Part shown: in pieces, positions 1 through 64,000 of the stretch | Position numbering within the stretch: position 1 is the stretch's first letter | How the letters are laid out: every line of letters starts with the position of its first letter | NCBI GenBank assembly: GCA_018907035.1 | Contig: JACCIC010000048.1 | Span: forward strand, 2,254,501-2,318,500 | Direction of reading: 5' to 3' | Length of the DNA stretch: 64,000 bases | Source of the DNA: Sycobia sp. Sy_11 | Lineage: Eukaryota > Arthropoda > Insecta > Hymenoptera > Epichrysomallidae | The notes under the pieces: generated by a model | Database searches by the model: none | What the model saw: only the letters and a program-made list of their open reading frames with translations | Told to the model about the DNA's origin: nothing | Position numbers and translations under genes: made by a program

Positions 1-2
1 AG

Positions 3-1228
3 AATACAGCCTTCACAGTACCGGGACGTGGACTATTTCAGTTTGCGAAGTTGCCATTTGGCTTATCGAACAGCCCAGCGACATTTCAGAGACTGATCGA
101 CAGGGTGATTACACCGGAAATGCAACCCTATGCATTCTCTTACTTGGACGATATCGTGATCGTCTCTGAAACGTTCGAAGACTATCTCAAGTGGCTTACC
201 ATCGTTCTAACAGCTTTACACGCAGTGAACCTATCGATTAATCGGGACAAATCAGTATTCGGATGCAGCGAGCTGAAATATCTAGGATTTATCGTCAAAA
301 AGGAAGGTTTGAAAACAAATCCGCAGAAGATCGAGTCGATCAAAGAGTACGCTGCACCCAAAAACATGAAACAGTTACGACGATTCTTAGGCATGACGTC
401 CTGGTACCTCCATTTCATCAACAACTTTGCAACAGAGTCTGCCCCGTTGACGAAACTTCTGAAGAAAAATAAGCGTTGTGAATGGACAGAAGAGCAGAAA
501 ATGCTTTTCAAAAGTTTAAGAACGCCTTAACATCAGCGCCAATTCTGGCATATCCAGATTTTAAAGAGATGTTCTCTCTCCAATGCGACGCCAGCTTATT
601 TGGGTTAGGAGCGGTACTTACGCAAGATCAGGACGGACAAGAACGCGTGGTCGCATATGCCAACCGCACCTTCAACGGAGCTGAATCTAATTACTCTGTG
701 ACTGAAAAAGAGTGTCTCGCGATTGTATGGGCAGTATAAAAGTTTAAAGAATACCTGGAAGAGTATCACTTCAAGGTGATAACAGATCACCACAGTTTGA
801 AGTGGATGTACTGCCAACAGAATCCCGTCGGCAGAGTCGCACGATGGGCAATGGCCTTAGCCCAGTATGACTTTGAAATTATACACAGGAAAGGCGCAAT
901 GCACCTCGTGCCTGACGCACTATCAGGTCGTTTCGAAACCAAAAACTCTATAAATGAGACGAGCGATTCATGGTATTTGAAAAGGGCAAAAGCAGTCGAG
1001 ACACACCCGAAATTATATAAGGATTGGCGGGTGCATGAAGGAAAAATCTACGTCAATAAAGAAGATCCATTATTGGAATCATTAGACATAGAAGATTTAG
1101 ATTCGTGGAAGCTAGTGCTACCAGAAGATCTACGAAGAAAGGCTCTACATGAATGCCACGATCAAGTGCAAGCAGGACATCTCGGCATCAATAAAACATA
1201 TAGACGTTTAGCTAAAAATTATTACTGA
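3..1228 (+). pseudogene. Gypsy pol: reverse transcriptase and RNase H, broken
   Basis: The reading starts in the RT palm, with the motif LPFGLSNSPATFQ near 50-90 and the catalytic YLDD near 140-155. The connection region (RRFLGMTSWY) follows. Near 505 the frame shifts by one base, and RNase H continues with QCDAS, TEKE and ITDHHSLKW, the usual acidic residues of Ty3/Gypsy RNase H. An in-frame TAA at 737-739 and a TGA at 1226-1228 interrupt it. The last part is the start of the integrase zinc finger (HDQVQAGHLGINKT). In a live element this enzyme copies genomic RNA into DNA in cytoplasmic particles. Domain order and spacing fit Ty3/Gypsy. This copy is inactive. Confidence 0.85.
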
Positions 1229-2476
1229 CCCGGAATGTGGCAAGATGCAGTAAGATACGTCAGAGAATGCGAGAATGTCAACAGGTTAAAGTTGACCAAC
1301 GGAAGCCCGCAGGATTTTTATGCCCCGAAGCTTATCTGGAGCCGTATATGCTCTCGTATTCCATAATACATCCACAAAATGGACCGAAATAGTGCCATTA
1401 CAAAAAGCTACGAGTAAATCGATTAGGAAGGCATTCTTAGACTTAATAGTATGTAGGTTCGGTACTCCTAGAGAAATTATCACAGATAACGGTACCGAGC
1501 TTGTAAATAATTTAGTGAGTAAGTTAGCTATAGACTATAAGATTAAGAATTCAACAGTACCTCCGTATTACGCGCAAGGGAATCTTACGGAACGCGCAAA
1601 TCGAACCATTAAACAAATGATAATTGCGTTTATCGAGGAAGATCACCGCGAATGGGACGCGCATCTTCCGGAGCTTAGATTCGCGAGGAACACGGCAGTA
1701 CAGGCGTCGACAAAAATGTCGCCCACGTTATTAAACTTCGGACGAGAATTACGGTCAATCGATTCCGTTCAAAAGGAGGAAACTGTACAATTCCTATGGA
1801 GAGGCTCACACCCGCGTAATGGCGAACACGAATGGATAGATTGCATGCCGTGCACGATCTCGTTCGTAAATTTCAGTCCGAAGCTAGCGAGACGCAAGCT
1901 CGAAACTATAATAAAACGCATAGGGAAGTAACTTTTAAGGTAGGTGATATTGTCTGGAAAAGGCAAAGAATTTTGTCATCGGGAGTGAATTTTATTGCAA
2001 CTAAGCTGCCAAAAAGATTTTTCGGGCCATATCGAATTAGTAAGTTATTTTCAGCGGTCGTAGTCGATTTAGAAACGATGGACGGGTCCAAGGCCGACAG
2101 AGCTCACATCAAGGACTTAAAATTAAAAGTAAGTACACCTGCCGATAATTCCCCTCCTGACGATTCTCGTACCGCCACAGATGAGCCAGTACCATCCAAG
2201 CAGACCTCGAGGCCGAGGCGCCTTGCCCTGGAACGAAGTGGACCTCCAACACCAGCAGAGACAACCGGCCCAGTCACCGGAGCAAAGCGAAGACGAGATC
2301 AGAACGGAACGAATACCGGGCCGAGGCCGCGGGAAACATCCTATAAACGAATGCCCGGGGAAGCAGGGGGTGAGAAGCCGTCTAGGGTTACCCAAAGAGG
2401 AAAAGATGTTGATAATCCACAGGGCACGCTCCGTCGCCGCACCGAGGGGCGGACGAGAGAGGGAGGAAATTCATAG
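1229..2476 (+). pseudogene. Gypsy pol: integrase core and GPY/F tail, broken
   Basis: After the stop at 1226 the HHCC finger ends as CENVNR, so one of the paired cysteines is missing. A frame change near 1315 leads to the core. The first catalytic Asp position reads N (FHNTSTKW), the second is present in IITDNGTE, and the Glu lies in NLTERANR. Another frame change near 1770 leads to the C-terminal part with FFGPYRI near 2020-2040, the GPY/F module of many Ty3/Gypsy integrases. A basic, proline-rich tail runs to the stop at 2474-2476. The missing Asp, the damaged finger and the frameshifts each suggest loss of integration activity. Confidence 0.8.
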
Positions 2477-2831
2477 GCGCCAAAGGCGTGGCCGCAGCAA
2501 CGGCGTTCCCTTCGAGGACCGCATCGAGTTCCTCCGCTTCCGGGTGGCCGACGGGGTGGGGCCGGAGCAAATACCCTGGCGTTTCCCATCACCCTCCCTA
2601 CGAGTGCAGGACCCCCAACCAGCACCGCATCCTCAGAGAGTGAGGACCCCACCGCAGATCCAAGCCGCCCGGAGGGAAGGCTGCTGGAACTGCGGGGAGA
2701 ATCGCCATTTCAGCGATTGTACCGCCTGACTAGAGGACCGGCGATTTTGTTTCGGTTGCGGGGAACCATGTGTCACCAAACGAAACTGCATAAAGTGCAA
2801 GGAGAACTGGCAGAAGGGCCTACAGGAATAT
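2181..2831 (+). pseudogene. Basic ORF with zinc-knuckle-like motif downstream of integrase
   Basis: This frame overlaps the integrase tail and runs on to a TGA at 2727-2729. It is rich in Arg, Pro and Gln, and near 2680 it shows CWNCGENRHFSDC, a CX2CX4HX4C zinc knuckle typical of retroelement Gag nucleocapsids. Past the stop, a second group (CFGCGEPCVTKRNC, then CIKCKENW) looks like further Cys-rich knuckles without a clear His. Gag knuckles normally precede pol, so the position after integrase is unusual. It could be a third ORF of this element lineage, a captured piece of another gag, or a rearranged copy. Nothing shows that it is translated. Confidence 0.45.
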
Positions 2832-3237
2832 TGGAGGGCAAATAGATAAAATGTAGAGAGACCACAAGAAAAAAAAAAGTACCGTGGAGGTCAAATAAAA
2901 GGAAAAAAACAGTACCAGATTAAGGCTCAGACTCTCGTAAATCACCTTACCCCTCTCCTAACCCCTCAGCAGTCACACAGCCGTACAGTCAAAATAATTA
3001 AATTCATCTGTCCGGGATATATCTCTGGGATATTTTTGTTTGTTTGGAAAAATTAATTTTTTTTTCTTTTCAGCATAACGGCAGCTTTGGCCAATATTAA
3101 AATTTATATATTAAAATATATTATAATATATTAAGTTGTTTGTTTTTCTATTTCTTTCGTCGATTAGCAGCAACACCACCCACACGATGGTTGGGAATAC
3201 TCGCCCCCTCGTTAAAAGGAAACTGCGTGGCCCAGTT

Positions 3238-3250
3238 TAAGAAGGGGGGA
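3238..3250 (+). promoter_or_regulatory. Polypurine tract before the Gypsy 3' LTR
   Basis: TAAGAAGGGGGGA directly precedes GTTATGAGG. A G-rich purine run followed by a TTATGA-like start is the usual plus-strand priming site and LTR edge in insect Gypsy elements. It lies on the pol strand and downstream of pol, as expected. Confidence 0.6.
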
Positions 3251-3970
3251 GTTATGAGGAAAATCCTTCGAGCAAGCGGGAGGGTCCGCCGGATCTCCAT
3301 CGGGCCAATAGATGGTACGAATGGGAGAGTGTGTGTGACCGCGCAATTGCGAAAAACTAATATAGGCTCTCGAAACGGAGAAGCCAACAGAAGAGAGGTA
3401 GAGAGACAGAGACGACATGAGGAGGCATCAGCGACAGCAGGCATCCAGAGGCGTAAAGCCGAGTAGGACGGTGTCCGCAACGCCCGCGTACAGATGTGTG
3501 CGTGCGCCACGAGCTAGAGTGACAACAGAGCTGCAGCGGCCTGGTCTACCGCATATAGCAAAAAGCCAGGGCTCCTCGCCTAAAGCCGCGAGAACCGAGT
3601 GCGGCGCTGCCATGCCCGCCCTGCGAAACAGCAGCACCAACACCGCGCGGCAAGAGAAGCAGCAAGAAGAGACACTCTCTCGCTTGCCGCGAGTCGCGTT
3701 GAACGTCCTCAGTTCATATACGCGCCGGTTTTTCTCGCGCCGAGGAAATTAAAATTTCGTTTCGTGCAAATAACTGCTAAGGTATGTGTATCGGTTCCTG
3801 AATAAATGAGGAAGGATGACTGGAGGCTTGTGGGAGATCTGCCGGCCAGCGCTCGATCTACGGGAAGAATAAAGTGTGTAACACGATCCCGCGACAAGAA
3901 GGCAGCCGGGAATCTGCTCGCGAAGTAACGACTGCGAGGAGGCCGATAACTCGCACCGTACCACCATGTT
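3251..3970 (+). repeat. Probable Gypsy 3' LTR
   Basis: The stretch begins right after the purine tract, is much more GC-rich than the DNA to its right, and has AATAAA at 3801-3806 and 3868-3873. No second LTR is in the window for comparison and no duplication flanks it, so the 3' edge is a guess. Open frames across it are short and carry no recognisable motif. Confidence 0.5.
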
Positions 3971-6209
3971 GGCTTGTTGTAAATCTAAGTAAATTCTCCG
4001 ACTAATGTATCAGGTTTGTGGGCGATGCAATACCGCATTATGTATCGCGAGACTAAATTGAATATTATTTTTGTTTCTTCATTCTTTTTTTTAAGTGCTT
4101 TCGTATCTTATTTCATACACCCTTCCCGATTCACAGCTGTCCCGAAGCGGGCAAGGGTAAGTGCTCGAGCATGCATTTATGCCCATTAGAACGTGAGCTT
4201 CTCTATGTGATCGTGGATTTTTCGGCGGTATATAACTTTTCTTCGTTATAGTATAGGTTGTACTATATTAGTATTATTAAGGTTGTACTATACATCATCA
4301 ACTATTTTGATAAACTATAATCAAATTAACTATAGATTATACTAACTATAACTATACTATTCTTTTACAATAACGTCATTGTTAGGATAGACGTTTGGAT
4401 TGTGTAATACACATAGTCTACATATTCATTAGGAATAACATATCTACTACTATAATATTCACTTTTCCTTTAGTTATATAATAGTTAAGATTAATTAAAT
4501 ACTGATTCATCTTTAAATATTCGGCACACCAAGTATTACTAAGAAAAAATTCACAAATTTGATTTAACTCTAACTAAAAGAGCCTATGCTAATCAACCTA
4601 CAGTAAACAGAATATCTTTCCAGTCATTTTTTTTCGACAGACAGGCTCTGTAAGAAAAAAATTTTGAATCAACATCTTAAACTACTGCATACTCCAATGA
4701 ATAATATAAAGTTTTATATTTAAAATCCGAAATTGAATAAAAATTAAAATTGCTCCCCCTTAAAGGTAGATATTACAAGCAGTATTAATACGTACAAATG
4801 ATATGTAAGTATAAATTAATTTGGATAATTATAATCAGAATGTGAACAACGTATCAGTTTTATTTTGATACAATGATTGTTTCTAACGTACATCCAGAAT
4901 GGTAAGGAATTGTAATTCTTTTTCATTTTTAATGTATTGACATGAGGGATATTTTTGAGAAACTTTAAATTACTTATTCGAATACGGTTTCGATCGAATT
5001 TGTAATTTTATTTTTTCTCAATTTTATTTTTCTTCAAGAAAAACCATGAAATTAAAAAGAATCGCTAAAGAGATATTCTATTTATAAGAATATATTGCAA
5101 AACATTTCGTTTAAGTGACCGCCAAATCCAGAAGGAAAGTCAGGAATTACAGATGGGACTTTACGTTTGATAAACAGACGTTTATATTTAAATGATCTTA
5201 ACTATTAGACCAGGAGCCAGCGACATATTTTAGTGGCCAATTTATCCTCAGCAGAAAATTAGTTTAAATGATTCCTTTGAATGTACTGAAGAGTAGAGCG
5301 ATCGTCCGCTGCGGCACGTAATCTGGATGTGGCAACATTAGGCACCCAAAGTTTGTAAAAATGATAAAAACCAAGTTTTAAGGACTAATCTTGAGTTTAG
5401 AAAAAAATTGTTCAAATACAAGTTGTAGATCCTATTCAAAAGAATTTTTTATATTCTATCCATTTTTGCTGTAAAGCTAATAATGATTGAGAAAAACGCA
5501 ATTAATAATAAGCATTTTTAGCTACTATAAACATCCCGAGTTACAGTCGATACTTCAGAGATCTACCCCACTGCTCAGATGATACATGATACAAGTACTT
5601 TTTAATTTCTAATTTTACTCATAAAATTCTAGTTTTAAAGCAAAAACATAAGGAATGTAAAAAACTTATTGTAGGTAGATCTCCAAATTTTTTTTAAAAG
5701 AATATTTAACAAACTACTGTTTTATATATCGTCATTTCTATGTTATTATATACAAAGTTTTTTAATGCTTGTCATCATAAAATTCGGAGAACTTTGTCTA
5801 TAAAATTCATTTTTCTAATTTGATTATGACAAATATATTTAAGTTAGAAAAATAACATATACAGACTCTTTAATTTATTAGAAAAACATTTTCCGATTAT
5901 AATATGTTGGAGTGGCTTAGAAGCTGCTGTATTTAAAAGTGGTTTCAAAGTTACAAAAAATTTTACATTCGCACCACACTCTGTCAAAGAATAATATAAC
6001 AGATAAATATGATAAAAATTATTCAAATGACAATAAAATTCTGGAAAATTTATTAGGTGATACGATGACAGTGCACCACGCGAGATATCCTTCGTATTCC
6101 AGGTTCCCTGAAAGCGCGTGCTACAACTACAATTTTACCCATCAGTTGTCATTTATCATTGTAAAATTCTTTTTCCTTCTTGTTCTACAATTCATGTAAG
6201 TTCATTTAT
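3971..6209. other. AT-rich stretch without recognisable gene
   Basis: Only short frames without motifs are present. Some direct repetition (AGGTTGTACTATA) occurs around 4254-4300. I see no exon, RNA gene or transposon end here. Confidence 0.5.
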
Positions 6210-8816
6210 AATAATTTTTAGAACTGCAACAATCTAGACTGTATGTCCGTTGAAGTAATGAAAAGTGCGTTCCCTATAACAGAAACGTGACGTCGCATTG
6301 GCGCGAGTATAGCAGTTGATCCGGTTGAGGGCGCACGCTCCCCGTGCTCGAAAATCGTCGAGCCTTTCGTATATGGCATCGGCAATCTCTCCTTATTATT
6401 TCTGGTATTACCAGAGATAATAGGCCCAACTGCTACACTAACGCGCCAACACAACGTCACAGCTACGTCAGCATAAATTAGTGTGCGCATTTGCCTACGT
6501 CACGAGCTGTGACGTAGGCAAATGTATATATAGATATAGCTGTACGCTTCTGTTCAATGTGACGTTGCTGTTTTCCTTTGAATCATACAGAGGCTGAGCC
6601 AAAACATATCTAATGTGCGCACGAGTATCAGAAAGCAATTCAGACCCAGATTCCAAGGTCAGCTTCATAATGCAGACGAATTTTTTATTCTGCAAAAAAT
6701 CAAGACTTTTCTTTCTGCCATTGTAGAAATTTCAAATTTCAAAAAATTCATTAATTGTTTTAAATATTAAAAATATAAATAATAATATAAACCAATAATT
6801 TAACTTTTTAATTTTTAACAGTTATATACATTTTCTAAATTATAACTACAAGATATAAGATTTACATTGTATAACCTTTTACAATAAGATAGAATTTGAA
6901 GTTTTGTATTTTCTACAATATGCATTATTAATAAAAAAATGTAGAAGTATTTTAAATAATTAAAAGTAATGACACGAGCTTAAATATATTTTTAAAAAAT
7001 ACGAGTATGACGTAGATTTTAATGTCACGTAGTTGATCAACACATGTCTGTGATACCATATACTAAATATAATTCATTAATCACATACATTATTCCTAGT
7101 TTCCTTCACATTCAAACAGCATCCTTTTCATTTATATTTAATATAATGTACTCTGTATTGTTACTTACTGATATTTTAAACAATTCATGTCATTTCGATT
7201 TAACACAAAGATTGATCTAAGAAGTAGAGTTAGTTTCTGTATAAACTAATAATGAAATCATTCTGTTTGCTTATTTATAATATTACAGTGATTGTGGACA
7301 TAACCTCACTTATGGCAAAATGACGTATTGAAGAAATTATTAAAAATAGATTATCTGAATTACTTATGTATATTATAGAGTAATTACAATAATTTATTGT
7401 ATTCTGAAAATTATAGTATAAAATTTTAAAGAACATATAAATAATGTAAAACATATAAAAAATGTATAAATTTGATAAGTTTCTCGAACAGCTCTGTATT
7501 CAATTACATATATTAAATAATATATATTTAATCTTTTAAGCTTATAAACGATTTATTATACAGTCTTTCAAATTTTATACTATAATTTTCAGAATTGAAT
7601 AAATTATTGCAATTACTGTATAATATACATAGGTAATTCAGATAATCTATTTTTAACAATTTCTTGAATAGATCATTTTATCAAAAGTGATGTTATGTCC
7701 ACAATCACTGTAATATTATAAATAAACAAACAGAATCATTTCTTTATTAGTTTATACAGAAAAGAACTCTATTCCTTAGACCAATCTTTGTGTTAAATCG
7801 AAATTACATGAATTGTTTAAAATATCAATACGTAACAATACAGAGTACATTATAATAAATATAAATGTAAAGTATGCTGTTTGAATGTAAGAAAACTAGG
7901 AATAATGTATGTGATTTATGAATTATATTTAGTATCTAGTATCACAGACATGGGTTGATCAACTACGTTAACATTCAAATATACGGCATACTTGTATTTT
8001 TTAAAAGTATGTTTAAGCTCGTGTCATTACTTATAATTATATAAAATACTTATACATTTTGTATTGATAATGCATTTTTTAGAAAATACAAAACTTCTAA
8101 TTTTATCCTATTGTAAAACGTTGTAGAATGTAAATCTTATATCTTGTAGTTATAATTTAGATAACGTATAACTTTTAAACTTAGTTTTTTAACTAAGTTA
8201 TAAAACATTTATACTTTGATTCTATTTTATTTTATTTTATTTTAGCATTTAATTGCAAGAATTTCATTTTCTATTTTTGATTTATATTATTATTTATAGA
8301 TTTAATATTGGAGAATATTAATGGATTTTCTCTTTTTTTCCTACGCGTTATTTACTATTATACAATATAATATAAGTATTAAATAATATAATTAAATTTT
8401 TTAAACTAATTAAAGAATGTCCATTTTATCACAAAATCATAAGACGCAATTTGACCCAAGTCGTTTGAATTATGAAGCTGGCATGGGAGTTTGGGTCTGA
8501 ATTGCTTTCGGATACCCGTGCGCATATTAGATATGTTTTGGCTGAGCCTCTGTAATGATGTAAACGGAAACAGCAACGTCGCATTGGCCAAAAGCGTATA
8601 ACTATATCTCTATATATATATATATATATATATATTGCCGACGTCACAGCTCGTGACGTAGGCAAATGCGCCCATTAATTTATGCTGACGTAGCTGTGAC
8701 GTCAGGTTAGCGCGTTAGTATAGCATTTGAGCCTGTTGAGGGCGCACGTTTTCGGCGCTCTAAAATCGTCGAGCCTTTCGTATATGGTATCGATAATCTC
8801 TCATTATATCTGGTAA
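6210..8816. repeat. Long imperfect inverted repeat (foldback element), about 1-kb arms
   Basis: The left arm (about 6440-7433) reads as the reverse complement of the right arm (about 7567-8716), with a spacer near 130 bp. Matching landmarks include CAGAGGCTGAGCCAAAACAT at 6590 against its complement at 8530-8552, and GTGATTGTGGACATAACCTC near 7291 against its near-complement near 7690-7710. The arms differ by substitutions and small indels, so this is an old palindrome. An outer cassette (about 6290-6440 and 8706-8816) is present on both sides but in the opposite relative orientation. No coding frame is convincing. It could be a foldback or long-TIR DNA transposon, or a large palindromic duplication. 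Confidence 0.85.
6488..6524. repeat. Short near-perfect palindrome with TGACGTAG half-sites
   Basis: Arms of 16 bases (CATTTGCCTACGTCAC and its complement) flank a 5-base centre. A decayed copy lies in the other arm of the large palindrome at about 8632-8668. ACGTCA/TGACGT cores recur in both arms. They resemble CRE-type sites, but use as a binding site is only a guess. Confidence 0.8.
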
Positions 8817-9155
8817 TACCGACTAACGTCACACCTTCTTTAGGATACGAATCCCAAAGTTGGCCATAACATTTGTTTTTGCTAACCTGGTATTAATACT
8901 TTAAGCGGACTAATTTGAGTTGATGTTCGTGATTCAAAACGCCACCTAGTGGTGGCTGGTGAAACAGATTGTTAAAACCATTAATATAAATTATTGGTGA
9001 AAGTAAAATGATTTTCAATAAAAAACATAGCCTATGCCCTTCCCAAGATCATACAGAATCTATATGTCAAATTTCAGAACAATGGTTCAGTAGTTTTTTC
9101 GGTAATCGTGTACAAACAAAAACATGGTTTGTTTTTATAAATTAGTAGGAAGTAG
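8811..9155 (-). mobile_element. Helitron 5'-end fragment
   Basis: Read on the minus strand from 9155, the sequence runs through a T-rich GTTTTTGTTTGTACAC block and then CCGAAAAAACTACTGAACC, a layout common at the 5' ends of insect Helitrons. It matches 36130-36470 in the same orientation over most of its length, and about 51130-51195 in the opposite orientation. The 3' remainder is absent, and the fragment abuts the foldback element at a shared GGTAATACC. Confidence 0.6.
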
Positions 9156-9211
9156 GATAGGATAGGATAGGATAGGATAGGAAGCAGGGTAGAATGATAT
9201 GATATGATATG

Positions 9212-9250
<39 letters not shown>

Positions 9251-9269
9251 CATATATAATGTAATAATG

Positions 9270-9326
<57 letters not shown>

Positions 9327-9389
9327 ATAATATAATATGTATACTGATATGATATGATATATATATAATATGATGATATGATATAGATA
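9153..9389. repeat. Microsatellite tract (ATAGG)n then (TA)n/(GATAT)n
   Basis: A short run of ATAGG units is followed by alternating TA, GATAT and TATG stretches up to the mariner end at 9390. Confidence 0.9.
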
Positions 9390-10225
9390 AGTTTCCGGCC
9401 TGACTAAATGATGGGGCCAGTACGCCTACCTTGAGGTGGTGTTCTATAGTCCAATCCTTAGATAGCTTCTAGCTATATTTTCAGTTCGATCGTCATGTTG
9501 GTTTAGGTTTGAGAGCACGCTGAAGAAGACGCCTCTATCTTTTAAATTATTAAAATGGAAAAGCTGGAAAATCGTGTTGTCATCAAATACTTTTATTTGA
9601 AGGGAATAACTCCAAAGGGAATTAAAGAAGAGATGGACTCAACACTGGGGACATCCTTTCCATCATATTCAACCGTTAAGCAGTGGGTTTCCGAGTTTAA
9701 AAAGGGTCGTGTGAGCACCTCTGATGAGCCTCGCTCAGTTCGCCCCATTAAGGTCACAACTCCAGATATGATCTAAAAAAAATCCATCAAATAGTGCTGA
9801 AAGACCGCAGATTAAAAGTGCGTGAGATAGCTGAGACCTGTAAGATGTCATGTGAACATCTACAAAATATTTTGCAACAACATTTGTATATGGAAAAGCT
9901 CTGTGCAAGATGGGTGCCGCGTTTGCTAACAGTCGACCAAAAATTGATTCGAAAAAACATTTCTACCGCCATTTTGGCGTTGTATAAGTGTAATCCAAGC
10001 GATAACGCACCAGCGCACACGTCTACACACATGAATCTAGTGAATAAAAAGTAGTTCGCTAAAGGAACTGAAAGCAATCTCAGGTGAGGCTTACAATAGG
10101 TCTATGGAGAATTGGATTAATATTTGGCATGCTTGTATTGGCTTGAAGGGAGCCTATTTTGAAGGAAATATTAAAAATTTATATTAAAATACTTGAAAAT
10201 GTTTTTGTTTTAGTCAGTCCGGATA
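9390..10225 (+). mobile_element. Internally deleted irritans-like mariner (family A, copy 1)
   Basis: The left end AGTTTCCGGCCTGAC follows a TA at 9388-9389. The right end GTCAGTCCGGAT precedes TA at 10226-10227, and the two ends are imperfect inverted repeats. Coding remains at 9555-9776 and 9794-9990 give the N-terminal DNA-binding half of a mariner transposase (MEKLENRVVIKY, then KDRRLKVREIAE, then MEKLCARWVPR). A stop at 9774 breaks it. After ALYKCNP the sequence jumps to NAPAHTSTH, so most of the D,D34D catalytic core is deleted. It cannot encode transposase but keeps both ends, so it could once have been moved in trans. Confidence 0.85.
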
Positions 10226-11696
10226 TAATTTGATCACATTGTATGTTTATTTTATAGAAGCCAAAGTCTAAGGGACTTCACTTGGGTACAGATTCTTTCT
10301 CCTTCAAGAAGGAATCTTTACTCGCCTCGGATTACTTCCTTAATATCTATTGAGGAACTAAGTGGAAAAGTAAAATAATAAAAAAAAGCAATAATAAAAG
10401 AAACAATTGTATGATAATGGGGTATGTACAATCCTACCCTTTATGGAAGGACCAGTCATTTCCTCGGACTGCAATGATAGTTGAGAGAGAGGAGAAAAGA
10501 AATGTTTACTTAGGTTTATTATATTTTCACTTACTTTTTTTTTTCTTTTTTGCAGACTTCTGCCGATTTCTCTAGAGAGAGAGCGAGAGAGTGGTATAGA
10601 TATGCAGCCTCTGGTGCATCGCTTAGAAGTGGCCTTGTGATATGTTGCTTAGAATAACCCTCGTGGTATGTTGAGTAGCAATGAGTAGTGAGTAGTGAGC
10701 AGACCAGAAGAAAAGCATCGAATGGTGACTGTCCTGGATATCCTTGATTTCTTGACGATGGTTAGCCTCGTGGTACGTTTTAGTAGGAGTTGGCGGTAAG
10801 TGTCAGTGTATCGTATAGAGTAGAAGTAGAGTAGCGAGTAGTGAAAACGCAGAAAAAGAACAGAAAGAGCAGCCCAAAGCAGGCCCTTTTAAGGGGCCTG
10901 ATACCTCCTTCAAATGGATTGGAGTATTTCTGATTCGTTAATTATTGTTTTGGTTGCACCTATAGGAGTCTTTTCTTGTCACGTGTCTTGATACATTGGT
11001 TGATTCTTATCAAATATGGGCGGTGACAGGTGTAGGTGGGATAGGTGAGGTTCTCTCTCTCTCTCTCTCTCTCTATTATATGGCAGCAGGAATACTAAAA
11101 GTTTTACATTTAATACATATTTTAAATGTATATAGCTTTAAAAATATTTTAATATTGTATAACTCAGCACGATTATTGTTGTTTCTATATTGTTCTTATT
11201 TTTTGAAATCGTTCTAGATTAAACATTTTGTTATATATATATTTGTCTAATTATGTTATGTCATATGCATGTGTATACGTACAATTTTTTTAACACAAGG
11301 GTATAATTATTTCTATTTATTACAATTCTTTTTATTATTACAATAATTACACTTATGTTATATGATATTTCTTTTATTATATTAATTGTATTAGTTATTT
11401 AATATACTCGTATCAATATTACCATTATGTATCATATATTTAAAATTCTCATTATATATTTATAATATTATGTATGTTTATATTTTTATTTTTTCATTTA
11501 TACATTCACATTACATGTATAACTTAAATCAATGGCCATTATATTATATTTATAATATGAATGTTGTATACGATTGTACATTATATTATATTGGTCGTAA
11601 GTTGTAATTAATGCTATATGCAATTATAATATATTCTATCGAGTGCATATGTCATATGTTATGCATTATATATATACATGAGTGTGTGTGTGTGTG
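10226..11696. other. No recognisable gene; (CT)n near 11050
   Basis: Repeated GAGTAG words (about 10680-10840), a CCCTTTTAAGGGGCC hairpin near 10887 and a short (CT)n at about 11051-11073 are the only visible structure. The rest is AT-rich. Confidence 0.5.
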
Positions 11697-11869
11697 TGTT
11701 TTTTTTTGTGCACAGCAAGCTCTGCACGAGTTGCCTGTCGAAGCCAGCATGCCACCGGAACTATCAGGGAATATTACTTCGGCGGGGCTGTTAGTTAGCC
11801 TATACGGCTCCACTTCTTATGACATTATTCTACGTCCTCTATCCACACAAGTTATCAGGGGTTCGGTGT

Positions 11870-14107
11870 TCATCCTCTGCAAATTAAAATAGAATCAGCT
11901 AACCTAATACATCCTGGGCACATTCGCCTATTTCTATCGGAATTTCTAAGTTTGGTCATCACCTCGTTTGCGAAACTGGCTACTGCCTTCCAGTTTTCAT
12001 GAGATTCCTGGATTATTGATATAATGCTCTCTGGTCTTATTGGCTTATTGATGGTGTTAATCAAGTGCTCACGATGTGTTCTAAAACAAGGGCATCTCAC
12101 TAATATGTGTTCGGCATCCTCAACCAATGTCGGACAGATAGGGCAGAAGTCATTATTAATCATTATTAAGTCCGGGTGAAAACGGTGGAAATAGAACCTA
12201 AAACAACTATGTCCAATCAGCAACTGGGTTAGGTGGAACACTACTTCCCCGTGTTTCCTGTTGATCCATCTTTGTATTTCTGGGAGGATACGATAAGTCC
12301 ATCGGCCTTTGTTAGAATCGTTCCATCGTTTTTGCCATATTTCTATAGAACGATGACGTTCCACGTTTTTAGCACCTTGTAGAGAATCCACTGCGGCCTA
12401 GCCAGTTCATCTGCAGCTAAATCGAAAGGAAGAATTCCGGCAAGTACCTCAACAGCGTTGGTGGATACTGTCCTGTAACCACTAATAATACGTATACAGG
12501 AGCGGCGACGTGCCGCAATGGACAGCGCACAATACCATTTAATTCCACATACATGATGCCAGATTGGCGCTACATACATGCTGACAGAATTCACAACATA
12601 AGCTAATAGCTTCCTCTGGGGTGAGCGTGGGCCACCAATATTAGGCATGAGCCGACACAAGGCAACTGCAACTCGTTGCGCTTTTCCACCAGATGTCTTT
12701 AAATGTTCTTTGAAGTTTAACCTGGCATCAAGCTATACATCCAAGTATCATAAATATGTCGCAGAACTAATGCGGCAGCTACCAACTTTAAGAGTAATAC
12801 TATCCACCTTTTTACGACTGCTGACAAGAACTACTTCTGTCTTATGCTCCGCTAATTGTAGACTAGCCGACTTAATCCATCCACTGATGTTGCTGATTGC
12901 CTCATTGGCATTTTCAGTGAGTTCTTCAAGGGTCTTAGCCGTCACTACTAGTGCGATATATTCGACGTAGCGTACTATTACTGAACAAGGCGGTTATGGA
13001 ATCTTCAACACGCCATCCTATATAATATTCCACAATATAGGTCCCATAACCGAGCCCTAGGGGACTCCTGCAGTAACCTTATGCGATACAATGCCTTCAT
13101 ACATTCGATGTAATATTATCCTAATAAAAGACCAGCGCGCTGATTTGAAGTCATTCTTGAGATTTAGAGCGACAATGGCACAATACTGTTTAGTGCCACC
13201 TTTCCATCTCTTACCACTGATTGCATTTCTTGCGGTACACACTACCAGTTTAATAGTATCGACTGTTGATTTTGATTGATTTGACTGTTTTGTATGGTCG
13301 TCCCCATAGTCATTGTTGGTCTCTGCGCACAATTCCAGCCAGCATGAACACTTGCTTGCCTTAATGGCCTTGACAAGCGCTCTTTGTGCTTCTTTAAATA
13401 AACTATTAAACGTATCATGGCGGGTGCGGGCTCTTTGGTCAAGTCTACGTGCGCGATGACATTGCTTACGCAATTCTGCAATTTCATTTGTCCACCAGTA
13501 GACAGGTTGACGATGTTTAAATCCGCTTTTAGTCCTAGTAATCGACGGATCACATGCTTCAGAGATATGCTTCATGAATGCATTTGCCGGATGGCCTGGT
13601 GCACCATATTCTAAACACTCTTCTGATATGATAGTGGCGAACATTTCACAGTCTGGCGATCTGATGTTCCATTTCCGTGTTCATCACTCATTTCACTAGT
13701 TCTTCACTTTCCGTGTTCCACACCCAGGCTGTGGACCACGCGTTAAAATCGCCAGCGATTAATAATAGTTTCTTATCCATGGCCTCATCAACTAATTTAG
13801 CTACAAGAATTTCAAACTGATTGTCCGTCAAACTTGGAGGAGCATATACAATAAAGACGCATATTTCTTGTATTTTAGCCCAGAATATCAATTCGCTCCG
13901 ATGACTCGACTGCTTTAGTACCTGCCTATTTTTACCAATCCAGAGGGCCGCTCTATTGCTTGTATCACTTATCCAGCGCTTTGGTCTGCCCCTGTCACAA
14001 TATGATTCGGAGATTACAGCAATGTCTATTCTTAGCTCCTTTATTGTCTGTTTCAGCAGGTCATTTTCCGCTACGCAATGGTTAGTATTCAGTTGGAGTA
14101 TTCTCAT
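11870..14107 (-). pseudogene. R1-clade LINE ORF2: endonuclease, partial RT, Cys-rich C-terminus
   Basis: The N-terminus (14107 downward) begins MRILQLNTNHC and contains LLLIAGDFNAWSTAW, the conserved EEP-type endonuclease motif. A frame break near 13688 leads to the linker (WWTNEIAELRKQCHRAR). Early RT motifs are then missing: the text jumps to VALNLKNDFKSARW. The GVPQGS motif has its Gln codon replaced by TAG at 13057-13059, and the catalytic YxDD reads YVEY (about 12955-12966). The thumb region follows (12945-12660). The C-terminus has CPICPTLVEDAEHILVRCPC, the Cys-rich motif of this clade. Loss of both RT aspartates means no activity. Confidence 0.85.
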
Positions 14108-14219
14108 GTTTTATGTTTGTTTAAAAACTCCACAATAATCGGATACTTATAGCTGTATGCTGAATGGTTAATCTCCTTTTTTCCTTCATATTTACACAGT
14201 AAATAGCAGGGATCGTTTA

Positions 14220-15365
14220 CACACAGCTTGGATAGATGGTCTTTTCCTCCATAGTGCCTGCAAAGATTAGTTCAGTCAGGGCCCGAGCACACAGCCGCTA
14301 AATGTCCAGTCTGTCAACACCTGAAGCAACGCCTTACTTCTGTTTTTTTTCGAACTCTGCAGCTGACCCATCCTATGCGAACATGCCCTGCACGTAGTAG
14401 CTCAGTTGCCTGGCTGTATGGTACAGACACCACCGCCGTCTGAGTACCCCCATAAGCTTACTGCAAGGAACGAGCGATTAGCATGTTAGTCTCCTCTAGT
14501 TCAAAGTGTGATTTCAGAGCCTCTAAGACTTCATCCTTTGCAGTAACCTGAGCTATATCTTTAATCTCCAATGTAATAAGATTAGTCAGGATCGAAGTGG
14601 ATGCACTATGGCCAACGTTAGTTTCAACAATGTGAGCCAACTTATGTGCATTTTTGGCTGTCCGTTTTAACTGAAGTGTCAGGGCACCGCTTGCATTTCT
14701 GCGTATCCTGTTTACTTCATTCTTCACATGAGATAACTCCGGGTCATTCTTTATTTGACGCAGTACCTCCGCGTATGTAACTTCTTCATTGGCCTTAATC
14801 AAGATGGAATTAGGTCTATTTCGTCCACTAAGCCTGCGTGCACTAGGTAATTCCTTATCTTTGCCTTTGGGCTTCTTGCGCTTGATTTTCTGCCATTCAT
14901 TTTCCTTGGCCTCAAACTTCCTTGTAGGTACTCCAACTGATTCTGATGGTTTCCTTGAGCCCAGTGATGGTTCTTTCGTCTTTTTGCTACCTACTGTTTT
15001 AGGAGTGGAATCTATCCCTTCGGCTGCGCTTCGTTGGATATCAGAGCGTAGACTCGGCGTAGTCTGAGTCACCACTTCATGAGTACCGGGAAGATGATAC
15101 TGTAACAGATCATCTTCTGCTATACTGATGCATTTGTATGAAGCATTAATAGAACGAGCAAGAACCTTAATGATCTTGTGCACGTAATGCCTATCTTTCA
15201 CAAAATCCAACCAAGTCGCTCCAGATGATTGTTTCTGCGCTTGATAGAAATTTCTCGATCCGTCATTTCTTGATCCGTCATGACATCTCCCTTAGTATTC
15301 AATGTACTGTCTATGATAATGTTTGATTTGCCCTCCCCAGAATCCGAGGAGCTACCACCGACCAT
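14220..15365 (-). pseudogene. R1-clade LINE ORF1 (gag-like)
   Basis: A start codon at 15365 opens MVGGSSSDSGEGKSN, and a one-base shift near 15210 joins it to a long frame ending at 14458. The middle is Lys/Arg-rich (QKIKRKKPKGKDK) and is followed by the conserved segment EVLRQIKNDPELSH. Beyond 14458, broken frames still show the remains of zinc knuckles (QTGHLAAVC, LCRHYGGKDHLSKLC) that in R1-type ORF1 proteins bind RNA. The stop and shifts make the product incomplete. Confidence 0.75.
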
Positions 15366-15387
15366 AAAGTCTTGCACTCTATCGGAA

Positions 15388-15460
<73 letters not shown>
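15388..15460. repeat. (TG)n microsatellite
   Basis: About 70 bases of nearly pure TG repeat lie between the LINE 5' end and the inverted repeat. The open Cys-Val frame across it is an artefact. Confidence 0.95.
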
Positions 15461-15462
<2 letters not shown>

Positions 15463-15469
15463 CTCTGTG

Positions 15470-16291
15470 TGTGTACACCGTGTCCCAGATATAACTGCTC
15501 ATATTAGCGGTATGGTATCGGACGGAAAAGTTATGTGTAAATATTAATATTCATGTAGGTCCATTTTTAATAGTTTTTACAGTACGGTCCCATGTTTGTG
15601 AGCCAATCAGGGCTGAGAGAAATGGGTCATCGCTTGCGAGCGAGAAAAAGGAGTTCACACGAAAGGTAAACAGGCGAAGTCGAGCGAACGCGGCAAAGAC
15701 AGTAGTTGTTATTTATCCTGTCCATTGTTGTTTGTTCGTCTAAAATGGTTCCTACCCATATTTTTTGTTAAGCTACCCTTTTTTATAACAGCCCACTCCA
15801 CTGCACTAGAAATAATGAGGAACAGGAGGATGTTTTGCTAGCACGGAGGTCCACTGACCGCGAGCACACACCTATGTTTTATAAATACAAATGTCCAACT
15901 GAATTTTCAAAATGGTACAAAGATTGAAAAATAGATATTTTATAATAACATTCAAAACTGGCAAAAATACCGATTGCAAGGAACTTTGAATGGTAAAAAT
16001 TGAATGGTTTGGGCTCGTATTACCTATAAAATCGTATAAAATAATTATTAAGGTATTGCATAAACCCTATAAAATTATTTTATCCGATTTTTATCAATCA
16101 GTATTTTACCAGTGTTGAATCTGATTGTCAACTATTTATTTCTCAATCTTTGCAACATTTCAACAATTTAGTTAAACTTTTGTTTTTGTAAAACTCGTGT
16201 GTGTACCTGCAGTCAGTGTTTGCGCGTCGGCGCGCAGCCGCTATGTTCCCCAGCCCCATATTCGACCAGCAGCTTATACACTTTCTGAAGA

Positions 16292-16344
<53 letters not shown>

Positions 16345-17163
16345 AGTTGTAAATTAAAAAACAGGCATATAAGTTTTGTAATTTACTATCTGCATGCATT
16401 TTATTTAACGTACCATGGAATCGAGTCTTAACGGTATAATATTCATATATGAAAAAGTACAGAAATATATAAATATATTATTATAGACTTTTATTGAAAT
16501 TAGATTATTTATTATGTATATTTGCAGTACTATTCACTACTATTCATTACTATAAATAGTTTAAATTAACATTTAAATCATATCCAATAACTTTTATGTA
16601 AGAACCTTATTTTTTAAATTATTGCATAAAATTTTTAGTTAACGTGTTTATAAAAACAAAAGTGGAACTAAATCGTCGAAATGTTGCAAAGATTGAGTAA
16701 TAAATATTTGATACTCACATTCAAAACTGGCAAAAATTCTGATTGCAAGGAAATTTGATTGATAAAAAGCGGATAAAATGATCTTATATGACTTATGCAG
16801 TACCTTCATAATTATTTTAAACGATTTTAAACCTAATTCGAGTCCAAACCATCCAATTGTTACCACTCAAAGTTCCATGAAATCGGTATTTTTACCAGTT
16901 TTAAATGTGATTATCAAATATCTATTTTTCTAATCTTTGCCGTTTTCGCTCGACTTCGCCTCGTTTCCCTTCGTTTAACCTCCTCTTTCTCGTTCTCAGG
17001 CGATGACCCACTTCTCTGAGACCTGATTGGCTGACAGACATAGGCCCGTACTGAAAAACTATTAAAAATAGACCTGCCTGAATATTAATATTTACCCATA
17101 ACTTTTCCTTATCGATACCATGCCGCTAATATGAGCAGTTATATCTGGAACACGATGTATACC
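15470..17163. repeat. Second long inverted repeat (foldback-type element)
   Basis: The outer ends match as inverted copies: CCAGATATAACTGCTCATAT (allowing one mismatch) at about 15485 and its complement near 17128-17150. Pairing continues inward to about 16190 on the left and 16645 on the right. The left arm has about 190 extra bases (15713-15905) absent on the right. Within each arm a smaller inverted motif (AAAACTGGCAAAAAT and its complement) repeats, so the structure is nested. The spacer (16190-16645) contains a (CT)n tract. No coding frame is convincing. It shares no obvious sequence with the palindrome at 6210-8816. Confidence 0.85.
16291..16340. repeat. (CT)n microsatellite
   Basis: About 48 bases of CT repeat sit in the spacer of the inverted repeat. 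Confidence 0.95.
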
Positions 17164-17309
17164 AATTTAGAAATTTCGATATATAGGTATATAATATTTT
17201 GGTTTATTTATGATATAGGTGCATAGATACTATATATGTATTTTTATTACACGCACACACACACGCACGCGCTCACATAATTCTAATGTAATATAAATAT
17301 TTAAAACAT

Positions 17310-18190
17310 GTATATATGAAATATGAAAACGACACCATGGATAAGCCAGCCGGTGGAAGACCTGTGACGATGAATACCGATCAACTCATGGAATTTATCG
17401 AGTTAGACCGGCATGTGGCATCTCGTGACATCGCCAAGGAGATGAGAGTTAGTTACCAAACCACTTTAAACCATCTACAGAATGCTGGATACAAAAAAAG
17501 CTTGATGTTTGGGTACCGCATGATTTGACGCAAAAAAACTGGACCGAATCAACGCCTGCGATGTGCTACTGAAACGGAACGAACTCGACTCATTTTTGAA
17601 GTGGATGGTGACTAGCAACGAAAAATGGATCACATACGACAATGTCAAGCGAAAACAGTTGTGGTCCAAGGCCGTTGGACTGTTCCAAACAGTGGCCAAG
17701 CCGGAATTGACGGCCAGGAAGGTTTTTCTGTGTGTTTGGTGGGATTGGAAGAATCATCCACCATGAGCTGCTCACATATGGCCCGACGTTTAATTCTACC
17801 ATCTACTGTGAACAACTGGACCGCTTGAAGCAGGCTATCGACCAGAAGCATCCATAATTCGCCAAAAGGAAGGGTGTAATGTTCCACCAGGACAACGCTA
17901 GACCACACACTTCGTTGATGACTCATCAGAAGGTACGGGAGTTCGGATGGGAGGTTCTATCACATCCACCATATAGCCCGAACATAGCGCCAAGTGATTG
18001 TCACCTGTTCCTGTCCATGTCGAACGCCCTTGGTGGTGTAAAGTTGAACTCAAAAGAGTCTCGTTAAACGTGGCTGTCCGAGTTCTTTGCAAATAAGGAG
18101 AGGGGTTTCTACGAGAGGTGTATTATGAAGTTGCCGTCTAGATGGACACAGATTATCGAACAAATCGGCGCATATGGGAAGTAAATCCGA
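17310..18190 (+). pseudogene. Cecropia-type mariner transposase relic
   Basis: Pieces in several frames give one mariner transposase: KPAGGRPVTMNTDQLM (about 17340), a helix-turn-helix region (SRDIAKEMRVSYQTTLNHL), WVPHDLTQKNW near 17510, ARKVFLCVWWDWK (about 17720), MFHQDNARPHTSLMT (17879) and HPPYSPNIAPSDCHLF. The last two carry the second and third Asp of D,D34D. The wording resembles the cecropia/Hsmar1 subfamily. The first ~90 residues and clear terminal repeats were not found, and there are multiple frameshifts and stops. Confidence 0.8.
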
Positions 18191-18325
18191 CCACTGTAAG
18201 ATATTTTATAAAGCATTGAATGAAGAGCAAAAAAGCGGAAGGAAGATATTTGACAACCGAATATGTTACTACTGTGTACAAATATGAGTAAGACTTTATT
18301 TATAACTATTGAAATCTTTATTTAT

Positions 18326-19345
18326 TCTTCTAAATCTAATTCATTCCCCTCAAAATTATCTCCTCCGGATACATTGTAACTATGCCAATGCTTTTTTCAA
18401 TTTTCAAAACATTTTTTATACTCGTATTCCGGAATGACCAGTTCCTTCTTCGATTCGGCTTTTATTTCTTCAATCGAATCAAAACCGTGTCCCCGAAGTT
18501 GTCTTTGGTGTTTGATGAACAGCCAGAAGTCACACGGTGCTAAATCAGACGAGTACGGATGTTGCGGAACGATATTGGTTGAATTTTTGGAGAAATGTTC
18601 TCGTAAAATCAATGCAGTGTGAGCTGATGCATTATCATGGTGCAAAAACCAAGAGTTATTTTTATATAAATCTGGCGTTTTGATACGAATAGCTTCATGC
18701 AAACGACGCATATTACTCAAATAATATTCCTTTTTAAACGTTTGGCTTGTTGGAAGAAATTCATAATGCACCACACCACGATAATCGAGTAAAACAATGA
18801 GCACAACCTTGATTTTTTGGTGTGATTTTGTCGGTCTCCGCTCTCTTTTGGCACGATTTTCGCTCGATTGATCGGTTGTTTCTGGATCGTAAGCGTAGAC
18901 CCAAGTCCCATCTCCAGTCATTATGCGTTCCATATTGTCCGAAAGTATCGTTCACAGGCTTCGATGCGACGCTCTTTTTCGAAAAAAATTTAGTGTTTTT
19001 GGCACCAATTGAGATTTCCCACTTTTCAGGCACAAAATATCTTTCAAAATGGTGTTCACTGACCCATTTGAAATTCCAAAAATATCAGCAAACACTCTAG
19101 TAGTCAATCAACGATTTTGCAGAACCAATTCTTTGATTTTCTTGACGTGTAGCCCATCAGAAGATACTCTTGGTTGTCTTTTCTGTGGTTCATCTTCACC
19201 GCATTCTCGACCTTCTGTGAACAATTTATGCGAAACAAAAACACTTGCTCTTGAAATTGACTTCTCACCAAAGGCCTTTTGCCATACTCTGAATGTTTCG
19301 GCGGCCGATATTTCATTTCGTGCACAAAATTTAATGCTACTTCTT
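18326..19345 (-). pseudogene. Mariner-like transposase relic (family C, copy 1)
   Basis: On the minus strand the frames read SSIKFCARNEISAAETFRVW, KKIKELVLQNR, MERIMTGDGTWVYAYDPET, VLLDYRGVVHYEFLP, SWFLHHDNASAHTALILREH, QHPYSSDLAPCDFWLF and a C-terminal GGDNFEGNELDLEE before TAA. The catalytic positions appear as D in TGDGTWV, D in HHDNA and D in LAPCDF. At least two frameshifts (near 18935 and 19100) and a stop break the N-terminal third. A related, more decayed copy lies at 30791-31590. Confidence 0.8.
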
Positions 19346-19499
19346 TGATCAATAGTTTCAGAGATTATAAAAACCAAAGAAACGACTTTCCTTTGTTCAG
19401 AAAATACAAGTTCAACTATATGACAAATGAAGATAATCGTGTGAAATTTTGCGCAGATAACTCTGACACAACTAACAACATAAAACATCTGTAAACACG

Positions 19500-20229
19500 G
19501 GAAGTTTGAATTAAAAAGTCTTACTTATATTTGCACATAGTAGTATAACACGGTCGTCCGAATGCTGTAGTACCCATACTTGCGTTCGGAACACGACTGT
19601 GCTCCTTTATATATATATAATTTTCGTACGCATAAAGTCTTGACTAAAAAAGACATCGTTCTTTCCAAGATTAGAAAAAATTGACGAAATCTGATTAGAA
19701 TCAAAATAATAAACCTATAATATAATACATAAAAACCTATAATATAATACATAAAACCTATATTATAATACATAAAACCTATATTATAATATATAAGAAA
19801 AATACATAAATTTATTTTGTTTAATATTCTTTATTGCAATATAATATATAGTGAATGTTTATATATTTTAAGATCACGAAATTAACGACCTAATAGTTAA
19901 GATACTGCAGTTTGTGACGTTGATGATTGTCTACCGTGATGATAATGTCTCGTTCAAAATCTCTGCTTCTTCTCGGGCAAGGTATCCAGGAACAAAGAAC
20001 TGGGGATAGATGTAGATTATTGGGATGAATAATAATTGACACGAAAATAAATAAGCGAATTACGGCAATAACAGATACAAAATTTTGACATTTATTTCAC
20101 GAAGTTCCAACACTGGCAATTGCCGTTACATTCGTTTTCGTACAAACTACAATTGATACAAACCCCCATTTCTTTGTGCGTTTTCTGATGTGCGCGTATC
20201 TAGCGATAGTATAGGTTATCATCGCTATC

Positions 20230-20272
<43 letters not shown>

Positions 20273-21470
20273 TACTCCTATATTTGTTTCTTATCCTTTC
20301 ATCTCCTTCTTGTGCCCTGTCTCCTGTGTCCTTCATATATCGTTATCTGTATAATGGTCATGCTTTCCTCTCGACTACAATCTTCTTATTCTGCAACCTT
20401 TTTCTCATGAGCATTTTCTTTCAGCCATTAAGCCAGGTTAAGTGCTCCATGTCCATCTTGCTTAGATTCTTCCTCATCTAAGCCTCAACAACCTAACTCT
20501 TACATGACCTCTTTCTAAAAAGTATTTTATATATATTTCAGCAATCCTTATTGCAAGTTCCATTTGACATTTTGTTTGAATTACACGAAATTAAAAATTG
20601 CGCTTTTAAAAAATATTTCATTATAGCTAATACCTATTTGTGAAACGAAGAATCGAATTTCTTAAAACAAATTTTTAGTGTTCATATATCAACAAAATAT
20701 TTACTGTATTTAAATAAAAAATTTTATTTTAAATAAATAAATTACTTATTTTGAATAAATGTTTTATTAATGGTATATGAATAAACCAATTGTTTACATT
20801 AAAAAGTATGTATTTAAATGTATAAAATTTGAAATTAAAAAAAATCTCCAGAGAAAGTAAATGTTGTAATGTAATAATGTATGTTGTAAATGTAAAACAC
20901 AATCGATCAATTTATTTATTATTTGAAAATTATAAAAATAAATAAGATATTTGCATCAATTATTAAGAATATGTCCTAAAAAATCCTCTATTTTTTACTA
21001 CTATTCACCTTATCAGAAACAAAAATTAATTGAAAGCATTCTTTGTCTGAAGTTTATAATTAAATAACTTTTATTTGTCAAATATTTAGAATTAATAAAA
21101 TGTATATTTGAAGGTCTAATTACAATAATTATATATTTATATATTTTGAACGACAAAATTTTCTTTTGTCTTCTTACTTCTTACTTAAAATATTTAATGT
21201 ATTATATTTAATTCGTAATGTTTCTCTATTTATCAAAAATAATTAAATTGCAATAAAATCGCTTTGATAAAATTAACTTAACATTGAGATAATAATAATG
21301 ATCATTGCCAGCAATTTATCTGTTTTCAAATTGAATAAATCTAGAAAAATCTGCTAATTGTAAACTAGAAACTTGTTCCAAAAATTATTTGATTGTTTTT
21401 CATATTTTTGGAGCATGCTATAGGTATAATCAGATTTGACGTATACCTATCTTATAGTATATAGCAGACA
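19500..21470. other. No recognisable gene; (CT)n at about 20231-20272
   Basis: This is mostly AT-rich DNA with a (CT)n run and a pyrimidine-rich stretch to about 20530. Short direct repeats of a TATAATACATAAAACC-type unit occur at 19710-19790. Nothing coding was identified. Confidence 0.5.
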
Positions 21471-21492
21471 AAGAGAGGGAGAAAGAGAAAGA

Positions 21493-21496
<4 letters not shown>

Positions 21497-21558
<62 letters not shown>

Positions 21559-21727
21559 AGAAAACTAGAGAAAATCCGAAAGGGATTAACAGGGATTACC
21601 CCATATTAATGGGATTTACCTACAACACGTGGGCGCGTTCACCCCATACCTCACCTACCCTCCCTTTCACTCTTTCTGACCTATCCCTCCGTATGCATGG
21701 AAACATTGTATGGAGCCTAGCTTAGCA

Positions 21728-21769
<42 letters not shown>

Positions 21770-21960
21770 TTTCTTGAGAATGTTGCTAAAGTAACTACCT
21801 TTTTTGCCATTCTTTTTTACGAAAAAAATAGCTTATTATCTAATACTAACCATTTAGAATACGTGAATAAAATTTGAATGCAATCGGTGCAGTAGTTTCA
21901 GCGCCTATAAAGGACATACATACAAACATACATTCTCTTTTAAATATATAGATAGATTAA
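21497..21960. repeat. (GA)n and (TA)n microsatellites with a short transposon-tail-like sequence
   Basis: A (GA)n tract covers about 21497-21552 and a (TA)n tract about 21732-21767. From 21768 to 21960 the text AATCGGTGCAGTAGTTTCAG followed by repeated CATACAAA words resembles the end of a Helitron (reverse orientation) or the 3' tail of an RTE-type LINE or SINE. I cannot tell which. Confidence 0.6.
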
Positions 21961-23104
21961 TATAGATCCCCACGGTTTGGATGGTAATCATGATTTTTTC
22001 AGTGAACTTTTTGTATCATATTAGTAGATAAACATATAACTGCCTATTGAAAGTGATATTTTAAAAAAATACAAATTTATATAAAATCATAGTGCTTTGT
22101 TCGTATGTATTGATAAATCAGGTAATCAAGAATGAATGCAGCTCTGAAGTTTAGTTTTATCTGATTTTGAAAAAGCTGTTAGTATGAAATGCTAAAAAAA
22201 TAATATATACAAATTGCCAAAGAAAAATAAAAACAAAGAGGAATAGGAACTATAGGGGATAGATGCGTAATCGGGTGAACAAACAAGTCAATAGATAAAA
22301 TATCAGTAACATTTTAGATAAAATTTATTTTTGGTATAAAAAACGTTTCTTAGAAGAAAAGAGGAAAAGAAAAGCCTAAAATAAATACTATAAATATAAA
22401 CTTACGAAACTAACTATATTATTATTGAATGAATTATCCAATACGCATTGCTCGCATAGTGCACGTATCTTATCAGTCGTTCGTACCTTAGAGAAGTGTG
22501 GATGTCTTGGAAAATCACCGTTCCGGTTGCGCAAAAGGGAATTAAAATTCGCCTTGTAATTTGCACCGCAGAGGTAAATAAGCTACCTCTACAAGACAGG
22601 TGCCCATACGCACCGCTCGTCTAGCATATACACAGACCACGACACAGACTTATAATATAACAACGCATCGCGTACAAAGATACAATTAAAACTACATATA
22701 TACAGAAAATAATGAAGACGGCCGGCCCTATGCTCGTCTAAAACGCGAATGCGCATTGTGTCACGACAACCACTCTAAAAATTTCGTTCTCGCTTTACAA
22801 ATCCTTATCGCTAATATTGTATACACTAAATCTAAGGTTCTCGACATAAAAATGTATATACACTATACATACATACATGTTTATGGCTAAATATATTAAG
22901 CGCGAGGAAATTATAACTTAAGTAAGCAAAGTGTGAACAACTGTCACTCACGGAATTTCTAATGTTATTATATTATAATATATGTCTGTTAGAAATTATA
23001 ATATAGAAATATATATTAAATAGAGAAAGAACTTTATTCAACGTCACACTACAAAAACATATATTATTAAAATGATTTTCGTATATCCATGTGCATATAT
23101 ATGT
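21961..23104. other. No recognisable gene; less AT-rich block at 22440-22830
   Basis: The block 22440-22830 has a more even base composition and no microsatellites, unlike its surroundings. It could be host UTR or regulatory DNA, but no frame or motif supports a call. Confidence 0.4.
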
Positions 23105-23190
23105 CACAATTTTATTTACATCAAGTATGGTACTGATTAATAAATATTTTCATTGGTCTTACAGTCCAATTAAATAAATCGAAAATAATA
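23105..23190 (-). repeat. Inverted Penelope terminal piece (pLTR-like)
   Basis: TACAGTCCAATTAAATAAAT and its surroundings are the reverse complement of 25863-25960 downstream of the Penelope ORF. Penelope-like elements often carry terminal repeats in direct or inverted orientation. The piece is cut off by the mariner inserted at 23191. Confidence 0.75.
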
Positions 23191-24473
23191 TCAGGTATGT
23201 GAATAAGTCTTTCCCGTTTTTTTTTCAAATTTTGAGCCTTTATTGTGAAAAAATGGTTACAAATGAATTATTGAAAGTATTGGCCATCGCTAGCTACAAC
23301 TTTCTCCCATCTTTCTGGCAACATACGAATCCCCTGCGAAAAAATTCGACCGGTTTGGCCTCTATCCAGTCATCCACCCATTTTTTGGCTTCCTCGTAGG
23401 AATGGAAGTGCTGGTCAGCCAGGCCATGCGTCATCGATCTGAAGAGATGGTAATCAGACGGAGCAACGTCTGGACTATACGGCGGGTGGAGTAGGACTTC
23501 CCATTTGAGCGTTTCTAAGTATGTTTTCACTGGCGGTGCAACATGTGGACGAGCATTGTCATGTTGCAAAATAACTTTGTCGTGCCTGTCGGAGTATTGT
23601 GGCCGTTTTTCTCGCAGTGCGCGGCTCAAACGCATCAATTGTCGTCGATAGACCTCGCCTGTGATCCTTTCATTCGGTTTCAGAAGCTCATAGTAAACCA
23701 CACCTAGCTGGTCCCACCATATACAGAGCATGAGCTTGGCGCCATGAATATTTGGCTTGGCCGTCGATGATGATGCATGGCCGGGTAGTCCCCATGATTT
23801 TCTTCGCTTCGGATTATCGTAACGTATCCACTTTTCATCGCCAGTCACGACATGATGCAGAAAATCCTTTCTTTTATGTCGCTGAAGCAGCTGTTCGCAA
23901 GTGAAAAAACGCCGTTCGACGTCTCTCAGCTTCAGTTCGTACGGCACCCAATTTCCTTGCTTTTGGATCATACCCATGGCTTTCAAACGCTTGGAAATGG
24001 TTTTTCGGTCAACTCCCAATGCTTCAGCAAGTTCTTCTTGCGTTTGACAAGAATCTTCATCAAGCAAAGTCGCCAATTCTCGATCTTCAAAGATTTGCGG
24101 CCGCCCGGAACGCTCCTTGTCTTCCACGTCGAAATCACCGCTTTTGAAGCGTCGAAACCATCCGCGAACACTTGAATCATCGACACAACCTTCTCCATAA
24201 GCCTCCTGAAGCAATGGATGCGTCTCGGCAGCAGATTTCTTCAAATTGAACCAATAAAGTGAAACTTCCCGCAAATGACGTCGACTCGGCTCTAATTTCG
24301 ACATTTTCACGATATCAAAAATTTATGATGCGAAAAAATTTTAACTAATGTGTTAGTATGGAATTGTTGACATATGAATAAGCTTTGATTATGACATATG
24401 TGACCATTGAATACTCGCACAGTATTGGTGGCGCCATCTCTTACAAAAAACGGGAAAGACTTATTCACACTCC
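23191..24473 (-). mobile_element. Nearly intact mariner (family B, copy 1), 1283 bp
   Basis: Both ends share the inverted terminal repeat containing GTGAATAAGTCTTTCCCGTT. TA dinucleotides flank it at 23189-23190 and 24474-24475, the expected target duplication. It has inserted into a Penelope-like element. The same family is found at 53918-54989. Apart from one small lesion near the transposase C-terminus, the element looks complete, so it is young relative to the other mariners here. Confidence 0.95.
23294..24304 (-). CDS. Mariner transposase, C-terminus frameshifted
   Basis: The ATG at 24304 starts MSKLEPSRRHLREVSLYW, and the frame runs 336 codons to 23294. Residues ~1-110 form the two helix-turn-helix DNA-binding parts (AAETHPLLQEAYGE, then TQEELAEALGVDRKTISKR). 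The catalytic D,D34D residues lie in VTGDEKWIRYD, ILQHDNARPHVA and HPPYSPDVAPSDYHLF. The protein cuts and joins element ends at TA sites in the nucleus. Compared with copy 2, one base is missing near 23335 (GCAGGGGATT against GCAACGGGATT), so the last ~22 residues are replaced by a short wrong tail. All catalytic residues remain, and residual activity is possible but unproven. Confidence 0.9.
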   Translation of the reverse strand: MSKLEPSRRHLREVSLYWFNLKKSAAETHPLLQEAYGEGCVDDSSVRGWFRRFKSGDFDVEDKERSGRPQIFEDRELATLLDEDSCQTQEELAEALGVDRKTISKRLKAMGMIQKQGNWVPYELKLRDVERRFFTCEQLLQRHKRKDFLHHVVTGDEKWIRYDNPKRRKSWGLPGHASSSTAKPNIHGAKLMLCIWWDQLGVVYYELLKPNERITGEVYRRQLMRLSRALREKRPQYSDRHDKVILQHDNARPHVAPPVKTYLETLKWEVLLHPPYSPDVAPSDYHLFRSMTHGLADQHFHSYEEAKKWVDDWIEAKPVEFFRRGFVCCQKDGRKL

Positions 24474-24516
24474 TAATACAAGAAAAATGGCATGAAATTA
24501 ATTACAGACAAAATCA

Positions 24517-25631
24517 GCAGTCAACGAATTTATTAAAGCCATTAATTTAGTTTTTAATAACACAATTTTTTCGTTTGATAATAAATTTTATGAACAAAAA
24601 GAGGGATGTCCAATGGGGTCACCTTTATCACCGATTATAGCCAATTTACTTATGAAAAAATTAGAAAGCATTGCTTTGTCAAAATTAGTTTTGAACCAAT
24701 GATATTTAAGAGATACGTTGATGATATCTTTATAATTGGTCCAGAAGTTTTTCTGGATGAAATGGTGAATGTTTTTAATTCTGTAAAAAACAAAATTAAA
24801 TTTACAAGGAAGATTGAAGTCAATAATCAGTTGAGTTTTCTGGACATTAATGTCATTAGATGTAGTAATAATAAAGTGAAGCTTAATTGATATAGAAAAC
24901 CTACTTGGTCAGGTAGGATTTTAGATTGTAATTCACACCACCAATTCGGAAATAAAATTGGAACATTGAGGGGTGTCATTGACAGAGCAATAAAATTGTC
25001 ACATAAAGATTTTAGACAAAATAATTTACAGATAGTAAGAGAAACTTTCATTAATAATGGTTATCCAATTGAATTTATTAATAGATTAATTGCTGAGAGA
25101 TTGTTTGACAATGATAATACCGAAAATAGACATAATGCACGAGTTGATGTTAACAGAGACAAAATTATTGTCTTAGCATACGTTAGAGGATTGTCTTAAA
25201 GAATTAAAAGAAATTTTCGGAAATATAATATTCAAATTTTGTTTAAAAATAGCAATAATTTAAGTAAGTTGTTTAATAATTACAAAGATAAGGATGATCT
25301 ATGTTTAAAATCTGGAGTTTTTTACAAAATGAATTGTATGGTTTATAATAAATACTACATTGGACAAACTGGTAGATATTTAAAAAAGAGATTTTATGAA
25401 CATAAATATAGTTTACATAGTTCACATATTACTTCCGGTTTAAAGGAACATTGTTTAAATTTTTTACATTCCTTTGATTTTGTGAATGTGGATATTTTAG
25501 AGCATGGTATTAATCATAAGTATAAAAGGGAGAGTCTTGAAAGTATTCACATTTCCAAAAATCAAAATCATATGAATTTAATGTTAGAGTCTAGTAAATT
25601 AAATAACATTTATCATTCCTTATTAAATTGA
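24517..25631 (+). pseudogene. Penelope RT plus GIY-YIG endonuclease, broken
   Basis: The RT begins with FIKAINLVFNNTIFSFDN and QKEGCPMGSPLSPIIANLLM, the motif before the palm. A frameshift between about 24660 and 24695 leads to IFKRYVDDIFIIG with the catalytic YVDD. RT thumb text follows (FLDINVIR, then RKPTWSGRI), interrupted by TGA at 24888-24890 and TAA at 25197-25199. The C-terminal domain has CMVYNKYYIGQTGRYLKKR near 25333-25392: a VYxxxYIGQT form of GIY-YIG with the conserved Arg. In intact relatives the nuclease nicks target DNA to prime reverse transcription. The stops and shift make this copy inactive. Confidence 0.9.
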
Positions 25632-25737
25632 TTGGTTTTGAACATTTTGTGCAGAGGGGGGTTTTATATTTAATTTACTAAATTTGATAGTGTGGATAGG
25701 TTACATATAGATTAGAATATAAGGTTTAGTTTAGTCC

Positions 25738-25787
25738 CTGATGAGGAGCCGTAGCGAGCTAGAAACGTTGGACTACTGCAACAAGTC
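25738..25787 (+). ncRNA. Hammerhead-ribozyme-like core in the Penelope tail
   Basis: CTGATGA at 25738-25744 and GAAAC at 25762-25766 are the two fixed hammerhead core strands at proper spacing. GTTG (25767-25770) can pair with CAAC (25779-25782), and GTC follows at 25785-25787. Hammerheads are known in Penelope terminal repeats. The copy is imperfect: the base before GAAA is A instead of the paired C, AA separates stem III from GTC, and stem I is not evident. It is probably a decayed motif. A shorter related stretch appears near 42379. Confidence 0.5.
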
Positions 25788-25862
25788 TTCAATTAGGTAA
25801 GGTTGGTGGGAACAGTCAGATTGCACTTTACTAGCATATTATTACTTATTATTGTTATTATT

Positions 25863-25960
25863 ATCGATTTATTTAATTGGACTGTAAAACCAATGAGAAT
25901 ATTTATTAATCTGTGTATAAGCAGTCGACAAAAGCACAATTAAAGTATGGTACACTGAAT
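25863..25960 (+). repeat. Penelope downstream terminal piece (pLTR-like)
   Basis: This is the reverse complement partner of 23105-23190 and is related to 42640-42720. It includes GCAGTCGACAAAAGCACAAT near 25921, which is also recognisable at 42705. It marks the 3' side of the element. Confidence 0.7.
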
Positions 25961-27609
25961 CAATAAATATTTATACCGGTCTTACAATCTTTTTACAAAT
26001 GAATATAATTATATTATAAAGTAATAGAATTATAATGATAGTCAGACTGTTGCTATTTGTAATAACCTGTATAGAATGAAAAATTGGAAAATTAGAATTA
26101 ATATAGTTGGTGAAGGATAAAGTCAAATTATTAAAAATAGAATTGTATTATAACCTAATACAATTATAATCTTAGTTAGACTATCCTTATTTAAATTAAT
26201 ATTATTATTGAAAGTTAATATCAGTGTTAAGGATTCAATTCGATTATAAAGATGCGAATATACATATTGGCGAGTTTAATGAGATTATCTGTTTCTAGAA
26301 ATGCAAAGTGCTACGATATTGTGCTTGATCCAAGAACTTGTTCGAGAATCTTAAAAAAATCTCCGTAATATGACCTTTGATAGTGAGGAACTTCATTTAT
26401 TAGTTGGTTGAACTGAACTAAGTATGTTGAAAAGAAAGATAGAAAAAGCCGGGTAGACGAATTGAAAACTAATTAAGGTGTTCTGTAATACAATTCTTTT
26501 AATTATTTTTACTAAATGAAAAGTGAACCTCCCATTTGGGTCTTTTATTTCGTTGTAACTTACAAAGTAGTTCAAAACAATATAAGAATAAGCAATAATT
26601 AAATTAATAAAAAAATTTAATTATGACTTTGTTTAGTTCAAAGGAACATTGAAAAAAATGTCTTCCATAGGATTTTATTTACATTATTTTATTTACAACC
26701 AAAACTAGAATCAGAATATATGCTTCTTTTTTTGTAAGGCTTATATCAAAGATTTCATTCTCTCTTGACAATCTATAATTTTTAAAGTCGTATACCAAAG
26801 TGATTTTTTAAATTGAATTACCCATTCTAAAAGTATTCTATTAAAAATTTTGGTGTCAATTCTTAACGAATAAAAGATACCATTGAAGTAAACAATTCAC
26901 TTTATACGTTTATTTAATAAGAAGAAATTATTATTATAATTTACTATATACTTACGTCGAACATTGAAAGATTTACTGAATGAGCAACCTTGTAACTCAC
27001 ATAAAAGAAAAAGAAATATAATGATTAAAGAGATGAAGTGTAAACTTATTGGAGATATGAATCATATTATAGATTCAGAAATTTAATATAGAATCCTTTC
27101 CTATATGAGTTAATTTTCTGTATTTTTAATAAGGATGCAATAAGGAAACCTTGATTGATTCTACTATATATATGTCTCATATTTTTTAGATTTTTAGTAG
27201 CCATATCGAAATAGATTATAGCATTTAATACTAGTTAATTTCTAGAGAAATCTGCTTAAAATCTGTTCAAAACTTTTTTATTTAATCTTAAAATTTTATT
27301 CCATTCTGCCTCAGGAATAACTGAAATATGAATAATTAGTATGTAAAAAATTGAAATATTAATAACATATTTCATAGAAAGCAAAAATTCATGTAAATTA
27401 AATGCTTAGAAATTTTTTTGTTTTCAATTAATATTGGTAATCTATTTATATTTGAAATAAACATTTTAATCATTTAAATTTTTTACAGTTTGTGTGTGTG
27501 TGTGTGTGTGTGTGTTACTGTGCAATTTACCTGATAGTTATGACTCATTAGTGATTACCCTGTAATATCATGCTGAAGAGTAAATAAATCTACAGTTGCT
27601 TAAGGAACA
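25961..27609. other. AT-rich, no recognisable gene; (TG)n at about 27489-27514
   Basis: The first ~100 bases still resemble Penelope terminal sequence. The rest shows no long frame, terminal repeat or RNA gene. Confidence 0.5.
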
Positions 27610-27905
27610 ATTAATGTCAAAGTTTCAAAAAGAAAGAATAGAGATTTTATAGTAGAATTAGAAATTCCACAAGGACTGAAAGTAACAACAAATTTAAAAA
27701 AAGACAGAGAATGTTTTTGATGTAAAAATAACGGAAATTAAAAAAGAGATTGTAAAGACTTCAAGAATGAAAAACTAGTAAAGTGCAAATATAGTAAAAA
27801 AAATTAGTAATGAAGAGATGAATTTATTGTGCGTGACGAAAGGAGAAATTATGTACCAAGAAGATAGAAAAAACATCTGTATCGCAGATTCTGGGGCTTC
27901 CCACA
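27610..27905 (+). pseudogene. Ty1/copia gag-protease relic
   Basis: Broken frames read ECF*CKNNGN*KRDCKDF, a copia-type CX2CX4HX4C knuckle with the His lost, then IADSGASH, the aspartic protease active site of copia polyproteins (D-S-G-A-S). The relic stops abruptly at 27905, where mariner coding sequence begins. This is the only copia sequence seen in the window. Confidence 0.7.
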
Positions 27906-28903
27906 ACACTGGGGACATCCTTCCCATCATATTCAACCGTTAAGCAGTGGATTTCCGAGTTTAAAAAGGGTCGTATGAGCACCTCTGATGAGCCTCGCTC
28001 AGGTCGCCCCATTAAGGTCACAACTCCAGATATGATCTAAAAAATCCATCAAATAGTGCTAAAAGACCGCAGATTAAAAGTACGTGAGATAGCTGAGACC
28101 TGTAAGATGTCATATGAACGTGTACAAAATATTTTGCAACAACATTTGTATATGGAAAAGCTCTGTGCAAGATGGTGCCGTGTTTGCTAACAGTCGACCA
28201 AAAATTGATTCGAAAGAACATTTCTACCGCCAATTTGGCGTTGTATAAGCGTAATCCAAACGAATTTTTGCGTCGATTCTTAACCATTGATGAAACTTGG
28301 GTCCACCACTACACTCCTGAAACCGAACAACAGTCTAAACAGTGGATTGGACCAGGGGAACCAACTCAAAAGAAGGAAAAAACAATTTTTTCGGCGAACA
28401 AGGTTATGGTTACTGTTTTTTGGGATGCAAGAGGTATTATATACATTGATTACCTTGAGAAGGGTCAAACTATCACTGGTCAATACTACGCAGACTTATT
28501 GTAACGTTTGAGCCACAAAGTGAAAATTAAACGACCTCATATGGCGAAGAAAAAAATCTTGTTTCATCACGATAACGCACCAGTGCACACGTCAATCGTT
28601 GCGATAGCTAAAATCAATGATCTGAAGTTTAAATTAATGCCGCACCCTCCCTACTTTCAAGACCTAGCTCCGAGTGACTATTATCTGTTTCTTAACCTCA
28701 AAAAATGGCTTGGCGGTAAGAGATTTGCGGACAATGAAGAAGTAATCGAAGCTGTAAATGGGTATTTTGAGGAGCTTGACGAATCAGTCTATAGAAATGA
28801 TATTACTAGACTAGGACACCACTATGAAAAATTTATCAGCCTTGGAGGAGATTATGTTGAGAAAAAAAAAAAGTTCTTAAGTTTAATGAACAATAAAAGT
28901 TAA
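27906..28903 (+). pseudogene. Irritans-like mariner transposase relic (family A, copy 2)
   Basis: It begins mid-protein ([12 protein letters not shown], the frame-shifted form of the copy-1 text). [17 protein letters not shown] and a stop follow, then KDRRLKVREIAETCKMS. A one-base loss near 28172 breaks WVPR. Long frames then give FLTIDETWVHHYTPE, ANKVMVTVFWDARGI, KKILFHHDNAPVHTS and HPPYFQDLAPSDYYLF, covering all three catalytic Asp residues, and the C-terminus ends NNKS at 28903. A TAA at 28502 interrupts it. The usual PYS Ser reads F. The 5' end with its terminal repeat is missing. Confidence 0.85.
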
Positions 28904-30246
28904 ATAGGAAAAAATACAGATGTGTATAATAATACAATAATTATAATTTGTATATGACAAATGCCTTTACGCGCCAAAAATCCGTCTCGTACAGAACTCC
29001 TTGAGTTGAGCTTGAATTGAAATGACAGAGGGACTACCTCTTCAAACCTTGCCATAAAATTAGATGACCATTTTTGAGTGGGGGCGCAAACCAGATACAT
29101 TCCGTCTACTAAGGACGTCCTTGTACTCCAACATTCAAGATAGAAATTCCTATCTTTTCCTTGTTTTAACTAACGTCAAATCTCAAATCGCGGATCTAAA
29201 AATATCTTGTATATTTAAATAAGTAGACAATTCAATCTTCCTGTCTGTATGGTGAAACGTTAGGTAAATCAAACTGGATTGAATAGAGTAATTCATAGAA
29301 TATCGTGGAAATTAAATAATTGCAGAGCAACTCAGCTTGGATCTAGCGAGTTCTTACGCATATTAGAGCATCAGCAGTATTACTAACTCTAATCTAGCAC
29401 ATACCAGGGATAAATCGAGTACATTTCTACACGGACCATTTAGCATGCTATCAAATCTACTTTAATCTGAATATAGCAGCTTAAATTCTAAAGTTTCTTA
29501 AGTACATATTTTCATATACAAGTTACGAAAAATTCCATTACTCATGAGCAGCATATTTTGCTGGATCTAATTTCTGGTATACCAAACATTGATTTTTTCC
29601 GGAATACTCCATCGTCTCCCCTTCAAAAATCAGTGAACACGCGTGACGGGAATATAAAAAATAACATAGTCGATCCTAGACTGCAGAAATCAAGCCGTAT
29701 GTAACTGCGTCAAAACCGAACAAAACACATCGCTAACTTCCTCACCCTTCACCATCGCACGGGTGAAAGGTTAGCAATCTCGTTAATTGTATGTGTGTGT
29801 TCGAGTGTCGAGGCGCGAATAAAATAAGTAGAACTCCGGGAACATTGCTATCCGCTACTTCTACCCCTTCTCCGCTTCATCGTACGTCCCGTTAACAGAT
29901 TAAAGCTCGGCAAAGAGTCGCGTGCCGTTTTTAGAGCCATTATTACTTCGAAGGGGAGACGCGGAGGAAGAATATATAGTGGACCGGCTCCGCGAACTTT
30001 TTGAGACAGATAGACCGAGACAAGGGCCGCGTCACGGCGACGGAGATTCGGGCTTTTGTGCACGCACCCGGGACAAGAGGGGACGCTGCTCGGGCACAAT
30101 AAGCGCGACGAAACAAAAAGCCGGGAGGGTAAGCGATGGGACGGCTGGGGGGGGAGGTGTATGAAAGGGATTTTCTTAATAGAAATGTACTTTTACTTTG
30201 GTCCTGTTGCCTGCTACGCGACCTTTCCGCTGTTCCTTATTTATAT
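28904..30246. other. No recognisable gene; GC-rich block at about 29840-30165
   Basis: The GC-rich block has short frames of Arg/Gly-rich composition without motifs. Its contrast to the AT-rich surroundings suggests an unrecognised element or host regulatory DNA. Confidence 0.4.
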
Positions 30247-30248
30247 AT

Positions 30249-30250
30249 AT

Positions 30251-30302
<52 letters not shown>
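30249..30302. repeat. (GA)n microsatellite
   Basis: About 50 bases of pure GA repeat. Confidence 0.95.
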
Positions 30303-30306
<4 letters not shown>

Positions 30307-30589
30307 CATAATTAAATTTATATAAATTATTAGATATGAATAAATATAAGTTTATTTGTTAAAGATACAATATAATAATGTATTTTTCTCAGCTGTGAGT
30401 AATGAAATGGATTCTTTTTTTCATTCTAATATTATCAGTAACTCAATCTTTTTTATTTTTTTACAGAACATAATGAACCTTTAAATAGATTATAGAAATC
30501 TCGATATTAAATACACACACGTGTGCACGCACATAACGAGGATTACTTAGTTCCCGACCTTCACGTTTAGATGTCGATATAAGTAGTAC

Positions 30590-30790
30590 GAAAAGTCAAA
30601 AGTGTCCGATCTAGTACTTATTTTTGAGTTTTGGCATTTACCAATAAAATTCAGTTAATATGTGCCATCATTTGTGTAAACATTATAATTTTTTGATTAG
30701 TGAAAAATGAATCGTGATAAATTTGTCCTTTTGGACTATTTTCATTTGAAAAAAAGGGTAGCAGAAACTTATCGATTGCTTCAAGTCGTT
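30590..30790 (+). pseudogene. Mariner 5' end and transposase N-terminus fragment
   Basis: From about 30590 a 5' UTR-like stretch leads to an ATG at 30707. MNRDKFVLLDYFHLKKRVAE and ETYRLLQ follow, the start of a mariner transposase DNA-binding domain similar in layout to family B. It stops near 30790, where opposite-strand family-C sequence begins, so it is a fragment in head-to-head contact with another mariner. Confidence 0.65.
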
Positions 30791-31590
30791 GCGGAACGAT
30801 ATAGGTTGAATTTTTGGCAAAATATTCATGTAAAATCAATGCTGTGTGAGCTGGTGCATTATCGTAATACAAAAACCAAGAGTTGTCTTTCCATAAATCT
30901 GGCCTTTTGAGACGAATAGCTTCACGCAAATGACGCATCATCCTTAAATAATATATTTTTTTAATCCTTTGGCCGGTTGGAAGGAATTCATAATGCACCA
31001 GACCACGATAATCAAAGAAAACAGTGAGCATAACCTTGATTTTTGAGGGACTTTGGCATGATTTTTTCAATCTTCGCTCTCCTTTGGCATGATATTCGCT
31101 CGATCGATCGATTATTTCTTGATCATAAACGTAGACTCAAGTCTCATCTCCAGTTATTATACGTTCCATCTTGTCCTGATAATCCAAAAACATCGTTTTA
31201 CAGACGTCTACGCGACGCTGTTTTTCCAAAAAATTGAGTTTTTGCACGAATCGAGATGAAACTCTTTGCCGGCACAAAAATGCATTCAAAATGATGTTGG
31301 CTGACCTATTTGAAATTCCAACAATATCAGCAAGCGCTCTAGTAGTCAATCGATGATTTCTTTGATTTTGTCGACGTGGAGCCGATCGGTAGATATTCTT
31401 GCTCGTCTATGATATGGTTCGTTTTGAACGCATTCTCGATCTTCTTTGAACAATTTGTGCCAATCAAAAACACTTGCTCTTAACATCGACTTCTGACCAA
31501 AGGCCTTCTGCAACATTCTGAACGATTCGGAGGCCGATATTTTATTTCGCGCAAAAAATTTAATGCTACTACTTTAACAAATGAAATAAT
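30791..31590 (-). pseudogene. Mariner-like transposase relic (family C, copy 2)
   Basis: Minus-strand frames read FFARNKISASESFRMLQKAF (about 31560), TTRALADIVGISNRSANIIL (31349 downward), MERIITGDET then a stop, KIKVMLTVFFDYRGLVHYEF, SWFLYYDNAPAHTALILHEY, and end at STYIVPQR where opposite-strand sequence starts. It parallels copy 1 at 18326-19345 but lacks the third catalytic Asp region and has several stops. Confidence 0.75.
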
Positions 31591-31831
31591 ATTTGGTGCT
31601 CTATTTTGTTTTGTGGAATTAAATTAAATAATTGAGATATAATTCTAAGAATATAATATATATTCGCTCTTGGGTGATTCCACAGATTAAGCGATGTACA
31701 ACATCGACAAATTTCTCTCATCGACGATTAAGTCACTCGAGAGTTGTTTTTCTTTCCTCGACATGTGCAAAATATAACTTGTAAGTTTTGAAGAATGAGT
31801 ATAAATCAGTCGCCGAAAATAAATACTATTT

Positions 31832-31900
31832 GTACGTTTCGCCCTCAGTTACCTGCTGGGCTCGTCAGTAGGACGACAGGTAACCAATTCCTAGACGTAC
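31832..31900 (-). ncRNA. Hammerhead ribozyme (type III arrangement)
   Basis: On the minus strand: GTACGTC, stem I (TAGGA...TCCTA), CTGACGA, stem II (GCCC...GGGC), GAAA, CGTAC. All fixed core positions fit: CUGANGA, GAAA, the A15.1-U16.1 and C15.2-G16.2 pairs, and C at 17. Cleavage is predicted after GTC, between plus-strand positions 31894 and 31893. Stem III (ACGTAC with GTACGT) is 6 bp, stem I 5 bp and stem II 4 bp. The stem I loop contains GTTACCTG and the stem II loop CAGGTAAC, exact complements, which would allow loop-loop contact. The host element is unknown. The open helix is III, so this is type III. Confidence 0.88.
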
Positions 31901-32059
31901 GATGCTTGCTCAAATCGATGACAACTTATAATATAAAGCCGATAATCTTATCTATGGGAGAAGAGTATTGTGTAAAAATGCGGGATTTCAAATTATTACT
32001 TGTACATATCTTAGAAAGTTAAATACCAACTTCATGCTTCTCTAGCTATCAATAACAAA

Positions 32060-32746
32060 TAAAATCGGACGGTAGAATATGATGTCCAGGTATAACGAGA
32101 CGATTTCTACGGGGAGTATCGTGTTTAGCTGCTAGAAAACAATGTTCAGGTATTTCAGGACAACTTCTACGAGAATTTTCGTGTTTGAATGATAGAATGA
32201 GATTTGCAGATGATTTGGAATGACTTCTACGGGGAATTTCGTGTATAGTTGGTAGGAAACAATGTCCAGGTATGTCAGTAAGACCCGTGCATAAATATAC
32301 TCGGTATATTCCTAGTTCGAGCTAGATCCTAGTCAGTATTACTGACGATTTCCTCATGTAGGTAATACTCGCCAGATCCGAGTTAGATTTCCCTACGATC
32401 ATCTAATAATCGTCATATATTACTTATTACTTTCTCGAATTTATTCAGATTTCCTTATCTTTTATTGATGTTAGAAAGAAATAAGTGTTTTCACTAGTCA
32501 ACATTTTACAAGTAGAAAACTTAAGTAAATTATCAGGCTTTCTATCTTGGATCTAGTCAGATTTCCTTAACTTCTCCCTATTTTGGAAAAAATGGCGTTT
32601 TTCTAGGCGGAATGTGCCAAGTAGGAGAATTCAGGAAATGGTTAGACTTTCTGTTTTGATTCAAGTTAGATTTCCTCAACTTTTTCTCATATTGGAAAGA
32701 ACGACGTCTTTTCTAACCAAGACCTTATGTGTACGAAAATTAGATA

Positions 32747-32804
<58 letters not shown>

Positions 32805-33114
32805 AATGAGTGCGCGCGCGCGCGTGTGTGTATATATATACATATATATATAGTATATAAACACCCGCAGATCTTTCCAACATGGGAAAGAATTTAAAAA
32901 ATTGATTTCCTATGTATGTTTTATCTTGTGTTTATAAAATTATTATATTATCTTAAGTGCTTTACGGTCATATGCAAACTATAGTACAGTAATATAGATT
33001 TGTATAGAAATATAGATTTATATATATGTACTACTTTTTACTTAGATATTATTAAATTGTTTATAGAATCGGTTAAATTATTATCTCCGGCGAAGCCGAG
33101 ACGGAGGATGCTAG
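32060..33114 (+). mobile_element. Helitron-type element (copy H0), 5'-truncated
   Basis: The left part (about 32069-32330) has several 60-bp minisatellite units shared with the other copies (AGATTTGCAGATGATTTGGA and alike). The right end reads CTCCGGCGAAGCCGAGACGG, then AGGATG and CTAG at 33111-33114, followed by T. A hairpin just before CTAG and T is the 3' signature of Helitrons. The last ~120 bases are almost identical to 39045-39167. A (TA)n tract at about 32752-32800 lies within. No Rep/helicase gene is present, so it is non-autonomous. Confidence 0.7.
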
Positions 33115-33331
<217 letters not shown>

Positions 33332-33344
33332 AATCGCATATTGC

Positions 33345-33415
33345 GTTTTAGCATAGTGCAAATTGCGTTAGCTTGCGAATCGTAGGGTCGTGGGTTCGAT
33401 ACTCAGCGGAGGTCG
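33345..33415 (+). ncRNA. tRNA-like sequence, possible SINE head
   Basis: TAGCATAGTGCA resembles a tRNA A box, and GGGTTCGATACTC about 40 bases on resembles a B box (GGTTCGANNCC with one mismatch). Folding to a full cloverleaf is not convincing, so a tRNA-derived SINE promoter or a tRNA pseudogene is more likely than a working tRNA gene. Confidence 0.4.
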
Positions 33416-33419
33416 CAAT

Positions 33420-34721
33420 TTTTTTCATCGAATGAAATATTATATGTTCAGCAGAGGTGTTTAACATTAAAATTTACAATAATTAGTGTATAAAAAATAT
33501 ATTAATAATTATTAATTGTTATTGTCATATAAAAAATAATTTATGAATGCTAATTAAATGGTATGCGTCACCTAAATACGTAAATATATTTTTTGATTTT
33601 AAATAAATAAATATTAAAGAGTCAAAAAATTATTCACTTAATCGAGGAAACAAAATTAGAATAATTTATTATTGACTTAATTTCTAGATTTTCTGACTAG
33701 ATTTTGTCTAGTTTCTAGCTTGGTATACCTACCAAAATCTAAGCTCGTTCCTTATATAAAATGCCAATAAAAGTGGGACGAATCGGAACTAGGATCAGAC
33801 CAGATTTCCCTTCTGGATGTGAACATTTAATAAGGAAAACTAACACGATTTCAGTTACATTCTAGAATATATTTCCACACGGGTATCGAAATTTGTCGAA
33901 AAATTTAAAAGTACGTTACTCTTTAAACACTTGTTAATGATAATTACATGATATTTTTCAAATTGATAGTAAATGTTACATATTTATGATCTCGAAAAAA
34001 AGAAAAATTAAAAAATAAATTTAACAAACAATAGTAAACAAGTTTGAAAACATGTAATTTTTAAATTTTCGATAAAATTTCGATGATTCCAATCAGAAAA
34101 ATCACTCAATCTATTGGATTTACTTAAGACAAGTCATTATAGTAAATAAAAATCTAAAAGAAAATCTACAAATAATAGTAGATTTAACCATAATTGCAAG
34201 GTTTGATCTATATTTTCTAAAAGAACAGAAGCCTCATGTTCTTGTACTTTTATAAATGATAATCAAATATTAGGAAAGAAACATTTTTTCGCAACTTGCA
34301 GATGTATCTTGTAGATTTTTTATTCGAGTTTTTTTGCAGTGCGATCAATATAATTTATGTAATATTGAAAAGAAATGGTAAAACTATCTTTTACTATTGA
34401 AAATGGGATGTCTGCAAAAATTTGACATAGAAAGATAAAAAATGAATTGTAAACTCTATAATGTATTTAAAGCTCAATAAATAAGTTAGCCAACTTTAAT
34501 TGTTAGGAAAAAGTTGTATTATGCGAGATATATGTAATGGAGTAAAGCGTTGAATAATAGACGAAACATTAATGGCATTTATATTGAGGATGTCCCGGGT
34601 TTTCCCGTCGACTGCCTTCCCGAGTTCTATTGTAATTAGCGTATGCGAGTCTAAGCCTCTCCGGCCCGTGTCTCAACCGGACTGATGGAGCGTGGGGGAG
34701 GTTATGAGCTGTATTAATGTA
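33420..34721. other. AT-rich, no recognisable gene
   Basis: No frame with motifs is visible. A short GC-richer piece at 34590-34715 borders the Helitron end. Confidence 0.5.
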
Positions 34722-35609
34722 CTAGCATCCCCCATCTCCGCTTCGCCCGAGATAATAATTTAACCAATTTCATAAATAATTCAATAATTTCTAAGTAACA
34801 AGCACTCTATATATAAAATCTATGTTTCTATAAATAATTGACCGTAATTTACCTATCCTCGGAACTGTATAAAAAGCTGTTTCAATGTAGCCTCCACTTC
34901 AAAAAGTTGATATTTTGCCAACCATTTTTTAGAATATATATATATACGTATATTCAATACGGCTGCTATAGAGAGTTTTGTTTTGAGGAGGTAGAATACA
35001 ATGTCCAGGTATCTCAGGACGACTCTTCCTGGGAGTGTGCGTGTTCGAATGATAGAATACGAATCTCTTCATAGGAGTCGTACTGACATACTTGGACATC
35101 GTTTCCCACCAACTATACATGACACTCCCCGAAGAAGTCGTTCCAAATCATTTGGAAATCGCATTTTATCATCCGAACATGAAACTCCCCCTAGAAGTTG
35201 TCCCGACATACCTAAATATCATTTCCTACCAACTAAACACGATAGTCCCAGTAGAAGTCGGGCCGAGAAAGCTAGCATCCCTTTCTATTAACTAAACACA
35301 ATACTCCCCGTAGAAGTCGTTCAGAAAGACCTAGATATCGTAATTTACCGTCCCAACACGAATCTTCCCATAGAAGTTGATTTCCTCATACCTGGATCTC
35401 GTTTTCCATCAACTAAATACAATATTCCCCGTAGAAATCGCCCAGAGACACCTGAATATCGCATTCTATCATCCGAACACACAACTGCGTATAGAAAGCG
35501 TGTTGAGGCAACGGCATATCGTAATCAACCGCTCCTACACGTCAATACATTATTACTCAGTAGAAACCGTTTTTAAAATATGTATATATATGTACAATAT
35601 AATATACAT

Positions 35610-35640
<31 letters not shown>

Positions 35641-36470
35641 CTTTTTATATTTCCGTGTTTTCAATTAAATACCGTGAATATTTTCGTAGTGATGTTAACT
35701 GAAATTCAAGCAAAATATTGGTATGCGCATAGCATATTTTTTAAATAGGCGATGGATATTGCCTTTTTATGCAGAAGTGACGATATATTTTATTTATCTA
35801 TACATAGTTTCGAGGTTGTTGGTAAAGAATCCTATTTTGCCATCATTTCTTTTGTTCGAACTAAAAAAAACATAGTCACTTGTCACAATTCTGAAGTTAA
35901 TAGAATGTATAAAAATAAAAATATAATTTGTCGTCACAAACTATATTCAGTATGATTTGGCATACAGAACCATTTTTTAAGAGAAGGAGAAAGAAAAACA
36001 AAGAGAGAGAGAGAGAGGAAGAGAGAGAGAGAGAGAAATATTTTCCCAGGTAAGAGAAAATAAAATTTACAAAAATCAAAAGATATCCATAAGGTGTGAG
36101 AGTAGTGTCAGATTAACCTGAAGAACCAAATAAGTAATACCGACTAACGTCACACCTTTTTAAGGATACGAATCCTAAAGTTGGATATCGCCATTCAACT
36201 GAGCTGGCCTGGTATTAATACATTAAGCCGACTACATTGAGTTGATGTTCGTGATTCAAGACACCACCAGTAGCGTGGTGAAACTGACCACTAAAACTGT
36301 TAACTTAATTTATTGTTAAAAGTAAAATGATTTTCAAGAAAAAAACATAACCTATGTTCTTCCCAAGATAATATAGAATCTATTTGTCAAATTTCAGAAC
36401 AATCGGTTCAGTAGTTTTTTCGGTTATTGTGTACAAACAAAAACACGCTTTGTCTTTATATAATATCGTC
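34722..36470 (-). mobile_element. Helitron-type element (copy H2), near full length
   Basis: On the minus strand the 5' side at about 36470 has the T-rich GTTTTTGTTTGTACAC block and CCGAAAAAACTACTGAACC. The 3' side ends in CTAG (plus-strand 34722-34725) preceded by a decayed CGGGCGAAGCGGAGA hairpin and followed by T. Between lie a GA-rich stretch (about 36000-36037), conserved AT-rich spacers and a 60-bp minisatellite (34990-35570). No replication gene is seen. Related copies are H0, H3, H4 and H5. Confidence 0.7.
34990..35570. repeat. 60-bp minisatellite inside Helitron H2
   Basis: About ten diverged units are present. The plus strand stays open for 97 codons at 35001-35291 and reads as 20-residue repeats of the type RSRSKSFGNRILSSEHETPP. 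The unit length of 60 bases keeps the frame. Coding use is not shown. Confidence 0.85.
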
Positions 36471-36612
36471 GCTTCTGTATAAAACAGCAATATCCATCGT
36501 CTGCTTAAAAAATATGCTATTCGGATACTAATATCTTGCTTAAATTTCAGTTGGCATCACTACGAAAAAAATTCATGTAATTCACGTATTTAATTGAAAA
36601 AACTGAAATATA

Positions 36613-36664
<52 letters not shown>

Positions 36665-37537
36665 AGGTGCGCGTGTCTGCCTCGAGCACGAGGACGGCGG
36701 GCACGGCCGTTGCAAATATGTGTGCCCGGCTTAGCCCCGAATTATCTCGGCGAGGGAGAGGGGCGGTTTGCGATGGGCGAAGAATCGCATGCGGGATTGG
36801 GGGCTAACGAAATAAGGAAGCGAAAGAATTAAAATCGACGCGGATTTAATTTCGAGTGACTTTACAACACATATGCGCGAAGGCGCGCAGGCCGATGGTC
36901 GCCGAGGCGACGGTGCGCGAGGAGAGAGAGAGAGAGAGAGCGAGAGAAGAACGGGCTGCCACTTACAGTAAGGTGTGGACGCTTCCGTGGAACCCGCTGG
37001 CAGCACTTCCTCGTTCGACACCCGCCTTGGTTCGCCGGGAGAGGCGGCTACTCCGCTCGTCAGAAGACCCCGGGATGGGGCGGTTATTCTGCGCAAACGG
37101 GAGTCGTGCGGCAAGCTCGTCCGCTCGGGCTCGGCAGTGATGCACGTGGATCACATCCACGTCAGCGGGCCAAACACGCGCGTTCTGTCTCGTATCCTCC
37201 ACGAAGATGAGGTAAGTAGTGAGGGGGAATATTAGAACTCGAGGAGCAAACGAAGCAAATGAAAAACGAATTAGTCTCGAACGCGCGTATCTCTCGCAGC
37301 TCTCGTACTTCAACTCTCCAATTCGCGCGCACGGCCGTCTCTCCCCACTCCCCACTCTCTCTCTCTCTCTCTCTCTCACTTACCTCTCCGCCGGTGTATT
37401 CCCGCGTCGGCCTGTAACAGATATCTATTAATTTTTACATTTAAAAATATACATACATATTTACAGGGCTACGACAGCAGAGAGAGCATAGGGACGTGAG
37501 AAAGCAAGCTTACGCGGCGCTTGCATTCCTCGTCACA

Positions 37538-37597
<60 letters not shown>

Positions 37598-37850
37598 TGT
37601 ACATTATATTGTACATATTATATATACACATTTTAAGCGCGGTTTCCGTCGATACCCCGTTGTCTCAAGACGATTTCTAAAAGCAGTTGTGTGTTCAGAT
37701 GATAAAATGCAATGTCCAGGTGTCTCTGGGCGATTTCTACGGGGAGTATTATATTTAGTTGATAGACAACGAGATCCAAGTATGAGGAAATCAACTTCTA
37801 TGGGAAGATTCGTGTTGGGACGGTAAATTATATAACGTATATATAATTAC
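36471..37850 (+). mobile_element. Helitron-type fragment (copy H3), split by an LTR
   Basis: 36471-36610 matches 51570-51705 of copy H5. After the (TA)n and the inserted LTR, 37593-37830 continues with minisatellite units like those at 38200-38410. The fragment lacks the Helitron 5' end and touches copy H2 tail to tail at about 36470. Confidence 0.6.
36661..37419. repeat. Probable solo LTR (TGTTA...TAACA), BEL/Pao-like
   Basis: A 759-bp GC-rich block begins TGTTAGGTGCGCG and ends GGCCTGTAACA, the inverted TGTTA/TAACA termini seen in BEL/Pao and some Gypsy LTRs. TATAT precedes and GATAT follows, possibly a 5-bp duplication with one change. It lies in a (TA)n tract of a Helitron copy. (GA)n and (CT)n runs occur inside. 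No internal retroelement genes adjoin, so it is read as a solo LTR. The family name is a guess. Confidence 0.6.
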
Positions 37851-38077
37851 ATAAAAACATTTAGATTTAAGTATTAAAAGAATGATGGCAAAATAGGGTT
37901 CTTTACCAACACCTCGAAATTATGTATATATAAATAAAATATATGAACTATCGCCTATTTAATAAATCGCCTATTTAAAAAATATGATATGAGCATACCA
38001 ACATTTTGCTTGAATTTTAGTCAACATCACTACGAAAATATTTACGGTATTTAATTGAAAAAACGGAAATATAAAAA

Positions 38078-38118
<41 letters not shown>

Positions 38119-38913
38119 ATGTATATATATATATATTGTATGTATATTATATTGTACATGTTAAATATACATATTTTAAATACGGTTACTACTGAGTAAT
38201 ATTGTATTGGCGTGTACGGGCGGTTGATTACGATATTCCGTTGCCTCAAGATGAATTCTATACGCAGTTGTGTGTTCGGATGATAGAATGCGATGTCCAG
38301 GTGCTTCTGGACGATTTTTACGGGGAATATTGTATTTGGTTGATGGAAAACGAGATCCAGGTATGAGCAAATCAACTTCTATGTGAAGATTCGTGTTGGG
38401 ACGGTAAAATACGATATCTAGATCATTCCAAACGACTTCTACGGGTAGTATTGTGTTTAGTCGTTAGGAAGCGATGCTAGCTTTCACGGGACGACTTCTA
38501 CTGGAACTATCGTGTTTACTTGATCGTCAACTTCTACGGGGAGTTTCGTGTTCGGATGATAGAATGCGATTTCCAGATGATTTGGAACGACTTCTATGGG
38601 GAGTATCGTGTATAGTTAGTGAGAAACAATGCCCACGTATGTCAGTACAACTGCTATGAAGAGATTCGTAGTCTGTCTTTCGAACACGCACACTCCCAGT
38701 AAGAGTCGGCCTGAAATACATGGACATTGTATTCTACGTCCTCAAAACAAAACTTGTTATAGCAGTCGTCACCAGACATTTTGTATAGTCCGAACATGAT
38801 ACTCTCCGTAAACGTCATTTTATTTTCATTATATATTCTCGAGATACTTGGAAATCTTTTTCTACCGCTCGAACTCGAAAGAATAATTTTCTCCATCGAG
38901 GCCGTATTTAATA

Positions 38914-38956
<43 letters not shown>

Positions 38957-39166
38957 TATAAAATGGTCGGCACAATATCAACTATTTGAAATGGATGCTA
39001 CATTGAAACAGCTTTTTATACAGAAGCGAAGATAGCTAAATTACGGTCAATTATTTATAGAAATATAGATTTATATATATGTACTACTTTTTACTTAGAT
39101 ATTATTAAATTGTTTATAGAATCGGTTAAATTATTATCTCCGGCGAAGCCGAGACGGAGGATGCTA

Positions 39167-39167
<1 letters not shown>
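37850..39167 (+). mobile_element. Helitron-type element (copy H4), 5'-truncated
   Basis: It starts within the spacer shared with H2 (GATGGCAAAATAGGGTTCTT), continues through a minisatellite (about 38200-38760), and ends with CTCCGGCGAAGCCGAGACGG, AGGATG and CTAG at 39164-39167, then T. The 3' hairpin is perfect here. (TA)n tracts at about 38080-38115 and 38918-38955 are internal. Confidence 0.7.
38200..38760. repeat. 60-bp minisatellite inside Helitron H4
   Basis: Units such as AATGCGATGTCCAGGTGCTT and GAATGCGATTTCCAGATGAT recur every ~60 bases. Unit order resembles that in H2 and H5. Confidence 0.85.
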
Positions 39168-39234
<67 letters not shown>

Positions 39235-40119
39235 ATTCAAAAGTACGCAAGGAACTCGCGAAATTCGCTACCGCTGCCCGGGACAAAGATTAATACCGCC
39301 CGCGTACAGCCGAAAAGAGGCTTCATAAAAATGCAAAAGCCCTTGATGCGAGCTAGAAATCGAGACGGAGGGAGCGACCGAAAGACAGGAAGAGAGAGTG
39401 AGAGAGAGAAAGAGAAGGAGGTGGATGGCGAGGTGGAGGCAAGGTTTGGGATGTGCTGAGCTTGCAGAAAGGGTGACTGGTGATGCGTGCAGAGGAGGCA
39501 GAGCGGTTACACCAACGTGGAGGGAGAAGGGTGAGGAAGGGGCAAATGCATTAAGGCCGCCTTTTCAGCTCCTCGATCCGCGGGCGATATTGAACTTTTC
39601 GATGGCGCGGTAGGGAGGGTCTAGTAGAAGGGGATATCGGGAGATGCTTTATAGCACGTTCGCGGGTCAAAGTACCCAGTAAGCGGTTCTTTCGCTCACT
39701 TGCGGTTGTTTTCCGGTAGAAAATTTTTTTTCATTGCAACGGAAGCATTTTTTAGAAATTGGTTTGGAAAGGTATATGTGAAAATTAAATTCGAATTGTT
39801 TTGATCTTATTGGATGAAATGATTTTCTTTTTTGATAACTTTCTTTTTTAAAGAATCCTATCCCAGATTTCCAAATGAGATGAAATAGGAATTCTATGGA
39901 ACAACGGCAATGAGAAATATACTCAATAAATTTGAGACAGATAACATTTAAAGTATATTGTACTTGTTGAAAATTTCAAATTGATCCATTTAAATATCAT
40001 AGCTTAATATTTTTATTTCTCCCATCTCCAAAATTGGCTTGAAAAATCATTTAATAAATCCGCGCTTTATTTAATAAAATGTTGCTATTTATATAAATGA
40101 TTGTTTTAATCAAATATAT

Positions 40120-40160
<41 letters not shown>

Positions 40161-41264
40161 AATTTAGCAATACTATAAGTCCTGATTTTTAGAGATAAAT
40201 TCTGACGAATGCTTCGTGTGCATATGCACAGCAAATAAATGAGTTGATCCTAAGACAATTTATAGACATTTTCATTTTCTCGATCTAAGAACGAACATGA
40301 TAAAGCGTAAATAATATATTACAAAAATATAAACCGGAAATGTATATACTGATGAAAAAGAGTATGTATCAAAATTAATAAAAAAGTTCCCCCTATAATT
40401 TATCTTTATTTATTTATGTATTTTAGTCAGAACAAAATTATATGCGAATAAAAACTTTTATTGCTATAAGTTACTGTCATTTACAATCAGAATGAAATAA
40501 GTTCAGAAAAGACTTAAAATTGACTAAAGTTGCAAAACACATAATAATTTTATTTATAGATCAAATATATATAAATGATCAAACCTTTAGTAATATCAAT
40601 TACTGAATGTATGAACATTAAAAATAGCATAAGTGCATTAAAATTAAAAAAAGTTCTTTAATTACGATAATATCTAATGCATATATTCTTACAATTGTTA
40701 ATTAATTTTAAATAAATTTTAATCCCTGATAAATATTGAAAATAATTACTACAGTGAATCGATTCATATACTTTTACCTTGTGGTTCCCTATACCAAAAT
40801 ACAAAGTAAACTAAAAATTTCGAAAAGAGTCAGTGTATGTGTATATAAATATATAACAAGAACTGAATCACAGTTAATATTCTCAAGCAATCGCTTCCTG
40901 GGAATTCTCTAGTTCTCTTAAATTCACAGATCCCATTATAAATTAACCGATCTCGTACATTAGAGTAGACCTCCAAGAGTGTAACTCACGGTGTAGCTCC
41001 GAAGTCCCATTCGGTTTTTCACGCTACATCGCGAGTGCCGCTGAGACTCTTGCCGTTCCTAAATTTTTCTTCGCTTTATATGGCAGATATATATACGCTA
41101 TCGAACTCGTTCACTCGATGTTGAGTTATAATCTACAAACAAAAATAAAAATAAAATCAACGTCACTGTAATGTCCCCAAAAAGGGGTAAAATCCGATCT
41201 CCGCAGAGCACTCGTTTGAATATTTATACATGCAGCACTATACTTGACGAGGATGTCCGCACTC

Positions 41265-41298
<34 letters not shown>

Positions 41299-41312
41299 AC
41301 GCACACGCTCGT

Positions 41313-41348
<36 letters not shown>

Positions 41349-41818
41349 TGTAATCCGTATATTTTTTAATCCATATTTGAATAATATATAATGCAGCATT
41401 ACATTAGCGCAGACGCATATGTTTTACATGTATGATATAATAATGTCGAGGCACGACGACGCTTAAATTTTCATATAATCGTACAATTCGCAGTAATTTT
41501 TCCAACGACTATATCTTTATATGTGCACTACGATAAGACGAAGTAACCGCAAAGCAGCATCAGCAGTTGCAACTTTCTACGGTCTTAATGTGCGCGCGGG
41601 AGATCGACTCGCGAGCTATCGCGTGTGTATACGGTACCGTTGTGGTTCGTCCGAGCTGTAATATTTATTATCATTATATATAAGATTTCATCGTCGTTAT
41701 TCTAATCGATATTGAAGGATTTGCATAGCTACGGCGCAAAATGTCATACAACAAATTTGGTGAGTTTTTGCGGGATCAAAAGGAAAAGGGAGAGAGAGAT
41801 AGAGATAAAGAGAGAGAA

Positions 41819-41888
<70 letters not shown>

Positions 41889-42061
41889 AGTGAGGAAAGA
41901 AATAAAGAGCAGAAATTCGTAAATGTTAATATCATTATATCTCTGTAAGTCATTGTTATGTAAGTATAAAGTACTTTTCATGCATTTATTTATTTAATTA
42001 AGTTTTGTAAGATTATCGTTCAACGAATAATTGTAATATTGCGTGCAACGTTCTGTTTCAG
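39168..42061. other. Upstream of the host gene: microsatellites, GC-richer block, no exon found
   Basis: The stretch holds (TA)n at 39168-39231, a GC-richer block at 39240-39660, (TA)n at about 40123-40155, (CT)n/(CA)n at about 41262-41347 and (GA)n at about 41817-41884. The N-terminal exons of the transporter gene would be expected on this side, but none could be recognised. Confidence 0.5.
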
Positions 42062-43775
42062 AAAAATTGTTATCAGCTTCTTATCACTGTCAATACTATT
42101 ATTAGCTATAGTGATTGCTTTAATCAGATGGGCAGCAAAGACTTTAATTTACATTACAATAGTTCTCATGACTGTTCTATTGGTTTTCTTTTATGGCCTA
42201 ATTTGTTATGGCATTCACAGAGACAGGCTAAGCGTTTATGCTCTCATACCCCTTAGTGTTGTTATTATTGTCTATGGAATAGAACTATATACCTTTAATA
42301 AGATGGGGGTCAAAGCTATGGGCAAAATAATTAGACAGTCCTGCAAGTAAGTATGTGTCTTTATATTGAATTATCATAACGTCGGACACCAAGGTGATTC
42401 TAAGTTTAAGGTGGTGGGGGCAGTCAGGTTGTCCTTTACTAACATAGTATATTGTTTTTATTATTTTTATTTTATTTTATTTATTATTTTATTATTATTT
42501 TTGTTTTTATGTTATTATTAATTTTATTTTATTCTTATTTTTAATTTTTAATATAATTTATTGTAATAATAAGTTTTATTTCAGATTCTACGGAGTGAAC
42601 ATAAACAAGAACAGTCTGACTGTCATTATTTTAGCTAATATATTATATTATAAAGACTGTAAGACCGATAAAAATATTTATTAATTTAATTCAGAACAGT
42701 CGACATAAGTACAATTTTTAATTCTAATTTTGAATTATCGTTGATTAATTCAAAATGTTGGGTGGACATCGTAATTTAGAATGGTTTACTTTAAAATGAT
42801 AAAGAAAATTTTAATTATATCTCTTTAAAATTCATATTTATAATATAAATAAAATATGAATTGAAAATAAAGTTGTTTATCTCAGTTTGAACAATATACG
42901 GATCAATGAAATTATATCTAAACTACAATTTCCATAATGCTTATTTCATTACATTAATTTGAAAGAACCAGCTGGTTTGTACAGAATTTAATATTCTTTG
43001 CCGATCCGTAATAAAAATAAAACAGATATTTCAAAACTATTAAGATTAAATAAAAAATATATCTGTAAGTTTAGCTCGAATATGAACTTAACTTCAACCT
43101 TAAATAGATGTAATAGTTCTTTACTGATAAAGCGATTAACAATTTCTTGTATAATCTTTGAAAATCATCTTGAAATAAACATAATTTACTAATGAAATAA
43201 ATAGTTACTTTATTTCAATCCTATTCAGTACTAATGTTTAACAACTGAAAATTTTCAGAGCATTGTTCTTTTTCCCATCAACGTTTTTCTTTATAACTCT
43301 GCAGTACATTTTACAGCTCGCAATTGCCAGCTACTCGGGCGCAGTGTACATGTTTCTGAATAGCATCAGATTATCAACGAACGAGACCTTCGAAGACTTC
43401 CTTGCCAGCAGTGAATTTCTGAACGCCAGTTCAAACGAAACTCTGAATAACTTGTATGATTACTACGAACTTACCGAGGATTTTCATAAAAGAACTCTGA
43501 CACCGTATTACGTTTATCTGCTGCACGTGATAAATATCGTTGGTTTCTTCTGGGCCTTCAATTTCGTCTCGGGCCTCGCTAGAATGGTATTGACCGCAAC
43601 CTTTGCCTCCTGGTATCACAGCAGTGAGAAACAACAGATTTCGCTGTGGACAATGCCGAAGTACTTTTTGAGAATATTGACGTAAGATGAAATTCAAAAT
43701 ATATATAGTCATTATCCGTTGATCGGTAGATTTCTTGCACACCGATGAAAATGAAGCTGCTTTGCCTGATATATC

Positions 43776-43826
<51 letters not shown>

Positions 43827-45769
43827 CTTTATTTATTCTTACAGCTGTTATTTGGGAACAATAGCGTATGCCTCGTCACCGGCTTCCCTAGTACCGATGA
43901 CAATCATAGTTCATAAGCACGGACGCGAAAGACTGAAGGAAATACTTCAAAAGCCCTTTTTAATACTTTCCTGGCTGATAATACTCTTGAGATTTTCTTC
44001 GGACGCTCTGGCAGAATGCGCCATTCATGGGAAGACTTTTTACAAATCTGCACAAGACTCATACGTTTTACTAATGACAAATCCAATGTCTTTTTTAACG
44101 ATGAATATGGTGAGTCCAGTAGTTTCCAATACTTCCAGTACACCTATATATAACTATATCTTGTTAAAACGAGGCTTAAATCATAGTGTACGAGATCAGC
44201 CAATTAAGTAATGCCATAAAATTTAAAAAATGAGTATATTTAAAAATTATATTAAAAATTACTATACACTTATTCCAATGAGTTTTCCAGTTGTTGTAAG
44301 AATTCTGGAACACTTCTTTTGGGACCTCTCTGAGTACCCTCGTCACAGATTCTTGGGTCTCTTCAACGAATTTTTTGAAAATGAGGCAATAAAAAAAAAT
44401 CGCAGGGTAAGTTGTCCGGTGAATAGGGCAGTTGTGGTAATGTTGCGATGCCTTTAGACGCCAAAAACTGAAAGATACTGAACGCACTATGACAGAGAGC
44501 CGTGATGCTGTGATATTGCCGTGATTTTTTTTCGTAATTTTTCGAGCACATTGCGATAGAATACTTGATTTATGATTTATCCAGGTGGTACAAACTCTTT
44601 GTGAACTATCCCTTTGCTGTCCAGGAAGCAAATGAACATCGTTTTTACTTCGGACTTGCTCATTCTCGCCTTCTTTGGTCTTGGCGTTCCAGGGCACAGC
44701 CACGGTTAGCTTTGTCGTTTAGTTTCGAGGTCATATTGAAAGAATCAACTTTCATCACCAGTAATAACTCGATCGAGAAGAGTATGATCACTTTCAACCT
44801 GCTCGAGACAATCTTGAGCGATGTTCATTCGGTGAGCTTTTGCTCGTCTGAAAGTTTCTTCGATACCATCTTCGCGCACAGCTTTTTCATGGCGAAATCT
44901 TCGCTTAAAATCTTTCTAGCTATTTTCCGCTTAATATTCAACTCATCAGCCAACATTCGAATGGTTAGTTGCCAGTTTTGACGAAGAAGGGCGCGGACGC
45001 GCTGTGCATTCGCGTCCGTTCACATTTGAATTGACCTTCCGCTCCGCGCCTCGTCTTTGACGCTATCACGGCGTTTTTTAAAATCGGTATGCCACAAAAG
45101 TACCTGACTACGACTCAGGACATCACTACCATACACTTTAAGAACTTTTTGATAAGTTTCTGTCGTGGTTTCACCGAATTTCGCACAAAGTTTTATCGCG
45201 CACCGTTGCTCTAAATTTCTCTGTTCCATATTAGTGAAATGCTCTACTCGCGCGTTGTTACAAAACACTAAACAGCTGGCGAAGAAATGATCGTATAAGA
45301 GTCGTAAAGGTCCCAATCGAGAGAGTAGGGAACTACTATTACGGTGGCGGAGTTACAGGTTCGTAGTGTTACCACAGGCCGAGAAATAAAATCGGTCGCA
45401 TTATTTAATTGTCTGACCTCGTAAGATCTATGAATAATTTTAGAACATCAATAGTGTCCCGTTTATTTTCAGATAAGCGAGTGCATGATATTTCTGGCCT
45501 CTAATATAGTGTCGGTTCTATCATTTTTTGCTACTCTCGGTTACTGTTTGTGGAGACAGGATGTATTACAGCCCGTTAAAGTAGCGTCAGTTCTAACAGT
45601 CACGACAGCGTCGATCATAATGTCCATGACATTCTTCGCAGTGTTTCGTGCGGGCTCGAGCACGATTTACCGATGCCACCTGGAAAATTTCAAGTTTAAT
45701 CACGAAGCCGAGATGAATTTATATGAAATCCAAGTTGACGATGACATGCTTAACGATTTGGAGGCGTAA
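42062..45769 (+). CDS. Choline-transporter-like (SLC44/CTL) protein, last four exons
   Basis: Exons: 42062-42346, 43259-43681, 43845-44109, 45473-45769 (TAA). All three introns are GT-AG and phases agree (2, 2, 0), giving 422 residues of a polytopic membrane protein. About eight hydrophobic segments are visible (for example SILLLAIVIALIRWA, TIVLMTVLLVFFYGLICYG). Family hallmarks are NKMGVKAMGKIIRQS before a membrane segment, VGFFWAFNFVSGL, TFASWYHSSEK and AECAIHGKTFYKSAQDSYVL. CTL proteins carry choline or related solutes across plasma or mitochondrial membranes. The domain is usually 600-700 residues, so the N-terminal third with the large extracellular loop lies in exons not found here. NETF and NETL are possible glycosylation sites. 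It is divergent: the family's usual C-terminal text is poorly kept. Confidence 0.85.
42375..42720 (+). mobile_element. Penelope-like 3' fragment in the transporter's intron
   Basis: GGTGGGGGCAGTCAGGTTGT and the later AGACTGTAAGACCGATAAAA match, with changes, the downstream part of the Penelope element at 25800-25960. AACGTCGGACA near 42379 resembles the end of the hammerhead-like core there. It lies entirely in the first visible intron. Confidence 0.65.
43780..43825. repeat. (TA)n microsatellite in the transporter's intron
   Basis: About 45 bases of TA repeat end 20 bases before the splice acceptor at 43844. Confidence 0.95.
44191..45421 (-). mobile_element. Mariner-like element (family E) in the transporter's last intron
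   Basis: The ends CGAGATCAGCCAATTAAGTA (left) and TTATTTAATTGTCTGACCTC (right) are imperfect inverted repeats. TA flanks both sides (44189-44190 and 45422-45423). Minus-strand frames give a transposase: RNLEQRCAIKLCAKFGETTT (start near 45230), RSGRSIQ, KKLCAKMVSKKLS, and PYSPDNLPCDFFLLPHFQKI. Many stops and shifts make it dead. It entered the last intron without touching splice sites. Confidence 0.85.
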
Positions 45770-45828
45770 TTTTTTTAAGTTTTGAGATGATTGATCAAAT
45801 TAATTTGAATGGAGATGGTTAATATTTC

Positions 45829-45834
45829 AATAAA
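45829..45834 (+). terminator. Poly(A) signal of the transporter gene
   Basis: AATAAA lies 60 bases after the stop codon at 45767-45769 and is followed by GGCACC. It is the nearest canonical signal on this strand. Confidence 0.65.
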
Positions 45835-45884
45835 GGCACCAAGCGTCTTGAACTTGCACAGTGAGATTTATATACCTATACCTA

Positions 45885-45939
<55 letters not shown>

Positions 45940-47330
45940 ATTTTTTAAACTAGGTTAAATTTTCGAAATTGTGTAACTAATAATATAATGCATACAAAGT
46001 ACAAATTAGAATAATAAACAAGATAGTCATATGGAAAATTAATATTAAAATAAAGAATAATCTAATATGGAGATAACATCAGATATATGAATGATGGATT
46101 TACTCCAAATCGAGCAATATGACTCCGATTAAGTTCAAAATAAAACCTGTAAAATTATAGGGCAAATGCACTTTCATTCCAAACATATCGTACTTTATTT
46201 CTTAGAATTAGTACTTGCGTCTAATTAAACATTTTTTATTAGTTATTATCGACTAAATTTCAACCAACTTTTCTGTCAAGTATCCGTTGACAGTTTATTT
46301 TTATTATGTGTATACATATTTATGTTGTAATTAATTTTTTGTGTAGCATAAAATGTAATGCATGCATATAAAAATAATACAAATGAATTATTTTTCTAAT
46401 CATACAATACACAACAATTATTAATCTGTACGATGTTTTATTATGTTAAAATGTGGAATTACAATCTAAAACGTTTTTTTAATTCTTGTAAATAATGTAA
46501 ACAGAGTGTGAAAACAATACACGAAAACATATGTAAAAGTCCATAATATTCTTATAAACATATCGATATCTGTAGAATAACAGCATGAAATTATATTAAT
46601 TTTCTAATTGTCAATATGTCTAAATAACCCTTATTATTATCAGAAGTATTTTATTATTTAACTCTAATTATTAACGTGGCCTATAAATAAAAAATCTTAC
46701 CTATAAACTAAATAATAAATTAGTGTATTCTTGTAACAATAAATAACTATTTAAGCGACATAAAATAACGACATATTGTAGGGTTAGTATTTGCTAAGAA
46801 TTTAAATACGAAAAAATTGAGTTCAAAATATTATTATTTAAAACATAAATAATCAAAGAAAATATGAAGCATAATATACTTATTAGTATCTGATTATGCT
46901 GAAAAGTATTTTGTACCAATAGTCTATAATTTATGCCCAGGTTCATGATCAACTAATATTTGTCAAGAAAAGAAACAAATTTCTTAAAATCAATACATCA
47001 ATTAACACATTGCTTATTTATCATAAAACGATCAAAAATAATACAAACTACAATTGTTTCTTAAAATAATTTACGATAATGCAATATTTTGTCGATGTAA
47101 ATGTTTGTTATTAAGACTATGTAGATGTAAAGCAAACAAAAATAACAATAACACTTTCCGGGTAATTTATTTAATTTATTTAAGCTTGAATCCCTGCGTT
47201 TCGCGCACACAAAAACAAATTTCAATCTACTTTACTCGTGCACTCACTTGCGAAATGTCACTGGGGGTGTTTCGCCGCCCTGTAAAGGAATAAAGTTTGT
47301 AACACAAAAAAAATTTCTTAAGAATATTCC
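45835..47330. other. AT-rich, (TA)n at about 45890-45937, no gene seen
   Basis: No long frame, terminal repeat or RNA gene was recognised. Confidence 0.5.
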
Positions 47331-47803
47331 TTTATACAGTTGCCATTTATTCAAACACCAAAATTTGACAATTTGATTTTTTTTTACAGATTTAGTTTCA
47401 GACGAAATTTGTTTTCTGGCCTACGAACATGGGGCACAATCTTATCCCGCGCGCGTATCGCCCTCAGACGCGACCACCGTCCCGATCTCTCACGGGGGGG
47501 GGGGGGGGTACAAGTCAACGAGAACACTCTCACCTCGGTGCTGACGGTGGACCGTCGATGGCGATGGGTCCTTGGCTGGAAGGGGGTGCGCGGTAGCACC
47601 GCTACTGGGGTCCGGAGGAGCATCGTCGTCATCTGCTGTTCGGTCTTCTCCACCCGCCGTCTCTTCGCCCTCTCTCTCCCCCTCCTGGGCTGCTGTTCTT
47701 TCCTCTCTTTTTTACCTCCTTCGTAGTTCTAATTTCTTTTCGTTCTCTAACTCTATCTTACTCTCATGGAACTCTTCTTCTCTCTCTTACTCCCGTGCGG
47801 CTG

Positions 47804-47837
<34 letters not shown>

Positions 47838-48439
47838 TTTCTTCTTCTTTTTATTTCTCCTTTGCTCTCGCTATTTTCTCGCCTCACTCTCAGTTAGTGT
47901 CCCTTTTTTCACTTCTCTAATTCATACTTCGAAACCCTCACCTTCCTTCTTCCGTTCACTTTCACCCATTCCCTGCTTCTTTCTTATCTTTTTCTTTACT
48001 TGTATGCCTTTCTTCTTTCCACATCGGCGACCGAGAGCAGAGTGCATGCGCGGCGCGTCTCTCTAATTGAGAGGGGGGGGGGATTCACGACGGCGATCGG
48101 CAAGCGTCGATCACAAGTCTCACATGCGAATTACGATCTGTATTGTTTTCCAAGAAATTAGTAATTTAACCTATTCAAACTTCAAAGTACATTTTCTAAC
48201 ATTATTATCTTTAAAATTCTTCATAGTTGCTCACAAAGTATTTATAAGATTTGAAACTCTTAACATAACTATAAATTTTTCAATAATAGTCTTGAAAATG
48301 TTGAATATTTTAGCAGTGTACCATTCCTACATAGGTGCACAGGAATTGTTCTATCGAACTACCTCTTTAATATATTGAATATTATTTATAGTAATATATA
48401 TATAGTAATATAATAAGTAAATATAATAAATATATAGGG
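47331..48439. other. GC/pyrimidine-rich block with poly(G) and (CT)n, no supported gene
   Basis: Runs of G (about 47496-47507 and 48070-48079) and a (CT)n at about 47811-47834 dominate. Open frames here are Ser/Leu/Phe-rich translations of pyrimidine tracts with no domain motif. Confidence 0.5.
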
Positions 48440-48996
48440 TGAGTGCGTTAAGAATCGCGTGCGTGTATCGTGATCGCTGGAGTCATTCTCATCGATCTGC
48501 TCGCGGCTGAACGAAAGTGTATTCACAAGCGAAGCCCGAATGTTGGAAGGGAAGATGCTACGACTGAAGAACGGATAAAGACGATCGAGACGTGGCAGAG
48601 ACGGTGGACGATGGACGAACGAGGATAATGGACGAAAAGACTAATACCCGAAATCGATCCGTGGAAGGGGAGGTAACACGGGGAGGTAAACTTCTACCTT
48701 ACGCAATTTCTTTCCGTACATGGTTACTTCCGTAAGTATATCTCTGCAGGATGAAGAGGACTACCCGTCCAGAATGCAAGTATAGCGGGTGGGTTTGGAC
48801 GATGTGCAGCACACATTCATCGTGTGCGAGCATTGGACCGAGTTACGCCTAGGACTACAGAAGAGGATAGGCGCGATTACGCCAGAAAACGTGACGAGAC
48901 TTATGACGACGGACGCGCACAGCTGGCGGTTGTTCGCAAAATATGTTACGCATGTGCTTCGGAGCAAAACAGAGGATGGATGTCCGGATGATTGAA
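48440..48996 (+). pseudogene. R1-clade LINE ORF2, C-terminal fragment
   Basis: In broken frames: TIETWQRRWTMDERG, then a stop, WTKRLIPEIDPW, HGEVNFYLTQFLSVHGYFRK, then DDVQHTFIVCEHWTELRLGL and WRLFAKYVTHVLRSKT before TGA near 48993. This is the conserved end of R1-type ORF2, downstream of the RT. Only one Cys of the Cys-rich motif remains in the intact frame. It is on the opposite strand to the LINE at 11697-15366 and comes from a different lineage judging by wording. Confidence 0.75.
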
Positions 48997-48999
48997 AGA

Positions 49000-49438
49000 C
49001 TGTGAAGAGAGACTGCAGTTTCGAGTATGCTTAAGATTCTAGAACGAAAGAAATGACCTTGAATGTAACACGCAAGGAATGCCACCCAGGCTGAAGTAAT
49101 GTGAGTAACAGTTCCGGGCTGGTGTCGGTGCAACAACACGGAGATGTGTGTTTAGTGCGTAGTGATATTGGTTTTAGTTCGAGTCGTACACATTCCAGTG
49201 GCCGTTCTCCAGGATTATTCTTGCTGAATCGACATTGGAACTGCATAAATAGAATTCACAGACTCCTCGAAAAAAATACTTATGTAGCCAATTAAAGTTA
49301 TTGCTTACGCAGATTTAATATTTATATACATGCTAAAAAATTTTCATGTAATAAATCGTCTCTTATGACAATTAAAGTTCATAAGAAAGTCCCAAAATTC
49401 CCAACATGTTTATTTAGCTGTTTTACAAACTCTTAAAA

Positions 49439-49492
<54 letters not shown>

Positions 49493-50430
49493 CAAATCGG
49501 AATAAATTTGTTTCCTTTTTTATATTTTTTTGGTCGCTTCATTATATAATCATTTACCGTTCATACATTAACTTATTTCTAGATTTTTCCTCCTTTTTTC
49601 TTTGATTAATTTTTTAATTGTACTTACAACTAACTTATCTGAAATATTTTAAACAATTTCCTTTAGTTTAATAATAGTTTAAATAATATTCTACATCTTT
49701 AAGACCATTATTACCATTTTATAACAATCTATACAATCGCTGAAAAAAAAAACAAATAACTGAAACCATCAGCCGGCTCAGGAATTGTACTTAAGACGGG
49801 TGGTCACTCAGTTCACGTAACTCTTTGTTTAATTATTATTCATGTCAATATTATCATAACTCAAGTAAAAATGATTCTCATAAATGCATCGAACCTTTAA
49901 CGGGAACAGAGTAGGTAAGTTTATTCTGTGCTTGATCATGCTTCTTATTCAATTGTTCGCACCCTTATTATTTCTTCTTCTCTTTTCTCTTTATTAAAAT
50001 GTAATAATTTATAATACAATAATCAAATATAAAAATATAATAAATTTATAATAAATCCTTTCATGTAAGTCCCATGAAACTAAACAAAGCTCAAAATATA
50101 CTATGTAATAAAAATCATTGTGCAATGTTCAACGCTTACAATACAACAGAAATATAAATTTTTTTTTGTTAATGTCTTACATCATATTATAATTTAGATA
50201 CGTAATATGAAACGCAAAAACTAAATTCTAAAACAAAAAAAACGTACAGTTTTTTTTGAGGAAAATGTTATAGATTTTTCGACACTTAATTAATTAATAA
50301 ATTTTTATTTATTTATAAAAATACTTACTGTATTAAAAATATATTTCATTTCAAATAACTGACAATTTAAGTTATAATTATCAATTCAAGTTACAATGAA
50401 TGAACAAATTCGGCGCGGACGCCCTGTGAC
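49000..50430. other. AT-rich, (TA)n at about 49441-49488, no gene seen
   Basis: Possible LINE 3' remains reach about 49300. Nothing else was recognised. Confidence 0.5.
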
Positions 50431-50439
50431 ATCCTTCAT

Positions 50440-51040
50440 CATAATAACATATCATATCGCCTCCGGGGCCCGTGGCTTTTGCAGCGGCAAGCACGCCACC
50501 CCCACCTGCCCGCAGAAAGACAGCCAAACAACCGAACCAGTTTGCGCCAACTATAACGGCGATCACAGAGCGGCCTACCACGGCTGCCTCAAAGCCCCCC
50601 AGAAATCGGCTCCAAGGAAGGAACCATCAACCCGCCAACCTCAACCCAATCGAAGGACAACAACACCATCGCAACCACCGCGCCCCCGGAGATCACAAAT
50701 GTCCCGACAAATCCTCAATCCTGTACAAACAATGTCGCGCCCAGCTCCAACCAACGCCGGGGTGCAATCAGCCACGGAGGACCATCTGCCTTCCATACAG
50801 ATAAGCAGTTCTTACGCATCTGCCGTAAAAGGGAACCCCTTCCTCTCCGTTTACAACTCTCAAGCGCCTGTAGGTACATACGCACGTGACAGGCACGTGG
50901 CGATCCTCCGCTATATTGCTTCGGTTGAAGGAAGAAGCAATAAACCGATCACGGCAGCTGGAGCTCAGTTTTGGCAATTCGGACAGTTAGGTAGATCCTC
51001 GACACTCTCCAACGCATCGAACGGGAAGATGCGTGGGTAA
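50440..51040 (+). pseudogene. Jockey-like LINE ORF1 fragment
   Basis: The frame shows FCSGKHATPTCPQKDSQ and PVCANYNGDHRAAYHGCLKA, the paired zinc knuckles of Jockey-type nucleic-acid-binding ORF1 proteins (the second knuckle keeps C, H and C but has Y for one Cys). A Pro/Arg/Gln-rich stretch and SSYASAVKGNPF follow. The N-terminus is replaced by unrelated sequence, and ORF2 is absent. A short A-run near 51114-51121 may be its tail. Confidence 0.7.
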
Positions 51041-51124
51041 GATCCTTGCCGTTGAATCCGGCACTACCTGGCAATCCCACCAGGTGTCTAGGCAGATTCC
51101 CCCTCCCCATACCAAAAAAAAGGA

Positions 51125-51513
51125 ATATTTATATCCAACATTGGGATTCGTATCCTAAAGAAGGTGTGGCGTTAGTTTGTGGTATTACCTGTTTGTTTTT
51201 CAGGTTAATCTAACACTACTCTCACACCTTATGGATATCGTTTCATTTTTGTAAATTGTATTTTCTCTTACGTAGGAAAATCTCTCTCTCTCTCCTCTCT
51301 CTTTCTTTCTCTCTCTCTCTGTCTCTCTTTCTCCTTCTCTTATAAAATGATTCGGTATGCCAAATTATACTGAATATAGTTTGTGACGACAAAATTTAGT
51401 TTTGTTTTTAGAAATTATATTAACTTCAGAATTGTGGCAATAAACGATTTTTTTTAGTTTGAACAAAAGCAATGATGGCAAAATAGGATTCTTTACCAGC
51501 AACCTCGAATCTA

Positions 51514-51561
<48 letters not shown>

Positions 51562-51745
51562 AAATATATCGTCGCTTCTGCATAAAAGGGCAATATCCAT
51601 CGTCTGCTTAAAAATAGGCTATTCGCATATCAATATTTTGCTTCAATCTCAGTTGGCATCACTACGAAAATATTCACGGTATTTAATTGAAAAAGCGAAA
51701 ATATACGAAATATGTATATATATGTATGTATGTGTATATAAATAC

Positions 51746-51777
<32 letters not shown>

Positions 51778-52740
51778 TTATATTGTACATATTATATATA
51801 CACATTTTAAATACGATTTCTACTGAGAAATATTGTATTCGCGTATACAGGCGGTTAATTACGACATTCCGTTGCCTCATGACGATTTCTATAGGCAGTT
51901 GTGTGTTCGGATGATAGAATGCGATGTCCAGGTGTCTCTGGGCGATTTCTACGGGAAATATTGTATTTAATTGATAGAAAACGATATCCAGGTATGAGGA
52001 AATCAACTTTTATGGTAAGATTCGTGTTGGAACAGTAAAATACGATATCTAGGTTTTTCCGAACAACTTCTACTGAGACTATCGTGCTTCATTGGTAGGA
52101 AACGATGTTTAGGTGTATCGAGACAATTTCTACGGGGAGTTTCGTATTCAGATGATAGAATGCGATTTGCAGGTGTTTTGGAACGAGTTCTACGGGAAAT
52201 TTCATGTTCGGACGGTAGAAGATGATATCCGGGTATGATGGGACGACTTCTATGGGGAGATTCATATTGGGACGTTCGAATTCGATGTCGGGATGTTTTG
52301 GAATGACTTCTATGAGAAGTGTTTAAGAGACTTCTATAAAGAGATTCATTTGCTATCATTCGAAAACCCACACAAAAGTTATCCCGGGATACCTGGACGT
52401 CGTATTCTACCTCCCCAAAAGAAAATTTTATAACAGTCGTCCCGAGACATGTCCTATATTCCGAACATGATACTCTCTATAAACGTCGTCTCGAGGCACT
52501 TACACATCTTTTTCTACCGCTCGAACTCGAAAGTACAGTTTTCCCCATTGAAACCGTATGTAATATGCATATATGTGAGTATTAAACGCTGTTGTACATT
52601 CTGCATATACATACTGTATTTACAGAAGCGACGATAGGTAAATTTCGATCAATTATTTATAGTAATATAGATTTTTATATATAGAGTACTTTTTACTTGT
52701 AAAAAGTATTTTAAAATGTATTTATAAATCGGTCGAAATG
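51125..52740 (+). mobile_element. Helitron-type element (copy H5), both ends truncated
   Basis: It carries the same segments as H2 in the opposite orientation: the GATTCGTATCCTAAAGAAGG block (51145), a CT-rich stretch (51282-51340), spacers with CAGTTGGCATCACTACGAAA (51650), the minisatellite (51840-52440) and the pre-terminal AATTATTTATAGTAATATAG (52650). The 5' T-rich end and the 3' hairpin/CTAG are missing. A (TA)n at about 51519-51558 lies inside. Confidence 0.7.
51840..52440. repeat. 60-bp minisatellite inside Helitron H5
   Basis: Unit starts (CGATNTCC-like) are visible at 51922, 51982, 52043, 52103, 52163, 52223 and 52283, a 60-base period with one extra base. The minus strand is open from 52371 to 52003 and reads as ~20-residue Ser/Arg/Pro-rich repeats. 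Confidence 0.9.
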
Positions 52741-52854
52741 ACCGGAAAAAACGTTTCATATATTTCTATTTACTGCCGTACATTAATACCTTGTTTCTAA
52801 GTTTCTCCATATCGAAGTAGCTTGTTTATCGCTTAAAAATGTTTAGCATTTCTA

Positions 52855-53500
52855 CCAGGGTATTTCTCGCGGTGAATCTGCTCCAAAGAAGGTGAAGTCG
52901 GTCCCATCGACCGGAAAGGTATTGGCGACAATTTTTTGAGATGTGAAGGGCATCATCCTGATAGACTTTTTAGAAAAAGGAAGAACGATCGGTGGACAAT
53001 AATACAAAAAAACAAAATAAAGATTGTTCAGTCATATTTTGTTACACATAAACATTCCCGGCCGCAGCTAGCTTTCACTTTATCGGCCGTTTGTGCTCTA
53101 AAACTGTTTATTTTTGCTGATCTTTATTTTGGTGCAGATCTGTATACCATTGGGACTTTTATGGGTGGACAAGTGAGTTATAGGACCGCTTCGACAAAAA
53201 ATTGTAGGAGTTACGGACACATTTGGTGAAAAAAAAGTATTGTTTCATTATGATAACTCACCAGCACATTCATCTGGAGTTGTTGCCACCGAATACATGA
53301 ATTGCGTTATCAATGGCTGCAGCACCCCTCATATTCACTCGATCTGGCTCCCTGCGACTTTTTCTTGTTCCCTAAAATGGCTCGCGAGAAAAAAATTTTG
53401 CTCAAACGAGGAAGTCATCGCCGAGACAGAGCTTTATTTTGAAGAGTTCGAAAAATCCTTTTTCTTAAGGGATTAAAAATTAGCCAGAACATTGCCAGAA
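52855..53500 (+). pseudogene. Mariner transposase relic (family F), with insert
   Basis: Frames read GESAPKKVKSVPSTGKVLAT, then DVKGIILIDFLEKGRTIGGQ, then about 190 unrelated bases (53010-53200). The text resumes as VLFHYDNSPAHSSGVVATEY, shifted text for the PYSxDLAPCDFF region, and CSNEEVIAETELYFEEFEKS. The N-terminal half and terminal repeats are missing. Confidence 0.75.
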
Positions 53501-53598
53501 GTGTATTTTTCTAAAAGAGAACTATGTTGATAAATATAGGAGTATTGAACCGCCCTCGTATAGACATCGATTTGAAAGTAACAATCGCGGCGTATTAT

Positions 53599-53599
53599 A

Positions 53600-53648
<49 letters not shown>
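53599..53648. repeat. (TA)n microsatellite
   Basis: About 48 bases of pure TA repeat. Confidence 0.95.
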
Positions 53649-53651
<3 letters not shown>

Positions 53652-53917
53652 GAGTTCAGATAAAAAGTTGAAGAACGATGAAGAACGCAATGTATGTATG
53701 TGTGTGTATGTACGACCCTCAACGTTGTATTTTCTCTAATAATCTTCTTTTGCCAAAAAAGCTCAACTTCGTCTTATACCCGAGAGCGACACAAAAAGTA
53801 ACCGACGAGCGTCGTCACGGAACTTCGTGTATAGTAATTAATAGAAGACTACGGAGAGTAGCCTGTACATTCACTGTATACATTTATACATATATTTATA
53901 TTTATATTTATATATTA

Positions 53918-54989
53918 GGAGTGTGAATAAGTCTTTCCCGTTTTTGTAAGAGATGGCGCCACCAATACTGTGCGAGTATTCAATGGTTACATATGTCATA
54001 ATCAAAGCTTATTCATATGTCAACAATTCCATACTAACATATTAGTTAAAATTTTTTCGCATCATAAATTTTTGATATCGTGAAAATGTCGAAATTTGAG
54101 CCGAGTCGACGTCATTTGCGGGAAGTTTCACTTTATTGGTTCAATTTGAAGAAATCTGCTGCCGAGACGCATCGATTGCTTTAGGAAGCTTATGGAGAAG
54201 GTTGCGTCGATGATTCAAGTGTTCGCGGATGGTTTCGACGCTTCAAAAGCGCTGATTTCGACGTGGAAGACAAGGTGCGTTCCGGGCGGCCGCAAATCTT
54301 TGAAGATCGAGAATTGGCGACTTTGCTTGATGAAGATTCTTGTCAAACGCAAGAAGAACTTGCTGAAGCATTGGGAGTTGACCGAACAACCATTTCCAAG
54401 CGTTTGAAAGCCATGGGAATGATCCAAAAGCAAGGAAATTGGGTGCCGTACGAACTGAAGCTGAGAGACGTCGAACGGCGTTTTTTCACTTGCGAACAGC
54501 TGCTTCAGCGACATAAAAGAAAGGGTTTTCTGCATCGTATCGTGACTGGCGATGAAAAGTGGATACGTTACGATAATCCGAAGCGAAGAAAATCATGGGG
54601 ACTACCCGGCCATGCATCATCATCGACGGCCAAGCCAAATATTCATGGCGCCAAGCTCATGCTCTGTATATGGTGGGACCAGCTAGGTGTGGTTTACTAT
54701 GAGCTTCTGAAACCGAATGAAAGGATCACAGGCGAGGTTTATCGACGACAGCATGGCCTGGCTGACCAGCACTTCCATTCCTACGAGGAAGCCAAAAAAT
54801 GGGTGGATGACTGGATAGAGGCCAAACCGGTCGAATTTTTTCGCAACGGGATTCGTATGTTGCCAGAAAGATGGGAAAAAGTTGTAGCTAGCGATGGCCA
54901 ATACTTTCAATAATTCATTTGTAACCATTTTTTCACAATAAAGGCTCAAAATTTGAAAAAAAACGGGAAAGACTTATTCACATACCTGA
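53918..54989 (+). mobile_element. Mariner family B, copy 2, with internal deletion
   Basis: The terminal repeats are shared with 23191-24473 (GTGAATAAGTCTTTCCCGTT near both ends). TA flanks at 53916-53917 and 54990-54991 mark the insertion. At 1072 bp it is ~210 bases shorter than copy 1. The deletion removes the segment with the second and third catalytic Asp residues, with the junction near 54750 between GEVYRRQ and HGLADQH. A TAG at 54182-54184 also truncates the product early. Unlike copy 1, it keeps the normal C-terminus (EKVVASDGQYFQ). Confidence 0.95.
54086..54913 (+). pseudogene. Mariner family B transposase, deleted core
   Basis: It starts MSKFEPSRRHLREVSLYW at 54086, has a TAG at 54182, then stays open to TAA at 54911-54913. 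The DNA-binding region (TQEELAEALGVDRTTISKR) and first catalytic Asp (VTGDEKWIRYD) are present, the other two are deleted. It cannot catalyse transposition. The terminal repeats may still be substrates for a helper. Confidence 0.9.
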
Positions 54990-54991
54990 TA

Positions 54992-55158
54992 CATTTATAT
55001 ATGTGCGTCCGTGTGTGCATATCATATAGAATAAGGAAAGGAAGGAAAGAAGGGCAACCTTTAGAGAGGGCAAGGGAGCAGACAAGGACGTGCGAAGCGG
55101 CCCCTTCATGGAAACGGAAGCCGTGCCGCAAATGCTAAATGGGAAGGGCTCCTATGTT

Positions 55159-55193
<35 letters not shown>

Positions 55194-55205
55194 ATCGCCG
55201 AGAAA

Positions 55206-55248
<43 letters not shown>

Positions 55249-55623
55249 GAGAAAGAGGCCGATGTCGAAAAAAGGGGCGAGAGCGGGGAGATATGATTTT
55301 AAGCGGCTTATTATATTTCGATATCAGAGCTTTGTTCGATGTTTCGGTGATTGATGCTAGGGGACACAGAGAGACGAAAGAGAGAGAAAAGAAAGAAGGG
55401 GAGTCATTGTCGCAGCTCGGAAGGACGAGTCTGCGAAAAGCGAAGAACGACAGGGGAGTCTAGGAAGTGTACATAAGCAGTCGAAGTTTGAAAGAAATGT
55501 GTTTTTACTCGCGTGCTTATTTTTGATGGCGCAGTGGGGTGAAAAGCAAGTTGAGTAGTAATTTCGTAATGATCCCTGTGCTCGAATGAACTTTGTTTTT
55601 GGAAATTATCATTGCGATATATG

Positions 55624-55676
<53 letters not shown>

Positions 55677-56679
55677 TCTAAGTCGATAGATTAGAAATAA
55701 TTCACAAATTTATATTAAAAAATCGAAGTTTATCTGTTTGCTTTATAGTATAAGAAAATTTTTACTTACAATAAAAGAAAAAACCTAGTACTTGAACAAA
55801 ATGAAAATTTCAACTTAGTGTTGGAAATTCAAAAAAAAATAGTTCTATCGCAAAGAAAACAATAAATTCGATTTTAAAAAATGATTTAAACTAACACAAT
55901 GAGCTAAATAACTTAAAATTATTATTGAATTTTTATATTTATTTTTCTGTCTTAAATGATTTAAATTTTATCTTTAGTCGAATGGGAGCGATATAATTTT
56001 GTGCTCTTTTTTATATTCATGATAAGCATTTTATGGGAATAAACATAAATTACTGGCTTCTTAATATACACGTAATAATTATATTTAGTAGATTTTACAT
56101 TGAACTAGAAATTTGTTGATAAATTTTCGGCCAATATAAAATATTTAATATGTAATTACTTGTTCAACTACAGCATTCTAATATTAGTAAAACTTGGACA
56201 TCTACGTCATTGTAGTGCAATTTCAAGTTTATGGTAGTACAATACTAATATATAAGAACCTATAACTTGAATGCATTTACTGCATACTTTTATCATAATA
56301 TTGTAAGGAGCAGCAGGTAATATTGAATAAAACTCTTACGTACAAGAAAGTATAAAACTGTAAAAATAATTCAAGAAATTGAATTATTTTTTGTAACATG
56401 ACACATAACTCATTTTTTTACATATAACTAATATTGTTTTTATATTATACTAGCCCTAATCGTTAATCATTAGTATTTATTTTCAATTGAATTTGCAAGG
56501 GTTTTCTTGTAATTTAAAAGAAATTTAAGAAAGAAACACAGTTCAAATTTGAAAGTACAAGTAAGCTCTTGCATCTTGTGAATTTATTTTTCTGAATAAA
56601 ACTTATATATTGCATTATGGCAAAAATCTTTTCCCATTTATTTCTTTATGTATCTAAATATCATTTAGATACACCATAC
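54992..56679. other. Microsatellites and AT-rich DNA, no gene seen
   Basis: (TA)n tracts occur at about 55163-55191, 55208-55243 and 55620-55674. A purine-rich, GC-richer stretch spans 55250-55560. The remainder to the gag fragment is AT-rich without motifs. Confidence 0.5.
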
Positions 56680-56684
56680 ATGGT

Positions 56685-57659
56685 GAAGCTTTAAATTTGA
56701 TTGTTGCAAATAATCCCGCAACATGGGACGAATGCAAAAGAATTTTAATAAATAGATACAGTGATCCTAGTTCGGAGGAGTTATTATTTAATAAACTGAC
56801 GACGTGCTATCAATTATCTAATCAACATTTTGATAAATACGCTGACGAAATAAAACTACGTCTAAATAAATTAAAAGAACATATTCAATTGAATGTTCAA
56901 GATGCTAATTTAAGGCAAATGAAATTTGAATTTTATGAAAATATTGCGCGAAATACTTTTATTAATGGCATAAAGGAGCCATATCATTCGCACTTAACAA
57001 ACTTCGATCTCGACGATATCGAAGCTTGTTTAATCAAATGTAGGAAGCTTGATAATCATAAACAACAAGCTGAATTTCTCGATTTTCAGAGAATCAGAGA
57101 AAATAAACCTAAACTTAGTAACTTTAATAATAGTAGGAATACAAATCAATTTAATACATCCCTAAATTCGAGAAATACTAACTCACTTAGTGCACCTACA
57201 AATGCAAGGACTTTTAATCCATTTAATAAGCCCGAAAATAGGAATGCCTTCTCAACCCCGCAAGTGCAACCTAATTTTAGACTCGCAAACATTGGAAACA
57301 CCTTTGGAAATAATTTTAAACAAAATTTCAATAATACTAGACAACAAAATTATCAACCGACTCCAATGTCGATAAGTACCTGAAATACGAGCCGGCCAAA
57401 CAATAATTTTGGTCGAAATATCAATTCAGCGACATCGAATAATATACGATCAAGAGGCAGTAACTTCTTCAAAAGCACAGGCCCACCGGATTTTCTTTCG
57501 GAAGAATTACATAACCAAGAAGACATACCAGAAGAGAAAATTTATACGGAAGAACTCCCAAACGAAGAGCAAATGCAGGATGAAACAGCTTGTCTCGAAG
57601 AGCAAAATTTAACCTATGAAAATTTTCAAGAAGAAGACAAATTCCTAAACAGGAGGTAG
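56685..57659 (+). pseudogene. Errantivirus-like gag, partial
   Basis: The frame enters mid-protein (GEALNLIVANNPATWDECKR), in the conserved helical capsid region of Ty3/Gypsy gag (LLFNKLTTCYQL follows). An Asn-rich region leads to a TGA at 57381-57383, after which the same frame stays open to TAG at 57657-57659 with an acidic tail. No zinc knuckle is seen, as is common in errantiviral gag. The N-terminal part is absent. Confidence 0.8.
57620..57626 (+). promoter_or_regulatory. Candidate -1 frameshift heptamer between gag and pol
   Basis: A AAT TTT fits the X XXY YYZ slippery pattern in the gag frame. The -1 frame has a stop just upstream (57617-57619) and is open from here into protease, while the gag frame ends at 57659, so the shift must occur in this 40-base overlap. 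I did not identify a downstream pseudoknot. Confidence 0.5.
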
Positions 57660-60600
57660 TAAATTTGAATAATATTGGAAATTGCCCCCAATTACCTCAC
57701 ATAATAACAACAAATCCACCGTTAAAAATTCTCATAGATTCTGGAGCTTCGTCTTCAATTATTAACCCAAAAATAGCCTATAAATTATTTTCCAAATATA
57801 TCTTTCCGCATAATTTTGAAGTTAAATCAGTGCATAAGGTAATACAAGGTACAACCGCACATTCCCAATTTTACGCGAATTCGGAGATAATACAGCAATC
57901 ACCTTTTTAATAACATCATGGCACTCTACGTATGACTGCTTAATTGGACATAAAGATTTGCGAAAATTGCAAGCAAATATAAATTATAAAACTCAGATGT
58001 TCAGTACAGCAAAGTTTGAAATAAATTATTTACATAACTTACCAGAAAAATGTAAAAAGACGACTCTAAATCATCATCAAGAAATAAAAATGCAAATAAG
58101 GACTGATCATATGAATAATGAAGAAAAGGAAAAAATTATCAGACTATGCTACAGGTATAAAGACTGCTTCTACAGCGAAAACGATAAGCTATCTGCAAGC
58201 ACAGCAGTGACTCACACTGTTTTAGATATCCGTATCATTTAAAGGAAGCTATACAGGAGGAAATAAGAAAGTTATTAAACGACGAAATAATACGGCCAAG
58301 TAATTCACCGTACGCCTCGCCCGTTTGGATTGTTCCCAAAAAACAAGATGCAAGTGGGAAAAAGAAGTGGAGGATGGTGATAGATTATCGAAAACTCAAC
58401 GATAAAACCATTGAGGACAAGTACCCTCTACCTAGAATGGATGAAATTTTAGAAAATTTAGGCAAATGTACATATTTCTCTACATTAGATTTGGCACAAG
58501 GTTTCCATCAAATACCGCTTGATAATAATTCAATAGAGAAAACAGCCTTTACCGTTGAAAACGAACATTACGAATAGTTCGTATGCCGTTCGGTTTAAAA
58601 AACGCCCCTGCAACTTTTCAAAGAATGATGAATAAAGTTTTAAGGAAATATTTACACAAATTTTGTTTCGTTTATATGGACGACATTGTCGTTTTTTCTA
58701 AATGTCTCCAAGAACATCTACAACATTTAAAACTGATTTTCGACGAATTAAAAAATTACGAACTAAAAATTCAACTTCATTTTTAGGCCACATCATAACA
58801 CGTGAAAGAATTAAACCGAACCCTGAAAAAATTAAATCTATAATCAAATACCCTATCCCAAGAACGCAAAAAGAAGTAAAATCATTCTTAGGACTTACCG
58901 GTTATTACCGAAAATTTATTAAAGATTATGCAAAAATTTCAAAACCACTCACCAGAGTCCTTAAAAAGGATGAGAAAATTAATTGTGAAAATCAAGAGTA
59001 TGTAGAATCATTTAACAAATTAAAAGAATTAATTGCAAACACTCCCGTATTGGAATATCCGGATTTTTCTAAACAATTCGTGATTACCTCAGATGTAGGC
59101 ATCGGAGCCGAGCTGTCGCAAGACAAATACCTTATTTCATGTTACTCTAGAACACTGAATTCAGCAGAGCAAAATTATTCTACGATTGAGAAAGAATTAC
59201 TCGCAATCGTAGAAGCATGTCGATACTTTAGACCATATGTTTATGGAACAAAATTTATTATTGAAACAGATCATAAACCACTAACCTGGCTCTGTTCCCT
59301 AAAAACACCAAATGCGAGATTAATTCGATGAAAAATAAAACTGGAGGAATACGATTTCGAAATAAAATACAAAAAAGGCAAGGAGAATAATGTAGCTGAC
59401 GCATTAAGCAGAATTGAACTAAACACCCAAGAGGACAATGAGGATTCACTTTCAATGATACCAGAAGCACCTGATATTGCACTTCGCTCGATCGAAGAGC
59501 TCGATGACGAAGTTGTAACAGTGCATACTGCAGACGAAGATCCGGTCTTTTCACTACCGATAAGCGAGAGAAATATTCACGCTTTCAATTACAGTATAAT
59601 ATTGAAGCATGTTAAAGACTATGACATAAAAGAAATTAAAGATAAAGTTAAAGTACAATTTGTATTATAGTAAAAATTAATCAAAATGACGCAGAAGCGC
59701 AATTACTAAAATTTCTAAACGAAAACCCGACAAACAATACGGAATTTATTTTGAAAATAAGGAATTAGAAATCGTTATTTATAGGATATTAAAGGAACAT
59801 TTTAATGAAAGGCTGAAATTTGTAAAAACAAATGTTTATACACCTTCAATAAGTCAAAATAATTTTATGAAGGAACTCAAAGAATACCATGACAAAAATC
59901 ACAATGGAATACAAGAAACAACAGCACATTTTAAGAAGAAATTTTATATACTAAATATGGAGAGAATTATTCAGAATTATATTAATCAATGCGAAGTATA
60001 TTTAGAACACAAATATGAGAGAAAACCCTATAAGACTGAAAATTACGGCCCCATTATTGCTAACAGACCACTTTAACATATACATATAGATATTTTTCAC
60101 GTAAATAAAGAAAAATTTCTAACTATAATTGACATCTTTTCGAAATACGCTCAAGCTTATCTTTTATCCGATGGATTCATAAGATAAATTCATAAGATCG
60201 AATATCACCAAACGACCGTTAACCGACACACATCAAATGGTCCAATCGAAAGGCTACATTCTACTCTGAGAGAGAAATTAGGCATTTTGGTGATTCAGAA
60301 TCCCAACGAAATTATTAAAAATCATATGACCTCGGCTATACTTATATATAATCAAAGCATTCACTCTTGCACAAAATTCGCACCGTTTACACTTCTATAT
60401 GGACCGTATGACGAATTACATAAACATATTATTGAGCCTGAAGCAGACGTAATTGAAAAATACAATGAGATTCGAAAAAACGAAATTCTACCTTTTTATG
60501 ACAAGATATATAATAAACAGAAAAGGCAACAAAAGTTACCTGACGAATCAAATCAGGCGCTCGAAAGTAAGGAAATTTATATTAAAACACATCAACAGCA

Positions 60601-60799
60601 ACGCGATAAAAACGCGCCTCGCTATCAAAAATTGCTTGTAGAAAAACAAAAAGGCCCTTCACTAGAATGTTATATACACGGACAACCACGCCGCTATGAC
60701 CTGCGGAGTGCTAAAAGATTAAGAAAACCCTCCTTTGTTTTACAGAAGGATGAAGACGACACTCTTGATAATTATCGCCACGACTCTTGTAACAAGTGA
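57627..60799 (+). pseudogene. Errantivirus-like pol, broken
   Basis: Protease shows ILIDSGASSSII near 57730-57765, then TAA at 57908-57910. RT shows VIDYRKLNDKT and FSTLDLAQGFHQIPL, a break near 58575, [16 protein letters not shown] and the catalytic YMDD near 58673-58684. A shift near 58785 leads to the connection and RNase H, where the DAS-like site reads TSDVGIGAEL, probably after a small deletion. ETDHKPLTW is intact, and a TGA lies at 59329-59331. Integrase keeps part of the zinc finger with one Cys lost (CEVYLEHK) and the first core Asp ([11 protein letters not shown]). The second Asp region is deleted near 60180, and [11 protein letters not shown] remains. Dead by several independent lesions. 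Confidence 0.85.
60738..60749 (+). promoter_or_regulatory. Likely splice acceptor for env mRNA
   Basis: TTTGTTTTACAG/AAGG sits just before the env ATG at 60750: a pyrimidine-rich run, AG, then the start codon within 6 bases. Errantiviral env is known to be made from a spliced subgenomic RNA. The donor would lie in the missing 5' part. Confidence 0.55.
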
Positions 60800-62231
60800 T
60801 GAAATCGACGCCAATAAAACACACTATGCTGACCAGCAAGGAACAGGAAGAATTATTGCAAATTATCATGATCTACACTTTGGGATAAATTTAACAACGT
60901 TAACGCAAACCTATAAAGAAATCTTAACTAGTTATTCAATATTAGCTTCTCGATCAGAACTTCAGGAATGCAACTTGTTAAAACAAGCCTCGATATTATG
61001 TAAAGAAATACAACAAGATATACAACAAATAACACCACAAAGCGAAAGAATGAAGAAAGGTCTCTTTGATGGGTTAGGTACAGCAGTCAAATATATTTTC
61101 GGGAACCCAGACGCTACAGACCTGGAGAGAATAAATAACTATTTAAATTTACTTGATCATCAACAACAGGAAGATATCATTACATTAAATAAATCAATAA
61201 GCATAGTGAACAAGATAAGCAAAGAGATCAATAGCAATACTGATGTTATTAATAGAAATTTATTAAACATGATAGGGACGCTGAAAAATGAAAATACAAA
61301 AATTAATAATTTCGAAATCATCGTTACCCTCATAATACAGGAACAACATTTTCTTCGATTGTTAAGTAAAATTAAAAGATCGTTCATTTTTTCGGAAAAA
61401 TTATTCGATTTAGAAATATTACAATATAAACAAATATTATATATTCAGAAACATCTGTTTAAAGTTTACTCTCAAAAAGAGCTTATGTTAGATTACTGGA
61501 ATTTATTAGACCTTCTGTTTGCTCGGGAAACAATCGCATTTACCCATGACTCTATCATCTACACACTCAAAATTCCGATCCTTAATCCTATCGAATTCTC
61601 CCTCATAAGGCTCGCAATCATCAATCATATTAATCAAACGGAAATAATTAACGTGCCTTGGATTTTAGTTGGACAGCTTTTTAAGTTATTTTCTCAAACA
61701 TGTCAAGAAATGTATAAAAGAACATATGTATGTTACCAAATTGATACAGAGAACGCCAAGCCGATTGTGATTCCAATAATTTCGCCTTTAATATTTACAT
61801 ATGAACTATCAGATGGTATACTTGTCTCTAGCAATTTTCCAATCAAAATCAGAGTTGATGACACCGAAAGCACGATCAAAGGAACACATAAGATACGAGG
61901 AAGAGATATCCCAATCCAAGATTATAAGCCCCATGAAATATTTGGAGAAATTCAACAGTCAAATTTAATTTTACCGGTAATAATTAAAGATCATGAATTA
62001 AGTTTTGAACCATTAAAGGAGTTAAATTCGCCGACAATAATTGCGCCTGTACATAAAACATTTGGAAGTGAGTTTCATATGCCGGTACCAGCGATTACGC
62101 TTGTTTCGCTCGCCTTATTAATGCTTATGTTATACTTGGCATATAAACACACAACAAATACAAGAAAGCAGCATTCTCCGCCTATCAACGACGAGGACGT
62201 CTTTGAACTTCGCCAGGGAGGACTTATATGA
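60750..62231 (+). CDS. Errantivirus-like envelope glycoprotein (baculovirus F-like), intact frame
   Basis: The first ATG gives 493 residues. Residues 1-~20 form a signal peptide ([13 protein letters not shown]). Around residues 95-100, RMKK precedes [15 protein letters not shown], the position of the protease cleavage site and fusion peptide of baculovirus F-type proteins, although the last basic residue is K rather than the usual R. Hydrophobic [17 protein letters not shown] near residues 447-463 is the membrane anchor, with ~28 cytoplasmic residues. Sequons NKT and NLT lie near the N-terminus. In live relatives it drives membrane fusion. It overlaps the end of pol by 50 bases. No stop or shift interrupts it. 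I call it only from motif order. Function is unproven. Confidence 0.85.
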
Positions 62232-62470
62232 ATCACACGAATGCACCAACGCGTCGATCTGTCTGACATCTTATCAGCTCTTATTCTTCTCTGTAGGCTA
62301 TCTTTTATCGGGACCTGCAATAGACCAAACATTTCGTACGGATCATCGGGGAAGAAGAACAGACAAAGACATTGAAGGGTATAAATGAGTTAATAATCTG
62401 CGATGCGACACTCTCTGTCGGGATCTGAAGCTGTAAAGAAGTATAAATAAAAAGTATTTCAATTAACCTT
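62215..62470 (+). repeat. Purine tract and start of the 3' LTR of the env-bearing element
   Basis: AGGGAGGA overlaps the env stop region at 62215-62222 and is followed by CTTATATGAATC. TATAAATAAA at 62442-62451 contains a poly(A) signal. Without a 5' LTR copy the LTR edges cannot be fixed. Confidence 0.5.
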
Positions 62471-62579
62471 TTTTCGTTCAATTGCTTTACTTTCATTTAT
62501 CAATATTTTGTGTTTCTCATGTATTCGTTCGTAAAGATACGGGTTCGCAAAATATAGCTATTTAACTCGGGCAATCGGG

Positions 62580-63522
62580 ATTACCACGTTCGCAAACCGC
62601 GATACTGCACGGAGTTCGAACGGAAAACGGAGCAACGAAGAGCATAGAAGCGCGTTTTCTCTTTCCTACGCATTCCGTCACAGAGAGTGTCGTATCGCAC
62701 AGTACTACGTTCTAACCTAGAATTATAGCCCCGGACACTGAGAGACCAGCTCGCTCGACTCTTCTGAGCCACCACATCTTGACTAAGTTCAGTCAAGGAG
62801 GCTCTTGCCACTCATAGTGCAGCCCGAGAGGTATCCACGTCTCCCTGGCCGTCGGGTACATCCTCGGCAGCATCGCAGTCGGGTCGCAAAATGTCGAGAG
62901 ACGCCGCCAGCACCGACGTCGTCAGTGAGCGAACGTGCGAGAGAGAGAGAGAGACAGAGAGAGAAAGAGCGAAACGTTCCATACGAAGGATGCCTGCGCC
63001 GACGAGCGAGCGAGAGGGAGAGAGGAAGAGCGAAAAAGATAGCTGTAGCTTCCTCGTGGCAAGTAGTTTTGCCTTATTTATATTGATATTGCGTGTCACT
63101 ATTCAGGTCGCCTTAGCCCGCCGTCGCATGCATTGTTGTAAAATATGCAACGACCGTGATTCACGTAAATGACCGTTCCTGTCATAATTTTTCCCCCACG
63201 TGTCCGTTTCCGTACTGCTCCAGTGTCCCTGCTAAGTCTGTATCTTTCCGCATTGTATCATAACGTTCCCCACGCGATGCTGAACATACAAGGAATGGGT
63301 AGCCCGTGAACTACCGTATTATATTATATCACGCTTTAGTATTGTTAATAAATATATTGTTAAAATTTTTATTCGCCTCGAGTTATTCTTTCCGTGTTCC
63401 CTTGTTCCCCGTTTTAGCCGGAGTTAGCGTGTGTGCGCAGTCACACCCACAGACACAGGCAGATGCGGCTGCGTGAGTAAGTCGCTAAACACGGTAAGTG
63501 TAATGCGAAAACTGTCGTTACA
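62580..63522. repeat. GC-richer block, possible LTR remnant
   Basis: A (GA)-rich stretch (about 62938-63035), AATAAA at about 63349 and a right end GTCGTTACA just before mariner sequence suggest an LTR (R and U5 with a TTACA end). No matching TGTAA start or duplicate copy was found. It could equally be host sequence. Arg/Glu-rich frames across the GA tract are not credible genes. Confidence 0.35.
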
Positions 63523-63856
63523 ATACGAGGGTGGATTGATTGATGATTGAAGTTTCCTGTTAATTTCCGGCATTAATTTAAACTTCAGATCATTGATTTT
63601 AGCTATCGCAACGATTGACGTGTGTGCTGGTGCGTTATCGTGATGAAACAAGATTTTTTCTTCGCCAGATGAGGTTTAATTTTCACTTCGTGGCTCAAAC
63701 GTTATAATAAGTCTGCATAGTATTGACCAGTGATAGTTTCACCCTTTTCAAGGCGATCGGACTGAAATTATAGCTACAAGCTATCTTAGGATGGTACTAT
63801 AGAACGCCACCTCAAGGTAGGCCTAGTGGCGCCATCTCTTGGTTAGGCCGGAAACT
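63523..63856 (-). mobile_element. Mariner family A, copy 3, internally deleted
   Basis: On the minus strand, the end AGTTTCCGGCCTAAC begins at 63856 after TA (63857-63858). The 5' UTR parallels 9390-9510. It then jumps near 63757 to transposase text for LEKGETITGQYYADLL, ILFHHDNAPAHTSIVAIAKI and NDLKFKLMP, and breaks off. DNA-binding and first-Asp regions are deleted, and the 3' end is missing. Confidence 0.8.
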
Positions 63857-63858
63857 TA

Positions 63859-64000
63859 TGGTACTAATGGCACCAACTCAGGAGAACGAGAGAGACAAAC
63901 CGAAAGCAGCATCAAGATAGCGCACGGATGGTAACTAATGTGAATATTATACTTAGCCAAGACTTCCTCGTGCCCATCGCCGCTGGAGTTCTCGCCACGA
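63859..64000. other. Window end, nothing recognised
   Basis: The last 140 bases show no frame or repeat that can be named. Confidence 0.4.

Follow-up and report, generated by a model that had tools for sequence, protein, structure and literature searches.

A type III hammerhead ribozyme in the Sycobia sp. Sy_11 genome and its carrier, a retrozyme-like element with Penelope-type insertion footprints

Known systems and the present locus

Animal non-LTR retrozymes are small AT-rich units that lack long frames, carry one hammerhead, occur also in tandem and show target duplications above 4 bp (PMC7229834, available text). Penelope-like elements (PLEs) were proposed there as the retrozyme helper, a 'strong candidate' on circumstantial grounds. 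We analyzed a window of 64,000 nucleotides from Sycobia sp. Sy_11 (contig JACCIC010000048.1) and found a hammerhead whose carrier resembles these retrozymes. It is multi-copy, low in GC, small, capable of tandem arrangement and without long frames, and its duplications likewise exceed 4 bp. Unlike the animal non-LTR retrozymes, which have type I hammerheads and units of about 170-400 nt, it has a type III hammerhead and a unit of about 478 nt. Its head-to-head, two-site footprint is not described in the available text of PMC7229834. Because the type I hammerhead is missing, we call the element a variant of that class and not a plain member.

The insertion footprint is closer to that of PLEs such as PAc of Anolis (PMC11167929) and the Penelope of Adineta (PMC3846280, in its available part). 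As in these PLEs, the inserts are head-to-head with a tail at one end, there are two adjacent start sites, the targets are AT-rich and the duplications are of about 8-10 bp or similar. A PLE protein extends the two strands of the target, and two adjacent starts internal to the RNA delimit the 'tail' (PMC11167929). In Adineta the tail lies on one inverted end and head-to-head is the commonest arrangement (PMC3846280, available part). A per-insert count of one tailed and one tailless end is stated neither in PMC11167929 nor in the available part of PMC3846280. PLEs differ from our element in encoding their own protein and in carrying minimal type I hammerheads, whereas the retrozyme has no recognisable protein and a type III hammerhead.

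Pseudoknotted type III hammerheads are described from termite and toad HDV-like RNAs, dipteran genomes, D. pseudoobscura and SatCYDV-RPV (PMC7936874, available text). According to the same text, the termite genomic copies are isolated motifs, for which its available part describes no carrier; the motifs were found in dipterans and not in hymenopterans. Type III hammerheads in insects are therefore rare but not unprecedented, which corrects one premise of the earlier sequence-only reading of this locus, where type III in an insect was taken as an unusual placement. Like the described cases, ours is a type III hammerhead in an insect with Watson-Crick pairing of loops 1 and 2. In those cases the contact is of 4 nt and involves an internal loop within a long helix I, whereas here 8 bp (12 with wobbles) form between terminal loops. 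The long helix I with internal loop, the extra hairpin and the 6-bp helix II of the termite and toad type are all absent. We therefore take our hammerhead to work like that type and to be a different sub-type, because its stems I and II have 4 bp and its loops are terminal. Dipteran examples are announced as in preparation in PMC7936874, and PMC7761336 mentions insects with type III hammerheads as work in preparation (both in their available parts), so other reports may exist beyond the open-licence PMC papers.

Plant LTR retrozymes also have type III hammerheads (PMC4918200, available text). Compared with them, the element in the window lacks fixed-end LTRs and its duplications are longer than 4 bp.

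The carrier was left unidentified by the sequence-only reading. Its assignment as a retrozyme-like, non-LTR element of about 478 nt with PLE-type insertion footprints is supported by the evidence below. We consider it likely that this carrier is a non-autonomous non-LTR retrozyme whose RNA circles are inserted by a PLE protein that primes both strands at two neighbouring sites, A and B (Table 1).

Table 1. Coordinates of the features (window positions unless a locus is named)
Feature	Position	Strand	Basis or remark
Type III hammerhead ribozyme, open stem III	31832..31900	-	RF00008 match and base-by-base reading
Predicted cleavage site, between 31894 and 31893, after C17 of GUC	31893..31894	-	Position within the hammerhead core
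Loop 1, 17 nt, octamer GTTACCTG at 31877-31884	31873..31889	-	
Loop 2, 13 nt, octamer CAGGTAAC at 31848-31855, complementary to the loop 1 octamer	31845..31857	-	
Retrozyme unit, window copy, u1-u491	31575..32065	-	Homology limits; one putative ~478-nt circle plus ~13 nt overlap
Site A, outer-end cluster u434-449 in other copies, putative reverse-transcription start	31617..31632	-	
Site B, outer-end cluster u478-491, putative second start; the window copy ends here	31575..31588	-	
Broken PLE copy (putative), RT/GIY-YIG part, stops at 24888-24890 and 25197-25199	24594..25631	+	Related to the candidate helper
Minimal type I hammerhead-like motif of the PLE	25738..25790	+	By eye; same motif in PLE loci
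Sister family elements	L064:97-356	-	
	L068:196-800	+	
	L069:165-771	+	
Loci with one A end and one B end	L001, L005, L007, L009, L011, L012, L016, L017, L021, L026, L027, L033, L057		
Two-armed loci with an end elsewhere	L003, L004, L010, L014, L015, L018, L019, L022, L024, L025, L028, L045		

The hammerhead and its loop pairing

The hammerhead on the minus strand at 31832-31900 is confirmed. The sequence-only reading had called it a textbook type III ribozyme, and the type III topology is borne out both by the match to RF00008 (Hammerhead_3) and by base-by-base reading. The fixed core positions that it named (CUGACGA, GAAA, and GUC) are present on direct reading, with CUGACGA at 31862-31868, GAA at 31838-31840 and C17 at 31894. 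The motif thus has the CUGANGA and GAAA elements, an NUH triplet and three stems with stem III open. Stem III is GUACGU/ACGUAC (6 bp with U16.1-A15.1 counted), stem I is UAGG/CCUA (4 bp) and stem II is GCCC/GGGC (4 bp). The labels U16.1, A15.1, and C17 follow the hammerhead position numbering. The three stems of the earlier reading therefore stand, with one pair fewer than its lengths of 6, 5, and 4 bp. The word textbook does not suit the short stem I, the large loops (17 and 13 nt) or the competing minimum-free-energy fold.

A covariance-model search had been proposed as a check. The RF00008 match is significant, with 36.7 bits and E = 1.7e-6 in the 361 nt searched, and it stays below the curated gathering score of 48.5 bits, which nothing in the whole window reaches. 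Chance is unlikely at this E value despite the sub-gathering score, and the long loops cost bits and lower the score. The octamers of loops 1 and 2 (GTTACCTG / CAGGTAAC) are exactly complementary, as had been claimed, and give 8 Watson-Crick bp. With wobbles the pairing extends to 12 bp, which 9 of 20000 loop shuffles match.

The predicted folding energies count against the main reading. In the minimum-free-energy fold (-24.8 kcal/mol), the two loops pair and stems I and II are absent, whereas the three hammerhead stems without loop pairing reach -11.3 kcal/mol. The loop 1-loop 2 duplex contributes -14.6 kcal/mol, and the fold containing it lies 13.5 kcal/mol below the three bare stems. These values would suit an off switch, in which the loop 1-loop 2 helix blocks stems I and II and shields the circle from cutting. 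A similar role has reportedly been seen in a plant satellite RNA. Loop contacts usually help hammerheads and normally aid cleavage, which argues against a blocking role, and the helix could serve as contact and switch alike if it forms as a pseudoknot, a structure that the folding program cannot score. We hold the off switch to be a tentative, rather unlikely proposal, and it is compatible with the main reading of a PLE-inserted retrozyme.

Genomic copies, insert architecture and the Penelope-like elements

We searched the 621-Mb assembly of 472 contigs. Further copies had been named as a check, and the 62-nt ribozyme pattern with at most 3 mismatches occurs at 102 places (12 exact; 0 for the reversed control). 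A similarity search yielded at least 41 matches; 40 of its 395 candidates were scored. The RF00008 search of the genome gave no match among the 68 scored of 83076 candidates and recovered 0 of 14 controls; it is uninformative because it misses copies found by the DNA searches. Compensatory changes, another proposed check, are found in part. In the copy at C244:204954 the loop pairing is preserved by a compensating change (GTTACTTG/CAAGTAAC), and some further copies carry changes without compensation, as would be expected of decaying copies.

The limits of the carrier unit, AT-rich and about 478 nt long, come from homology around the copies. We number the unit (u) along the minus strand of the window copy, where the predicted cleavage follows u172. 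This copy has a GC content of 32.8%, and its longest stop-to-stop frame is of 76 aa (100 aa, antisense, in the tandem locus L028). Copies are circularly permuted relative to one another. The tandem copies that the sequence-only reading had asked after are present in L028, which holds head-to-tail units 475 nt apart, one head-to-head junction and further units. Four hammerheads were found by cmscan in L028, each on the sense strand of its own unit and none opposite. The unit RNA of the window copy, folded as a linear molecule, is no more stable than shuffles (z = -0.51 sense and -1.45 antisense), and a viroid-like rod was rejected on these scores. A 25-nt core had no exact match in IMG/VR contigs, a collection that holds few RNA agents, and an exact-match scan of prokaryote genome contigs also gave none.

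The neighbourhood of the window copy contains several other features. A tandem 60-bp repeat that keeps its frame (20-residue periods) lies at 32073-32278 and 52128-52312, with related frames near 34995-35576, 38176-38463, and 51683-52009. The array at 32073-32278 is 8 nt away from the far end of the retrozyme, and resembling repeats are found near the copies in L006 and L025. Mariner (Mos1-type) transposase frames are at 23294-24322 (-), open over 342 aa, and at 54185-54913 (+), with matches in mixed arthropods. Pieces of a Gypsy-type LTR retroelement occupy 56658-62231 (+); among them are one frame for RT/RNase H and one that is env-like ('Gypsy protein', PF07253). An exon-like frame at 43242-43685 (+) resembles a choline-transporter-like protein (PF04515).

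Insert architecture was examined in 58 loci, 21 of which repeat a place, leaving 37 distinct; L099-L101 bring the number of places read to 40 of the 102 listed. All loci were picked by an intact ribozyme, so truncated ribozyme-less copies are absent from the sample. By script with a fixed gap rule, the arm pattern was '-+' (head-to-head) in 21 of the 37 loci, '-' in 7 and '+' in 5, with '+-+', '-+++', '++', and '--+' at one locus each and no simple '+-'. Arms of at least 500 nt, above one unit, are present in 13 of 37 loci. Since most copies are not tandem, the long arms suggest that reverse transcription went round an RNA circle. Two observations count against the main reading: the window copy is one-armed, with neither an opposite arm nor a clear target duplication in the flanks tested, and L010 ('+-+') has a tail-to-tail junction.

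Duplications were sought in 45 nt outside and 15 nt inside each end, leaving out L010, L023, and L055. A stretch of at least 11 nt is common to the two flanks in 19 of 34 loci versus 26 of 1122 mismatched pairings; some of the shared stretches do not abut the insert ends. A narrower test gave at least 8 nt in 14 of 32 loci versus 5.7%. Clear duplications are seen in L006, L012, and L016. The flanks are 78% AT, compared with 64.7% for the window.

The outer ends of the arms, assigned by eye from printed coordinates, cluster at sites A and B, which are about 45 nt apart. Opposed arms occur in 25 loci, including L021, whose minus arm of 25 nt was missed by the script. Both outer ends fall at A or B in 13 of these loci, and every one of the 13 has one A end and one B end (12 of 12 without L021). 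The other 12 have at least one end outside A and B, several at u460-469, and counting the end of L018 at 454 as A would make this locus an A/A exception. This one-tail rule was noticed after the fact in the retrozyme. Three loci fetched as a fresh test (L099-L101) are one-armed and so uninformative on the rule.

The PLE pairs read in the same genome follow this rule. We regard the frames in the window as probable PLE remnants; their identity rests on motifs read by eye and on homologues of an intact relative, which carry RVT_1 and in some cases also GIY-YIG (best 120 of 374). Those with a named organism among the same best 120 of 374 are from insects, including ants, at 31-40% identity. The three PLE frames of the window match no Pfam family at E 0.001, and the type I hammerhead motif in L066 and L067 gave no Rfam match at E <= 0.5. 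The genome search for PLEs yielded at least 150 scored matches from 8963 candidates, with some open frames of 821 aa. The locus L067 is a PLE array with a period of 3026 bp, in which minus copies are followed by plus copies (head-to-head).

PLE ends lie at two places about 42 nt apart. After the rule had been noted, we fetched nine chosen adjacent minus/plus pairs, a selection from those listed, and the missing end of the L067 array. All 10 head-to-head pairs (among L080-L098) have one tailless end and one end with a tail of about 42 nt, with L092 classed by the absent tail anchor and L097 by alignment, its tail ending 7 nt early. L066 likewise has one tailed and one tailless end. In 10 of 10 PLE pairs the flanks have at least 13 nt in common, partly of low complexity; among mismatched pairings, 11 of 90 reach 9 nt.

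A LINE-type enzyme might instead move the retrozyme, with the head-to-head copies arising as twin-priming inversions on linear read-through RNA. LINE twin priming also gives head-to-head inversions and target duplications of about 10-15 bp, features that it would explain here as well. In twin priming, the fixed RNA 3' end is marked by only one outer end, whereas the ends of both retrozyme arms cluster, and at two sites. No poly(A) or A-rich tail was seen at the retrozyme ends, arms exceed one unit in 13 of 37 loci, and the PLEs of the same genome leave the same scar in all 10 pairs. We find movement by a LINE improbable.

Movement of the retrozyme by way of a PLE, as proposed from the footprints, is well supported. 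In this model, the transcript would cut itself at the type III hammerhead into units of about 478 nt, which a host ligation activity would close into circles. A PLE-encoded reverse transcriptase with a GIY-YIG endonuclease, acting in trans, would take up an RNA circle and cut the two strands of an AT-rich target at positions about 10-13 bp apart. One cDNA would then be primed from each target strand at the neighbouring RNA sites A and B, and the two cDNAs, possibly longer than one lap of the circle, would be joined at a variable point. The outcome would be a head-to-head insert that has a tail at one end and none at the other. The weakest link of the model is the recognition of the retrozyme by the PLE, since no convincing similarity between the two was found at the start sites in the one PLE family compared. 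Recognition may be structural, or the actual helper may belong to a different PLE family.

A second type III family and its meaning

A second type III hammerhead element interrupts the PLE locus L064 (RF00008, 29.1 bits, E 0.011). Its 67-nt ribozyme pattern with at most 3 mismatches is found at 75 genomic places (reversed control 0). In L068 and L069, ribozyme-bearing repeats of 259-260 nt enclose 86-87 nt of internal sequence (repeat-internal-repeat arrangement); the L064 copy is a solo repeat. A PBS-like TGGTGACACCCC lies one base past the first repeat and a purine-rich stretch precedes the second, as judged by eye; the available part of PMC4918200 reports no PBS or PPT in metazoan repeats. 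Among 13 loci examined, 11 had both boundaries; exact 4-bp duplications are present in 8 of these 11, and the other 3 match at three of four bases.

This sister family looks like the plant LTR retrozyme plan by its sequence features: the repeat-internal-repeat order, the ribozyme, the 4-bp duplications and the solo repeats agree with PMC4918200 (available text). Within the open-licence PMC papers searched, LTR retrozymes are described only from plants. The small LTR element PbTRIM of the harvester ant also has 4-bp duplications (PMC3532108), and the available part of that paper mentions no ribozyme. Compared by description, we set PbTRIM aside on LTR length alone (152-184 bp versus 259-260 nt).

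The loops of the sister family also pair over 12 bp, with different letters, which none of 20000 shuffles reaches. The loop pairing is thus kept in a second type III family of the same genome, and 7 bp are left when the loops are crossed between the two families. If the two ribozymes are of common descent, this is covariation; otherwise it is convergence on the same contact.

The sister family bears on the proposal that the first element is an inert repeat, whose hammerhead would be a relic without self-cleavage and with no part in the spread. The RF00008 score under gathering and the loop-loop hairpin as the minimum-free-energy fold would agree with a relic, and a PLE hammerhead proved dispensable for insertion in vitro (PMC11167929). 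Against this, the core is intact in 12 exact dispersed copies, permutation and multi-unit arms call for circles of the kind that hammerheads make elsewhere (PMC7229834, available text), and the same design recurs, with other loop letters, in a second family unrelated to the first. We judge a relic to be quite improbable. Genomic copies of an infectious viroid-like or HDV-like circular RNA, reverse-transcribed by chance, are highly improbable: the unit size and circularity would fit, as would the pseudoknotted type III hammerheads that HDV-like RNAs of termites and toads carry (PMC7936874, available text), but L028 has ribozymes in a single polarity per unit and not in both, the window copy has neither a stable rod-like fold nor a long frame, the exact-match scan of IMG/VR contigs, which include few RNA agents, gave no match for a 25-nt core, and the copies form a multi-copy family with regular insertion footprints.

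Taking the two families together, we lean, with a little over even confidence, toward a broader reading. One insect genome would hold two unrelated RNA-circle mobile elements, a PLE-inserted non-LTR retrozyme and a plant-type LTR retrozyme, each with a type III hammerhead whose kissing loops pair over 12 bp. The retrozyme and the PLE would obey the same one-tail rule, by which a complete head-to-head insert shows both start sites, one per target strand. The rule would imply that a PLE complex of two subunits primes the two strands, using neighbouring sites of one and the same RNA circle.

The scars of the retrozyme match those of the PLEs in the same genome feature by feature, and the enzyme that moves animal retrozymes thereby becomes a directly testable question. 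One tailed and one tailless end would be a simple readout of a PLE complex priming both target strands. The case also runs counter to the rule of thumb by which type I hammerheads go with animal retrozymes and type III with plant retrozymes, and the sister family suggests that animals, too, have LTR retrozymes.
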